This document shows positions 1 through 64,000 of a stretch of DNA of 64,000 bases, piece after piece (the stretch's first letter is position 1; each line of letters opens with the position of its first letter). This DNA comes from Morinoia aosen (taxonomy: Eukaryota; Arthropoda; Malacostraca; Amphipoda; Talitridae), in contig CM059569.1 in the NCBI GenBank assembly GCA_030386875.1, positions 42,013,842-42,077,841 of the forward strand, given 5' to 3'. The translations under genes and the position numbers were made by a program. Under the pieces are notes generated by a model. It was not told where the DNA came from, searched no databases, and saw only the letters and a program-made list of their open reading frames with translations.

Positions 1-689
1 ATTTATTCAAAGAAAATATTTAATTCCTTCATTTTTGACGGGTCGTGTAAACTAGTGAACAATAAAAACGGTTTCTAGTGACAATTCCATCTGCAAGCTT
101 GACCATTTTTTCCTTTTTTGCTTACTATTTATTAAATGATTTTTCATTTTTTGTGTTATCATGACCAGGTTTGTAACAGAAGGAATGAAAACTTTTTTCA
201 AACTGTGTGATTCTATCTAGGGATCATGATTTTTTAGATCAATTGATGATGTGTAAATGAATTTTAAACCAGACTCTGCTTCCACCTTGGATTTAATTGT
301 CAAACAAATTTATGGGGCTATACATTTGTAACATTTTACATTTGTTATTTAATTTACATGAAATAATTTGCACACAAACTTAAACAACGGCTCATCTGTA
401 AGAGCTTCTTAATGAACGAATAAACGCCGATTGCCATTTTGTTAGAGTCATCAAAGCTAATTTATGTGCAATTGTTTTAAGAGTAAGAATTGGTGAACAT
501 TGAAAATTCTCGATTTCCGAGAAAATGCCTGACAGATCGTTAAAATGAATGAATAGGGAAAAGTATATTCGTAGTCAGACACTCGTTTCTATTTCACGCG
601 ACGAGGTTCAACATTAAACACTGTGAGGTATCTAATATGTTGAACATCAGTCGATTGTTTTCGAATTTAAAGAATTCCCATTCACAGCA
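1..689. other. AT-rich unique DNA, nothing recognised
   Basis: No open frame of note, no tandem structure and no terminal inverted repeat is visible on either strand. It is ordinary AT-rich non-coding sequence. Confidence 0.5.
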
Positions 690-1335
690 TCAATGGAAAA
701 CAGCATCAATGATACTAAATACAACTTTTTGTCAATATATGATTGATAAAAAAAATATTGATCTTCAGAAAGGATAACAACTTTTTATTTTAACCATTTA
801 TGGTTAATTTGCATGAACGTTTGAGTGCGCCTCCATCAAGAACCAGTATCAACTATAAGCGTAATTAATGGTTATTGTCCATAAATAGAGAGCTAATGAG
901 CCCACTACTACTACTACTACGCACTACTTTCTGTCAATAAATTGGGTAAAAAATATGCGTCTTTAGAAAATAGAACATATATATGTATATTAGAACAACA
1001 ATTTTCAAGGAATTTTGGAGTATGTGGGTCATTATTTGTGAATAAAGCGTAATCATTGATTATTGTCTGTAAATAGAGTTGAAAAATGACTTTTTGAGAA
1101 AATAGAACAACTTTCTATTAGAGCAACAATTTGCGAGAACTTTAGAAGTGGGTAGGCCATTGTTTTTGAGTTCCCCTCTATGAAAAACAGCATCAATGAT
1201 GAGCGTAATTAATAATTACCGTCCATAAATAGATTTAAAAAAGGACGTCTTTAGAAAATAGCACAACTATTTATTAGAACAACAATTTGCATGAAAATTT
1301 GGAGTGGGTAGGCCATTATTTGTGAGCACCTCTCC
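690..1335. repeat. Degenerate ~150-bp tandem repeat, about 4 copies
   Basis: The same ordered blocks recur: an 'AGCATCAATGATGAGCGTAA' type block, then 'CCATAAATAGA', then 'TTTAGAAAATAGAACAAC', then 'GAACAACAATTTGC', then 'GGGTAGGCCATTATTTGTGAG'-like text. They appear near 700-845, 840-1035, 1040-1180 and 1190-1335. The copies have diverged and the first is weakest. There is no coding potential. Confidence 0.6.
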
Positions 1336-2011
1336 GTCTGCCCCAGTGGCGGCCTGCCTAATCAGCTGTCGCGACGCAGGCTCGGTCTCGCTCCAGGGCA
1401 GTCGAAATGAAATTCGATGTTCGGTTCGCTCAAGTGCTTCTCAACGTCGGAAAATTTCTCGAAACTTAGTATAGTGTTCACTGAAATTTGCAGGCTTTTC
1501 GATTTGAAAATTTTCTTAGACTTCTGTTTTGGAAAATAGAGAGCATGTATGATGGAAAACCGTTAAGTTTCAGGCTAATACGCAATTGCACGTCGAACGT
1601 GTGCAATTCCGAAGAACGAACTTCTTTTTGGTTGTCCCCCCGCTTAATGGGAAGGTTACTTTCCAAACTTAGACGTAACTTACCGAGCAAATGGTGAGTG
1701 CTGGCCGTGGTTCGATCTTCAAATATTTCCATCGGTGATAACAAAACAGCATTTAGTTACAGAGTAACGAGAGTCATTCGAAGCAAGAAGTTTCACATGT
1801 GCGAGTCTGGACAGGTCAAAGTAACACGAATCAAAATGTAATAGAAGTTAAACATACTTGCTAAAAGTATGTAGTAAAAGATTTACATCAACCTTTAAGT
1901 TATGTAATGTTCAACTACCATACAGTGGTACGAATTCAATTGTTTGCCACTGCTTAACTCAATCAAAAGTTACCTAAAATCTTATCACAAAAAAACACAA
2001 CAGTACCTACA
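1336..2011. other. Non-coding stretch with a GC-richer patch, nothing recognised
   Basis: Positions 1340-1420 and 1560-1700 are GC-richer than the surroundings. Short open frames occur on both strands near 1480-1745 but overlap each other and show no motif. I see no feature to name. Confidence 0.4.
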
Positions 2012-2045
2012 TTAGCGTTTCAAAACTTTTAACATCTCACCGAAA

Positions 2046-2272
2046 TATATTTGTAGTTCCGGGTCAGAAATGCTGCTGCCTATGAGCAATTTGAAGTTCG
2101 CCCGGAGCAGATTGTGAAGTAGTTGGTTGGTGGTTCTGACAGGACGTGACAGCAGATCTCGATACGAAGGCAATATGCCGCCTTCCCCTGAAGGCTTGTC
2201 CAAACTTCTGACTTCGGCTGACGCGTAAAGATGAAGTGGACGCTCTTCATATGAGAATAAAGGGGAGTGCAC
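2046..2272 (-). CDS. Candidate internal exon, function unknown
   Basis: This minus-strand segment is clearly GC-richer than its flanks and stays open for about 75 codons. The reading is mixed and non-repetitive, with an acidic/Gly part (SLDKPSGEGG) followed by a Leu-rich helical-looking part (TTNQLLHNLLRANFKLLIGS). It runs into a good splice-donor-like sequence (CG|GTGAGAT) at about 2045, beyond which the frame soon stops. A TIR element end begins just beyond its upstream edge at 2294, so an insertion may have separated it from upstream sequence. I do not recognise the protein. It could equally be a chance open frame in a GC-rich patch, and no partner exon was found. Confidence 0.25.
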
Positions 2273-2293
2273 TTCTCCCGATAGAATAATTCG

Positions 2294-2400
2294 GTGCTGC
2301 TATAGCGTGAGGTCTACCGCCATAAATTGCCGACCCAGGTGCGGTTTGAGATGTATAAAGTAAGTTTTTATCGCTAAATTAAATGTTTGGAGATAAGTAA
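2294..2400 (+). mobile_element. Solo end of the TIR/47-bp-satellite transposon family
   Basis: The sequence from 2294 (GTGCTGCTATAGCGTGAGGT...) matches, in inverted orientation, the right end of the large element at 17326-17422 over about 97 bp with roughly nine bases in ten identical by eye. The match includes the 25-bp terminal motif and the distal 'TATCGCTAAATTAAATGT' block. No opposite end was found in the following kilobase, so this is a truncated copy. It carries no satellite. Confidence 0.7.
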
Positions 2401-3242
2401 TTTGCAACGTCAATTTAGAAATTATTTTGGAATGAAATATTCACAGCTGAGAAAATGTTTTAAAAATCATGCGTGTTCGAGGACCGAATGGGACTGTTGA
2501 GCGCACGGTGCATCATCTTACAGTCGCCGCAATGCGTGCGTTGTGTCAAGAGAGCTGCTGAAAATTGTGACAACATTTGCTAGACGCCACTTTCAGAGAT
2601 TATTCAATCTTGCTGGGTAACAAAATGGCTGTTATAACTGGCAAAGAACTCAAGATTTCACTTTCACGTGTAACATGGTTTAAATATTGTATAATGAACC
2701 GTTGTATAACGATAGATGGAATGAACACATCTTCAACTAAACATCGTGTTCCCTTTCAACAAAGATGAAAGAAAATTTTTTGTTATTCTGGTATGAATAG
2801 GCGCTGAATTTTCAATCTATCTAATTTTGTTAGTTATCGAAACCTCATTTCTATGAAACTGTTTGATATTCTTGCAGAGCTTTCACCTATTGTGAACTTT
2901 CAAACAAAAATGATCATTTCGCAATAAATTGCTATTCAATGATTGCCTGAAGTATTCTTGAATGGACAGGAAATAAAAAAGATAATTTGTCTAGAATATG
3001 TCGTTTTCTATGTAATACCGAGAATAATGCTTAGAATTACGTAATGTTAGGTTTTCAATGGATAATATAATACTACGAGGATAAGGCATAAAATGTAGAG
3101 GATAAATTTATCGAGAATAACTCTAAGAAAGCTGGATTGATGTTAACTCGGCCAATTTTGCTCTCTTTATCCTCTGCCACGTGACCCAAACATTGCAGTT
3201 GTAGAGCGCTCTAGTGGTTGGCGAATCTAGACAAAAGTCAAG
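2401..3242. other. AT-rich unique DNA, nothing recognised
   Basis: Only short chance open frames are present. No repeats or RNA-like structures were seen. Confidence 0.45.
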
Positions 3243-3250
3243 GTGTCAAT

Positions 3251-3523
3251 CACGGTAGAGGAGACAAGGTAGGTTTAAACCAGTCCTTTTTTCGTTGACG
3301 GTGTGGTTTTGCTGACGTCACGGCAACGAACCAATAGCAGCGCTCATGTTGCGTCTGGTAACACTGCTACCCCCCAAATCTGGCTCCACCATTGGCCTAA
3401 CGACATAGCGTTTTGCTGACGTCATAAAGTTTGTTAGAAATAAAGCCTCTCTATTGACTAGCCGAACAAGAGGAGGTGTATTTTCTCCCATAGAAATGAC
3501 CCTGCCTTGTTCCCTCTACCGTG
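3251..3523 (+). mobile_element. hAT-like MITE, copy A (273 bp, intact with 8-bp TSD)
   Basis: The element begins CACGGTAGAGG and ends with its inverse CCTCTACCGTG; terminal inverted similarity continues for roughly 27 bp. It is flanked by the perfect 8-bp direct repeat GTGTCAAT (3243-3250 and 3524-3531). An 8-bp target duplication with short TIRs and no coding capacity is the hallmark of a non-autonomous hAT-superfamily element. The interior carries TGACGTCA at 3313-3320 and 3417-3424 and CCAAT boxes (CCAAT near 3331, ATTGG near 3391). Confidence 0.88.
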
Positions 3524-3810
3524 GTGTCAATCAGTCACTTCAATCACAACACTCACAATTGAACCCTAATCAAATGACACCGTCGAATATTCTTCACTGA
3601 TTTTCCAGCGTAGGTATGATACCAGGGTGACAGTCCAAAATGGTGAAGAGTTTTTTACCTTCACACTCCTAATCAGTTCTGCCTAAATATTGTTGTCATT
3701 TCGACTAACAGAAACTACCCAATTTTTTGAACGATCAGAAAGCTCCGCTAAGCCTGGACGGCCAATTACTTCTAGCCGGTCGTAATCGTGCAAGACTCGT
3801 CCGTAATAAG

Positions 3811-4215
3811 TTTTTTAGTGGTCTTAATATTGGCGGCTTGTGCGTTGGTGGTCTTAATATTGGCGGCTTGTACGTTGGCGGTCTTAATGTTGGCGGCTTG
3901 TGCATTGGTGTTCTCAATGTTGGCGGCATGTGTTTTGGTGTTCTTAATGTTGGCGGCTTGTGCGCTAGTGGTTTTAACGTCGACGGTCTTGATGTGAGCG
4001 GTCTTAACGTTAGCGGTCTTTATATTGGTGGTCTTAATTATGGCGGAAATGATATCGATGGTCTTAATATTAGCGGTTTAAATGTTGGCGGTATTAGTGC
4101 AAACGGTCTTGTTGTTGGTAGCCTCAATGTAAGTGGTTTTAACGTTGGTGGTCCTTAAAATCACGCTCTTCATATTGGCGGTTTTAAAATTAGCAGTCTT
4201 AATGTTGGTGGCCAT
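3811..4215 (+). repeat. 15/30-bp minisatellite reading as a Gly-rich pentapeptide repeat
   Basis: Units of the type GGTCTTAATATTGGC / GGCTTGTGCGTTGGT alternate, giving a 15-bp register and a 30-bp dimer. The plus frame 3727-4158 is open for 143 codons and reads GLNIG GLCVG GLNIG GLYVG, a five-residue period. Known pentapeptide-repeat proteins follow A(D/N)LXX, and here Gly replaces Ala. The non-repeat N-terminal part (about 30 residues) has no motif and the repeat continues past the stop codon at 4156-4158 (to about 4215), which favours a minisatellite with an accidental frame over a gene. Confidence 0.7.
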
Positions 4216-5312
4216 GGTGTTGGTAGCTCGGAGTGAGCTGCTCTGAGCACTCAATATTTCACGGCGGATAGCGTAACTGGAGAACTGAAATATAGTTAGT
4301 AAATGAAAACTTTCCTGAGATATGAACATGTTAGCGGTCACAAATGGGTACATTAATACTATATTCAAGACATCATGTAACCTTCACATTTCAAGACATA
4401 AGAAAGTCAGAAGTATTTAGACTTTGATTGCCGTCATACTCCACCGACAGTCGGAGACTGGAATAAGATTTGAGACGTAGATATGTATCAATTTTTTGGG
4501 GGGAAAATAAAAGGTAGCTTGGAAAATATTTATCATGCTATAATAATTATGAAAATCTAGAGTGGTATCAACGATATGTTGTAAGTCCATTGCAGCACAG
4601 CACTCACTAGTTATGCTAACTTGGAGAATAGAACTATGTGATATATTTTAGATAAAACAAACTATATTTCTACACTAGGCATGTTGCGAGACTATAGTAA
4701 ATAATGCAGCATTATCGAAACTTATTAAAAAATCTTGATGACATGGCTCCCCAAATATCGGCATCACGCGACAAATTTTATGGTCGCATAAAAAATATTT
4801 TCTAAAGCAAAGAGAATAATGCTAGGACCAAAGTTCTAGAAATATTTTTACCTCATTTTTTTATTGCTGTCAACGTCAGCATCAGCGCTGAAGTTCACAG
4901 AGTATGCAGCACTGCAACCACAATGAGCACCGCTATGAATAACTAAAATCCTGTTATAAATTTGTTAATTACGATCCTCCACTCAGTCCAGAAAAAGCGC
5001 TCTGGTTGTAGGGTTATCGTTAATATGCGTTTGCTTGCAACTTTTTATCCCGTGTGCCATTTGCATCTTATGGTTGTTTTTTATACTTGAAATGTATTGT
5101 TATTATAAATTATAATAAAGAAAATTCATTAATTCCATTTAGGATTTAGTAGGAATATTGATCGCTAAATTACTTAGTGTTTACAATCTTAACCTAAGGT
5201 TAAAATTTGAAATTTTTGCGGTAACAACATGAAAACTGATTGGGGTAACATTTCAGCTCAGAGCTGTTTCACAGTCCCATCGGAAAGTAGCTTCTTTCTT
5301 CTAACGTTGCTT
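4216..5312. other. AT-rich unique DNA, nothing recognised
   Basis: No open frames, arrays or transposon ends are visible. Confidence 0.45.
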
Positions 5313-5356
5313 TGTGTGATGTTTCTAAGCATGTTTTTCTAATTAAACATCACACA
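5313..5356. repeat. Inverted repeat: 12-bp perfect arms, 20-nt loop
   Basis: TGTGTGATGTTT (5313-5324) is the exact reverse complement of AAACATCACACA (5345-5356). The stem is too short for a typical animal pre-miRNA. It could be a small hairpin or the remnant of transposon ends. Confidence 0.6.
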
Positions 5357-5909
5357 GCTTAAGATTTTGTCACGCACTCTATCAAATAATTTTCTGTTAA
5401 TTGGGTGTTGCCACTTAATTTTGACCTACTCCTCAACCGCCGTAAAAGAAAGAGACACAATGTCGTGGACGTTCAAAAGATCCCATCAAATTGTAGCGAC
5501 GTTGCTGAGAGAACCAGATTGCCTCGTAAACTTGCTGTTGCTCGGCTATCAGATTATCAGCGTGCGTTGCGCAACTCAAGCACTGACGTAAAGGTTTTAT
5601 TTGTTGGCTTTCATCTTGTTGGCACCTGATTGGTGTTTGGTTTAGCAGCTGCTGTAACGAGGAGGTTAATTCGAAATGCAAGTCGGTGTTGCCTGTAACA
5701 GAGGGAAATGTGACGAACGGTTGTTGATAAGAGTAACGACGCTATTTTATAGAAGTGAAGATGTAACGCTTTACACCCATTGAAGAGCGTGTAAATTTGC
5801 ATATATCAAATGACTAAGTCGCTATACCTGTTCATGTGATTTTCTTTCCTCCCTGAAATTATTCGCAGTAATTCAGAATCTGTGACAATGTTCACCGTTC
5901 CCAAGAAAT
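5357..5909. other. Non-coding stretch with overlapping chance frames
   Basis: Several short frames overlap on both strands between 5367 and 5800. None has a motif, and no one frame is clearly better than the others. Confidence 0.4.
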
Positions 5910-5912
5910 TTA

Positions 5913-6110
5913 GAACGCACTTTTCACGGGAAAGGTCGCTGGTTCAATTCCCAGTAATGTCAGCCCGGCGATTCTCCCCGCGAGGAAAAAAGGGGAAGCT
6001 CGGCCACAATTTCCCTCTCTACCCAGGTGTCGGAAGTGAGTCTCGGCACCAGCATTAATAACCGTCATTACAGCCTGATGTTTGTTAAAAAAACATTTGA
6101 AAAAATGCAC
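5913..6110 (+). mobile_element. Possible 5'-truncated tRNA-derived SINE fragment
   Basis: A perfect RNA polymerase III box B, GGTTCAATTCC, lies at 5941-5951 in a tRNA TψC-arm-like context (GCTGGTTCAATTCCCAG, a paired stem and loop). A GC-rich body follows (5960-6055) in otherwise AT-rich DNA. No box A can be found upstream, so this would be a 5'-truncated or decayed copy. The body is unlike the SINE at 20.9 kb, so it is a different family if it is a SINE. Confidence 0.45.
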
Positions 6111-6467
6111 AGAATTACATGAATCAGGATTGATTAATAAAACATCCTTCATATGTGTTAAGACGAGTTTTTTGTGCAGGCTTTAGTTAAAATGGCCTGG
6201 ATGAGCTAAACAGTGTTTGTTTTAAAATTATTCTTTTATTTACAAGATAAGCAGTGACTATTCTCTCACGCTAAGTTTGGAGGACTATTTTTACCTTAGA
6301 GTTATATTAAAATGTTTCAGTTAATAGCAGGTTTTATCCAAATAAGATCTCTGGGGTTTCAAATGTAGACATTTCCCTGTAGGTGAATGATATTAAACAT
6401 GTTTTACTAGAGCACATCATTCGGCGCACGAATAGTCTGTTGGTGAACTTCTGTCTTACGTCGTGAA

Positions 6468-6676
6468 CACTTTGACTGCGACGTAAGCCACCGGTGGTCG
6501 CTCAGAGATTCTCATACTGCTGCTGACTGACCAGTAGTCACAAACTAAATTTTCATAAATACTCAATCAAAATTAAATGTAGTTACGATCCCGTTTATTT
6601 TTGATATTTTCGTTATTGCTTAGTACATTTGGCATTAAATTTCCGTTGAATATTAAGAAAAAGCCGCAGAAAAAAG
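6468..6676 (+). mobile_element. piggyBac-like MITE, diverged copy
   Basis: It starts CACTTTGACTGCGACG, identical to the start of the intact copy at 8062, and shares the internal 'GCTGCTGACTGACCAGTAGT' block and 'CATAAATACT'. The right end is decayed (GCAGAAAAAAGTTAA against GCAGTCAAAGTGTTAA). The left target site reads TGAA instead of TTAA. Confidence 0.7.
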
Positions 6677-8061
6677 TTAAAGACCTTCACCAAATGTAAG
6701 CAGCGGTTACAAAACAGCGCAAAATTTACGCAGTTGGGAAATATAAGACCCTAAAAATTGTAATGGTATTTAAGTGATAATTCGAAGATTAAATGATAAT
6801 GATTATTCGAAGCGCCAAATTTTACCAAGAACATCGTGTGCAACCACTCAGCTTTGGTTGGTTTGAAATTGGAACTACGCAAGCATGCGTGCAAATTTTA
6901 TGAATAAATTTGGACTCATTTTTTCAGAAATACCTTCCTTTCCAGCGGAGTGAACGACCTCGCTACTTAACAAGTTTCTCACGTATGTGGCCACATGTGT
7001 ACCAATAGTTTAATTACTCATTCACGTACCGGTATAAATGTATGACATTCCGTTAGTTTCGCGAACGTTTTAAGAAACAACCATCACCATACGAGGTGAA
7101 ATGTTATCGTGCAATTACATGTTCATATTTTTGGGAAGGAGGTCATGTATTCGAGCAGTAAAGTCGATTTCCCAATTCTTCCACTCACCACCTAAGCAAA
7201 CTAACTGTTAACAACCGCGGAAACGCGGTGAACGTGTTAATTAAAGCTTGTTTCTGCAACAAAACATGAGCGTCACTGTTTCTCCACAACCAACACCACA
7301 ACTAAATAAATAGAAATAAATATCTAAAAACTGAACTCGTGCGCTTCAGTGCTAGGAAATAATGCAGGATTGTTGGTGTTGGTTGTCTAAACACAGAAAG
7401 CTATATTTTTAGAGGAGGCAAAACTCCAAAATCTAAGTTTTGTTTGAAAAAAGTAAATTTAATTATTTTGGCCAACAAAGTTATATTCATTTTGAAATTT
7501 ATTTTTTTCTAACTTTATATTTTATTTTAGTATTTTTTTTCAATACACTATTTTCTTTATTATTTTGGTAAGTAAATTGCCAGTCCGATAACTCTGCTTG
7601 GAGCTGCAGTAGTTGGTGATATCTTACTATTAATATCTTGCTCTTAGATATTCAACATACCTGAAGTTCGAGCGCTTATCCTATTACCCATTTTCTGTCA
7701 CTGCATCATTGTGGCTCGAATGTGCTTAACGATGACGGGATCAGTCGAAAACAGATTATCTTCATATCCCCCAGACGATGTCTCACGGAAAACGTTTCCT
7801 TCTGTCGTACTAGTGAGCATGCCAGTACGGAAAAAATGTTACATATAAGTTCGTACTCATGCAACGAGTACAAATCATGCCCACTTTAATTTACCTCCCC
7901 TTCCAGCGCAGATTAATATGCCTTCCAATAGTGGTAAAATGGCCTTAAGCCTACGGATTATAAAAGAGGCCCAGGTAGTTTTCCATCAAAAATAAAATAC
8001 GTGTTGTAATAAAATGCTCTCAATTGCACGAAATATTGAAAAAGTGCGAGTAATATATTAA
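6677..8061. other. AT-rich unique DNA, nothing recognised
   Basis: No open frame longer than about 60 codons, no tandem array and no element ends were seen. Confidence 0.45.
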
Positions 8062-8282
8062 CACTTTGACTGCGACGTGCGCCACCGGTGGTACACGGAG
8101 GTAATTTTCATAACGCTGCTGACCCACCAGTAGTCGCAAACTCAACTTTCATAAATACTTAAACAAGAGTAAATGAATGCACGCTCCAGTTCATGTATGA
8201 TATTTTCAAAATAGTCTACTACAATTAACTTTAAATTTGAGTTTGGTGTTGAACTTAATATTTAGTATACGCAGTCAAAGTG
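8062..8282 (+). mobile_element. piggyBac-like MITE, intact (221 bp, TTAA target site)
   Basis: Perfect 13-bp terminal inverted repeats, CACTTTGACTGCG and CGCAGTCAAAGTG, are bounded on both sides by TTAA (8058-8061 and 8283-8286). Strict TTAA target duplication is the piggyBac hallmark. At 221 bp with no open frame it is non-autonomous. Relatives lie at 6468-6676 and 59855-60069. Confidence 0.85.
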
Positions 8283-8389
8283 TTAATTCCAATAAAAAAT
8301 AAAAAATACGCAGGTATTACATCTTCCCGCTTCTCATTTTTCTTCACGAGCCGAGAACAACTCAACCGTGAACTTGCACTATACTTTCC

Positions 8390-8690
8390 GCTTTTGCTCA
8401 TTTTACGTTTAATTTAACACTTTCGTTCATTTATGTTTAATTTAACACTTTTGTTAATTTTATGTTTAATTTTATGCTTTTGCTCATTTTACATTTAACA
8501 CGTCAACTGCGATGGGTTAAACTGAAGTTCAATATTCAATTCAAATGTAAAGTAAACCGTGGTAATCAACTTTGAAGTTCATTTAAGTTGACTTTAAGTT
8601 CATTTTATGTTTCATTTCACGCTTATGCTCATTTTACGCTTAACTTTACGTTTCAGTTCATTTTACGCTTAACTTTACGTTTAAGTCCAT
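8390..8690. repeat. Degenerate short tandem repeat (TTTTACGTTTAATTTAACAC type)
   Basis: The phrase 'CATTTTACGTTTAATTTAACACTTTTGTT' recurs with drift between 8393 and 8690, at irregular spacing of about 25-45 bp. A second piggyBac-like end (TTAACACGTCAACTGCGATG) is embedded at about 8496-8515. Confidence 0.5.
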
Positions 8691-9000
8691 TGCGAGTGCA
8701 GGCGACGTAGCAGAAGACGAGGGAAGCACTGCTACAGAAGCCCCGCCTTCTGGGCTCGAAACAAGAGACTCGCGTCGTGAAGTCCATTAAGGAATTTTAC
8801 GTGCAGCCTGTTACGCGCGCATTAAAAGCGGACAAGTTCTTGCGTGCGGTCATTAATTCTGAACCTCTTTTGCATGGATCTGCTCCGCGCTGATGGAAGC
8901 GATATAGCAGCGGCAACCTACCAGTACACCGCTCACCTCAGTGACCTGAACATCGCTTACCGTACAGTGCTCATTCTCACACCCTCAAATGTCATCTTAA
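8690..9000. other. GC-rich patch, possible exon remnant, unassigned
   Basis: Base composition changes abruptly to GC-rich between 8690 and 8960. The plus frame from 8844 is open to 9032 and reads mixed residues (DLLRADGSDIAAATYQYTAH) before entering the 33-bp array. There is no recognisable domain and no clear splice pair. Confidence 0.2.
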
Positions 9001-9442
9001 CAGAAAGTTTATCTCTCGGAAGCGTTAGTTAACTAGAAAGGTTATCTCTGGGAAGCGTAAGTTAAATAGGAAGGTTATCTCTGGGAAGCGTTAGTTAAAT
9101 AGAAAGGTTATCTCTGGGAAGCGTTACTTAAATAGGAAGGATATCTCTGGGAAGCGTTAGTTAAATAGAAAGGTTATCTCTGGGAAGCGTTACTTAAATA
9201 GGAAGGATATCTCTGGGAAGCGTTAGTTAAATAGAAAGGTTATCTCTGGGAAGCGTTACTTAAATAGGAAGGATATCTCTGGGAAGCGTTAGTTAAATAG
9301 AAAGGTTATCTCTGGGAAGCGTTAGTTAAATAGGAAGGTTATCTCTGGGAAGCGTTAGTTAAATAGAAAGGTTATCTCTGGGAAGCGTTAGTTAAATAGA
9401 AATGTTATCTTTGGGATGTGTTAGTTAAATAGAAAGGTTAGT
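9001..9442. repeat. 33-bp tandem array, ~13 copies, with 66-bp dimer structure
   Basis: Units of the type TTATCTCTGGGAAGCGTTAG + TTAAATAGAAAGG repeat every 33 bp. In the middle (about 9117-9290) two subtypes alternate: GTTACTTAAATAGGAAGGA and GTTAGTTAAATAGAAAGGT, so the homogenised unit there is a 66-bp dimer. The outermost units are the most diverged. Confidence 0.88.
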
Positions 9443-9552
9443 TCTGTGAAACTTCCAGACCGTTAGAAGAGTTTCACTAATATTAGAAGAAATGCAATTT
9501 TTCAACAACGATCATCACACGTGACACGAAAGTTCAATAGAATTTTCAAGGG

Positions 9553-9650
9553 TAGTGTAGATGATAAGAATTATATTGGGATTGAGATTAATTTTTAAGA
9601 TTAGTGTAGATCACAAGAATTATATTGGGGGTTGCGATCACCTTTTAATA
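9553..9650. repeat. ~49-bp tandem duplication, 2 copies
   Basis: TAGTGTAGATGATAAGAATT at 9553 recurs as TAGTGTAGATCACAAGAATT at 9602, each followed by ATATTGGG and an 'ATTTTTAAGA / ACCTTTTAAT' tail. Confidence 0.7.
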
Positions 9651-11183
9651 CCTGAGGCATCACGGTGAATTGTATCTTTCATTGAAACAAAAAGGCAGAA
9701 AAATTGAAGTTTGATGAGTATTTTACTGTCTGTCTAAGCACAATAGTGGCTACACCGCAAGTAAGTTGACTTCAGTATGAATTTGCCCAAGAAATGATTG
9801 TACAGCTGAATTGGGTTCTACCCAACCTGTCGAAAAATTAAACATTCCCATCTGAGTCCTGGGCAGGGCAAGTGCATCAATCTACAGCCAAGTGGATAAT
9901 GTTTTGAATGAATGCACTTAATAATCTACGTAATTCTCTCAAAATTTGTACCAAATATTCTAAAGGACATGTCGCACTGTAAATACTGCAGTTAGGTACA
10001 ATGTCTATGGTGCTTTTCACAACGTAAAGTTCCTGCGATCTCTGTAATTTTACGCTAAATTGTTGACCCCAAAGAGATTCAAGTGACAGTGAGCGGAGGT
10101 AAATCAATTGTAGTTTCCATAACATTCAGAAGCAATCTCGAATATATATTTAATAAAATATGATAAAATTTGGCATTGAGACCACAAGCACTCATGTATT
10201 CGTTGTTCAGGATATGGATATTCGAAAAAAAACCGCGCCAAAGTGAGTTAGTAAATTTTGAGTAGGTTTTGACTGCAATCTAAGAGGTTAGAATGAACAT
10301 GCAACGAAATATCCCACAAAGACCATAGATAAAAGGTGCAGAATAATTCAATATTCGAGGCTGTTACTCGTTTTCCCAGCCCTCAAAATAACAAGTAAGG
10401 CGATATGAACTACAACTGCAGCAAATTGTGTTCTGGTCTCAGCTGCAGCGAGTCCCGCGAATGTGGTCTCTGTTGTATATCATGAAGAGCTTCGCCTAGC
10501 AAACCTGGTTCAATATTTTATATAAGAAAGGAAGTGCCTTCTCGTTTTGAGTTTCCATGGAGCGGTTTTCAAACTGGAGTGTTTGAAAGATGGAATTGAG
10601 GAAAAACGTATTTTGATGTTTGTACTTTTACGTGCAAAATGATGAATTTAGTTAGAGAAGACTCATAGAAAGTTGGGAATAAATAGAGACTTCAAATATT
10701 CCATAGCTTTCAAGGAGAAGCAGAAAACTACAAAAACTAACTAGTGGTATTTATGAACTGAAATCATTTGGGCATCATTAATAGTCCCGATTACAAAAGA
10801 GGGATCTAAGCACAAAACTCATATTCATGTTAATGAAAAATTTTGAAAACTGGGTAAAAAAATCGAATATTTACAATAACATGGAACAAATTTTAAAATT
10901 TTTCATCAAATGTAAAAGAAACTGGGGTGTAAGATATTTTTTCGTGAAAATACTTGAACTGCTTTAAATCAAAAGCCCCGTAATGAACTGAATAAATTAT
11001 TGTAACCACTAATTTTGACAAAAATCAAACTAAAATTTCTAAAAATTAATCTGCCTAAATGTTAGACACAATCTGAAATAAATTTCCAGCTGATGCCTAA
11101 TTATATAAATACATGTTTCCCCATTGGTAATCGAGAAAAACAACATTTATTGAGGATGACAATAAAATAATGAGATAACTAAC
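9651..11183. other. AT-rich unique DNA, nothing recognised
   Basis: Only a short minus-strand open frame (9877-10125) without motif. No arrays or element ends. Confidence 0.45.
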
Positions 11184-11454
11184 CACGGTAGAGGAAATAA
11201 AGTAGGGTCAAACCAGTCTTTTTCCTTCGACTGAATGGGTTTACTGACGTCACAGTAACGAACCAATGGCAGCGCTCGTTTTGCCTCTGGTGGCACTGTT
11301 ACCCCCAAATCCGTCTCCACTATTTGCTTAACGACAAGACGTTTTGGTGACGTCATAAAGTTCGTTTGGAATAAAGTCTTTCTATTGGTTAGTCGAACAA
11401 GAAGAAGTTGATTTTCCCCCATAGAAATGACCCTACCTTGTTTCCTCTACCGTG
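11184..11454 (+). mobile_element. hAT-like MITE, copy B (271 bp, intact with 8-bp TSD)
   Basis: It begins CACGGTAGAGGAAA and ends TTTCCTCTACCGTG. A perfect 8-bp target duplication TAACTAAC flanks it (11176-11183 and 11455-11462). TGACGTCA palindromes lie at 11245-11252 and 11348-11355, with CCAAT near 11262 and ATTGG near 11383. The open frame through it on the minus strand is fortuitous. Confidence 0.9.
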
Positions 11455-11462
11455 TAACTAAC

Positions 11463-13437
11463 CTTACCTACTAATAATTTACTAAACAATTAAAAACAAA
11501 AGGCTACCATTAAAAAAAAAATTCACCTTAATTATGCTGCTATTATTTGCTGAAAAATAGAAGAAATTAAAAACTAGATGCAAACTAAAAAGTACATAAA
11601 TAATTAACCAAAATTATATTATATTCCCAGAAATGGTATTTACTGAACCAATTATTTATTGAACAAGAGAAACTCAGTTTTCTGCATATGTCTCTCAAAC
11701 GCAGAAATTCGTAGTTTAGATACCCGAGTTCAGAATTTGTTACTTCCCATTCGCTGTTGAATTTTTGCGAGCAGCTCGGCAGCAATTAAGTCAAATAAAG
11801 CGACCTGCCGAGCTCCAGTGATGTGAACTCGGTTCCGTTACGGCCGTTTCACGCCGCACAGCTGAGCGGAAAACCAATTCAACGAGAGCAACGAATGTAA
11901 AGAACATCAAAGTGCCTTGCAATTGTATTTTTTTAGAGTGTGCTTAAAATTCGATAGTTTGTTCAAGAAGCATTTAATGTTTCAGGTTGCGGAGAAAGAA
12001 GGTTCTCGTTAAGTTTTTGGTTTTAACCGCAACAAAGATTTCTTTGACATTTATTTCTCCACTAATCTCCAACGATGAACTTTTTTTTTCAGTGCAATTC
12101 AATATAGCAAGCCACAAAATTCTGCAGGGAATTTTTCGATGCATACGTTTTTTAAACATTTTTTATCATAGTTTAAGATTTTCAGCAAGCAATTTACAAG
12201 ATTTGATTTGCAATTAACACTTGATTACTCGAAATCAGTAGTCAGTAATTTACAAGTTAAACCACCTAACTTCAGTTTCACATTGTTCTGATAGCAGTAG
12301 AGAAATGCTCGAAGAACACAGTTGTTCAGAATGAACGAGAACTCAATGGGAACAAAGCAGGCTAGAAGTTGCTGGCATTGCAGGCGGATCCGGAAATTAG
12401 TTTTCGGCATTCCGGCAGCCATCATCGCGGCGCACAAAAATTTCCCCGCTCTTTCTTTATAGCTAAGGGTTCATAACATGAAGGTAGGGGAGAGCAAAAT
12501 ACATGAAGCGCAATTCTCATCTGACGCTACTTTTTTAAATGCGACCGTGTACTATGATGATAGGAGCACCTCTAAACATCCATTGCTTTTTGTCAAATTA
12601 ACTTCGGTGGATCTTCAAACTGTGGAAATGTCGAAAACTTTAAACGAATAGTTTAGCAAGCGTTAAAAGGCTGTCCTTCTTCGACTGATAGCGTGGTATA
12701 TTGAAGTAATATAATATCTAATGATATTCTGAGATAGACATCCACGTGAAATAGAGTTTACCGAAAAAAAATCTGATTGGCAAAAAAATTGAGTTCTTGG
12801 TTTCAGACGAGCGCCTTTTTATTTAATACTCACCTCTAATCATACAAAAAACTCTTATTGCTGATCAAACCCACCATGCATCTTCAGAACTCCAAACTCT
12901 CAGCCTCTTCTATCAAAAAAAAATATCATTTTTTCTTCACTTTATTTGACCATCAACGTTTCTTTCCTTCGTTACCCTCTTCAATTTTTCCTCAAATAAG
13001 CTCCAGCGAATTTTTTCCTCATTAAAGGCCTACATTCTTCGACCAGTCCCAGACTCACGCCCACATCCTTCAGCGCCTCATCAAGAATGAAGAATGCCAC
13101 CAATCATATCAGGTTTTTGTCTATCGAGGAGGATTACTTAAGGTCTTATTTCCACCGACGGGAATTTTAATCGCTTGAAAAACACGCGCTTATTTTCTTG
13201 GCGATGTTATGGCGAATTCCGAGCGTGGAATGAAGTAGAACGCTAGGAATGTATTTTCTCCAGTGAAGCCATCAGTGGTCGCTCCAAAATGTTTACTTTT
13301 CATTAAGCCGCGATTGGAAGCGCTGCCTGCGCCAAAATTGTGTGGTGAGCATCTCACAAACACGACCTCGTTTTTGCCCATCGTTTTATGAGCGGAAAGA
13401 ATTTTGAGTGCCGTGGCATGCTGAAAACATACGAAGT
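11463..13437. other. Unique DNA, nothing recognised
   Basis: Complementary short frames at 11974-12217 overlap on both strands and are AT-driven. A GC-richer patch at 12370-12440 and another at 13190-13400 give short frames without motifs. Confidence 0.4.
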
Positions 13438-13605
13438 AAAAGAGTTCCTACGGAGAGCTTTTGCTATATCTTACCACGTATCTTTATTAGAGTTCCTAAT
13501 GAAAGCTTTTGCTACATCTTACTACGTATCTTTATTAGAGTTCCTACAGAGAGCGTTTACTATATCTTACTCCGTATCTTTATTAGAGTTCCTACGGAGA
13601 GCAGT
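13438..13605. repeat. 48-bp tandem array, ~3.5 copies
   Basis: GAGTTCCTACGGAGAGCTTT recurs at 13442, 13490, 13538 and 13586 (period 48), each followed by 'TGCTATATCTTAC...CGTATCTTTATTA'. The period is a multiple of three, so two plus frames remain open. The 16-residue repeat (e.g. EFLRRAFAISYHVSLL) is a by-product. Confidence 0.85.
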
Positions 13606-14089
13606 AGCAAGTATAATTTTTGCCATTTCAAGAACAGTTTTAGCCTCCCTGTGTAAATTATGGAGCTATTTTTTCTTACATCCAAGAACAGTTTAGCATT
13701 CTGTTATTCTGTTACTAGTCACTACTTCAGGTATTGCCTTCACCAAGACGCTAGCACATTTAGGTAATAGTTTGCCTAGATGCTTAGATTCATTACCAGG
13801 TTGGGGAATTCCATCATCAAATAGATTAATTAAATCCTGGAAGTTTTATTACGGAAAAGCCCACTACATCTTCAGTTTAACAATGGGATGACCCCCGAAG
13901 ACAGATGGTGTGCTCGCTGAAGCCTCCATAAATTATGATCCGTGTTTGCATTGAGGATCCTTAGATTAATGGCGCAAGTTAGGCCGCTTACTCCAAATTC
14001 TCGCGCGGCGGCCAAATGTCTTGCCAATGCGACATATCACTCAGAAATAATTGTTGTTCAACGTGACTATTTATCTTAGAAGAATCCGC

Positions 14090-14325
14090 TAAATAATATT
14101 CTGGCTTGGTTGTCTTTCAAAACGGGTTAAAAAATTCGATGAATGATATTCTGTCTCGGTTGTTTTTCAAAGTGGCTTAAAAAAATTCCGATAAAGAATA
14201 TTCTGGCTCAGTTGTTTCTCAAAGTGGTTTAAAAAAATTCTGATAAATGATATTCTGGTTTGGTTGTTTTTCAGAGTGGCTTAAAACAAATCCCATGAAT
14301 GATATTCTGGTTCGGTTCATGCGAT
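14090..14325. repeat. 52-bp tandem array, ~4.5 copies
   Basis: ATTCTGGCTTGGTTGT-type starts occur near 14101, 14151, 14203, 14255 and 14307 (spacings 50, 52, 52, 52), each followed by TTTTCAAAGTGGCTTAAAAA and ATTCCGATAAATGAT. Confidence 0.8.
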
Positions 14326-14369
14326 CCTAACATACCCATGAAATTATATCATCACACTCACAGAAGCAT

Positions 14370-14570
14370 TTACTTCTCTCGCAATAACTTCTTACTTTCT
14401 ACCCAAACATGGTAGAAGTAATAATAACAAAATGTGCGAAACAATCTCTCACATCAACTATTTACTTTATCCCAAAACATAAGTAGTAGGGGCAAAAATA
14501 ACAAAATTTGCAAAACAATCTCTCGCAATGACTTCTTCCTTTATCCTCAAATAAGGAAGGAACACAAAAA
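14370..14570. repeat. Degenerate ~75-bp tandem repeat, ~2.5 copies
   Basis: 'CTCTCGCAATAACTTCTTACTT ... AATAACAAAATGTGCGAAACAA'-type blocks (shown here only in part) recur at about 14376, 14450 and 14520 with internal drift. Confidence 0.6.
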
Positions 14571-14579
14571 ATAGAAATA

Positions 14580-14734
14580 AGCGAAACCATTACCGAGAGG
14601 ACCGTAACTACTGGAGTGTCCCAACAGCCTGCCCTTGGAATACGACAGCCAATTTTCGCTAACGACCTTCGTCATGTCGGTAATCGCGTCACATAAAGAC
14701 CCAAGCAGCCATTCCTGAGGGTAGAGGTCAGTGA
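14580..14734 (-). CDS. Candidate exon fragment, function unknown
   Basis: A GC-richer minus-strand segment open across its length, reading a non-repetitive mix (LTDLYPQEWLLGSLCDAITD, then MTKVVSENWLSYSKGRLLG). A donor-like CTCG|GTAATG follows at about 14595. Its upstream edge is cut by the left TIR of the satellite element at 14735. I do not recognise the product. The 2.05-2.27 kb candidate also abuts a TIR copy, which may mean the family inserts in GC-richer DNA, or may be coincidence. Confidence 0.22.
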
Positions 14735-17422
14735 GTGCTGCTGTAGCGTGAGGTCTGCCACACTGTAGCATGAGCCTCTAGCTAGTACTACAGCGTGAGG
14801 TCTGCCACTCTGTAGCATGAGCCTCTAGCTAGTACTACAGCGTGAGGTCTGCCACACTGTAGCATGAGCCTCTAGCTAGTACTATAGCGTGAGGCCTGCC
14901 ACACTGTGGCATGAGCGTCTAGCTAGTACTATAGCGTGAGGTCTGCCACACTGTAGCATGAGACTCTAGCTAATACTATAGCGTGAGGTCTGCCACACTG
15001 TAACATGAGCCTCTAGCTAGTACTATAGCGTGAGGTCTGCCACACTGTAGCATGAGCCTCTAGCTAATACTATAGCGTGAGGTCTGCCACACTGTAGCAT
15101 GAGCCTCTAGCTAGTACTATAGCGTGAGGTCTGCCACACTGTAGCATGAGCCTCTAGCTAATACTATAGCGTGAGGTCTGCCACACTGTAGCATGAGCCT
15201 CTAGCTAGTACTATAGCGTGAGGTCTGCCACACTGTAGCATGAGCGTCTAGCTAGTACTATAGCGTGAGGCCTGCCACTCTGTAGCATGAGCGTCTAGCT
15301 AGTACTATAACATGAGGTGTGCCACACTGTAGCATGAGCCTCTAGCTAGTACTATAGCGTGAGGCCTGCCACACTGTAGCATGAGCGTCTAGCTAGTACT
15401 ATAGCGTGAGGCCTGCCACACTGTAGCATGAGCGTCTAGCTAGTACTATAGCGTGAGGCCTGCCACACTGTAGCATGAGCGTCTAGCTAGTACTATAACA
15501 TGAGGTGTGCCACACTGTAGCATGAGCGTCTAGCTAGTACTATAGCGTGAGGCCTGCCACACTGTAGCATGAGCGTCTAGCTAGTACTATAACATGAGGT
15601 GTGCCACACTGTAGCATGAGCGTCTAGCTAGTACTATAGCGTGAGGCCTGCCACTCTGTAGCATGAACTTCCAGCTAGTACTATAACATGAGGTGTGCCA
15701 CACTGTAGCATGAGCCTCTAGCTAGTACTATAGCGTGAGGCCTGCCACACTGTAGCATGAGCTTCCAGCTAGTACTATAACATGAGGTGTGCCACACTGT
15801 AGCATGAGCTTCTAGCTAGTACTATAGCGTGAGGCCTGCCACACTGTAGCATGAGCGTCTAGCTAGTACTATAGCGTGAGGCCTGCCACACTGTAGCATG
15901 AGCGTCTAGCTAGTACTATAGCGTGAGGCCTGCCACTCTGTAGCATGAGCTTCCAGCTAGTACTATAACATGAGGTGTGCCACACTGTAGCATGAGCTTC
16001 TAGCTAGTACTATAGCGTGAGGCCTGCCACACTGTAGCATGAGCGTCTAGCTAGTACTATAGCGTGAGGCCTGCCACTCTGTAGCATGAGATTCCAGCTA
16101 GTACTATAACATGAGGTGTGCCACACTGTAGCATGAGCTTCTAGCTAGTACTATAGCGTGAGGCCTGCCACACTGTAGCATGAGCGTCTAGCTAGTACTA
16201 TAGCGTGAGGCCTGCCACACTGTAGCATGAGCTTCCAGCTAGTACTATAACATGAGGTGTGCCACACTGTAACATGAGCTTCTAGCTAGTACTATAGCGT
16301 GAGGTGTGCCACACTGTAGCATGAGCTTCTAGCTAGTACTATAGCGTGAGGCCTGCCACACTGTAGCATGAGCGTCTAGCTAGTACTATAGCGTGAGGCC
16401 TGCCACACTGTAGCATGAGCCTCTAGCTAGTACTATAGCGTGAGGTCTGCCACACTGTAGCATGAGCGTCTAGCTAGTACTATAGCGTGAGGCCTGCCAC
16501 TCTGTAGCATGAGCTTCCAGCTAGTACTATAACATGAGGTGTGCCACACTGTAGCATGAGCGTCTAGCTAGTACTATAGCGTGAGGCCTGCCACACTGTA
16601 TCATGAGCGTCTAGCTAGTACTATAGCGTGAGGCCTGCCACTCTGTAGCATGAGCTTCCAGCTAGTACTATAACATGAGGTGTGCCACACTGTAGCATGA
16701 GCGTCTAGCTAGTACTATAGCGTGAGGCCTGCCACACTGTAGCATGAGCGTCTAGCTAGTACTATAGCGTGAGGCCTGCCACACTGTAGCATGAGCTTCC
16801 AGCTAGTACTATAACATGAGGTGTGCCACACTGTAGCATGAGCGTCTAGCTAGTACTATAGCGTGAGGCCTGCCACACTGTAGCATGAGCGTCTAGCTAG
16901 TACTATAGCGTGAGGCCTGCCACTCTGTAGCATGAGCTTCTAGCTAGTACTATAATATGAGGTGTGCCACACTGTAGCATGAGCGTCTAGCTAGTACTAT
17001 AGCGTGAGGCCTGCCACACTGTAGCATGAGCCTCTAGCTAGTACTATAGCGTGAGGCCTGCCACACTGTAGCATGAGCCTCTAGCTAGTACTATAGCGTG
17101 AGGCCTGCCACACTGTAGCATGAGCCTCTAGCTAGTACTACAGCGTGAGGTCTGCCACACTGTAGCATGAGCTTCCAGCTGGTACTATAACATGAGGTGT
17201 GCCACACTGTAGCATAAGCCTCTAGCTAGTACTATAGCGTGAGGTCTGCCACACTGTAGCATGAGCTTCTAGCTAGTACTATAGCGTGACGTTAGGTTTG
17301 GATACTAATGGACATAACTTATTTCCACACATTTAATTTAGCGATAAACATCTTAATTTGTACATCTCAAACTGCACCGGGGTAGGCGATTTATGGCGGT
17401 AGACCTCACGCTATAGCAGCAC
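14735..17422 (+). mobile_element. TIR-bounded DNA element filled by a 47-bp satellite
   Basis: Left end 14735-14759 (GTGCTGCTGTAGCGTGAGGT...) and right end 17398-17422 are inverted copies matching at 23 of 25 positions. Between them lie a 2.55-kb tandem array (14743-17288) and about 135 bp of non-repeated right-arm sequence, which is shared with the solo end at 2294-2400. The flanks TCAGTGAG (14728-14735) and CCAGTTAG (17422-17429) agree at 6 of 8 bases and may be a decayed 8-bp target duplication, which would suggest hAT, though this is not certain. No transposase is present. MITE-like and Helitron-like elements with an internal satellite are known in other animals. Confidence 0.72.
14743..17288. 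repeat. 47-bp satellite array, ~54 copies, with trimer higher-order structure
   Basis: The unit is TAGCGTGAGGYCTGCCACAC + TGTAGCATGAGC + (CT/GT/TT)CTAGCTAG + TACTA, 47 bp. Its first 17 bases equal the inner part of the element's TIR. Two main subtypes exist: R (AGCGTGAGG) and A (AACATGAGGTGTGCC, linked to TTCCAGCTAG in the preceding unit). A-units are absent before about 15.3 kb and then occur in repeated R-R-A trimers (141 bp), clearest at 16.0-17.0 kb. Edge units keep GGTCTGCC as in the TIR. Confidence 0.93.
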
Positions 17423-17429
17423 CAGTTAG

Positions 17430-18744
17430 TATACATTCTATAGTCAAAATGTAGTGAAGCCTTTAGCCTGCTAAACGAAGAGCATATATACTTCTGGACA
17501 ACGTTGTTCACTGGGAAGTTTATTATTATTACCATTATTATCATTATTATTGTAGGGTTTTCCCAACTATGAAGATTCCGTCTTATTTTAGCACATAGTG
17601 AAACAATTATTCTCTAATTTGTTCGAAGGGAATCCAACCATTGAAATAAAACTTGTATAATTTATAGAACAGCCTGGCAATGATGACCTTCAATTTTTAA
17701 TACTGCATTTTGAGAAGCTACATATCGTGTCTGGCAAAAATACAGCAATGAATATCAAAATTAATAAAACCTTTCAATATGCCAAACTTGATCCCAGCAT
17801 TTTCAGCACAAACGAAATACAAAATACCAAAACTGTCCCTCGTTTTAGACTGAAACTCAAAGCACCAATCAACCAATTTACGATTAGTTCTCCTCTGCAT
17901 GCAGAGACCTAAACGATGTCGTAGTATATTTTTCTTGAAGTGTTAATGTTTGTTCTCACTAACACTTCAATAGCCGTTACCATTGCAACCTCTCCTTTTA
18001 TCAATATACTAATCGCGACAAAACATCCTCATCGAGAAACACTAACTCTCCTTTAAGCCCAAAGTCGGGAATTATAATGTTCGAACTCCAGCAATGAACT
18101 CCCAAGCTTAATTTTTAATTGGTCAAATGGGTAAAGAATGAAACTTTGATGCTAAATAAAGTCGTGAGAGTTCGGGCTTTACTTCAGCATCGGAACCTGC
18201 TGTTGCAAGGGTCCTCATGAAACGCTCCGAGTAAGTGCCTCGAGCGCAAGTTATAGTAAGCAAGCGGCCCAAAGTTTATACGCCCCAAGTTGTGTAGCCT
18301 GACTACTGGCCCGAATTATATTACTTCGCAAACTGTCGTATGGCTAAATGTCTTTTCAAAACAATTGAGTTACCGGAGACGTATCGTCCTACAAAACATG
18401 GTCGTGAAAGCTGTATTTACTGTGCGTCTGCTGTGGTCAAGGTCTTTGAATTTAGTGGTTAAGTGTTTCTTTTCAGGAACTGAATATGGACAAATAACTG
18501 TCAGTATTCATGTGCCTCAATATTTAAAGAAACAAATCCTTTGTAAACTGTCATATTTTTATTCTTTTGCGTCTTCTTACTTATTCACAACTGCGCATCA
18601 TTTCCAATCGAACAGCGAAAACAAGATTCGACGAACAAAAATGTACAAGTGACTTTCTATTCACCACAAGTTTGGAAGCGACTGCGTTGGTTTGTAATAT
18701 TGTTACAATGCAAGTCAGGGTGCCAGAGTACTAAATTTCTAATG
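17430..18744. other. Unique DNA with a short TTA/TCA microsatellite
   Basis: A (TTATTATTACCA)-like microsatellite sits at 17520-17553. The open frame at 18290-18652 (120 codons) shows no motif, hydrophobic pattern or splice context I can defend. Confidence 0.4.
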
Positions 18745-19105
18745 TACTAGAGTACCAACGTACCAGCATACCAGTGTACCAGCATACCAGTGTACCAGTG
18801 TCCCAGTACACCAGTGTACCAGTGACTCAGTACACCAGTGTACCAGTCTACCAGTGTACCAGTCTACCAGGTTACCAGCATACCAGTGTATCAGCACACC
18901 AGTGTACCAGTGTCCCAGTACACCAGTGTACCAGCATACCAGTGTTCCATCACACCAGTGTACCAGCGTCCCATTACACCACTGTACCAGTGTCCCAGTA
19001 CACCAGTGTACCAGTGTACCAATGTACCAGTGTACCAGTACACCAGTGTACCAGTGTACCAATGTACCAGTGTACCAGTACACCAGTGTACCAGTGTACA
19101 TTCAC
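18745..19105. repeat. 8-bp minisatellite (ACCAGTGT), ~45 copies
   Basis: Runs of ACCAGTGT, ACCAGCAT, ACCAGTAC and CCCAGTAC repeat in an 8-bp register with a loose 24-bp super-register. All three plus frames and two minus frames are open because the repeat has no stop codons, so the VPVYQCTS- and TGTLVHWY-type readings are artefacts. Confidence 0.9.
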
Positions 19106-20884
19106 TCACAGCATCTCAACACGGGAGGAACAAGCCATTCAGTGCACACAAGCCCCCGCCTCCGAAATCGTTCAATGTTCAGAATTTTCTGGCCTTCCCG
19201 ATATCAAACAAGATTTTCCTGTAATTTGAGCCTCTTTAACGACCGCCTGCAGCCGTTCAGGGGCACTAAAACCTAACGAGTTCGACGGCCGGTGTATGTT
19301 CCGCTCAGTTTCTCGTGCTAAGTATTGTATTCACGCGAATAAAAATTCCGAGTTTAGCGTTCTCAGCAAAGCTGTAAAAAACTACTTTAGGCAAACTTTA
19401 GTCTCAACTTCCAGGATATTTAACGCCGTGAATTATAAAAAGTGTCATCAACAATGACGAATCTCTTGCGATTTCCTAGGAAAGTTTGACGCTGTTCATC
19501 CTTTTCACGAAAACATTAATGTTTTCAGTTATTGCCGTACCATCCTCTTAGGCACATGGCTTTAAGGGCACGTGAAAGATTTAAGTATGCTTTCGCGCTT
19601 TTTACTTATGAGTTTTATGTCAAGCTTACGTCACAGCGAACATCTTTAGTATTCGATTTTCTCTTGCACACTGCCTCACCATCTAACAAACTGCTAACCT
19701 ATGCACTAAGGCTTGTCATTGACAAGTCTCGAGTTATTCGTGCTAGAGAAACGTGCTTCAAGTTTCATTACACGGCCTTACTTTTACTCGAACGAAGGAG
19801 ACAGAGAAGTTCTAAATTTTAAGGAATAACTTGCAGGAAATCAAGCATTAGGGCCCCATTAGGCTTATTGAAAGAAGAACGCTGTATTCAGAGCCGCGAC
19901 AGAGTCCGCACAATATGGTAATGGCGAATGGTTCCATTTGCTGTCATGAATACTGGAAGCTTCATTTTCTTATTTTGATTTGACTCAATCCTATCCAAGG
20001 TAAACAACATGAGCCATGACAATTTGAGTAGCATGAATATATTACGTTGAATGAGGACACGAGGAGAATGTGACCTAAAATTCTGGGTCACGTGAACGCT
20101 TCAAAGCTTCGTTTGCATAAGTAAAAATTTTTTAGACTATCATAAATATGCATGCGTGCTGGAAGGTAAATTTCTGCCTAATCTTTAAAAGTTTGTATTT
20201 CTAGTTAATGGCTTCTTGATGAGAAAGTTGAAATTACTACATTGCTAGTTGATCATCTATTTTCTTGTTGCGAATTGCAATTTTGGTGTAGAGTTGCGGC
20301 GTAAGTTTGCACGTCATTCAATGACAGAAGAGATTTAGTAACTACACTTCACAGTTAAAACGGAGTAGATATGGACGCTATTCATCATCGTGTGGCAATA
20401 GAATTTAAAACTTTACCATAATAAACATTGTTTTCCATGCGTGAGACTTTACAAATACATGCGTTATTAGTCATTATTGCTCTTAGATTTTTCGAAGAAT
20501 TAAGGAAAAATAAGTTCAACGAAACTTTCATTGTTGTCACAAAAAGGTGGAACAAAAAACGGTGCCAAATTAATGTTCGGCTGGAAATTGCCAATATTTG
20601 AATGTTATAGCTTGGTTGGATTGCACTTTTTTTGACAGCATGGCTGCTTCGAAAAAAAAATTTGGCTTAGGGAATGTTCAAAGTGCGAATTGATTCATCA
20701 CGAACACTAAACAAAGATTCTCTGCCTAGCTGGCTTTCACACAGGGTTTGTATATTAATATCGTATAAAAAGCTGCAGCAACTGGCAGATAAGATGCTTA
20801 GATAAAGTACGCCAGAGTTCACCTGCATAAATGACTTTTTAATGCTATAAATTTTTTGCGTGTTGAATATTACTTATTATTCAT
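19106..20884. other. Unique DNA, nothing recognised
   Basis: Short frames at 19532-19822 (+) and 19888-20091 (-) have no recognisable motif. No arrays or element ends. Confidence 0.4.
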
Positions 20885-21130
20885 AAGTGAAAGGCCTCGC
20901 AGTGGCCGAGTGTACAGAGCGCTTGCGTTCTGTGCTTCATGCACGGGTTCGAGCCGTGTAAGCTGCAGTTGGCGTGAAAAACGTTTCCTGCAGTGTGGTC
21001 ACTGTCCTCAAAGAATGCTACCTGAGCACTAAACGAGAGGAAAATGATGCCTAAAGCTCGGGCGTGACTAGGGGCCTGGGGAACCCCTATCATGTACATT
21101 CTCTGTAAAGTATCATGTCAATGATGCTAG
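20885..21130 (+). mobile_element. tRNA-derived SINE
   Basis: The head GCCTCGCAGTGGCCGAGTGT resembles a tRNA 5' half of Leu/Ser type. A box A-like TGGCCGAGTGTA lies at 20903-20914 (10 of 12 to TRGCNNAGYNGG) and a box B-like GGTTCGAGCCG at 20946-20956 (one mismatch), spaced about 30 bp as in tRNA genes. A non-tRNA, GC-richer body follows to about 21130, ending in an AT-rich (TA)n tail at 21160-21180. Cloverleaf pairing is imperfect and the body is not tRNA, so this is a SINE and not a functional tRNA gene. Confidence 0.68.
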
Positions 21131-21533
21131 CCACCCTCTACTAAAAGAGGAAACGGCTTGGTATATATATATGTATATAATTTATAAAGGATGTCTCAAT
21201 GTTTTATCGAGATGTAAAAAGTTCAACTCACTTATTGCTTATGTAGAAGTAAAATTAATAACAAAATATGATGGTAATATTATTAAAAATATTATTGGTA
21301 GCATTTCTACTAATAATACGTGTGAAAAAATGTTAATTTTATCAAATCACTGTGGCTAAACGAAAATAACATTCCGAGAAAAACAGAACAGAACGAAGAA
21401 AGAAATAAAAATGCTCCTTTCACTGAAAAAAAAACACATTTATTTCACAAATTTCACTATTTCAAGTTGCTTAAATAATATTTAATAAGGTAAACATTTA
21501 ACTCCAAATGCATTTGTTTCCCATTAAATTCTT

Positions 21534-21618
21534 AAGAAATGTCATCGAAGTGACACATGTAATTTTATATACACTTTTTGTCACTAAATTCTTAAGGAAT
21601 GCTATCGAAGTGACTTTT
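21534..21618. repeat. ~60-bp tandem duplication, partial second copy
   Basis: TAAATTCTTAAGAAATGTCA + TCGAAGTGAC recurs 60 bp later as TAAATTCTTAAGGAATGCTA + TCGAAGTGAC. Confidence 0.7.
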
Positions 21619-23540
21619 TATGGCATGCCTGAGTAAGACATGGGGGAAATAATGAGAAAAGGTCTTTTGAGCCTCCCGCCTTTATTTTACGATACGACTT
21701 CATTTCCTACGGGTTTAGGAGTCAATTGGTAGTAAAGGAGTCAACGATCAAAGTTATTTTCAATTTAAATAAGAGAACGTTGACAGCCTCAACATTTGAC
21801 CGGCATTTCTTGGAATAAAGTAGAACTTAAATAAAAACCGAATTAGTGTCAAGGAGAAGCTTAAATGTCCAATTTTTCTTGTAAATCACATGCTTGGAAA
21901 GATTTACCGGTGCTTAAGTCAAATTATGGAGACGAAAAACGTATATTGAATAGAAAAAAGGGCAAAAAAAAATTTTTTAGGGTTCACTTTGTCAGCATTC
22001 ACCTTTTGGAAAATTCGCCTTCTGGGAAAATGTAACTTCATATTTAGTGCTATCAAGCCAAAATTTATAAATTGCTCTTCCTGTTCAAACGATTTCAAGA
22101 GATTTGCTGTTGTTTTGAGAGCCTACTTGATGAATATATGATATATTATATTTAAAGAACCTTAGACAAAAACACAATAACTTAATTGGAGGGTATTTTC
22201 ACATGCTTGTTTACGACCTCCGTTTTTGATGATGTTTAATATTATGCTTCCCATAGATCGATTCTATATTTAATATTAATGATGTAATCAAAATTAATAT
22301 TAATAATGTAATCAGAAATATATTTCCTCGATATTTGAGATTATGCGACGCTTTACTAATGATGGTATCAGAAATTCATTTCCTCGAAACCTGAGATTGA
22401 GCAATTCTCTACGATGCATTTTTGACTCGACGTAACGCTCAGCTCATAACAAACGGCAGAACGCTCGGCAGCTATTCGATTTGCTGGATGTAAGTTACAC
22501 ATATGTAAAATATTGGTCAATATATGAATACCTAACGAAAAATCAATAAAAACGTAGATTCCCAGTCCTAATGAGAAGTTTGAGATTATACTTAAAAATA
22601 TAAACTCTAAGTTTTCTTGTGCAAATACTTCTGTGAAATTCTGAAAAAATGCTTCTAAGCGAGTGAAATCTCAATGCTCTCAGAAAACATTTTGGTGTTA
22701 TGTCCATAAAATTCAGAAACATTCTATTCTCGTAATAAAGAAATATCAATCCTACGCTAAAAAATACCTACTTGAAAGATTTATTCTATATTTCAAACGT
22801 AAATAAAAATTTTCATCAAGCGGCAAACTCAACTAAACAGGACAGCAACAATTCAAAAAGTGTCCTCGCGTTTCAAATTTCATCTTTCAGAACCGCACGC
22901 GTAGTCGGTTTGGCAGGCAACCTTTTTGACATTTCTCATAATTGGCACCGACTAACGCAATGGCATTTAATATTAAGTTAAACATTTTGATTAAGCTTAC
23001 AATAATATTTTCCGACGCTCGTGTCAACTCCTGCGTTGATGTTTACATGCTTGTCTCTGACAACAGCCATTAGCTCTCACAACAAATTTTCGACAAAGAT
23101 CGTCAAAGAGACGACGCAATCTTCACAGAACTGAAAGAATTTCGGCACTCCCCACATCGCAATTAACTGTAATGAGCCTTTAGAATGCGCATCAAACGCG
23201 AGTCAATTTTCATTGTTAAAATAGAGACAAGCTCCCGCACTCTCATTGCTCCAAATTTTGCCATGTCCAAGCACCGCTAGCCCCACTCATCTTGCGTTCT
23301 TTTCCCAATCCTCGAGTTGCCATTAGTCAAAGAGACACCCCAAGGACCCAAGTATAAAACTCAAACTTTTGGCGTCGAAAAGCAGTTGTGGTTCTTTGTT
23401 TCCTTAACGTACGTAGAGGGAAATTTAGAAACATGGGGGCACTCGAACAGCATGCGGTAGTTATATTTTGTCTTCGTGAGTGGTTTTATGAGTCATTGAA
23501 GTCCTTTGGAACTCGGGTTATTTCTAGTTGCGCTCGGTGG
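21619..23540. other. AT-rich unique DNA with a degenerate duplication
   Basis: At 22300-22400 the phrase 'AATCAGAAATATATTTCCTC' recurs as 'TATCAGAAATTCATTTCCTC' about 60-70 bp on. Otherwise nothing is recognised. Confidence 0.4.
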
Positions 23541-23547
23541 CGCAACT

Positions 23548-23740
23548 TCTGTGATTATCAAAATAAAGCATCTAGTTTTTGTCAGTCTCGACTCCGCTGT
23601 AGTGGAATAGAACTTATTATTAAACCAAAGGAGACCTCAGTGCTTGCGTGATTATCGGAATGAAGCATCTGGTTTTGTCAGATTCCACACCGCTGTAATG
23701 GAGTAGAACTTATTATTAAACCAAAGGAGATTCTGAACTA
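23548..23740. repeat. 97-bp tandem duplication
   Basis: GTGATTATCAAAATAAAGCA at 23551 and GTGATTATCGGAATGAAGCA at 23648 start two closely matching copies that both end in 'CTTATTATTAAACCAAAGGA'. Confidence 0.8.
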
Positions 23741-24019
23741 ACATGCTTGTTCTAGCATGGAAGAAGAACAACGACCAATTCGTTATTAAATGGAGACCAA
23801 AATAATAATTTAGTTTTCTTCGAGACGAGGATGAGAATAGCCCTTCATCGGCAGCAAAAAAAAAACAACAAATTCGCTCACCATAAGCTCCTTCCATTCA
23901 TTCAGAATCACCTGCTCTTGTCGTTTGTCTGCCTCCAGCAGTGCGGATTAAAGACCATTGCCTTGTCTGCAGACCGACACAAGTACTGCAATGCCTTAAG
24001 TTGCGAAGGTGGTCATAAC

Positions 24020-24400
24020 TGCGGATCTGTTGTTAGGCCCCCTTGGAGACTGTGTGGTGTTGCGCGCTAGCTCAATAATTGATAGTCGAAATTCTCGTCT
24101 CTTCCGGATAATCTTTCGCTTCTTGACGTGTGAATTATGAGAGTAAATCTTCCACCCTGAATATTTATTTCTATTGTTGTTAGGTCTGTTTTTAGGTCCC
24201 CGAGGAGACTGTGTTGTGTTGCGCGCTGCTCAATGAGTGTGAGTCAAGACTCTCGTCGCCTCTGGAGAATCTTTCTCTTCTTGATGAGTGAATTATGAGA
24301 ATAAAACTTCAGCCTATTGTTGTTAGATCTGTTCTTAGGTAGCCATGGCCACTGTGCGTCTCAATTCTCAAGATTCTCGTCGCTTCCGGAGAATCTTGCA
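24020..24400. repeat. ~159-bp tandem repeat, ~2.4 copies
   Basis: 'GGAGACTGTGTGGTGTTGCG' at 24045 and 'GGAGACTGTGTTGTGTTGCG' at 24204 open two copies, each with a downstream 'TCTCGTC...TTCCGGAGAATCTT' and 'GTGAATTATGAGA' block. A third, shortened copy reaches about 24400. Confidence 0.75.
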
Positions 24401-24605
24401 ACCTATTTTTATTATACTTCAGTGAACGTTCTTTGGAGTGGAATTTTGGCTAGTAAACGCCCGGGTAAGTGAACAATTCGTTTATTATCATTAACGTCCT
24501 ATAGCCAATGGTCAATGACTTTTTTATGAAAAATTAATGCGCTTGTATGGAGGAATAGGTGCACGCAGACACTTAGGAACTATTGAACTAGAGTTCCTTA
24601 CTGAG

Positions 24606-24628
24606 TGGTGTGTGTGTGTGTGTGTGGG
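24606..24628. repeat. (GT)n microsatellite
   Basis: An uninterrupted run of GT dinucleotides about 22 bp long, passing into GTGGGTGGG. Confidence 0.9.
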
Positions 24629-25660
24629 TGGGATGAACTGTTTGTTGTTCCGTGTAATGCTTACTGGATATGCTTTCCATTTCGACAAATTATTACTACA
24701 TACATATCATATTATGCAAAGAAGCATCCAAATCGAATTATTAAACTCTACAAACACCAGTTGATAAATACACAAAAGATGATATCAGAAATTATTTTGA
24801 TAAGCTTATAACATAAAGTTCTGGAACAAAATTCTCAGACTCCTGGCTTCACCAGCGACAAAAGATCCTGAAACTCAATTTAGGCTGACAAATCAGGAAG
24901 TATTGCTGGATTTTCACCATAAATGCAACCAAATACGTCGAAGCCTTGACTGTAATGTGACGCTCACGACGTGAATTGACGTATCAAAGTAGGAGTTAGT
25001 GACGTGCACTGACGGACTTGGTCTCTACGAGGGAGGGAATCTCAAAAAACTGCTGACGTGAGTCTTTATTAGAAGAGTTTCCGTTTCTGTAATTATTGGC
25101 TCCGAGAAAGAACCAATGGAAAACGTTCCATTCGAAAACCTTAGGTGATAATCTTTGTGATCAGCACTGCTAGACAGTAGATCTTAAACTGAATCAATAC
25201 AAAATAAGTTTATACATAATTTCTTGAGTTATTTTCATAAATTTGCTATGAAAACTAGGTATTAAGTTAATGAAAGTATTGTATTGATAAAAAAAAATAA
25301 AGCATAGTTAAGACATTATCTGGAAAATTTGCAAAGTTTTTAGCAATGAATACACGCTTTTCTTGGTGTCAAAGTTACCCACGCCTAGAAATAATTTGTC
25401 CAACCTGCTATCATTTCATTGTCTTCGGAATCGTTTATTTTAATCTAAAATGAGTTTTTTCAACCAGAAGTTGTTTTCGACTCGCAGAAATATTACCTGG
25501 AATCCTTTTCTCGCCTTTAGAGTCGTTATTTCACATCTGAAATAATTGTCTCACCCCCAAAACCACTTTTTTTAAATAAAATAATTTTTTTCGGATATTC
25601 TCTATGGCTCTATATAGTTGTACCAACTACACGGCCGACGTCCGAAGGAAGTTTACATAT
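24629..25660. other. AT-rich unique DNA, nothing recognised
   Basis: No arrays, element ends or convincing frames. Confidence 0.4.
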
Positions 25661-25670
25661 CACAAACATA

Positions 25671-25733
25671 AGTTCCGGTGCGCCTACACCAGTATGCAAG
25701 AGTTCCGGTGCGCCTACACCAGTATGCAAGAGT
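25671..25733. repeat. 30-bp tandem duplication
   Basis: AGTTCCGGTGCGCCTACACC + AGTATGCAAG occurs twice in perfect tandem, with a third AGTT start. Confidence 0.9.
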
Positions 25734-27044
25734 TAACATGAAAACTTTGCACCCGAAAGACACTTCGAAAGGCATTTCATTTTTGATGACGTGCAAGTTT
25801 CCGAGCTGCGTGACCGGAGCGCGTTGCCGCAGCTCCGATGAAATTTTATGAAACTGTTCTGCTTTGGGACGAAAAATTATGTTAGACTGCTTCACTTTAC
25901 TTAGGATAAACTTGGGAATCGAATGGTATTTTTCTGTATATTACTTCCGCATGAAACCGTTATGTTTTTGAGCAATAATTTAATAACTTATTAGTTTCAT
26001 CATATTTCATCGGTTAAAAGCAAAGAATAGATCATAATTATTCATGCTAAATCCCCATCCAAGCACCAAAACAAAGTGCTCTTATATTGTTAAATGATTC
26101 TCCAAAATTAATAAACAAATTTCAAGTCCCTAAATCCACAGCTGGTGCGCTTCCAAAAAATCAGGATACACGATGAGCGCAGTTTTCAGAGAACCCAACT
26201 ACACTCCGTTCGTCAAAACTCTTTTCTAATGCGTTTGATAACGTTTTCCAAGAAAATAAAATATTCAAATCTCTCACGTAAACCAAATACCTTAAGAAAA
26301 AAACTAATGGAAAGCATTCAAATGCTCGAATTCAGCGCAAGCTATCCTTATCTCATCAAGTTTCCACAGCGCGCGATCGTCAAGTCTCTCATAATGTGTT
26401 TGTCTCATAAAGGCCTATGGGTGGAAGGCTTTTTTTCCAACTCGTGGCGAGATTAGCGCCTCTTTTGTGACCAGACAAGACCAAATTGTTCCCATAAAGG
26501 CGGCGATTCGTCGCCTTTTGTCCCGAGTCACATGGAAATTAAAAGACTTCCTATCCTTTGACTAAAGAAGGCGCCGAGAAATTTAAGGGACGACCATTCA
26601 ATCTTAGAGTTACGGCTCTCATAATGTTGCACATCACACTGTAGAATCCCTAGCAGAGAATAGATTGTCCAAGTTACGAGTGTTCATTACATATACGTTG
26701 AGAAGTAGCAGCTGTAGTAAACGGTGTACCGTTCTAATTACAACTGCTTATCACCGTACGCATTATACTCCAAAAGTCATATGTTGTGGACCACAGAACT
26801 GTTGACTGCTACAGCTAGAGTCCTCGTTCAGCTCAAATCTTTCAGTTAGACATTCGCCAAGAACAAAATATAAGTAAACCATGTAATCAAGCCAGACAGT
26901 TGCTAGCCTGAAACTAATTATTGCGCTTTGTATCAGACCCCGGCTGAAATCAGACAGCCATGGTTGGTAATAGATGAAAATTAATCGGTTCGAATCGGCA
27001 CAAAATGAGACAAGAATTTTATTTTCACGACTGAAACATCCATG
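25734..27044. other. Unique DNA, nothing recognised
   Basis: A minus-strand frame over 25735-25895 and a plus-strand frame over 26145-26456 lack motifs. No element ends. Confidence 0.35.
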
Positions 27045-28230
27045 AATGCTAACAAAAAATCTTAGCGTATCCTCGATAACTGAAGAACACTAACAGAAAT
27101 AAATGCTAGCGTCTCCTAGATAACTGGAGAATAGTTACAAAAAAATTCGCGTATCCTAGATAAATGGGGAACACTAACAGAAAAAAATAGAGTATCCTAG
27201 ATAACTGGAGGTAAAATATTGGCGTATCCTAAATAACTGGATAAAAATATTGGCGAATCCTAGATCACTGGAGAAAAATTTTAACGTATCTTAGATAACT
27301 GGAGAACAATGTTGGCGTATCCTCGATAATTGCAGACAAAATGTTGGCGTATTTCAGATAACTGGATACAAAATGTTGGCGTATCCTAGATAACAAAAGA
27401 AAAACACTAGTGTATCCAAGATAACTGGAAAAAATTTTGGCGTATCGTAGATAACTGGAAAAAAATGTTGGCGTATCCTAGATAACTGGAAAAAATGTTG
27501 GCGTATCCTAGATAACTGGAAAAAATGTTGGCGTGTCGTAGATAACTAAATGAAAAATGTTGGCGTATCGTAGATAACTAAATAAAAAATGTGGGCGTAT
27601 CCTAGATAACTAAATAAAAATGTTGGCGTATCCTAGATAAGTGGAAAAAAATGTTGGCGTATCCTAGATAACTGTAAAAAAATGTTAGCGTATCTTAGAT
27701 AACTAAATAAAAAATGTTGGCGTATCCTAGATAACTGGAAAAAAATGTTGGCGTATCCTAAATAACTGTAAAAAAAGTTGGCGTATCGTAGATAACTAAA
27801 TAAAAAATGTTGGCGTCTCCTAGATAACTGGAAAAAATGTTGGCGTATCCTAGATAACTGGAAAAAATGTTAGCGTATCCTAGATAACTGGAAAAAATGT
27901 TGGCGTATCCTAGATAACTGGAAAAAATGTTGGCGTATCCTAGATAACTGTAAAAAAATGTTAGCGTATCCTAGATAACGGGAAAAAATGTTGGCGTATT
28001 CTAGATAACTGTAAAAAAATGATGGTGTATCGTAGATAACTAAATAAAAAATGTTGGCGTAACCTAGATAACTGGAAAAAATGTTGGCGTATCCTAGATA
28101 ACTGGAAAAATGTTGCCGTATCCTAGATAACTGGAAAAAATGTTGGCGTATCCTAGATAACTGTAAAAAAAATGTTGGCGTATCCTAGATAACTGTAAAA
28201 AAATGTTGGCGTATCCTAGATAACTGGAAG
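27045..28230. repeat. ~30-bp tandem array, ~38 copies
   Basis: The core GGCGTATCCTAGATAACTGG followed by an A-run and TGTT repeats at 29-33 bp spacing; length variation comes from the A-run. Subtypes with 'AACTAAATAAAAAATG' recur in several places, indicating block duplications. The left 250 bp is more diverged than the right. Confidence 0.92.
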
Positions 28231-28423
28231 TAGCACCCCGGCCGTGCGCTGTCGTTTGTACACTCAATAAACGCCCCTCCAAGTCCGGTATGCTTTGACG
28301 AAGGCGCTCGGAAAGATTCCCGCCTGGCAATATTGGGAATGTTTTAACCAATATCAGCATCGTACAGCAATGTAGAGATGCCTCGCATCCGAGCTTTATA
28401 GCTCTCCCCTTCCTCAACGTCAA
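28231..28423 (-). CDS. Candidate coding segment next to the 30-bp array, unknown
   Basis: This segment is abruptly GC-richer than the adjacent array. It reads open on the minus strand with a varied composition (LRKGRAIKLGCEASLHCC, then NLSERLRQSIPDLEGRLLSV). Towards lower coordinates the frame enters the array and continues as 'SYLGYANIF' repeats. No domain or splice pair can be named. Confidence 0.18.
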
Positions 28424-29039
28424 GTACTGCCGTGAATTTCGATGCGGTCAAATTCAAACCGATAAAGATCTTCCGAGAACAAGAAGAGAAAGCAGAAGAA
28501 GTAGGTCACTAGCAGACTTTATTGAAGTTCTAAAACTAGGATAGATGGAAGCACTAACATTCGCACTCGACATCATTAATATTAAGGCAGATTCACTACG
28601 ATTACTAACACAAAACAACATTAAACATAGAAAACAAAATATAGTTTGAAGCACCATGTTAGAATAAAGAGTCCGCCTTCAAAATTACTAGTTCTGCAAG
28701 TTATAGATTTTCCTTTTTCATGTATTATACTTCGATAGTCACTATTAGCTGAAGTATTACTTTATCACAAAATAATCTCGAAACGCATTGGTCTGAATAT
28801 TTACAAAGTCATTACTACACCTGATGCAAACTGACATTTGTGAATTTTGAAAACCGTCACTTTTTAACTAAATGTACGTTGTCGGCAGGAGCAGATTTAT
28901 TTTGACTGTGTATATCCAGAAATAAAATTTCTCTCTATATGTTTTTCACATTCTAAAAAAATTATTAATTTTGTCCGTACCAAATATGTATGAGTTTATA
29001 CGAAATTTAAGATTTCTCTGTGACTGAAAATAGCTGGAA
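28424..29039. other. AT-rich unique DNA, nothing recognised
   Basis: A short GAAGAA-rich stretch at 28478-28502, otherwise plain sequence. Confidence 0.4.
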
Positions 29040-29480
29040 GAGTTGCTCTGTCGAGCTGTTATGCAATATATTCTACTATATAGTGTTCACGACCCATCCA
29101 AAATTTCGGGAATTTGATATGTTTTCCTTAAATAAAACTTCCAGACGAGGAAACCAATCAAATATTACATATCCATCCCAACAGTACCCACAATTAAAAT
29201 ATTGTAGTACTTGTGCAATGGAAAAATTCATATCACTGATACAGTCATTCGGTCTCTCTGTCATCGAAGAAAGCGTGACAGAAAAAGATGGAAGAAGTGG
29301 ATACCAAACAAATGAAACTATTAACTACTCATCCATGGTGCGCTGAAAGTTCTGGTAATACAAACTTAAGTTAAACAATATCCCATGCACCCTGATTCCA
29401 TCGCAAAATATTTTCAATTCCCAATTTCGATTGACAATCCGTCCCACCATCAGTTCGAAAGTCTCCTTTTTGATGCGGGC
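29040..29480 (-). repeat. Dispersed family X, copy 1 (partly open, coding-like)
   Basis: Read on the minus strand it shares with 32330-32760 (-) and 34760-34975 (+) a conserved core: GCACAAGTACTACAATATTT, then AAT..GGGTACT.TTGGGATGG, then a second block ending TTTTGGA. The best frame gives AQVLQYFNCGYCWDGYVIF and upstream (29325-29500) a further open stretch (ITASDARIKKETFELMVGRI). A stop and a frame break separate the two. It may be a decayed gene family or an unclassified transposon. Confidence 0.5.
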
Positions 29481-29642
29481 ATCGCTGGCGGTGATGCCCG
29501 TAAAGGGTATCACTGATACCCACTGATCCAAACCAGAAATCCTAGCCGGGGATCTCCATAAGATCCTGAGACTGGAGACCTGTACGAACCTTCACTCGTC
29601 CAGACCTCAGCTTCTCTTGGCGAGATATTGGCTGTTCTCAAC

Positions 29643-29912
29643 CACGGCAGAAGAAACAAGGTAGGGTCAAACCAGTCTTTTTTTCGTCGACCGTGTGACA
29701 ATGCTGACGTCATGACAGCGGACCAATAGCAGCGCTCATAATGCATCTGGCAACACTGCTAGCCCAAAATCTGGCACCGCTATTGGCCTAACCACATGTC
29801 GCAATGGTGACGTTATGAAGTTTATATGAAATAAAGCCTTTCTATTGGCTAGCCGAGCAAGAGGCGGAGTATTTTCCCCATAGAAATGACACTACCTTGT
29901 TTCCTCCACGTG
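29643..29912 (+). mobile_element. hAT-like MITE, copy C (~270 bp, end decayed)
   Basis: It begins CACGGCAGAAGAAACAAGG and shares the full interior of copies A and B: TGACGTCA at 29705-29712, the second CRE mutated to TGACGTTA, CCAAT near 29724 and two ATTGG. The right end reads CCTTGTTTCCTCCACGTG and no target duplication can be recognised. Confidence 0.82.
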
Positions 29913-30207
29913 GCCACCGTAGTGACACGGCTCGTAAATTTAAAGTGGAACCAAATTGAAATAAAAAATTGAAACGAATCCAACAACTTTTTTATTTCAG
30001 TTTGATTCTACATAACATGTTATTGATTATGTTAGAACATGGACAGAAAGAGAAGGTATAAATTTAACAAATGCAAAGGTGAAAGATAGGTAAAATTATG
30101 ATATATTATCACAATATTGACATTAATGGTGTGAGAAGAAAAGGATACCTACAGGACATGTTTCCTTTAGCGATATCCCTCTTTTCTTCAGCGTTTTTCC
30201 TTCGTTC

Positions 30208-31075
30208 GTGGCATCAAAATTTCACACCATCAAAATAGCATCAAAATTTCATACCGTCACTATAGCATCAAATTTTCATACCGTCACTATAGCATCAAAT
30301 TTTCATACCATCAAAATAGCATCAAAATTTCATACGTTTAAAATAGCATCAAAATTTCATACCATCAAAATAGCATCAAATTTTCATACCATCAAAATAG
30401 CATCAAAATTTCATGCCATCAAAATAGCATCAAAATTTCATACCATCAAAATAGCATCAAAATTTCATACCATCAAAATAGCATCAAATTTTCATACCAT
30501 CAAAATAGCATCAAAATTTCATACCATAAAAATAGCATCAAAATTTCATACCATCAAACTATCATCAAATTTTCATACCATCAAAAGAGCATCAAAATTT
30601 CATACCATCAAAATAGCATCAAAATTTCATACCATCAAAATAGCATCAAATTTTCATACCATCAAAATAGCATCAAAATTTCATACCATCAAAATAGCAT
30701 CAAATTTTCATGACATCAAAATAGCATCAAAATTTCATACGATCAAAATAGCATCAAAATTTTATCCCATCAAAATAGCATCAAATTTTCATACCATCAA
30801 AATAGCATCAAAATTTCACACCATCAAAATAGCATCAAAATTTCATACCATCAAAATAGCATCAAATTTTCATACCATCAAAATAGCATCAAAATTTCGT
30901 ACCATCAAAATAGCATCAAAATTTCATACCATCAAACTAGCATCAAATTTTCATACCATCAAAATAGCATCAAATTTTCATACCATCAAAATAGCATCAA
31001 AATTGCATACCATCAAAATAGCATCAAATTTTCATGCCATTAAAATAGCATCCAAATTTCAAACCATCACGCTCT
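30208..31075. repeat. 27-bp tandem array, ~32 copies, open in one frame
   Basis: Units AAAATAGCATCAAAATTTCA + TACCATC repeat every 27 bp; the T/A variant CAAATTTTCA is interspersed. Because 27 is a multiple of three the plus frame is open for 304 codons (30208-31122) as repeats of IASKFHTIK. The N- and C-terminal flanks of this frame are only a few codons or low complexity, so I treat it as a minisatellite and not a gene. Confidence 0.92.
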
Positions 31076-31444
31076 CTACTCGTACATTTTTACAACAGTT
31101 CATCTGTAAGCAGATGCTATAACTGCATCACTACGTACTGATACAAAACACTCTCAGCTTCGAGTTAAGAATTAAATTAACTTTAATTATTAACTCCCAT
31201 TTAATTTTTTAATTGTAATATCATTCTGAAGGTCAGTTCTGTCGAGTTATGAATATTATTCCTACAGAAGAATTGTTTTCAGAGAGGCTTCCACGTTTGA
31301 GAAAAGCTTTTGTTTTTACTAAGAGACCGAAAAATCTGGAGTCTTTAATTCGTGGACGACATCCATGCTGAAAAGAAGTCATTAATGTCGAGAGCTTACG
31401 AGTGCTTTGGGACACAGGTCGAGTGGCGCTATCTTATCGTGTAC

Positions 31445-31715
31445 CACGGTGGAGGAAACGAGGTAGAGTCATTTCTATGGGGGAAATTACACCTCCTTTT
31501 GTCCGGCTAGCCAATAGAACGGCTTCATTTCAAACAAACTTCATGACGTCACCATTGCGACATGTCGTTAGGCCAACAGCGGTGGCAGATTTGCGGCTAG
31601 CAGTGTTGTCAGATGCAATTTGAGCGCGGCCATTGGTTTGTTGCCATGACGTCAGCATTGTCACACGGTCGACGAACCAAAGACTGGTTTGACCCTACCT
31701 TGTTTCTTTTCCCTT
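31445..31715 (-). mobile_element. hAT-like MITE, copy D (~271 bp, reverse orientation)
   Basis: It starts CACGGTGGAGGAAACGAGG and has the family interior reversed: TGACGTCA at 31544-31551 and 31647-31654, CCAAT near 31511, ATTGG near 31632. The right terminus is decayed (TTGTTTCTTTTCCCTTA) and no target duplication is evident. Confidence 0.82.
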
Positions 31716-32329
31716 AGCATTTACACGAATAAATATTTTCATATCCTTTAACCTGGCCGTAGCGAACCTGAACGTAGTTAATGAGCTTTGGTAGAGGATT
31801 CGGTCCAAGAAAAAAGCAGCTCAGATCCCTTCTGTATTTCCGTTCTTTTGAGCTCGATATTTCAACTACAAAGGAAGCTTTCTGTTGTGTTGTCTTTAAT
31901 TGAAGTCTTCTTTGATAAAATTTTCTGTCCAAAAGGCTTTGTAAAGCGTTCAAAGTGCTCGAATTTTCTATCTTGGATGTCGAAGGCATGGAGGAAAATT
32001 CTTAAAATCTAACAATGATGTTTTGATTGAAATTCTCTTCTCATCATAGTTTTCATCACAATCTTGTTCTGGCATAGAAGAGAAAATTCTTTTCTCTGAT
32101 GCGTAGGAAAATGACATTCAATTCGAAGGCTAAGATGGCCCAGCAACGGTTAAAACATTAGCTTGGTTTTGACGTTTGATGATAAATTATTGATTACACT
32201 GCAATTTAATTCCTTGGCTACAGAGAAATCTAACTATGATACTTTCTGGGGCCCAATGGCCTTAATAAGTTTTGTATATCGAACAGCTCGAAAATTAAGA
32301 TCCCATTCCTTAATTGTTTAATTACTCAT
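31716..32329. other. Unique DNA, nothing recognised
   Basis: Complementary short frames at 31714-32012 overlap on both strands without motifs. Confidence 0.4.
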
Positions 32330-32785
32330 CTACACGGCTAGTCCAAAATGACAGGATTCGATATTTTCCTTGAATAAATCCTCCAGATGTGGATGATAAA
32401 CAAATATATCCATCCCAATAGTACCCGGGATTAAAATATTCTTGTACTTGTGCACTTGAAACTCGTATCTCAGATAAGGTCATTAAGCATCCTCATGAGC
32501 GTCACAAAGAGACAGAAGAAGCGGACGTCAAACAAACATATAAACACACCCAGGGGAATACCAGGTAAGATTTTTGCAACAAGTTCTGAAAATTTATTTT
32601 TGTGTCTGAACCCCCTAATCACAAACCCACCTCCAAGCAATGTCAAGTTGGCTATCGCGGCTGCCAAAGTAGCAAGCCATGATATTTCCATCACAACGTT
32701 CATTACCTTTCGTTCAAATTCATCACGTCTCAAAATTAAGAAGAAATTCATTCTACTTTTTTTAACAAAGCCCTTTAAATAACCA
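32330..32785 (-). repeat. Dispersed family X, copy 2 (open, membrane-protein-like)
   Basis: The minus strand is open for about 100 codons (32470 to about 32785). It has two hydrophobic stretches, around WLATLAAAIANLTLLGGG and GVFICLFDVRFFCLFVTL, then RMLNDLI and a stop; the family core (AGTACAAGAATATTTTAATC..GGGTACTATTGGG, here given in part) follows out of frame. The pattern of a TM segment followed by R..LN..I faintly resembles insect gustatory-receptor-type 7TM proteins, but this is a weak resemblance and the copy would be a pseudogene. Confidence 0.4.
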
Positions 32786-33661
32786 CTTTAAGTGAATTTT
32801 AACGAATGACAGAGTGCGAATAAAAATTTTGAGTGAGTTTCTTCGTATTTTAATACGTGGTGAACTTGAACGATTTCATTTCCTTTATGAACAGGTCCCC
32901 AGTCGCTCCCCTGTCAAGTTAGGAACATCACAGATTAGTCATTACTTTGACAACTACAACTAGGTAAAGAACATTAGATGTAAGTCATCACTTTGTCATG
33001 AATTTCGTGAACGTAAGCGAAAAAATAATTGTCTACCAGCACAAGGCAAAAACTAAGCCAGAGAAAGTTCCGTTGATTTACAATGAATTTTCAAGCAATG
33101 ATGAGGGCGAACCTATGGAACAGTAAATTGCCGGAAGAGCAGAGTTTGGGTCAGAATTATGACTCTAATATCAAATGATACAATTTTTTTTTCAATCCAA
33201 GTCGTAGTTCATCAATTTTTCATGAGCTTTTTCATTCAATTTTCTTCATTCATTTTGATTCACGTATGAAAGTTTTGGTCCGAATTTAGAACCGTCAGCG
33301 CTCAATAACCGAAATCTTATGTTTTGCTTTCTGCAATGTTACGTTCATCCGTTATTAAATGGCGGCAGATGCGGACCAGGGAAGAATGAAACGCGTCAGT
33401 TTATATTTATTTTCCAGAACTCAAGACTCTGAGCAGCTTCCTACCTGTACAAATGTTCCAAATACATTGCAATATTCAAGGAACATTTCGTCAATATTTC
33501 ACTCGTTCGGAGCACCGATAGCTCATTAGTCAAAAATTGTCGAGTTTCATCGCGATTTGACGAGTTGGAGATAAATACCAGGACGGGGGGGCAGGTTGAG
33601 GCATATCGTCTTTCCATGTCGTCATTCCAGTGATAAGCTCCGAGATTTTAATGTGGGAACT

Positions 33662-33785
33662 ACAACAATACATTTACTGCATATAATAGATTTGCAACAA
33701 TACATTTGCAACAATACATTTGCAACAATGCATTTGCAACAATGCATCTGCTGCGAATAATACATTTGCAAATAATACGTTGCTG
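33662..33785. repeat. ~14-bp degenerate tandem (ACATTTGCAACAAT)
   Basis: ACATTTGCAACAAT and GCATTTGCAACAAT recur about seven times with interruptions such as TGCTGCGAATAAT. Confidence 0.75.
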
Positions 33786-34007
33786 CAATTCCACACAATG
33801 AAGAACTCGATATTTTGCAGAAGTGATAGTTTTCGCTAGCAGGGAAATTTCTTCGAGAAAATGTGGATGACTATTGGGAAAATTTTTGAGGAATCAGTGC
33901 TAAAAAGAGACCCCTGAGGGTTTTATTGCCAGTGACATATTTGAGAGTATTTCAATATTCATGCGGGAGCTTACCTGAAGATATTGAGGGACGCCTCCTA
34001 TTTGTGA

Positions 34008-34240
34008 TTCTCCTGCTATTTCTCCTGCTATTTCTCCTGCTATTTCTCCTGTTATTTCTCTTGATAATTTCTCCTGCTATTTCTCCTGCTATTTCTCCTG
34101 CTATTTTCTCCTGTTATTTCTCTTGATAATTTCTCCTGCTATTTCTCCTGCTATTTCTATTTCTCCTGCTATTTCTATTTCCCTGCTATTTTTCCTGCTA
34201 TTTCTATTTCTCCTGCCATTTCTCCTGCTATTTCTGTAAC
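34008..34240. repeat. 12-bp minisatellite (TTTCTCCTGCTA)
   Basis: Pyrimidine-rich 12-bp units TTTCTCCTGCTA repeat through the interval with variants (TTATTTCTCTTGATAA) that recur as larger blocks at 34050 and 34110. Non-coding. Confidence 0.88.
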
Positions 34241-34759
34241 GCCTGCTATTTGTGACTCTCAGTGGGAGATTTTATAAAAAAAATTTAGTTGCTAATGGAG
34301 TTGAATATGGAACCTACGTATTTCGCTGCGCTATTGTAATCCTACCTCCATTGCACTCAAATTGTAAGTAAACGTTAAAAGTAAAGACATTCCATTCGAA
34401 CTGAAAACTTTCCTGTTGTTGAATTTTTGGCCCTTATAAAATTTTAGAAATCAGCGAATGCTTCTATTGCTAATTTTTTCGATCGTGTGATTGTGAACAA
34501 CACGAACATAATGATTGTATGAATACGCACTGTAACTGTGAAAGTGGACGTTGCATCAAGCACGATGATTGCTAAAGTATATATGTGACACTTCAATGTT
34601 ATTCTATAAAACGGGACTTTGACTGGGTTAAAAACAAAATTTATATAATTGTGCATAAACCGAAGTCCAATGAAGAAATGCTTCGGAACTATACATAAAC
34701 AAATCAAGTAAAACATTTTAAAATGCAATGAAGCCTGCTATTTGCCATATGATAATACA

Positions 34760-34975
34760 GATTTGTTGCTTGCTTGGTATGTTGGTTCGTCTCTCTGTGG
34801 AGCTCACAAGGACGCTCAATGACCGAATCTGTGATACAAGTTTCAGCAGTGCACAAGTACAAGAATATTTTAATCGCGGGTACTATTGGGATGGATATAT
34901 TTGTTTGTACTGATGGAAGATTTATTTATGAAAAATATCGAATCCTGTCAATTTGGCAGGCCCTTGCACGCTAGT
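34760..34975 (+). repeat. Dispersed family X, copy 3
   Basis: It carries the family core on the plus strand. The frame reads TRTLNDRICDTSFSSAQVQE then YFNRGYYWDGYICLY and a stop, matching copy 1 (AQVLQYFNCGYCWDGY) and copy 2 (RMLNDLI). The agreement of frame between copies 1 and 3 over the AQV..YFN.GY.WDGY stretch hints at former coding selection. Confidence 0.55.
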
Positions 34976-35035
34976 AAAACTAACATCAAGCACAAATCAA
35001 AAGAGAGCTTTGGAACATTCAGTTTTCTGCTGAAG

Positions 35036-35568
35036 AACTATTCCAATTCCTCAAGAACAAAATAAGCAAAAATATCACTTTAAAATTATTCCAATTCCTC
35101 GAGAACAAAATAAGCAAAAATATCACTTTTAAATTATTCCAATTCCTCAAGAACAAAATAAGCAAAAATATCACTTTAAAATTATTCCAATTCCTCGAGA
35201 ACAAAATAAGCAAAAATATCACTTTTAAATTATTCCAATTCCTCAAGAACAAAATAAGCAAAAATATCACTTTCAAATTATTTCAATTACTCAGAAAAAA
35301 ATAAGCAAAAGTATGACTTTCGAATTATTTCAATTCCTCAAGAACAAAATATACAAAAATATCACTTTCGAATTATTTCAATTTCTCAGAAAAAAAATAA
35401 GCAAAAGTGTCACTTTCGAATTATTTCAATTCATCAGAAACAAAATAAGCAAAAGTATCACTTTCGAATTATTTCAATTCCTCAGAAACAAAATAAGCAA
35501 AAATATAACTTTCGAATTATTTCAATTCCTCAAGAACAAAATAAACAAAAATATCACTTTCAGGTATT
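35036..35568. repeat. 48-bp tandem array, ~11 copies, with 96-bp dimers
   Basis: TTCCAATTCCTCAAGAACAA + AATAAGCAAAAATATCACTT + TAAATTA repeats every 48 bp. In the left half CTCAAG/CTTTAAAA and CTCGAG/CTTTTAAA units alternate strictly (96-bp dimer); the right half has CTTTCGAATTATTTCAATT units. Open frames on both strands (FELFQFLRNKISKNIT type) are artefacts of a period divisible by three. Confidence 0.92.
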
Positions 35569-35764
35569 GAATCGAATTCATGGACACCGAATCTGCGCAT
35601 CTGAGAGCAGCGGCGGCAGCTGTAATCCATTAGTTGCAGCCTTTGATCTCGCAGCGGCGGGTCTTAGCGCTGCTAGACACACGCTACAGACACTACACAG
35701 CTTCGAATTCTGAGCAGAGCTTCTGAATGCTCGAGAAACTTTATTCCCGAATAATTTTAGGTGG

Positions 35765-36105
35765 GCTGTTGGTGTGACTGGCTTCAAGATGCTGCATGCT
35801 CTTCGGTCTGGAGTATTTGTTTTGGGGAATTTCTGGGACTAAATATCATTTCTCTCGATGCTTCGATAGAAATTATTAAAGATTGCAAGCCCGGCTTTAA
35901 GATACTGTGTGCTCTTAGGTCTGGAGTGTCTGTTTTTAGTGTTAGATCTGGAACTAAACATGATTTCTCTCGGTACATAAATAAAAATTATTTACAATTG
36001 CATGCCAATGCTATTAGGTCTGGATTATCTATTTGTTTTTGGGGTTGGATCTAAGACCAAATATTATTTCTCTCGATGCATCGATGGAAATTATTATCGA
36101 TTTAT
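35765..36105. repeat. Degenerate ~100-113-bp tandem repeat, ~3 copies
   Basis: GGTCTGGAGTATTTGTTTT (35805), GGTCTGGAGTGTCTGTTTTT (35918) and GGTCTGGATTATCTATTTGT (36017) each lead into a 'GGA..TAAATATTATTTCTCTCGATGC' type block (in part) and an 'ATAGAAATTATTA' block. Confidence 0.7.
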
Positions 36106-36962
36106 ACTGTCCAAGATTGCATTGCTGAACATATTCTTGCAAACTGTGAAAATATATATATTCTCACTAATAATCTTTCTAATATTCCCACTAACAAATA
36201 TTTGGTCTCACTAATGTGTCTTTCGTCATTAAAAAAATTTTGTGTGTTCATTTCCACGAGTTATTATTTTTGCAGTTTAATGTTTGCCGCGATGGTCAGA
36301 TTCAAGCGGACTAAAAATTCACACAGCACCTAAATAACTTCTTTTGCTTATGTTTTAGCAGACTTTGAATTTTGACTTGGTACTTCAGCGAAATATAATT
36401 TAACGACATGTCATTTCGAAATTCATTCATGATCTAAATGATATATTTTTTGAAGCAGGATAAAATTTAACAAGTATGAGATTTTTATCAACGATTGCAC
36501 TCGTGTTCACAATAGGCATACTTTATAATGAAAATCGTCCAGAATGTTAAAAAAATCTGCATCAAGCGGCGAATTTTTTCAAACTTCGACAAAAAAATAT
36601 TAAAAACCTGTATCAACCGGCGAATAATTTCTAACTCTTTGAACACCGATTTCCAAATCCCGAGATCTACATTTCCACCACATCAACACTAGAGGAACAC
36701 CCTTGTATTTACTTCCAGATAATGGACTCTGTCAACTCCCCGCGAAATATCAGCGCTGGCCTTTTTCAGGACTTGAGTAAAAAATAAAACAAACTTTGAC
36801 AAGTTTGGATGGGCGGAGTTTTATCAACACTTGCTGGAGCAAGACTGTGATTGATCTTGAGGACCCAACCAAAGTCAGGTGTTCTGTACGAGGCGTGAAC
36901 TGATCCAAGTTTTGCAATCCCTAGCAATGAGTCTGGAGGTCTCAGAGGGTCGCTACGACCCT
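36106..36962. other. AT-rich unique DNA, nothing recognised
   Basis: Short AT-driven frames only. Confidence 0.4.
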
Positions 36963-37437
36963 CTGTCTCGATTGGAAGATTGGCTCGAGTTGGAAGATTG
37001 GTTCGAGTTGAAAGATTGGCTCGAGTTGAAAGAATGGTTTGAGTTGAAAGATTGGTTCGAGTTGAAAGATTGGCTCGAGTTGAAAGAATGGCTCGAGTTG
37101 AAAGAATGGCTCGAGTTGAAAGATTGGCTCCAGTTGAAAGATTGGTTCGAGTTGAAAGATTGGTTCGAGTTGAAAGATTGGCTCGAGTTTAAAGATTGGC
37201 TCGAGTTGAAAGATTGGTTCGAGTTGAAAGATTGGCTCGAGTTGAAAGATTGGTTCGAGTTGAAAGATTGGTTCGAGTTGAAAGATTGGCTCGAGTTGAA
37301 AGATTGGCTCGAGTTGAAAGGTTGGTTCGAGTTGAAACATTGGCTCAAGTTGAAATATTAGTTCGAGTTGAAAATTGGCTTTAGTTGAAAGATTGGCTCG
37401 AGTTGAAGGAATGGCTCGAGTTGAAAGATTGGCTCGA
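36963..37437. repeat. 18-bp minisatellite (GATTGGCTCGAGTTGAAA), ~26 copies
   Basis: GATTGGCTCGAGTTGAAA and GATTGGTTCGAGTTGAAA units repeat every 18 bp, with a GAATGG variant. It is open on both strands (KDWLEL on plus, FQLEPI and NSSQSF on minus) because 18 is divisible by three. The flanking sequence gives no start, signal or domain. Confidence 0.93.
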
Positions 37438-38106
37438 GGCTGTACTAGCAGAGAACTGCCATTCACGTGAGCATTCAAGAATATTAAACATTTGGTCAAT
37501 TCAGTTGACACCAAGAGTAGTTAGATATGAAAATGATGACATTAATTGAACATATGTGAAGCTCAAAATGAAGATAACGCAGGTTATTCAGAAGTCGATA
37601 TTAAAATACCATTTACAACTTCGCTAATTGATAAGAAATGAAATAATTTCGTAACACACTGAAAAAATCATCGTATGTAATAACAACGACAGAAATAGTC
37701 TGGAAGAAAGCCGCGGCTTAGAAGCATGATATATGTTGCGTCTTTTGTTCTCCAAACGACATTTATTTTATGCTTTGTTTAAAGATTCTCTAGAGCGTGA
37801 AAAGCAATAGCAACTGACAAAACGCAATGAAAGAATCCCAATAGACAGATCAATTCCGAAATTCAATATAAAAAAATATCACACATCACTCCAGAAAAGC
37901 TCTGTTGGTAGCAACAGTCAGACAACAAGAAAAAAGGAAATTAAAAAGCACGTTGTTGTCGTTTAATTTTCTCCTGGTGTTCTACTATTGTCAGACCGAG
38001 CTTATAGGAGGACTATAATTTAGAGTCAAAGTCTCACGTATTGAATTGCGAGAAATAGTTTGAGCAGCGAATTTTTTAAGATGCAAAATCCCTCCACCAC
38101 ACAAAA
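37438..38106. other. AT-rich unique DNA, nothing recognised
   Basis: No supported feature. Confidence 0.4.
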
Positions 38107-38200
38107 TTGTCCCCTGACTGTCACGACTGTTACAACTGTCACGACTGTCACGACTGTCATACTGCCACGACTGCCACGACTGTCACGACTGTCACGATAT
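38107..38200. repeat. 9-bp minisatellite (CACGACTGT)
   Basis: TGTCACGACTGTCACGACTG-type 9-bp units, about ten copies, with TTACAACTG and GCCACGACT variants. Confidence 0.9.
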
Positions 38201-39589
38201 CGAGAAAGCAAACGTATAACCTTATTGTACATGCCAAACAATATCACATGTGCGTCCTTCCATTATATAAGTATTCCGAGATAATAATAAATGTGTTGCG
38301 CTTACTGAGAACCTGCAAAACATGTCCGCCCTGATCCTCTCTGAGAACAATCCACCTAGCAACTGGAATAATGAACCACTCCCCTCGTTGCTTTAGCGAT
38401 CCCTGGTATATTTGCATACTAGATGAACCGACCCTCGCGCGGGAATACTGAAGTACAATGTTCTTTTTCTTATTGCGAAATTGTAAGCAAATTATCATGG
38501 ATTTCGATCTGGAAGTGCTGCTAAATTACGTAATCCAGTTCCTGCAGCCCTTATTAACTTCGTTAGTAGATAAGCATCATAATCAAAATTTATGTGATGA
38601 GATACAAATTTCGTCCGAAGTTGTTCAAAATTATTTGTCCTCTTTTCCGTACAGCACTGAGCGAATCTTGAAACTTGTGTATTGCTGTCTTGAAGAATGT
38701 ATTCCTTTTGTCTAATTTTGTGGCGAAAATGCCTTCATTTGAATAGCAAATGTGAGTTTAAAAAACACGTTCATTTTTGTTGTACTTCACTTAGGTGAAA
38801 GTGAACGCGTCGACGGACATGACGCAACGGGTACGTTTATTTTGCCGAGCGAAAAGATTTTTCTCGTTTGATCAATATGGAATAAATTTTTCGGCAACTC
38901 TCTCGAACCTGAAGCTAAAGTTCATGGTTATCAGCATGAAGTTTGGATTTTTACGTAATAAGTTTGTACTAAATTCCAGGTGGCAGGAATTGACACGAGT
39001 TCTCGCGTTGCGGAGATTGTTTATATCCGGGACTCCATGATACCTGTGTCGACGGCCATCTTGAGTTCGTAGCCGATGCAAGTACTTGCGCTCGGAAAAC
39101 AGGCTTGCTAATCCTAATGTGTGGTTATTGAAACATGTCCTTTACGTTCGGAATATCCCAGCTCTGTATTTATCGACCAAAAGGGCAACTGTTTGAGTTA
39201 CGCGTCTTGTGGCAAAACTTCCTAGTACACGTACATTCTCCATAAATGAGGTTGAGAAAATAAAAATAAACACATATTTATTGAATGTTCGTGACAGTAT
39301 TTTATTTGATAAGGATTACTGTTTCGAAATGAAAAAAAGACTAAAAACGGAACAGGCACATGTGATGAAAACGCATCACTTGTGCAAGTCCCACGTCGAG
39401 TTAGGAAAATGCGTGGAGTTCACCCAAAGAAGTTTGGTATCGAAGGCTTTAACGTACTACGGGAGCACGGAGGCTGGTTTTGAATATGTCGGGACGATGG
39501 CGGCGATTCATCAAAGTTGAGCCCCGTTGACTCGACGGGAAGCGACCAAAAGACGAATGATTCAGGGTCGGAGGAAGGAAAGATAGATG
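38201..39589. other. Unique DNA with unassigned open frames
   Basis: Frames at 38497-38715 (+, from ATG, reading MDFDLEVLLNYVIQFLQPLL...) and 39209-39520 (+) have a mixed, non-repetitive composition but no motif I can name and no visible splice structure. They could be chance. Confidence 0.25.
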
Positions 39590-39594
39590 CTGAG

Positions 39595-39830
39595 GGAACG
39601 TCTGCAGTTCCATCGCAGCCATAAGTATTAAGCACTTTTGTTGCCGTTCATTTGAAAACCATTCCTGAGAGAACTGTTTGCAACTCCATCGAAGCCATAA
39701 ATAATTTAAGCACTTTTGCTGCCTTTTATTTGCAGACCGTTCCTAAGGGAACAGTCTGCAGTTCCATCGAAGCCATAAGCAATTTAAGCCAGCATTTATT
39801 TGCAGAGCTTTCCAACGGATGCATTGATTT
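39595..39830. repeat. ~77-bp tandem repeat, 3 copies
   Basis: CCATCGAAGCCATAAGCAAT-type starts at 39610, 39686 and 39763, with 'TTTAAGCACTTTTGCTGCC' and 'CATTCCTGAGAGAACTGT' blocks. The plus frame 39652-39894 is open and reads a ~26-residue repeat (TVCNSIEAINNLS / TVCSSIEAISNLS). Confidence 0.8.
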
Positions 39831-41469
39831 AGACGTCTTTCATCAGGCAGTAAGTGTGGGAAATATTCTTTCAGGACCGTCGACAGCGAAATAGAACGGC
39901 AAATTTTGCCAAAAACAGCAGGACTCAAAAGAAAGTAGCGCTAAGGGCTGTTGAGTAACAAATTCCTAACGACACATTGTATTTACAAATACAACATCAG
40001 CTTCAATTTCAGATTTTAGATATGTTTTGTAGTTCGTGAGGCACACGTTCTTGTTGAAAGCTGCTTGTAATATAATGATCAGCATGTTCATTACAAGCTC
40101 TACCTTCTTTTCATCATAACTTTTGTTTGAGTTAGGTAGTTTGCATTCTGCTTTTACATTTGGTGCCAGAATATGATAAATGTTGTAAATCGTACATTTG
40201 TGCACGCTTCTAATAATTTGTTCAACTTTTGGGTCTGCTACATTTTCCCAGACTTTTTCGCTGCCGTGGATCTGAAAAACCGGACTGGTGAAAAACAGGC
40301 TGAATATTTAACAATGATAGTAAGCCTAAATAAATATATATTCTCACAACTAGTGTGAAGAATACTTTTTCCCATTCTGAAGTGTTCTGCATTGCTTATT
40401 TTCTCTTGAATTTACATTTGTATAGATAATTTGATTTTAATTAAGCAAAGCTTCTTATAAAAATACGATGATCTAAAAAATATAATAAACTGAAAGATCA
40501 AAAATAGGAATATTGAAGCAGGAGCTAACATGTACGTAGTGATGAGATAAGGAATAACAATAATAATAATAATAATAAATAATCGATTTGCTATTCAATA
40601 CAGCAAGAGTGACATCGGTGAGCTCATCGTCCGCAACAACGAAACATATTTACTAATTTACATGTATGTAACTGAACCAGCTTATACATGCAGTTGTATA
40701 TGTTTAATTGGTCGAAAGGTTTTTATTTAAGTTTAAATTTAACTTCCAGCCAACTCTGATGTCAAAAAGTAAGTTCAAAGATCTCTGGAAAGGACGTAGA
40801 ACGTTAGAAGTTTGTGTGAGATCTCGTATAAGGAGAAATTAATTATTATTGGCGTTGAATTTCAACGAATTATAATTCAATTGTAATTGAATGACAACTA
40901 TAATTCTTAAAATTGAATTATTATATAAATAAAAATATTGAATAATACTGAATTATAAGTCATAATTCTTTTCAATTTTCATGTTAGATCATGTTGAGCT
41001 AAAAATTACATTGATAAATAATATTTATTTAAATAATGAAATAAAAAATATATATGCAAGCCTAAAATAATCGAAAATAATATTCTAAGACGTTAATTTC
41101 AGAATATATAAGAAAATATAATCTGTAAATTGTTTAAATTCAATTCCTTGAGCGCAATCGAAGAACACTTGCGTTCGTCAAAGGCTAACGCCATTTTAAA
41201 AAGATCCGAAGACCAATTTTATCTATCCTTATCAAATGCAACTAACCGGAGACCAGCAGACCACCGCCAATGCAGGCAAAACAAAGGACAATATTTATTT
41301 ATTTATTTATTTATTTGAGCAGCGGTCTGTTCTCAAATCCTCCTCAAATCCGCAGTCGAGGTGCGGGGCTGACAAATCCGGGGCTCTGCTGAGCAAGCAG
41401 CAAAATAAATCTTGTTTTAGTTGTGAAATATAGAACTCGCGGGGCCGCGGAAGGTCGGTCAGATATGAA
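39831..41469. other. AT-rich DNA with two microsatellites
   Basis: An (AAT)n run lies at about 40558-40583 and a (TTTA)n run at about 41290-41317. Otherwise nothing is recognised. Confidence 0.5.
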
Positions 41470-42140
41470 ATGCGGATTGCAAAGGGTTGTAACTGATTTA
41501 TCCTAATGAATGATGGACTGCAAATTGTTGTTAGGGACTCTTATGGATGGAATGTTTATATCAAAGGGATACTGATTTTTCAGTCAGAAAATCAGGAATG
41601 CCAAGGGTTGTGACAGATTTTTTTTTCTAAAAGTATGATGGAATGCAAATGGTTGTTAGAGATTTCTAGTTATGAAATGTGAATGGCAAAGGGATTGTAA
41701 CTGATTTATCCTAATGAATGATGGAATGTAAATTGTTGTTAGAGATTTTTAGTTGTGAAATGTGTATTGGAAAAGGTGGTACCTGTTTTTATGTTATAAA
41801 TAAATGGTGGAATGCAAAGGGTTGTTCGAGATTTTTAGTTCTGAAATTTGTATTGGAAATGGTGGCGCCTTTTTCTGTTATAAATAAATGCTGAAATGCA
41901 AAGGGTTATTACAGAATTTTAGAAATGAAATCTAGATAGTTAAAATTTTGTGACTGTTTTTTTTAAATGAATTATGAAATTTAAAGGCTTTTTAGAGGTT
42001 TTTAGTTATGAATTGTCGATCGCAAACGGTTGTAACTGATTTTGTAGTTAAAAAACTAGGAATGCAAAGGGTTTTACCGGATTTTAAATATATGATGGAA
42101 TGCAAATAGTTGTTTGAGATTTCTAGTTATGAAACATGTA
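41470..42140. repeat. Degenerate tandem repeat (GAATGCAAAGGGTTGTTAGAG)
   Basis: The phrase 'GAATGCAAAGGGTTGT' followed by 'GAGATTTTTAGTTATGAAAT' recurs about ten times at irregular intervals, alternating with 'TGTAACTGATTTATCCTAAT'. It is an old, decayed array. Confidence 0.7.
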
Positions 42141-42593
42141 TTGTAAAGGAATTGTAGCTAATTATTTAGAACTGATATATGGCTAGTCACAGATTTTCTT
42201 GGCAACAAACTTTTGTTGTAACAGAATTTCTTTGATGTCATATAAAAACTTTCATATTATTCACTCAAGAGAAGTTCATTTGTCAAACTTATTTTGAAGA
42301 GTGAATTCACTAAGCGAATAATTTATGCTCAATCTAATTTAACTCTGCGAATGTTAAATAATCGAACATGCAAAAAAGCTATGTATATATTTAATATTCA
42401 TCGAATGGATTACAATAAGTTGTCTCTTTGCTCTGTTAAAAAGTGCACAGGAGGATTTGGGTGACATTCATGACAGTCTTTTGAATAAACAAGTCTTACT
42501 TAATGCTTAATTGGTCGACACGATGCTAAGAAAGTAAAAAAAGGAGGGAAGGGCAGGTTTTATTGCACATAATATTGTGAAGAATCAATCGGT

Positions 42594-42725
42594 GTGGGCA
42601 ATTTCAGCGGTAGCAGTGCTACCAGATTATGAGAGCTGCTATTGGTTCGTTGCCATGACGTCAGCAAAACCACACCGTCACCTAAAGAAAGACCGCTCTG
42701 AACCTACCTTGTTTCCACTACCGTG
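42594..42725 (-). mobile_element. hAT-like MITE, copy F (truncated, reverse orientation)
   Basis: About half of the family element: it contains ATTGGTTCGTTGCCATGACG, TGACGTCA at 42656-42663, and the terminal ACCTACCTTGTTTCCACTACCGTG (shown in two parts: ACCTACCTTGTTTCC and ACTACCGTG) ending at 42725. The other half is missing. Confidence 0.78.
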
Positions 42726-43094
42726 CTTCTGGGCAACCATCTCGTGCAACTTTCCAGGTATGGGCTGCTAACTCTTCTAACTATGAACTTCTAATGAGCG
42801 TGGCAGAACGAGAAAAAAATGAAGAGATAGATAATTCAACAATACTGTTTACAGCACATTTCAGGATTTTTTCAAGTTAAAATAGCATTCAGAAAAATAA
42901 AATGTCATTTCAGCGTTTAGGAAAATTCCGCCTCAAAATGAACCGGTGTCCGAAAAAAACCATCCGCTTCAATGAAGAAACAGTGGATTCAATCCCAAGT
43001 CCATAAGATGGTTCATTTCTGAGATCGAATTCGGCTAATTTAACATGATAAAGCACACATACCCTCACCTGTATCACATTTACAACAGCTCCAT

Positions 43095-43255
43095 TTAAAT
43101 TAAACCGTTGCCTGCGATACGGCCGTTCAAAAATTTAACACCCTTTTGAAATTCATGGTATTTAATGGACACAATTATTGTTTGGAATTTATAAAATTTT
43201 TAAAAGCTTTTGACTTTGAATTTGAATTGAATATTGAACTTCAGTTCAAACCACA
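43095..43255. mobile_element. Possible remnant of a second piggyBac-like element
   Basis: TTAAACCGTTGCCTGCGATA opens the interval and resembles a TTAA-plus-TIR end. The stretch TTGAATTGAATATTGAACTT + CAGTTCAAACC near its other end is an inverted match to 8510-8545, next to the TTAACACGTCAACTGCGATG end. The evidence is partial. Confidence 0.3.
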
Positions 43256-43408
43256 GCTTCGAAGAGAGCCATGACTCTCATGGAAGTAATCTACGCTGTC
43301 GCTCAAATCCCGTCTGCCATCACTACACATTCAGGGAGATCCTTCCTGAGCTCTGAGCTGCGTCTCAGACAGCGGTTTGCTGGGACTGCGGTTGTGTGGT
43401 GCTGCTGA

Positions 43409-44372
43409 GAGCCGCGACTTACTCTGGAGTACTTGCTGAGAGCCAAGACTCACTGTAGAGCACTTGCTGAGAGCCGAGACTCACTCTGGGATACTTGCTG
43501 AGAACCGAGACTCACTCTGGAGTACTTGCTGAGAGCCGAGACTCACTCTGGAGTACTTGCTGAGAGCCGAGACTCACTCTGGAGTACTTGCTGAGAGCCG
43601 AGACTCACACTGGAGTACTTGCTGAGAGCCGAGACTCACACTGGAGTACTTGCTGAGAGCCGAGACTCACACTGGAGTACTTGCTGAGAGCCGAGACTCA
43701 CTGTAGAGCACTTGCTGAGAGCCAAGACTCACTGTAGAGCACTTGCTGAGAGCCGAGACTCACTCTGGAGTACTTGCTGAGAGCCGAGACTCACTGTAGA
43801 ACACTTGCTGAGAGCCGAGACTCACTCTGGAGTACTTGCTGAGAGCCGAGACTCACTGTAGAGCACTTGCTGAGAGCCGAGACTCACTCTGGAGCCCTTG
43901 CTGAGAGCCGAGACTCACTCCGGAGTACTTGCTGAGAGCCGAGACTCACACTGGAGTACTTGCTGAGAGCCGAGACTCACTGTAGAGCACTTGCTGAGAG
44001 CCGAGACTCACTGTAGAGCACTTGCTGAGAGCCGAGACTCACTCTGGAGTACTTGCTGAGAGCCGAGACTCACTGTAGAACACTTGCTGAGAGCCGAGAC
44101 TCACTCTGGAGTACTTGCTGAGAGCCGAGACTCACACTGGAGTACTTGCTGAGAGCCGAGACTCACTGTAGAGCACTTGCTGAGAGCCGAGACTCACTGT
44201 AGAGCACTTGCTGAGAGCCGAGACTCACTCTGGAGTACTTGCTGAGAGCCGAGACTCACTGTAGAGCACTTGCTGAGAGCCGAGACTCACTCTGGAGTAC
44301 TTGCTGAGAGCCGAGACTCACTGTAGAACACTTGCTGAGAGCCGAGACTCACTCTGGAGTACTTGCTGGGAG
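43409..44372. repeat. 31-bp satellite-like array, ~31 copies, with higher-order blocks
   Basis: Units GAGTACTTGCTGAGAGCCGA + GACTCACTCTG, 31 bp. Subtypes differ in the junction: CTCTGGAGTACT, CACTGGAGTACT, CTGTAGAGCACT and CTGTAGAACACT. The ordered block CACTGG / CTGTAGAG / CTGTAGAG / CTCTGG / CTGTAGAA / CTCTGG occurs at about 43930-44110 and, up to one extra pair, again from about 44125, showing block duplication. Confidence 0.93.
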
Positions 44373-45099
44373 ACGATACTACCTCTGTGAACTAAGAATA
44401 AGAACAGCGCTGGAAAAGATAACTTGACAATCCAAAGTTCACTGCTAAAATACATAGTAAGCAGACCAATAAATTGAATAATTTTCTATAGGATTAAATT
44501 TTTTATTTTAATTTGCACGACTTCAAAATGTTGATGTTTTCAGTCCTCGTTGTGGATGCGCTGGAAAACCAGTATGTGCATGCCAGTAGCACAACTGCAG
44601 GGAAACTTTGCAACTAACATTACTGGTGAATAATATTTGTTAATTATTCTTGTATATACAGCACCATTGAATATTAAATATTATAGTACAAGGGAATTTT
44701 ACAATTAATAGCCCCAGGGAATTTCCTATCAGCTTTATGGCATAGCAGAATATGAACGTTAAAAACTTGCTGATAAATAAGTATATTTAATTTCTTCAAC
44801 TACGCATAACGTGAGTAACATAAAGTCTTTCACTCCAAATAAATATTAAGACTTTCACTTCAGTGAGGACATATTACACATTGCCTAAAAATACCATCTA
44901 AAAAATCCTGCTTGTTTGCTCATGAAATGGTTAACCATCGGAGCAAAATTACTTGTCAATATGGGAAGAAATAAAGCTTTTAAAAATAGACAACGCAGTC
45001 AAATTGTCGAGTTTGTTGTTGTCTCAGCAAGCGAAGACATGAATATGATGTCCTTTCTTGGTTTTATCTTGTTTTATTGCAGCTATGCAGGACTTCTAC
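44373..45099. other. AT-rich unique DNA, nothing recognised
   Basis: No supported feature. Confidence 0.4.
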
Positions 45100-45371
45100 C
45101 ACGGTAGAGGAAACAAGGTAGGTTCAAAGCAATCTTTTTTGCGTTGACGGTGTTGTTTTACTGACGTCACGGCAACGAACCAATAGCATAGCACATTTGG
45201 CATCTGGTAGCTCTGATACATCCAATTCTGGCACCACCATTGGCCTGACGTTATGTCAAAATGTTGACGTCATAAAGTCTGTTTGAAATGAAGCCGTTCT
45301 ATTGGCTAGTTCTATTTCCCCCCCCCCCCCCCCCCCCCCAGAAATGACTCTACCTTGTTTCCTCAACCACA
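45100..45371 (+). mobile_element. hAT-like MITE, copy E, interrupted by a poly-C tract
   Basis: It starts CACGGTAGAGGAAACAAGG and retains the interior: TGACGTCA at 45162-45169 and 45265-45272, CCAAT near 45180, and two ATTGG. A C-homopolymer of about 22-23 bases (45317-45339) replaces the family's short 'TTTTCTCCCATAG' stretch. The right end is decayed (TTTCCTCAACCACA). No target duplication is evident. Confidence 0.85.
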
Positions 45372-45627
45372 GAATGCCCCCATGCAGACGTTTGTTCCAG
45401 TCGCCCCCCACCAAGGCGGGCACAGCTCCCAGAGGGGCAAATTACGCTCGTAACGTTTCACGACCCGATCTGAGAAGCAGAAAATTTCGCACAAACCTGC
45501 CCATTTGAGGCCGGCCAATCGAAGTAAGTAAACGTCTCTAGGTCTCGGGGGTATCCTGGCGGTGTTGATTTTGCTTCCTTCGCATGTTTCCCATGAGGAT
45601 GTTAATTCGGCTTCCTCTACATTTTTT

Positions 45628-45828
45628 ACACCATCAGCTCTCAGGCATGTTTTACACCATCAGTTCTCAGGCATGTTTCATGCCATCGGTTCTCAGGCAT
45701 GTTACATGCCATCGGTTCTCAGGCATGTTTTATGCCATCGGTTCTCAGGCATGTTTCATGCCATCGATTCTCAGGCATGTTTTACGCCATCGGATCCCAG
45801 GCATCTTTTACGCCATCAGCTCTTAAAA
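45628..45828. repeat. 26-bp tandem array, ~7 copies
   Basis: CAGGCATGTTTTACACCATC + GGTTCT repeats at 45642, 45668, 45694, 45720, 45746, 45772 and 45798. The period is not a multiple of three yet all three plus frames are open, because the unit lacks stops. Confidence 0.92.
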
Positions 45829-45891
45829 GACCAATAGATCGAAAAATCTGCGTTAGGATAAGATTTTTTTTCAATTTGCTCAATGCCATTT

Positions 45892-46060
45892 TATAGTATT
45901 ATAATACTATATCATGATTTGGGGATCATTAATTTATATATTATTATAATTCTTTATTATGATTTGGGAATCAATTTTTTATATTATTATAATACTATGT
46001 TATGATTTGGGGAACATCATTTTACAGTACAATACTGTATAATGATTTGGGACAATTATT
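45892..46060. repeat. ~43-bp AT-rich tandem repeat with a 20-bp palindrome
   Basis: ATGATTTGGGGATCATT-type starts at 45914, 45959, 46002 and 46042 alternate with TATTATAATACTAT. The first spacer holds the perfect 20-bp palindrome TATAGTATTATAATACTATA (45892-45911). Confidence 0.8.
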
Positions 46061-46689
46061 TACACGCCTATATGAATTCAAATAATCACATCAACTTTAC
46101 TGTTGATATGATTTGGAATGTGTTGCACTACAATGTTTCATGGATAAAATTCAAATCTGCAAAACTGATTTAAATTCTTTTAAATTCATGAATTTTGAAC
46201 GACCTGAAAACCATTTTTAAGCGACAGTGTCTTAAGGATTAAAATTGATGTAAAAATTGCGTTACCAGATAAAGCATATTATAAATAATGATTGAATTTA
46301 TGGATCAAAAGGAAAATATGAGTACGTAAAATTTTCTTTTCGCTACTTTAAACTTTCTAGATTGAATATCATCGTTCAGAATTCATTAAAATTGGCATGT
46401 ATGTAAATGACACTGTTTGGAGTCATTATTTATTTGAACTGTACGGATTTCGACATTGTGACCATGTTTTTTACATACATCTGAGGAAAGTGGGCACAGA
46501 AATGCGTGTATTTGACTCAAAAATTATCTTTCAAACGTAAAACTGAAACAACGCCTCGTGATCTTATAAGCGTGCCTTGATATTACACGCGACTCATCTT
46601 TGCTTTTTTACACGCATAATTTGATAAAAAGTTAAATGAATTAAAAAAAACACAAAGTACTCAAGTTGAACCAACGCTAAAAGTTAGTC

Positions 46690-46835
46690 CCGCAAAACAG
46701 AAAAAATTGTAAAAACCAGTTATGCAAAACAGAATCAACCTCGGAAATCAGTTTTTCAAAACAGAATCAACATCGAAAACCAGTTTTGCAAAACAGAATC
46801 AACATCGAAAACCAGTTTTGCACAACAGAATTTAT
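46690..46835. repeat. 32-bp tandem repeat, ~4.5 copies
   Basis: GCAAAACAGAATCAACATCG + AAAACCAGTTTT recurs at 46724, 46756, 46788 and 46820, with a decayed copy at 46692. Confidence 0.85.
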
Positions 46836-47128
46836 GTGTAAAATCAGTTGCACAAAAGTTGCACCAGCAGTTAACCATCGCTGGCCAGAAGCTTATTGCC
46901 CATCCATGCTTGATGAAGAAATACGTGTTTGTTTTATAATTTATAACTTTAAGAATTCAAAAGAGTGAGTGATTGTGCCTTTGTTGTAGTCAGTTCGAAG
47001 ACCATTTTTTGCTGCAATTCAGTTTTGTATTCTGCCAAATCCCTGAATAATGTGCAATTTTAATGTTAACATGCCCCTATAACGCACCACTTTACAGTTT
47101 GTTGAATATTCTTGGCATGAGAGAAACT

Positions 47129-47225
47129 AATTAACTTCACAAGTTAAGAGGCCGAGAATCAGAAGGCTATTGTTGCAAAAGACATAATGTTCACTAAAGA
47201 CTTAAGTTCACACAAACAAAAAGCT
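47129..47225 (+). repeat. Dispersed repeat pair, copy 1
   Basis: 'AATTAACTTCACAAGTTAAG' followed by AGGC.GAG.ATCAGAAGGC.ATTGTTG matches 48953-49055 on the same strand with moderate divergence. Confidence 0.55.
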
Positions 47226-48952
47226 GCTCCCAACTGGTCAGGAGCCAAAAAGCTCAAAGAAGAAAAACTTCAACTCGACTGCATTTCTTCGCCGCCTGCA
47301 CACAATCCCTTTACTCTCTTGGGCTCAGGTATTTAGGCGGAAGAAAGAGGCTTGTCAACTCAGCGAATTCCTTGATTCTCTTTGTGCAGAATTAGACTTT
47401 AAGAGGTTTGTTGCAGAGATGAACGGTAAATAATATTTATAATTACTAATATATAAAATTAGCTTCTCTTTTACCTCTTTATCTAATTTCATTACCAGCG
47501 AATTCAGTATAAGGTTTCATTTACAAATGATATATGAATATGTTTATATTTATAAATGTATATGTAATAGATGTATTTTTTATAAATTTGAATGCATAAT
47601 AAATGTATATATATATATGTATATATATGTTCATACATAATGTGCAAATTTATTTCTCAAAAGTCTTGAGGGCTTTTTGATTAGTACAATTCAGTATTAG
47701 GAGGGGTGCTTAATTTTTTTTTTCAAGTTTTCATTTCCTTTCATCAATGTGTGCTCAGAAATTTACCAGCCAATTTATCCCAATGTTTATTTTAATTTTT
47801 GAAAACTGAAATTCATATTTCATTCTCATTTTTAGGTAAATCGTCTCATGGGGAAAAGTAATTGAGTTAAAAAAAGTTTTGAGATAAAAAGGCCAAGTTT
47901 CTTTTTGCTTGCTTTTTATAACATAAGATATTTAAAACTGATTCTGTCCTGTACGAACGTAATTCTGAATGATATTATATCATCAAAATGTTCCTCTTCC
48001 ATGAATAAAACACTGTGTAAGCTATACTATCGTGAATGAATTGCAAATTGTATAAGCCTTACTTAAACCAACACATCACTACGATTCTAATACAAATATA
48101 TAGTGGTTCTAATACAATACTACAATTTCAATAATACAAATATGTGCTGTTACTAATACAATACCACAATTTTAATAATACAATTATGTTATTCAAACAA
48201 TTGAGTCAAACTGCAGAAGTCTCACGCGCTGTATTGGTAGTGTCAAGAACTTTGTAGTCTCGTTTCATAAGGAAATTTGCAACTTACTAGTGGATTCATT
48301 TCCCGCAAGTTTTTGGATATCATCAAAATTTAGCACAGAAACACAATAACGCACATGGTTTCCGTGTTTTAAAACATATCAAGAAAGAGTTTCTTCTACT
48401 ACGATTCATCTGTTGGACTTGCAATAAGTTTTCGAGTCAAAAGAACCAAACAAACAAAATAAATTGCATAATTACTCATGATCAGCGAAATTATCACATA
48501 ATATTTTCTCCTACAAATGCTGTCATAAGGTATTTTTTTGACGATGAGGCTTAAATGAAATTTGCAGAAGCTCCTCAATTCGAGAACGGAAGTTTTGCCT
48601 TAATTATTTCAAAGCTCATTCAAGAAAACGATTTTTGCCCGTGCTTTGGTTATTGTAACTTAACAAACAAGTTCTTGAGCGTTCTCGTCAGGATCAAACT
48701 TTCCCTTAAAATTAAAGAAGCCCAATCGAGCTTGTTTACCTGAGAGCCAGAAATGCTGCTTCTTAAGTTCTCGCTGGCTCTAAATTTGCTCATTTTCTGT
48801 TAAAATTTAATTTTCTTGACTCATATTAGAAATTTAGCTCATCAGTTTTTGCGTTTTGTAAGTTTGTGAGCAACTGGAAAGTGAATTACGGAAAAATTCC
48901 ACGTTTGTGAATTCCGTTGCCTTGAAATCTGCCAGGCAAATATTCTACGATT

Positions 48953-49055
48953 AAAGAAATTAACTTTACGAGTTCAGAGGCTGAGGATCAGAAGGCCATT
49001 GTTGGAGAACTGATAAATTCACTTAAGAAATAACGAAACCTTCACGCAAAACAAA
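48953..49055 (+). repeat. Dispersed repeat pair, copy 2
   Basis: 'AATTAACTTTACGAGTTCAG' followed by AGGCTGAGGATCAGAAGGCC and ATTGTTG is the partner of 47129-47225, and both end near an 'ACTTAAG' motif. It could be two copies of an old element or a segmental duplication. Confidence 0.55.
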
Positions 49056-49164
49056 GTTCGAACACATTACTGTGGTTAAAGAAACATTATTCAATATTTA
49101 ACCACAACTGTAAATAAACCACAAATGACTTATAAAACGCAGTGCAATTTTGCACAGATTTGAA

Positions 49165-49480
49165 AAGCATTTCCATTCACTTCTCCCAATAAGTAATTAG
49201 TGCTACTTCTATATAAGTATTGAGTCTTACTCCTATATATGCAATGAGTGTTATTCCTATATAAGTAGTGTTACTCCTATATAAGTAATTAGCGTTATTC
49301 CTATACAAGTAATCAGTGCTGCTCCTGGATGAAAATGTAACCTGTAAATCGAGTAAAATCGGTCTTATAAAGCATTTCCCTTCTCTTCTCTAAATAAGTA
49401 ATAAGTGTTACTTCTATACAAGTAATTAGCGTTACTCCTCGAAAAACGCCACCTGTAAATCGGGGGAAAATCGGCTTTAT
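49165..49480. repeat. Nested tandem repeat (CTATATAAGTAATTAG units within a ~205-bp repeat)
   Basis: Small units TTACTCCTATATAAGTAATT recur through 49195-49320 and 49395-49440. The larger frame 'AAAGCATTTCC...TTCACTTCTC' (49165) recurs as 'AAAGCATTTCCCTTCTCTTC' at about 49370, and 'CACCTGTAAATCGGG' echoes 'TAACCTGTAAATCGAG'. Confidence 0.65.
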
Positions 49481-51529
49481 AATCTTTTTTAAGATGAAAG
49501 CCTCAGTTGTTTACCCCGCGTGCCCTCGCTGATGCCTGCTCTAATTACTGGGGTCGAAATTAACACGCTAGGGGAGGGACAGTCTTCCCTTCCCGTCTCT
49601 GCTAATTACGACTAATTGAGGGTGAAAGAAACATGTCTCTAATTACTTTTAAACTCGTATAAAAACAACCTGATGTATCAAAGATGCCTGGACGGAATTG
49701 CTCGTGTGGAAAAATTCTTAGTATATTGCGAGCTAATCTATGATGAAAATTTGCATTTCTTTGAGTGATGTAATCTCATCATACTTGGTCATACCACATC
49801 ATTAAAATGTTAAAGTTGAGGAAGAAAGAATGCAGCATGGATATTTCCCGTGCAGCATTTGTTCTCACAGCATTTTTATATTTCTTTGAAAATAATTCGA
49901 ACCTCCCCCCCAAAAAACATAAGTTAATCAAAATCGTAATTCATTTTAACACGTTTTTTTTAATTTTTGGAAATAAAACATTTGTTCTTCTTGCCAAAGG
50001 AAAAATAATTTTTCAAAAACTATTCAACGTTTATTTTACAGAAATATTCATTAAATGTATTTACACCATTTTCGTTCGTCATAGTGTTTTCAGCTATAAA
50101 ATATTACTACGAGTGTCTCTAGTCTTTGGTGAATACAGTGTTGTTCTTCACAACAAATGACAGCACATCAATAACCAATCGATTCCAGCCACTAAGCAAG
50201 TAATTTCCACGAACTATTTAATACCCAAAACTAGCACAATGGTTAACGGAAGGTAAGCCGCACAAATACTTGAATGATCTCGTAGAAACAAAGCTTATTA
50301 AACAAAGAATACAAAAGACTCTCCCTTAGTAGCCAAGTGTTGGCTGCTAACTCGGCTCTCTTTGGGGCCATGATATGAGGAAAAAGCTCCTTTGGATCCA
50401 GCCTCCTAAAGCGAGATCAAAGACCTTATGACCAAGGCTTTCATTTGCAATGCCATCTCGAGTTTAATGGCGAGTTCTTGTACCGGCCTTGATCAGGAAG
50501 CAAAATATTCCTGGCTCTTGAATCCCATTTTCTACTCCTGCTTCTGAATTGGGAATTTAGTGCGGCATGAACGAAATGATTCTACTTCAGTTTGTATTAA
50601 TTGGTTCAAATGGCGGTGGTATTAAAGTTAGGTGACTGGAAAATTCAATTTGTTCTTAACATCAAATAATTTTCAGAAAATTTTACGACCAGTTCAATTT
50701 CATAGTAAAAGTTCGGAAACTTTTTTTAATTTATAATAATTTTAACAGAAATATGGTGTATTTTTTATATTTCACGTATTTTGAATTTTGGGGAAACTAA
50801 CATGATATGTAGGTATATATGATGTTCTGTGATTTGGATCATCAGTTTTCTATTGTGCCTTTCTTTTTTCCATCAGAGAAGCTCAAATGAATTTTACGTC
50901 TCAAAAATTTAACGTAAAAAACACTAAATCCTTTCAGCTTTCGTGAAAAAATTGTTACGATAGCTAATGTAACGTGAACCGTTAAAAAATTTGTGACGCA
51001 AATTTGCAGGCTTTGCAGATTGCATAAAATGAAATTAGCAGATTTCATTTTTTACTTTTGAATTAAGCAATTATTTTCTACCTCATAATTTCATCCTACA
51101 ACCAGAAGCTTTCGAAGCCTTAAAATACCTTCGGAAAAAATCAACTTCGATTGGTTTCAGTTGTAAATAGCAATGTAGCGGATTATTTTCATTAGGGGAG
51201 AATGCGAAAAGATGATAAATAGTGATTTACTCATTTCTGGTTTTACGAAAGAAAACGAAATATTTTATTTCTATTGAACAGTATTATCGAGTTTGGATGA
51301 AAATATATTCAAAAAGTCATAACCTCTGTATTTTTAACTTATGCTTCTGCTTTATTTTTATTACCTCAAATTTCGTTGTTCGAAGGCTAATGAAATATAA
51401 AACATTTAAAATTATTTTATGAAAAATGCGGTGCATAAATAAGTGCAAAGAAAGCCTTTTCAAATTGCTGGGAAATAATTTTCATTCTCCAAGTTCGTTT
51501 CAGTCCTAATATTGAAGTTCCCATTTCAG
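49481..51529. other. AT-rich unique DNA, nothing recognised
   Basis: The frame at 49807-50160 is Phe/Lys/Ile-rich as expected for AT-rich chance frames. No motifs. Confidence 0.4.
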
Positions 51530-51531
51530 AA

Positions 51532-51620
51532 TTAATTCAAACTCGATTTTTTATAATTCAAACTCGATTTTTTATAATTCAAACTCGTTTTTTTTATAAT
51601 TCAAACTCGATTTTTTATTA
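51532..51620. repeat. 21-bp tandem repeat, ~4 copies
   Basis: AATTCAAACTCGATTTTTTA + T units, with one TTTTTTTT length variant. Confidence 0.88.
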
Positions 51621-52780
51621 CTAATTATTACCACTATTTTCATCAGTTTTACCAACAGGAAGAAAATTCAAGTCATTCTTCTTTTTATTTGGCAGATTTT
51701 TCTCATTAAACTATTATTCAACACTAATTATTAACAATATTTTCATCAGTTTTATCAACAGAAAGAATATCCAGTTGTTCTTTCTCATTTTTTTTATATC
51801 TTTCTTAAGAAATATCTTGAGTTAATTATTTTTCATTCTCTTCTTCTTCTTATTCTGAAGAAATTCCGCTGCTCGCCGTCCAAATAGCGCCAAGCCCCAG
51901 AAGTGACCTTCCCTCAAAAACGTTCCTCCAAAGTCCCAGTACAATTACGGGCAAATGAGAGGGCGTCTGACAATTTCTACATTATAAGAATTAAAACACC
52001 GTCCCCATAACTCATAACTTAAGATGCAGAGACTTCAAGATTTCACAAAGACGGAGAGACATCAAGGCGCTCGCAAAAATAGGCCTGTGAAGCCTTTGAA
52101 CAGCCTCGAGAAAATTCTAAAGCGCCAAAATTCGTTGTCTGTAAGTCTTCTTCGGGGTTTTGACGAAAGCTTTTTTAGTCGAAAAATAATTCTTATATCT
52201 TTGTGTCTGCATGAGCTGTAATTGAATTTCTGAAATGTTTAACTTTCAGTTCTAAGAGAATTTTAAGTGTTTAAGGTACTTTCTGTTTGATAAGTAAGAA
52301 AAAATTAAGTAAATTTTTTCCGACTGTTTTCTCACATTCCCTCAGTAAATTCCTACACTCGGTCGAAATTTTTTGCTGGAATCTGTTTCTCTTTTTCTTA
52401 TTTAATTTTTAAAGTTTTTTATTTGCAGTTGATGACTTTTCTTATCAAATTCATATATCTAACTCACAAGGACTACGTCTACATAAGTTGAGGAAAATTT
52501 TCTCTCTGCAATTACCGTTAAAATTACTTCTCTGTCTCATTAAAACTTTTGAAAATTATCGAACCTGAAAACAAACCAAATTTTGACATCATGCTTCGGA
52601 TTAAAACTATCAACGTCATTTTACATTGTTTCACATCATACTTCGGATTAAAACTATCTACGTCGTATTTCCGTGAAAAGACAATTAACTTCGAAAATGA
52701 GCGAGAAACTTGGATGACATTCCTTCATCCACCTCGTTCTTAACAACGTATCCTAATTTATTGGAACAATATAATTTTCA
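51621..52780. other. Unique DNA, nothing recognised
   Basis: A loose duplication 'ACTAATTATTACCACTATTTTCATCAG' / 'ACTAATTATTAACAATATTTTCATCAG' type (quoted only loosely) lies at 51617 and 51721. Short frames only. Confidence 0.4.
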
Positions 52781-53005
52781 ACACACCAGAATTTTAACGC
52801 TCTGCTGCACAACATCCGTCAACAAATAAAAAACCAAAACCGAATAACTGAAACAAACTAATTCTAATAACACCAGAATTTTAACGCTCTGCTGCACAAC
52901 ATCCGTCAACAAATAAAAAACCTCAACCGATTTATTGAAACAAACTAACTTTAAACACACCAGAATTTTTACGCACTGTTGTACAAGATCCGGCAATAAA
53001 CGGAA
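52781..53005. repeat. 87-bp tandem repeat, ~2.6 copies
   Basis: CCAGAATTTTAACGCTCTGC recurs at 52786, 52873 and 52960 (period 87), with TGCACAACATCCGTCAACAA in each. Minus-strand frames are open because the period is divisible by three. Confidence 0.88.
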
Positions 53006-53360
53006 ACTCCACAAAACCAAAAATTACCCCGAAAATAACCACACAACTACAAATTACCCCGAAAGTATTCACTCCCCGCACCATATTCACAAAAGAGCGT
53101 GAAGGCGAGCAATTACAACGGCCAATTCCCGAGCCATCACGAAGTAAAAACTCTCTTTGATGCCTTCGTTTTGAGGTGCAATTTGAATTTCAGTTCATCA
53201 ATGAGGCCATTATAAGAGAAATTTAATTGACGTGTATTGGCTTGTTTTGCGGCTCATGAATATTAAAGCGGTACTCGAGATCTCCGGTCCTGGCGATGCA
53301 AGGTCGACAGCTTCACAAATGCATGTTCTGCTCGCACTCGACTTGAGCCCGCTACTGGAG

Positions 53361-54770
53361 TCAGAGGCATGGCTGTGTGTCGGTGTGTGTACTTTGATCT
53401 TGAATAATTGTATGAGTTACTGTGTGAGTAATTCTAGTGGCTGGAGTCTGTACTTTGGTCTTTGTAATTCCTGTGGCTGGTGTCTGTACTTTAGTCTCTG
53501 TAATTCCAGTGGCTGGTGTCTGTACTTTGGTCTCTGTAATTCCAGTGGCTGGTGGCTGTACTTTGGTCTTTGTAATTCCAATGGTTGGTGTCTGTACTTT
53601 GGTCTTTGTAATTCCTGTGGCTGGTGTCTGTACTTTAGTCTCTGTAATTCCAGTGGCTGGTGTCTGTACTTTGGTCTTTGTAATTCCTGTGGCTGGTGTC
53701 TGTACTTTAGTCTCTGTAATTCCAGTGGCTGGTGTCTGTACTTTGGTCTCTGTAATTCCTGTGGCTGGTGTCTGTACTTTGGTCTTTGTAATTCCTGTGG
53801 CTGGTGTCTGTACTTTAGTCTCTGTAATTCCAATGGTTGGTGTCTGTACTTTGGTCTTTGTAATTCCTGTGGCTGGTGTCTGTACTTTAGTCTCTGTAAT
53901 TCCAGTGGCTGGTGTCTGTACTTTGGTCTCTGTAATTCCTGTGGCTGGTGTCTGTACTTTGGTCTTTGTAATTCCTGTGGCTGGTGTCTGTACTTTAGTC
54001 TCTGTAATTCCAGTGGCTGGTGTCTGTACTTTGGTCTCTGTAATTCCAGTGGCTGGTGGCTGTACTTTGGTCTTTGTAATTCCAATGGTTGGTGTCTGTA
54101 CTTTGGTCTCTGTAATTCCATTGGCTGGGGGCTGTACTTTGGTCTTTGTAATTCCAGTGGCTGGTGTCTGTATTTCGGTCTTTGTAATTCCTGTGGCTGG
54201 TGTCTGTACTTTGGTCTTTGTAATTCCTGTGGCTGGTGTCTGTACTTTAGTCTCTGTAATTCCAGTGGCTGGTGTCTGTACTTTGGTCTCTGTAATTCCA
54301 GTGGCTGGTGGCTGTACTTTGGTCTCTGTAATTCCATTGGCTGGGGGCTGTACTTTGGTCTTTGTAATTCCAGTGGCTGGTGTCTGTACTTCGGTCTTTG
54401 TAATTCCTGTGGCTGGTGTCTGTACTTTGGTCTTTGTAATTCCAATGGCTGGTGTCTCTACTTTGGTCTCTGTAATTCCAATGGCTGGTGGCTGTACTTT
54501 GATCGTTGTAATTCCAGTGGCTGGTGTCTGTACTTTGGTCTTTGTAATTACAGTGGCTGGAGTCTGTAGTTTGGTCTTTGTAATTCCAGTGGCTGGAGTC
54601 TGTACTTTGATCTTTGTTATTCCAGTGGCTGATGTCTGTACTTTGGTCTTTGTAATTCCAGTGGCAGATATTCTGCGTCCTGGAACAGCATTCAGCAACT
54701 TTGCAAATTTGGATGTCAACATAAAAGTAGAATCATAAAGAACTACTAAATCGATTGTGGTTACCACCAA
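53361..54770 (-). CDS. Low-probability Thr/Pro-repeat ORF over the 36-bp array
   Basis: Of the four open frames this is the longest (469 codons from ATG at 54770) and the most protein-like. Residues 1-36 are non-repetitive (MVVTTIDLVVLYDSTFMLTS start), residues ~37-435 are 12-residue units ATGITKTKVQTP, and a Thr/His-rich tail follows. Thr/Pro-rich repeats occur in mucins and cuticle or silk-like proteins. Against this: no signal peptide, no partner exons, and three other equally open frames over the same units. I think it is most likely not a gene. Confidence 0.12.
   Translation of the reverse strand: MVVTTIDLVVLYDSTFMLTSKFAKLLNAVPGRRISATGITKTKVQTSATGITKIKVQTPATGITKTKLQTPATVITKTKVQTPATGITTIKVQPPAIGITETKVETPAIGITKTKVQTPATGITKTEVQTPATGITKTKVQPPANGITETKVQPPATGITETKVQTPATGITETKVQTPATGITKTKVQTPATGITKTEIQTPATGITKTKVQPPANGITETKVQTPTIGITKTKVQPPATGITETKVQTPATGITETKVQTPATGITKTKVQTPATGITETKVQTPATGITETKVQTPATGITKTKVQTPTIGITETKVQTPATGITKTKVQTPATGITETKVQTPATGITETKVQTPATGITKTKVQTPATGITETKVQTPATGITKTKVQTPTIGITKTKVQPPATGITETKVQTPATGITETKVQTPATGITKTKVQTPATRITHTVTHTIIQDQSTHTDTQPCL
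53430..54665. repeat. 36-bp tandem array, ~34 copies, open in four frames
   Basis: Units GGTGTCTGTACTTTGGTCTT + TGTAATTCCTGTGGCT repeat every 36 bp with a few alternating point variants (TTTAGTCTC, CCAGTGGC, CCAATGGT) that recur in ordered blocks. Two plus frames (GWCLYFGLCNSS; TLVFVIPVAGVC) and two minus frames (GITKTKVQTPAT; ELQRPKYRHQPL) remain open for 340-470 codons. Confidence 0.93.
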
Positions 54771-56301
54771 GACAGCATTTCACATATGCATTGATAGCAA
54801 GAACGTTGGCTTAACATGGCCTTTTCACTGACCCTCTTCATATTCCTGCTAATAAAATTTTACTAAGCCTCGTTGATGCTGTCACTATTTCCACGCAAGT
54901 AACGCAAGGAGGCGCTATAAGTTGAGTTTCATTTTGCTTCAGTAAATTTACTTGACACTCTACAATACTGTTTAGTCCTATCACGAGCTTAATTAGGCCA
55001 TTTATGTGTTCCGGGCCATGCAAAATAAATCCAAGAACTCTTCTGTCATTGCTCGTATTTAAGCAACATAAAACACCTAATGCAACTGTAATAAGCAAAT
55101 GGAGAGCGTAACTCAATTCCAGTATTACATTTTCTCGCTCATTCATTTCACTGTACATAAAATCAACAGAAATGTGAAGCTCTCAAAGTTTTTCCTTCAC
55201 AGAGAGCTGAGTGTTGCCGGAAACTAATGGTCTATTTTATGTGCGCAGGACTGGTCGGCCAGGCACTTTTTGACATCAAAAGTTTTCATCTTCACCGGGA
55301 AAAAATTCGAGGGCGAAGGCGTCCAAAGAAATAACTAGTTTTCTCCGTGAACATCCGAGCGAACACTTGCAGTCCAGGAAGCCGTAGCTTTCGCTTTTTA
55401 TCTATTTATACAATTGTATATATGAGCTGCATTCGAGCAGGAAATCTTCCAAAATTCAGGAATAATATTTTTGTATTCAAATTAGAACAAAAAAAAATTC
55501 TTTGGTCGTTTACGTCGTCGCTTTGTTGCTCCAAAACGCAGAAATTAAATTTTATGTTATATAGTCTTTTTTTTTTCCTAAGAAAAATAAAAGTAAGAGG
55601 CTTGAAATCGTCAGTGCGTAACTCATTGACGCAGATCAATGGAGGTAAATTTTACAATTCCAGAAAGCTGAAACAAGTAGCTCTACGCTTACGTTAATGT
55701 ATTACGCTTAATGTATATATTAGAATACAGACAAGTTTGACTTCAGGCAACCCATGAAACACATGCGTACGCGTATGAACTTCAAACTCGAAAGGAAATT
55801 GTAATGCAGATACAAATGTAAACATCACTAAATTTTGAAGCATGTGAGCACTAAATATTGAAAACTGATGATAAATACACTGCAACAAAAAAACTATCGT
55901 GAACAAAATTTAATTCAAACTGGAATGTCGAATTTATGGGAGAAAATTTCTTTTTCGTGAAGCTTGTTTTTGCCGGTAACCTCCAATCAAATTTAAGGTG
56001 GTGCGGTAACAAGACGATGCCGAAAAAAGGCAAACTTTATTTCCTGTGCAGAAGATCCTCCAAATCGTGAAACTCCAACTTGTTATTTTGAAGGACCCCG
56101 TAGGACAGCTCAAGACGGTCCTAATCAACGCCATCTCAGGAAAACCTTGAATTTTTCTTGGAGGCTTCCAACAAAGTCAAGTTATTTGCACAACTTATTT
56201 CTGAGTCATGAGTCAAAAATTGCATGCTTTTCCTGCTAGATAGATAGAGGGCGTCAGTAATTGCGCTCTAGCGTAGTCTACCTAAATACAACATTTTCAA
56301 T
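54771..56301. other. AT-rich unique DNA, nothing recognised
   Basis: Frames at 54838-55158 (-) and 55347-55697 (+) lack motifs. Confidence 0.4.
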
Positions 56302-56610
56302 TTGTACCCCATAGAGATAAATCTTCCTTCAACTATTTCGATTAATAATTATAAGTCACACTCGAAATTTCTTGATATCTGCCGAGGTGATCCACAACAA
56401 TCCCATTTGGGACCTGTTTTGCTTATGACATTCATCAAAGATTTTATTCTATGTACTATATTCATTGAATCCTTACTTTTTGCTCATGATAGTGCTTCTT
56501 TTGCAATTATTCCTAGAGAAAACTATGATCCAGGGCAAACCAAATATATGGTGAGCTTGAAAATGTCTCGAAGCGGTACAAAACAAAAGAAAACACTCAT
56601 TAAATCGGTA
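56302..56610 (+). pseudogene. Relic of a non-LTR retrotransposon reverse transcriptase
   Basis: The open frame carries a decayed reverse transcriptase core. Residues 29-48 read GDPQQSHLGPVLLMTFIKDF, corresponding to the non-LTR motif GVPQGS.LGP..F..FIND. Residues 58-63 read LLFAHD at the place of the catalytic (L/F)FADD. The upstream INNYKSHSKFLDICR fits the block before GVPQG in jockey/CR1-type enzymes. Two key positions are lost (Gly to Gln in PQG; first Asp of the catalytic pair to His), the palm and thumb on either side are missing, and the frame drifts after residue ~70. The fragment is inactive. Family assignment beyond non-LTR is uncertain. Confidence 0.72.
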
Positions 56611-57111
56611 TAACCAAACATTTGATATTCTTCCATAAACTAAACGTGTCTCCTTCGCTCGTCAAAATGAGTGACGAAAATCAGAAATTCAATCAAAATC
56701 AGTGATTGAAGAAAATAACTCATTCAAAATCAGAGAAACCAACGCTAATGAAAATTAGGCTTTTACAGCGCGTGTCTCACATATTAGCACTGAAATATCT
56801 GAATCAATGAGAATTCTCAATGAGGTAAAAATTTATTCACACAAGAACCTTTAGAAATAATTTATGTAATATAGAATAATGTAAAAATTCAATGAATGCA
56901 AAGTAATGTAAAATGTAATAAATGCCAAATAATGTAAAAACATAACAAATGGAAAATAATGTAGCAAATCACAGCCCAGTTCGAAAAGTCACGTCATTCG
57001 TTAGAGGCGCCTTGAGGCATCGCAGAATTCCTGTGCAGGGTCGCCAGTGAGTCAAATCTTGACGCGCATCGAGAGCTCTTTAAAAACATGAGCTTACTGA
57101 AATGTTTACTG

Positions 57112-57445
57112 CACAGTTATGAAGGCTGCTGAGCTTAAGCAGACTCGTACAGGCGCTGTAGACTGCGGGCTTCAAGTCGGGACAGAGGACTTGAAATTGC
57201 AGACTGCTGACACGAAGTTGTAAACTAAAGGCTTGACGTAACAGATTGCTGACATAAGGAATTAGTACAAATTTTTCACGTAGCAGACTGCTGAAATTGG
57301 GCGGTAAATTGAAACCTTCAGGTAGCAGACTGCTGACACAAAGCATTTGACTGAACTTGACGTAGCAGACTGCTGAAAAGAGACGGTAAAATAAAAACTT
57401 GAAGTAGCAGACTAAAGACTTGGCGTCGCAAACGCCTGACTGAAT
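57112..57445. repeat. ~42-bp tandem repeat around GTAGCAGACTGCTGA, ~7 copies
   Basis: GCAGACTGCTGA cores at 57199, 57241, 57283, 57324 and 57364 (spacing 40-42), with weaker copies either side. Each core itself is near-palindromic (CAGACTGCTG). Minus-strand frames across it are by-products. Confidence 0.8.
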
Positions 57446-57642
57446 TAAATAATGAAAAATTTTCCTTTATTCGACACTTCATTGAAAAAAAATAAATGAA
57501 AAATGCTTTAAAAAAGCGTTCAATCAAAGTTTTAAAGCCATTTACATGTATAATCGTTTTTCATTTAAGCGTTGAAACAATTACAATTAATATCTTTTTC
57601 TGGGAAAATGACTGTCACCTTTGTTAGCCCAACTAGTAAATA

Positions 57643-57673
57643 AATTCATGCGATTAGTCTAATCGCATGAATT
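57643..57673. repeat. 31-nt near-perfect palindrome (15-bp arms, 1-nt centre)
   Basis: AATTCATGCGATTAG (57643-57657) is followed by T and then by its exact reverse complement CTAATCGCATGAATT (57659-57673). Confidence 0.9.
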
Positions 57674-58169
57674 ATCTAATCTAATATAAATTCTATATGT
57701 GTATTAGACTCATGACCAAATGTATAGTAAATAACTATTGGCTTAGCTAGATAAACCTATCCAAATAAAAAGTAACAATTTCCTAACCACGGAACTAATA
57801 CAACAAAATCGATTGTCTTGAAATAAGGAGAACATAGCTCACAAGTGAAGTAACGCCTTTTGAAGCCCCTTTTTAATAACACAAATATGATGCCATACTA
57901 TTGCTTTGAAATTTCCCCCTCACAAAAAGGCTTCGTTCGATAAATGTTGAGCAAACTGTCAGTGTAGCGTAAATCTTCTGGAAAGAAAGGCAACTTTAAT
58001 GTAAATTTTTCCATTTACTTTGATGCATGCATAATTGTTTCTATAAAAGGAAACATGAATATTTTGTGGACTAAAACCACATTGAATGAAAATTTTCCAC
58101 TTACACTGAAATCTGCATAATTGTTTTACTGAAAGGAAAGCTTTCAATACATTTACTCCGTCCCACAAA
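57674..58169. other. AT-rich unique DNA with a loose duplication
   Basis: 'GAAAGGCAACTTTAATGTAA + ATTTTTCCATTTAC' (57984-58018) is echoed by 'AATGAAAATTTTCCACTTAC' at 58086-58105, each followed by a 'CATAATTGTTT' block. Confidence 0.4.
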
Positions 58170-58173
58170 GGCA

Positions 58174-58277
58174 GCGCATGCGGTGCGTGTGGTGTGTGTG
58201 TTGTGTGTGTGTGTGCGTGTGTGTTGTATGTGCGTGTGTGTGTGTGTGAGTGTTGTGTGTTCGTGTGTGCGTGTGCG
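58174..58277. repeat. (GT)n-rich microsatellite
   Basis: About 100 bp of interrupted GT dinucleotides with TTGTGTGT and GCGTGTGT variants. The His/Thr-rich minus-strand frames are its translation. Confidence 0.92.
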
Positions 58278-59854
58278 CTGAATGAACGGACGCGATAGAT
58301 CAAAATGGGTATCTATGCAATATTGATTTATCAAAAGTGTGATTGAAAAGACCGTGTGCAGCTTCAAGGAAGCCCAAAGCTGTTCAAAAGAATGTACAAT
58401 GAACATTAAATCGTACTCTTTATAAATATTATAATCAAGATTTCTTCTTAGATTGCTAGAAGGATCGAAAATCATTTTCCTGTGTTCTTTGAAAAAATTA
58501 AATTAAGTTAAATGTGAATTAAGAAAAATCAACACGCAAAAAAATGCCAGATTTTCGTCGAGATTACACATCGTTGCTGACCTGCCTGATGCCTGTAAAT
58601 TGACATGATAATTTAAACAACTCATTTACCACCAGCAATACAGAAGTAGACTGTTTCTTAAGTCGAATACTAGATTAGAATCGACTAGTCGAGTTCTAAA
58701 CTCAATGGTTTTTAGTACAGCTACCTGTGGGCCCGAATAAGTTCAGTGACTTCTCGGGCATCCTACCAGCCGCATTCTAAGGTGTATTAATATTATTTTA
58801 AACCTAATTCAAAATTAGAGAAAACCAGCTTCCAGGGAACAGTCTGTGTTACCGCGAAACAATTATTTCGTTGCCTTGCATCAAAATCCTTATCTAAGCT
58901 TTAGGCGCTTCAAAGACTTACAAAAATTTTGTTCTTCTATGGTCAGCGCACGAAGAAAAGAAATCAATTCCACAGAGAAGCCATTTAATTTTTCTAACTT
59001 GCTCCGGGCGAATGCCGGGCCTGATAAAACAAATGCTAAATGCTCAGCGCTTTCTAAAAAAATTAGGTTTCATTTCAAGATTTTTAGACGTTAAAAAGTT
59101 TACGTTCCTATAGGGTAAGGGAAATTAAGCAGAGGTTGTTTCGGTTCATAAATATGAGAACCGTTCTCAACTTGGTGATAATCATCTTGTTTAAGGATGT
59201 CATTTGCAACTCAATTGCTTTCATCACTGGACCGTATTTTTATTGCTTTATTTCTTCCGTTCAGACTCCAATTTACGGAAAAAATGGTATCGAAAATTTC
59301 TATTCCCTTCACTCCAAAAAAATTTGAGAATGAACTCAAAGGGACTCTATAAATTGCCTGCCTGTCGAAAAAATGTGATCGCTTTTTTTAAGTATCATCG
59401 AAGAATTACGACATTACCCGTTGAAGAATTAGAACCTTTTGCTATAGAAAATCTAGATCAAATACCAATAAAAAAACTATTTCGGATAAAATTTGCTAAT
59501 ATATATATTTTATCGGTAACGACGAAAGGTTATCTAGGAAATACATACCATATAAGTATATGTTTGATGTTGTACATTCTGTAACAATGCATTGATTGGT
59601 GAAATTCCCAGAACTTGGGAACCCAGAAAATTTCCCCGGAATTATTAATAAAATATCATTATAATCCCACGAAAATAAATATTACAAAATCCCTTGGAAT
59701 TTTGAAAACAGAAGCAATATTCACTTTTTAGGGTAGATTGAGTGCAGATGTTAAACCTATGAGCGAGTGAGTTGTTTACTCCTGTTCATTGATGTTTTCT
59801 GGCATATTCCTTTGTTCCGAATGACATAGCTAAATTTAGAATATTTGTTCTTGA
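58278..59854. other. AT-rich DNA with unassigned frames at 59.1-59.6 kb
   Basis: Plus-strand frames at 59136-59327 and 59204-59584 overlap. The second reads a varied stretch (CRKNVIAFFKYHRRITTLPV then EELEPFAIENLDQIPIKKLF) that looks less random than most, but I cannot place it in a family. Confidence 0.3.
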
Positions 59855-60069
59855 TGCTTCGACTGCGACGCGCCGGTGACCACGGAAGGTATTTTCAGAT
59901 TGCTGCTGACCGACCAGTAGTCACAAACTCAAATTTCTTAAATACTTAATGAAAACTAAATGGAGACGCAATCCAGCTAATGTTTTCTATTTTAAGCATT
60001 GCTCACCACAATTGAATTTAAATTTGAGTTGAAGAATAAATTTCAATTTTACCTGCAGCACTCAAAGTG
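59855..60069 (+). mobile_element. piggyBac-like MITE, third copy (215 bp)
   Basis: The left end is decayed (TGCTTCGACTGCGACG against CACTTTGACTGCGACG). The interior matches (GCTGCTGACCGACCAGTAGT, TCACAAACTCAAATTTCTTA) and the right end CTCAAAGTG abuts TTAA at 60070-60073. Confidence 0.78.
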
Positions 60070-60209
60070 TTAACGCTACACAGAAACACTCATTTACATA
60101 AACTCAATAAAAAAAAAAGTTTTTATAGCAGTAAACCACACTTTCATTAAAAAGTTCATAAGCAATCCCCGATATCTTGCATCATTGCCTCAATTTAGTT
60201 ATTCGATGT

Positions 60210-60285
60210 TGACGGGTGTTGACGGGTGTTGACGGGTATTAACAGGTGTTGACGGGTGTTGACGGGTGGAGACGAATGGAGACAG
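60210..60285. repeat. 10-11-bp minisatellite (TGTTGACGGG)
   Basis: GTTGACGGGT-type units, about seven, ending in GGAGACGAATGGAGACAGG variants. Confidence 0.88.
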
Positions 60286-60384
60286 GTGAACTTTTGGACA
60301 CTGCCGCATCAAAATTCCCGTCATTTGATGAGGCCATCAACACATCAAATGACGCAGCATGTACCGCGTTAATGCTGCGCATCA

Positions 60385-60768
60385 ATGAATATTGATGAGG
60401 AAAAATATCGTCTCTTTTTGGCTTACGTAATTTTTGTCTTTCCATCGAGAGGCTCAGTCTCAAAAAATTTAACAATTACGCTTTATAATTTTTTCAACGA
60501 CCGTGAATATGATCGTCGCATGGAGTTAGTACTCCAGGATGTGGAGTCGGAGCAGAAACTAAAAAATCCCGAGTTGACTCTTCACTTGTTTCTCGTACAC
60601 GCTTCTATTGTTTGTGTAGGTGCACATGGAAGGCTTCTGGCGTACTGTCGTAAGGCTGTTCTTTTTCTCTTTTTAAATTCAATTTGTTTCATCATATTAA
60701 ATGAGAATTCGCTGTCGTTTCTGTATGCCTTCCTCTTCTTGGTTCTGTCTTGTAAAAGTTGTTAGAGT
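60385..60768 (+). CDS. Isolated open frame, possibly a chemoreceptor-like membrane-protein fragment
   Basis: A 126-codon frame from an ATG with mixed, non-repetitive composition. Residues 9-20 are hydrophobic, residues ~35-65 are charged (NFFNDREYDRRMELVLQDVE), then hydrophobic stretches follow at ~70-80, ~90-106 and ~110-122. A charged loop of the R..ML..L...E..L kind between hydrophobic segments is seen in insect gustatory-receptor-type 7TM proteins, but the resemblance is loose. It is far too short for a complete receptor (usually ~350-450 residues). It could be a lone exon, a pseudogene or chance. Confidence 0.28.
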
Positions 60769-61079
60769 TAGTACGTTTTCTTCGATCATGAAAATTCAAT
60801 ATGGGTTTGTAAAATATATATGAAAACCAACCTAGTTTTCATTAGAAAACCGGTTTTAGCACAAGTGGCTGAATGTAAAAGTGTTATTAAAAATTTATCA
60901 ATTCATAAAGTCATCTAAAGCATACAAGATAGAGAAAACTACTCCCTAGCACTGCATGCGATTTCTGCATGTTTCGAACCCTCGTCATAAGTCTGTAATG
61001 CAAAAAAGGTTAAGGCAGGTCCAAGAAAAGCATTCTGAAACACATGTACTTTTAATAAAGTTGTAACACAATTTCTTCT
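60769..61079. other. AT-rich unique DNA, nothing recognised
   Basis: No supported feature. Confidence 0.4.
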
Positions 61080-61398
61080 GGTAGAATATTCGTTTAAAAC
61101 CGTGGCAAAAAAAATTGAACTCACAATTCAAATAATAAATTTACTTCATATAAGAATTCGTTCAAAATCTAGCAAAAAAAAAGCTGAACTTTCCATTGCG
61201 TTAATAATAAAACCACTTCAACCGACGAAAGATTCATTCAAAACCTCGGCAAAAACAGGGAACTCCCAATAGTTTTAACAAAACAACTTCATCCGACAAA
61301 AATTCGTTCAACACCTCGGCAAAACCGCTGAACTCGCCGTTGCGTTAGTAGTAAAACAACATCACCCGACGAAAGATTCATTCAAAACTGACACGGCC
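61080..61398. repeat. ~70-77-bp tandem repeat, ~4 copies
   Basis: GGCAAAA starts at 61104, 61171 (AGCAAAA), 61248 and 61318 follow 'ATTCGTTCAAAACCTC' and precede '..GAACTC.C.ATTGCGTTA.TA.TAAAAC' blocks. The last two copies are the most alike. Confidence 0.75.
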
Positions 61399-61620
61399 CT
61401 AAACGCAGAAGTGGCAGCTACATTTGACAGCCGAGACGACCACTTATGTAACCATCACACCCAACACCGGGCGTACGAAGCGCAGCCGTCCGGCAAATTG
61501 TCGCTCTGCGGACCGGTGCTGCGCCGACCTGCGGTGGCCGAATATAGCTCGACGCGTGGGTCCGTCGCTCTCAATTGCGAGGCATGTCTGACATAATCTT
61601 CATGGGGGTATTTTCATCGG
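61399..61620. other. GC-rich patch, unassigned
   Basis: A sharp GC-rich island (61420-61590). The plus frame 61411-61596 is open but without motif. It may be an exon or regulatory island; nothing more can be supported. Confidence 0.25.
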
Positions 61621-61674
61621 GGTTGGTTGGACGGGATTGTGTTGTGTAACGATCTTGATGTTCGACGTGTCACA

Positions 61675-61845
61675 TGTTAATGAAGTTATGCGTGTTGTTA
61701 TTATTCTTTTAAAGTTTTTGCGATCTGATATGTTTTAATTTAATTTCATGTCCAAGGGCTAATAAATTTATGCGTATTAATATTATTATTTTAATTTCTG
61801 CGAACTAATAAGTATTAATTTAATTTCATGTTCAATATGGTGGTT
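61675..61845. repeat. ~80-bp tandem duplication
   Basis: 'TTATGCGTGTTGTTATTATT' (61686) and 'TTATGCGTATTAATATTATT' (61768) each lead to 'GCGA.CTGATATG/TAATAAGT' and then TTAATTTAATTTCATGT. Confidence 0.75.
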
Positions 61846-62790
61846 TTATCATTTTTATACAGTTGAGTGAACGTTTCTGTACGTACATTATTGTTGTCTA
61901 CCGCAAAATATCCCAAATAATCTATTTAAATAAACTATGTGCACGAATTTCCAAAGCTTATGCAACAAGTGAACAGAAAATTAATCATTAAAAAGTTTAT
62001 CATCAGCGAATCGATGAACTTTACCAGCAAAAATTCCAACAAGTGTACACAAAATACTTTTGAAACCACAATGAACTTAATTTTAGGAGATGTAAAATAT
62101 TAATTGAAGAGCTATAAGCAATTAGTTTAGGAGCATTTATTTAATAATTTTAGAGCTATTAGTCATTTTTCGTTTGTTTACCACCTCTTAAAGTAACTTT
62201 TTATAGTTTTTTATTTGCCCCCACAAAAAGAAAGATATTCGAGAAATTTTTCCAGTTTGTTTCGAAATGGTCCTTTATTATCAAATAAGACCCGAATGAA
62301 GAATTTTAGACGCGTTAAGTGTTTCTTTTTTGCTGATGATATAATTTGTATTGCATTGCTTGGGTATGTTTGAACTCTTAGTTTAAATGCAACATTAGGT
62401 TATTATATTCATTCAATCGAAAACGGAGTTTATTACCGTGAGAAGAGCTCGTGAAATTTATTTCTAGCAATGAAGTTCGTCCCCAGAAATTGAACGGAAG
62501 AGTTTTCGCAATAATTAAACTGACGGATAATAGTCATATGTACTATACGTATACTTCATAGACACATTTTAACATAAATGTTCACAGCCGTCGCTATAAT
62601 TTATTCAAAATATGTTTTTCCATAACTTTTTCACAGATTTTCCACGTTAAAATGAGCATTTGCAATTCAAACGGCAGCAAGTTGTCTTCAAAAAGGGACA
62701 CAGTCTCATTTTGTTTGCCCGTTTCAGAAATCTCGGCGCGCTCTATTTTTGACCGCTTTTATCATATCCGAGGCATCCTTTTCGGGGCTA
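61846..62790. other. AT-rich unique DNA, nothing recognised
   Basis: No supported feature. Confidence 0.4.
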
Positions 62791-62794
62791 TCGA

Positions 62795-63087
62795 GTGCCC
62801 AAATTACACTACATCGCGCGTGAACGCCAACGCCAAATTTTTACCGACACTGAATCGCCATTAGGATTTTATCGGGAAACTTGCTTGCGTGCAGCGCTGC
62901 TGCGGCCAGCGGCATGGTCGATAAGCCACGGAATTGCCGAAATTGCAGCAGGCTTTGTGCGCATATTTTGCCTATCGGCAGATATTGTGCCGAAATCTTT
63001 AGGGAATTTAAATATTACTTTTGCTCGGGGTTTTCCTGCAAACACTGTGGAGCTTTTGTTGTCGAGGTCCTAGAAAATGTTCCCTAA
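62795..63087 (+). other. GC-richer block with two overlapping open frames
   Basis: Frames 62795-63073 and 62881-63087 overlap in different phases. The second is Cys-rich (CRNCSRLC ... CSGFSCKHCG), with two CXXC-like pairs that superficially resemble a zinc-binding knuckle. No family is recognised and spacing does not match a named zinc finger. It may be coincidental. Confidence 0.2.
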
Positions 63088-63564
63088 CGGTCTTTTAAAT
63101 CGTACCCCGAGCTGTAATTTCCAGGTCGGTTGCTGGCCAGGATGAAGTTTGGTATTTATTTGCTTTGGGTGTAGATAATTTGTGCAGCTGCGTTAATTGA
63201 GCTCTTCTGAAAACTCTTGCTCCAACCGAAGGTTAATTTATTCGAAAGAAATGATATCATAATTCACAGAAATAATTTGCAGAGGACTTTTAACAAATGA
63301 GGGCTTTGTCGTCCTTTATTACATCGACTGAAACTTTGGTTCGTGTCTGTGGTACGATAGTTTTAACAAGCTACGGGTTTTGCCGCACAACTGAAGAGGG
63401 GCGAGCAGGGTATGTTTTTTTACTACACATATATTGCAACTCACATATGTCCCTACTAAAATGACTGATAACACATTAGCAGGGGCAGTCATACACATTC
63501 ATTTCAATATAAAATTACTTTTGTATATTACGCCACATTTTAACAAGGAAACTTCACTTGATCT

Positions 63565-63690
63565 CTTTGTAGATATGCTCATTTCTTTATAAATATACTC
63601 AGTTCACAGTAAACATGCTCAGTTTATTGTAAATATGCTCAGTTATTGGTAAATATGTTCAGCCCATGACACATGTGTCCAGTCACATAA
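63565..63690. repeat. ~20-bp degenerate tandem (AAATATGCTCAGTT)
   Basis: ATATGCTCA/ATACTCAGTTCA/CATGCTCAGTTTATTG/ATATGCTCAGTTATTG/ATATGTTCAG units recur about six times at ~20-21 bp spacing. Confidence 0.78.
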
Positions 63691-64000
63691 GAGTATATGT
63701 AGTGAATGTGACCAGTGAATATGACAGATAGACTTAATTCGTAGTTAATGTTCACAATTCAAAGTGCAATTGTTAATATTGTAATAAAAAGGTTAACAAT
63801 GCTGAGGCGAACGGTTTATTTTTCAACGAATGCTTTTTACATTATATTCAAAGCTTTATCTCCAGGAATAGTTTCTGTTACGTTCCTTTTTTCCGGAAAT
63901 TTCACCCCACAATATATTATCAAATATTATCAGAGCTCGTAAATATTTCAGGATAAATAACGCATCTTTCTTACTTCCATTAAAATTGTAGGCTATTCTT
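63691..64000. other. AT-rich unique DNA, nothing recognised
   Basis: Only a short AT-driven frame at 63748-63942. Confidence 0.4.

Follow-up and report, generated by a model that had tools for sequence, protein, structure and literature searches.

A 47-bp satellite array in Morinoia aosen that probably grew in place from the left arm of a dispersed MITE

How does a satellite array come to lie between the ends of a transposon, and does it then travel with them? The question is raised by a tandem repeat in a stretch of 64,000 nucleotides from the amphipod Morinoia aosen (hereafter the window), which the initial annotation had described as some 54 copies of a 47-bp unit between inverted ends, the first bases of the unit being the inner part of the terminal inverted repeat (TIR). 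Both descriptions held, since repeat detection with TRF gave a period of 47, 54.2 copies and 91% matches, the inverted ends flanking the array match at 23 of 25 positions, and the units stand in register with the TIR, with the motif AGCGTGAGG kept in 41 of 54. The array starts within the TIR, stops eight bases past the beginning of the third left-arm motif (described below) and has a higher-order pattern of period 3. Comparison with other members of the family shifted each end outward by one base, to the limits given in Table 1; the first left base of the window copy is A and that of the family is G. In a census of window arrays with a period of 12-120 and at least four copies, for which inverted repeats were sought in 250-base flanks, the 47-bp array was the only one of 17 with an inverted repeat at E <0.03 (its value was 5e-7). 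No stop-to-stop frame of at least 130 aa overlaps the window copy. The 8-mers adjoining this copy agree at 5 of 8 positions and, because such a match is reached by about 7% of mismatched pairs, its own target duplication is not significant. The right arm recurs in the window free of satellite, as had also been noted, at about 90-91% identity; there lies the sole further window site outside the array that matches the TIR at 19 or more of 25 positions (at 2294, 23 of 25). Since no second TIR for this copy was found within the window, we read it as truncated.

Table 1. Positions of the element copies and their parts in the window.
Feature	Position	Strand	Basis
MITE copy swollen by the array	14734..17423	+	ends set by comparison with 27 other loci
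Left TIR; from 14744 also the first array unit	14734..14759	+	23/25 with right end
Array: 54 units of 47 bp and 8 bases of a further unit (17282-17289)	14744..17289	+	repeat detection, period-3 pattern
Non-repeated right arm	17290..17397	+	40 scored of 2281 first-look genome candidates
Right TIR	17398..17423	-	inverted match; outermost base set by other family members
Left 8-mer GGTCAGTG, possible degraded target duplication	14726..14733	.	5/8 with right 8-mer, alone not significant
Right 8-mer AGTTAGTA, possible degraded target duplication	17424..17431	.	5/8 with left 8-mer
Second copy, truncated to right arm and right end, no array	2293..2401	-	90.8% over 109 bases to the arm

Searching the genome (1.99 Gb in 29 contigs) with the right arm gave 2281 first-look candidates, of which 40, the window among them, were scored; the other 39 are 89-92% identical to the arm. 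We read 28 of the 40 scored loci, window included, and most of the 27 others hold an element of about 205 bp with GGTGC termini, with GGTGCTGCTATAGCGTGAGGTCTACC on the left side, a right arm of some 130 bp and, on the right side, the same end in inverted orientation. Copies with these arms and ends and a single unit are the majority of those read, and the junction of the unit to the single-copy arm has 150 exact matches spread over many contigs. Among the 41 rows for loci with both ends found, which contain segmental duplicates (L003/L005/L015 and L019/L020) and two loci entered twice, 12 rows representing 11 distinct loci have flanking 8-mers that agree at 7 or 8 of 8 positions, as against 0.55% of mismatched pairs; the family therefore makes 8-bp duplications. 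The left end of L022/L023 escaped the script, and the right end of L006 was wrongly placed; by eye the duplications at these loci are 8/8 and 7/8, respectively. The element is thus short, non-coding and dispersed, with TIRs in the window and in other copies and a duplication fixed at 8 bp in the family, as in a MITE. The family is star-like, its members lying about 8% from their consensus. The single-copy left arm (for example at 4785-4800 of L009) continues into GGTTAGGTTAGGTTA, which we take to resemble the arthropod TTAGG telomere repeat.

The cited passages on Merlin elements give terminal 5'-GG, duplications of 8 or 9 bp and reported internal tandem repeats (PMC8101967). On sequence features, the termini and duplications of the MITE appear to fit Merlin, its TIR starting with GG (GGTGC in family copies) and its duplication being 8 bp. 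The genome has 101 matches to the Merlin transposase (PF12762), and the autonomous relative with the same TIR that had been suggested as a partner did not emerge: the TIR was absent from the 14 examined of these 101 loci, where the best match was 17/26 and never a terminus, and a search through TIR variants yielded no such relative among the 20 fetched of 55 exact matches, all of which are this MITE. Merlin-type genes do lie between inverted repeats at L039, L063 and L066 (94-97% identical; 63-201 bp if L041 is included) and at L041 (91% over 162 bp); the repeat ends at these four loci, as aligned, do not start with GG. Two other kinds of element were considered and set aside. Helitrons have no TIR and no target duplication, and a Helitron with internal repeats is ruled out here by the TIRs and the 8-bp duplications. 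A foldback element, which would have tandem repeats in both of its long TIRs, was rejected on the TIR of about 26 bp and on the array of the window, which occupies one arm only; L079 and L080 are two-sided but with different units on the two sides.

The origin of the unit can be followed in the left arm. The motif CTATAGCGTGAGGTCTACC lies there at offset +7 and recurs at +29 with 17/19 matches and at +59 with 14/19, and this repetition is found family-wide. The second copy is beyond chance, as the best 19-base direct repeat of the arm reaches 17/19 and that of 300 shuffles at most 14/19; the third copy, which matches the first at 14/19, scores the same as the best shuffle, its first 14 bases matching consecutively. 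The distance from the first motif to the third is 52 bp in the family and 47 bp in the window copy, whose unit has a 5-bp deletion. The unit therefore consists of the inner-TIR motif together with the left subterminal arm, and the array is that arm segment repeated. The annotated derivation of the array from the left terminus is accordingly retained in part: the inner-TIR motif and the adjoining left arm are indeed its source, but the seed was not the bare TIR, because the left arm of the family already repeats the inner motif, with its first and third copies 52 bp apart. Intermediate copies occur, with two units in L014 and L026 and four in L051. Furthermore, 7 of 11 fetched ACCT variants are deleted between motifs 1 and 2, which in our reading is the opposite product of unequal exchange.

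Arrays of this kind are found at many other loci. With four window units as query, 221 matches were obtained in the genome, covering among the matches listed the window and at least 36 other places, and most listed matches span 206-210 bases, that is, 52-bp units. The junction between 52-bp units has 1734 exact matches; at C1:35.75 Mb the spacing of these junctions is mostly 55. Of eight other arrays fetched, none lacks both element ends (L034 and L078 extend past the fetched pieces). In seven of the eight the array directly follows the left terminus, L035 being ambiguous, and in six the right arm comes after the array, up to the end of the piece in L031; this arm is absent in L032, and the piece from L034 stops earlier. 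Together with the predominance of single-unit copies among those read, these ends bear out the proposal of an array within a mobile element; as to unit number and target duplications, the copies read have one, two, four or tens of units, and the family has 8-bp duplications. L030 and L035 have two successive right arms after the array, a further kind of terminal duplication.

Did the arrays spread with the element, or did they grow where they are? One exact form of the 47-bp unit has 11 matches in the genome, all inside the window array, so that the privacy of the 47-bp form rests on a single exact form of the unit. When 315 units from nine arrays (46 of 54 window units scored) were compared, 230 had their closest matches exclusively at their own locus, 81 were ties and 4 were nearer to units elsewhere; because ties dominate in L029 (22/28) and L032 (24/39), the independence of these two arrays is weakly shown. 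We read these data as separate growth at each site. The privacy of the 47-bp form, together with 52-bp units that are mostly private to their locus, fits growth in place better than seeding by moving arrays, and the earlier suggestion that the element seeds new loci is, for the window array, not supported by the same two results. We thus regard it as probable that the window array is a left-arm segment of the MITE that was duplicated and then grew in place, with separate events in other copies. The source would be one inserted copy of the dispersed ~205-bp element, whose left arm repeats the inner motif of the TIR. The segment from motif 1 to motif 3, shortened from 52 to 47 bp, would have been duplicated between direct repeats by unequal exchange or replication slippage, and would then have grown in place, presumably after insertion, to 54 units. 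The same process probably ran independently in numerous other copies, for the most part with 52-bp units, and related events probably built arrays out of the extreme bases of one end or the other. Against growth in place stands the target duplication of the window copy, only 5/8, and the array may have grown before insertion.

Arrays with other units occupy both ends of the element. Those from the right end have units of 43 bp (L002, L010, L079-L083) or 39 bp (L006). From the left end come 20-bp units (L012, with 69 units in the piece tested, and part of L073) and units of 72 bp or near it (L043, L061, L071-L078, of which L077 has two copies only and L075 a unit of 67 bp). Further arrays are a 25-bp one on the right of L076 and a 21-bp one on the left of L080, and L079, L080, L073 and L076 each hold two kinds. 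Units of the 20-, 39- and 72-bp types are joined at the terminus and those of the 43-bp type one base short of it; in these four types, which involve both element ends at separate loci, no flanking base stands between units. The joints suggest that a cut at the terminus began the terminal-type arrays. If transposase cut one end only, and the cut end then joined or invaded the sister copy at an internal site, such joints at the terminus would result; that end-cutting by the element itself starts arrays, which would make the MITE a repeated generator of satellite seeds, is nevertheless a proposal that we hold as decidedly doubtful. The 69-unit array of the bare 20-bp terminus in L012 (3500-4680) lies no more than about 10 kb from a 72-bp array (C10 59578381-59582343), in a 2.3-Mb part of C10 where such arrays cluster.

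If array-bearing copies had transposed as such, their movement would have seeded arrays at new loci, and several distributions are consistent with this. For the 72-bp junction, the first 100 of 194 exact matches, listed in contig order, are confined to C2 5.8-9.2 Mb and to 10 sites in C10 59.2-61.5 Mb, on both strands, while single-element junctions spread over C1-C10 (57 among the matches listed, by our own count); matches to the 43-bp array crowd on C14 and C22, the same 43-bp joint occurs at separate loci with unrelated flanks, and the 39-bp array of L006 is enclosed by 8-mers agreeing at 7/8. However, right arms within one carrier type are no closer to one another than random (0.177 for type A, 0.213 for B and 0.177 for E against 0.155, the single-unit sample having been picked for similarity to the window arm, a choice that reduces its divergence). 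These distances oppose a recent spread, and the star-like family would accommodate an early one; the exact 47-bp form, for its part, is private to its locus. Overall, we consider the travel of arrays unlikely. Movement of the 43-bp type as a lineage was dropped, the right arms of its carriers being no closer than random sets. Segmental duplication behind the clustered arrays was likewise rejected, as no shared flanks were seen in 32 flank pieces; of 34 flank-piece matches, as read, 33 lie in residual element ends and the remaining one is between the left and right flanks of L029. In L029, 34 bases at 91% are common to both flanks, just outside the element.

Alternatively, nothing about the element need be special, if any DNA in this host can become a minisatellite and one fell by chance in a MITE. 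Unrelated arrays are indeed abundant, with 30 in 142,571 bases of flanks at 17 loci (0.21 per kb, 9.6% of the sequence) and 17 in the window, the 47-bp array included, between 3818 and 63662 (16% of the sequence). By the same criterion, however, arrays occur in 5 of 23 sampled elements against 0.99 expected (P 0.0035), in a sample that leaves out the window and segmental duplicates and in which L017 barely qualifies (four 22-bp copies); the element therefore carries arrays about five times as often as expected, against a genomic background in which they are common. Since the joints also lie at the element terminus in four unit types, a general tendency of the host is somewhat unlikely as the whole account. 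Capture of a pre-existing satellite, as proposed for miDNA4 in Xenopus, would agree with the large excess of exact unit junctions over single-copy junctions given above, but the unit is the ordinary left arm with the TIR motif inside it, and most of the eight 52-bp arrays fetched begin at the left terminus and run into the right arm, making capture extremely improbable. By analogy with Galileo and Tetris, extra units might be kept for putative transposase-binding sites, to which the retention of AGCGTGAGG in most units and the family-wide repetition of the left-arm motif would lend some weight; the long arrays look private and not proliferating, and we think selection of this kind very unlikely.

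Growth of a satellite from transposon ends has precedents. According to the parts of the literature cited here, Tetris/TIR-220 of Drosophila virilis is, like the present MITE, a non-autonomous TIR element with long arrays grown inside it; it makes duplications of 8-10 bp, and its internal repeats are possibly TIR-derived, with 37 bp shared at ~80% (PMC4079207). In contrast, Tetris is a foldback element with repeats in long TIRs, whereas the element described here is about 205 bp with TIRs of ~26 bp and an array in one arm; unlike Tetris as described there, it also has several unrelated unit lengths at different copies. The Xstir satellite of the Xmix MITE in Xenopus, compared through a review, is likewise a tandem repeat riding on a MITE, and miDNA4, another MITE of Xenopus, similarly has one to many internal monomers but is said in the cited account to have captured a pre-existing repeat, where the unit here is the element's own arm. 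In Galileo F copies of Drosophila mojavensis, tandem repeats of the TIR vary in number between copies and ends, as here, but there are up to a few long repeats per TIR, and the TIRs are much longer (PMC3573991). Extra repeats have been proposed to add transposase-binding sites in both Galileo (PMC3573991) and Tetris (PMC4079207). In the table of a review, Tetris TIR-220 and Xstir are listed with the TIR as their source and pvB370 with a terminal repeat, and a second review, in the part cited, states that satellites can arise from TIRs. In light of Tetris, Xstir and pvB370, origin from a TIR is not new, and derivation of the unit from the TIR, which had been put forward as the point of interest, does not set this locus apart. 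In the portions of the literature searched, we found no single MITE listed as the source of several unit types drawn from both of its ends.

The initial observation is thus real and largely explained. An array enclosed by transposon ends need not travel with the transposon, and this calls for caution wherever such an arrangement is met. Here, one short element family gives many satellite starts in one genome, its copies having one, two, four or tens of units and both element ends having supplied several types of unit. In this family the first step of satellite birth is readable from the array joints.
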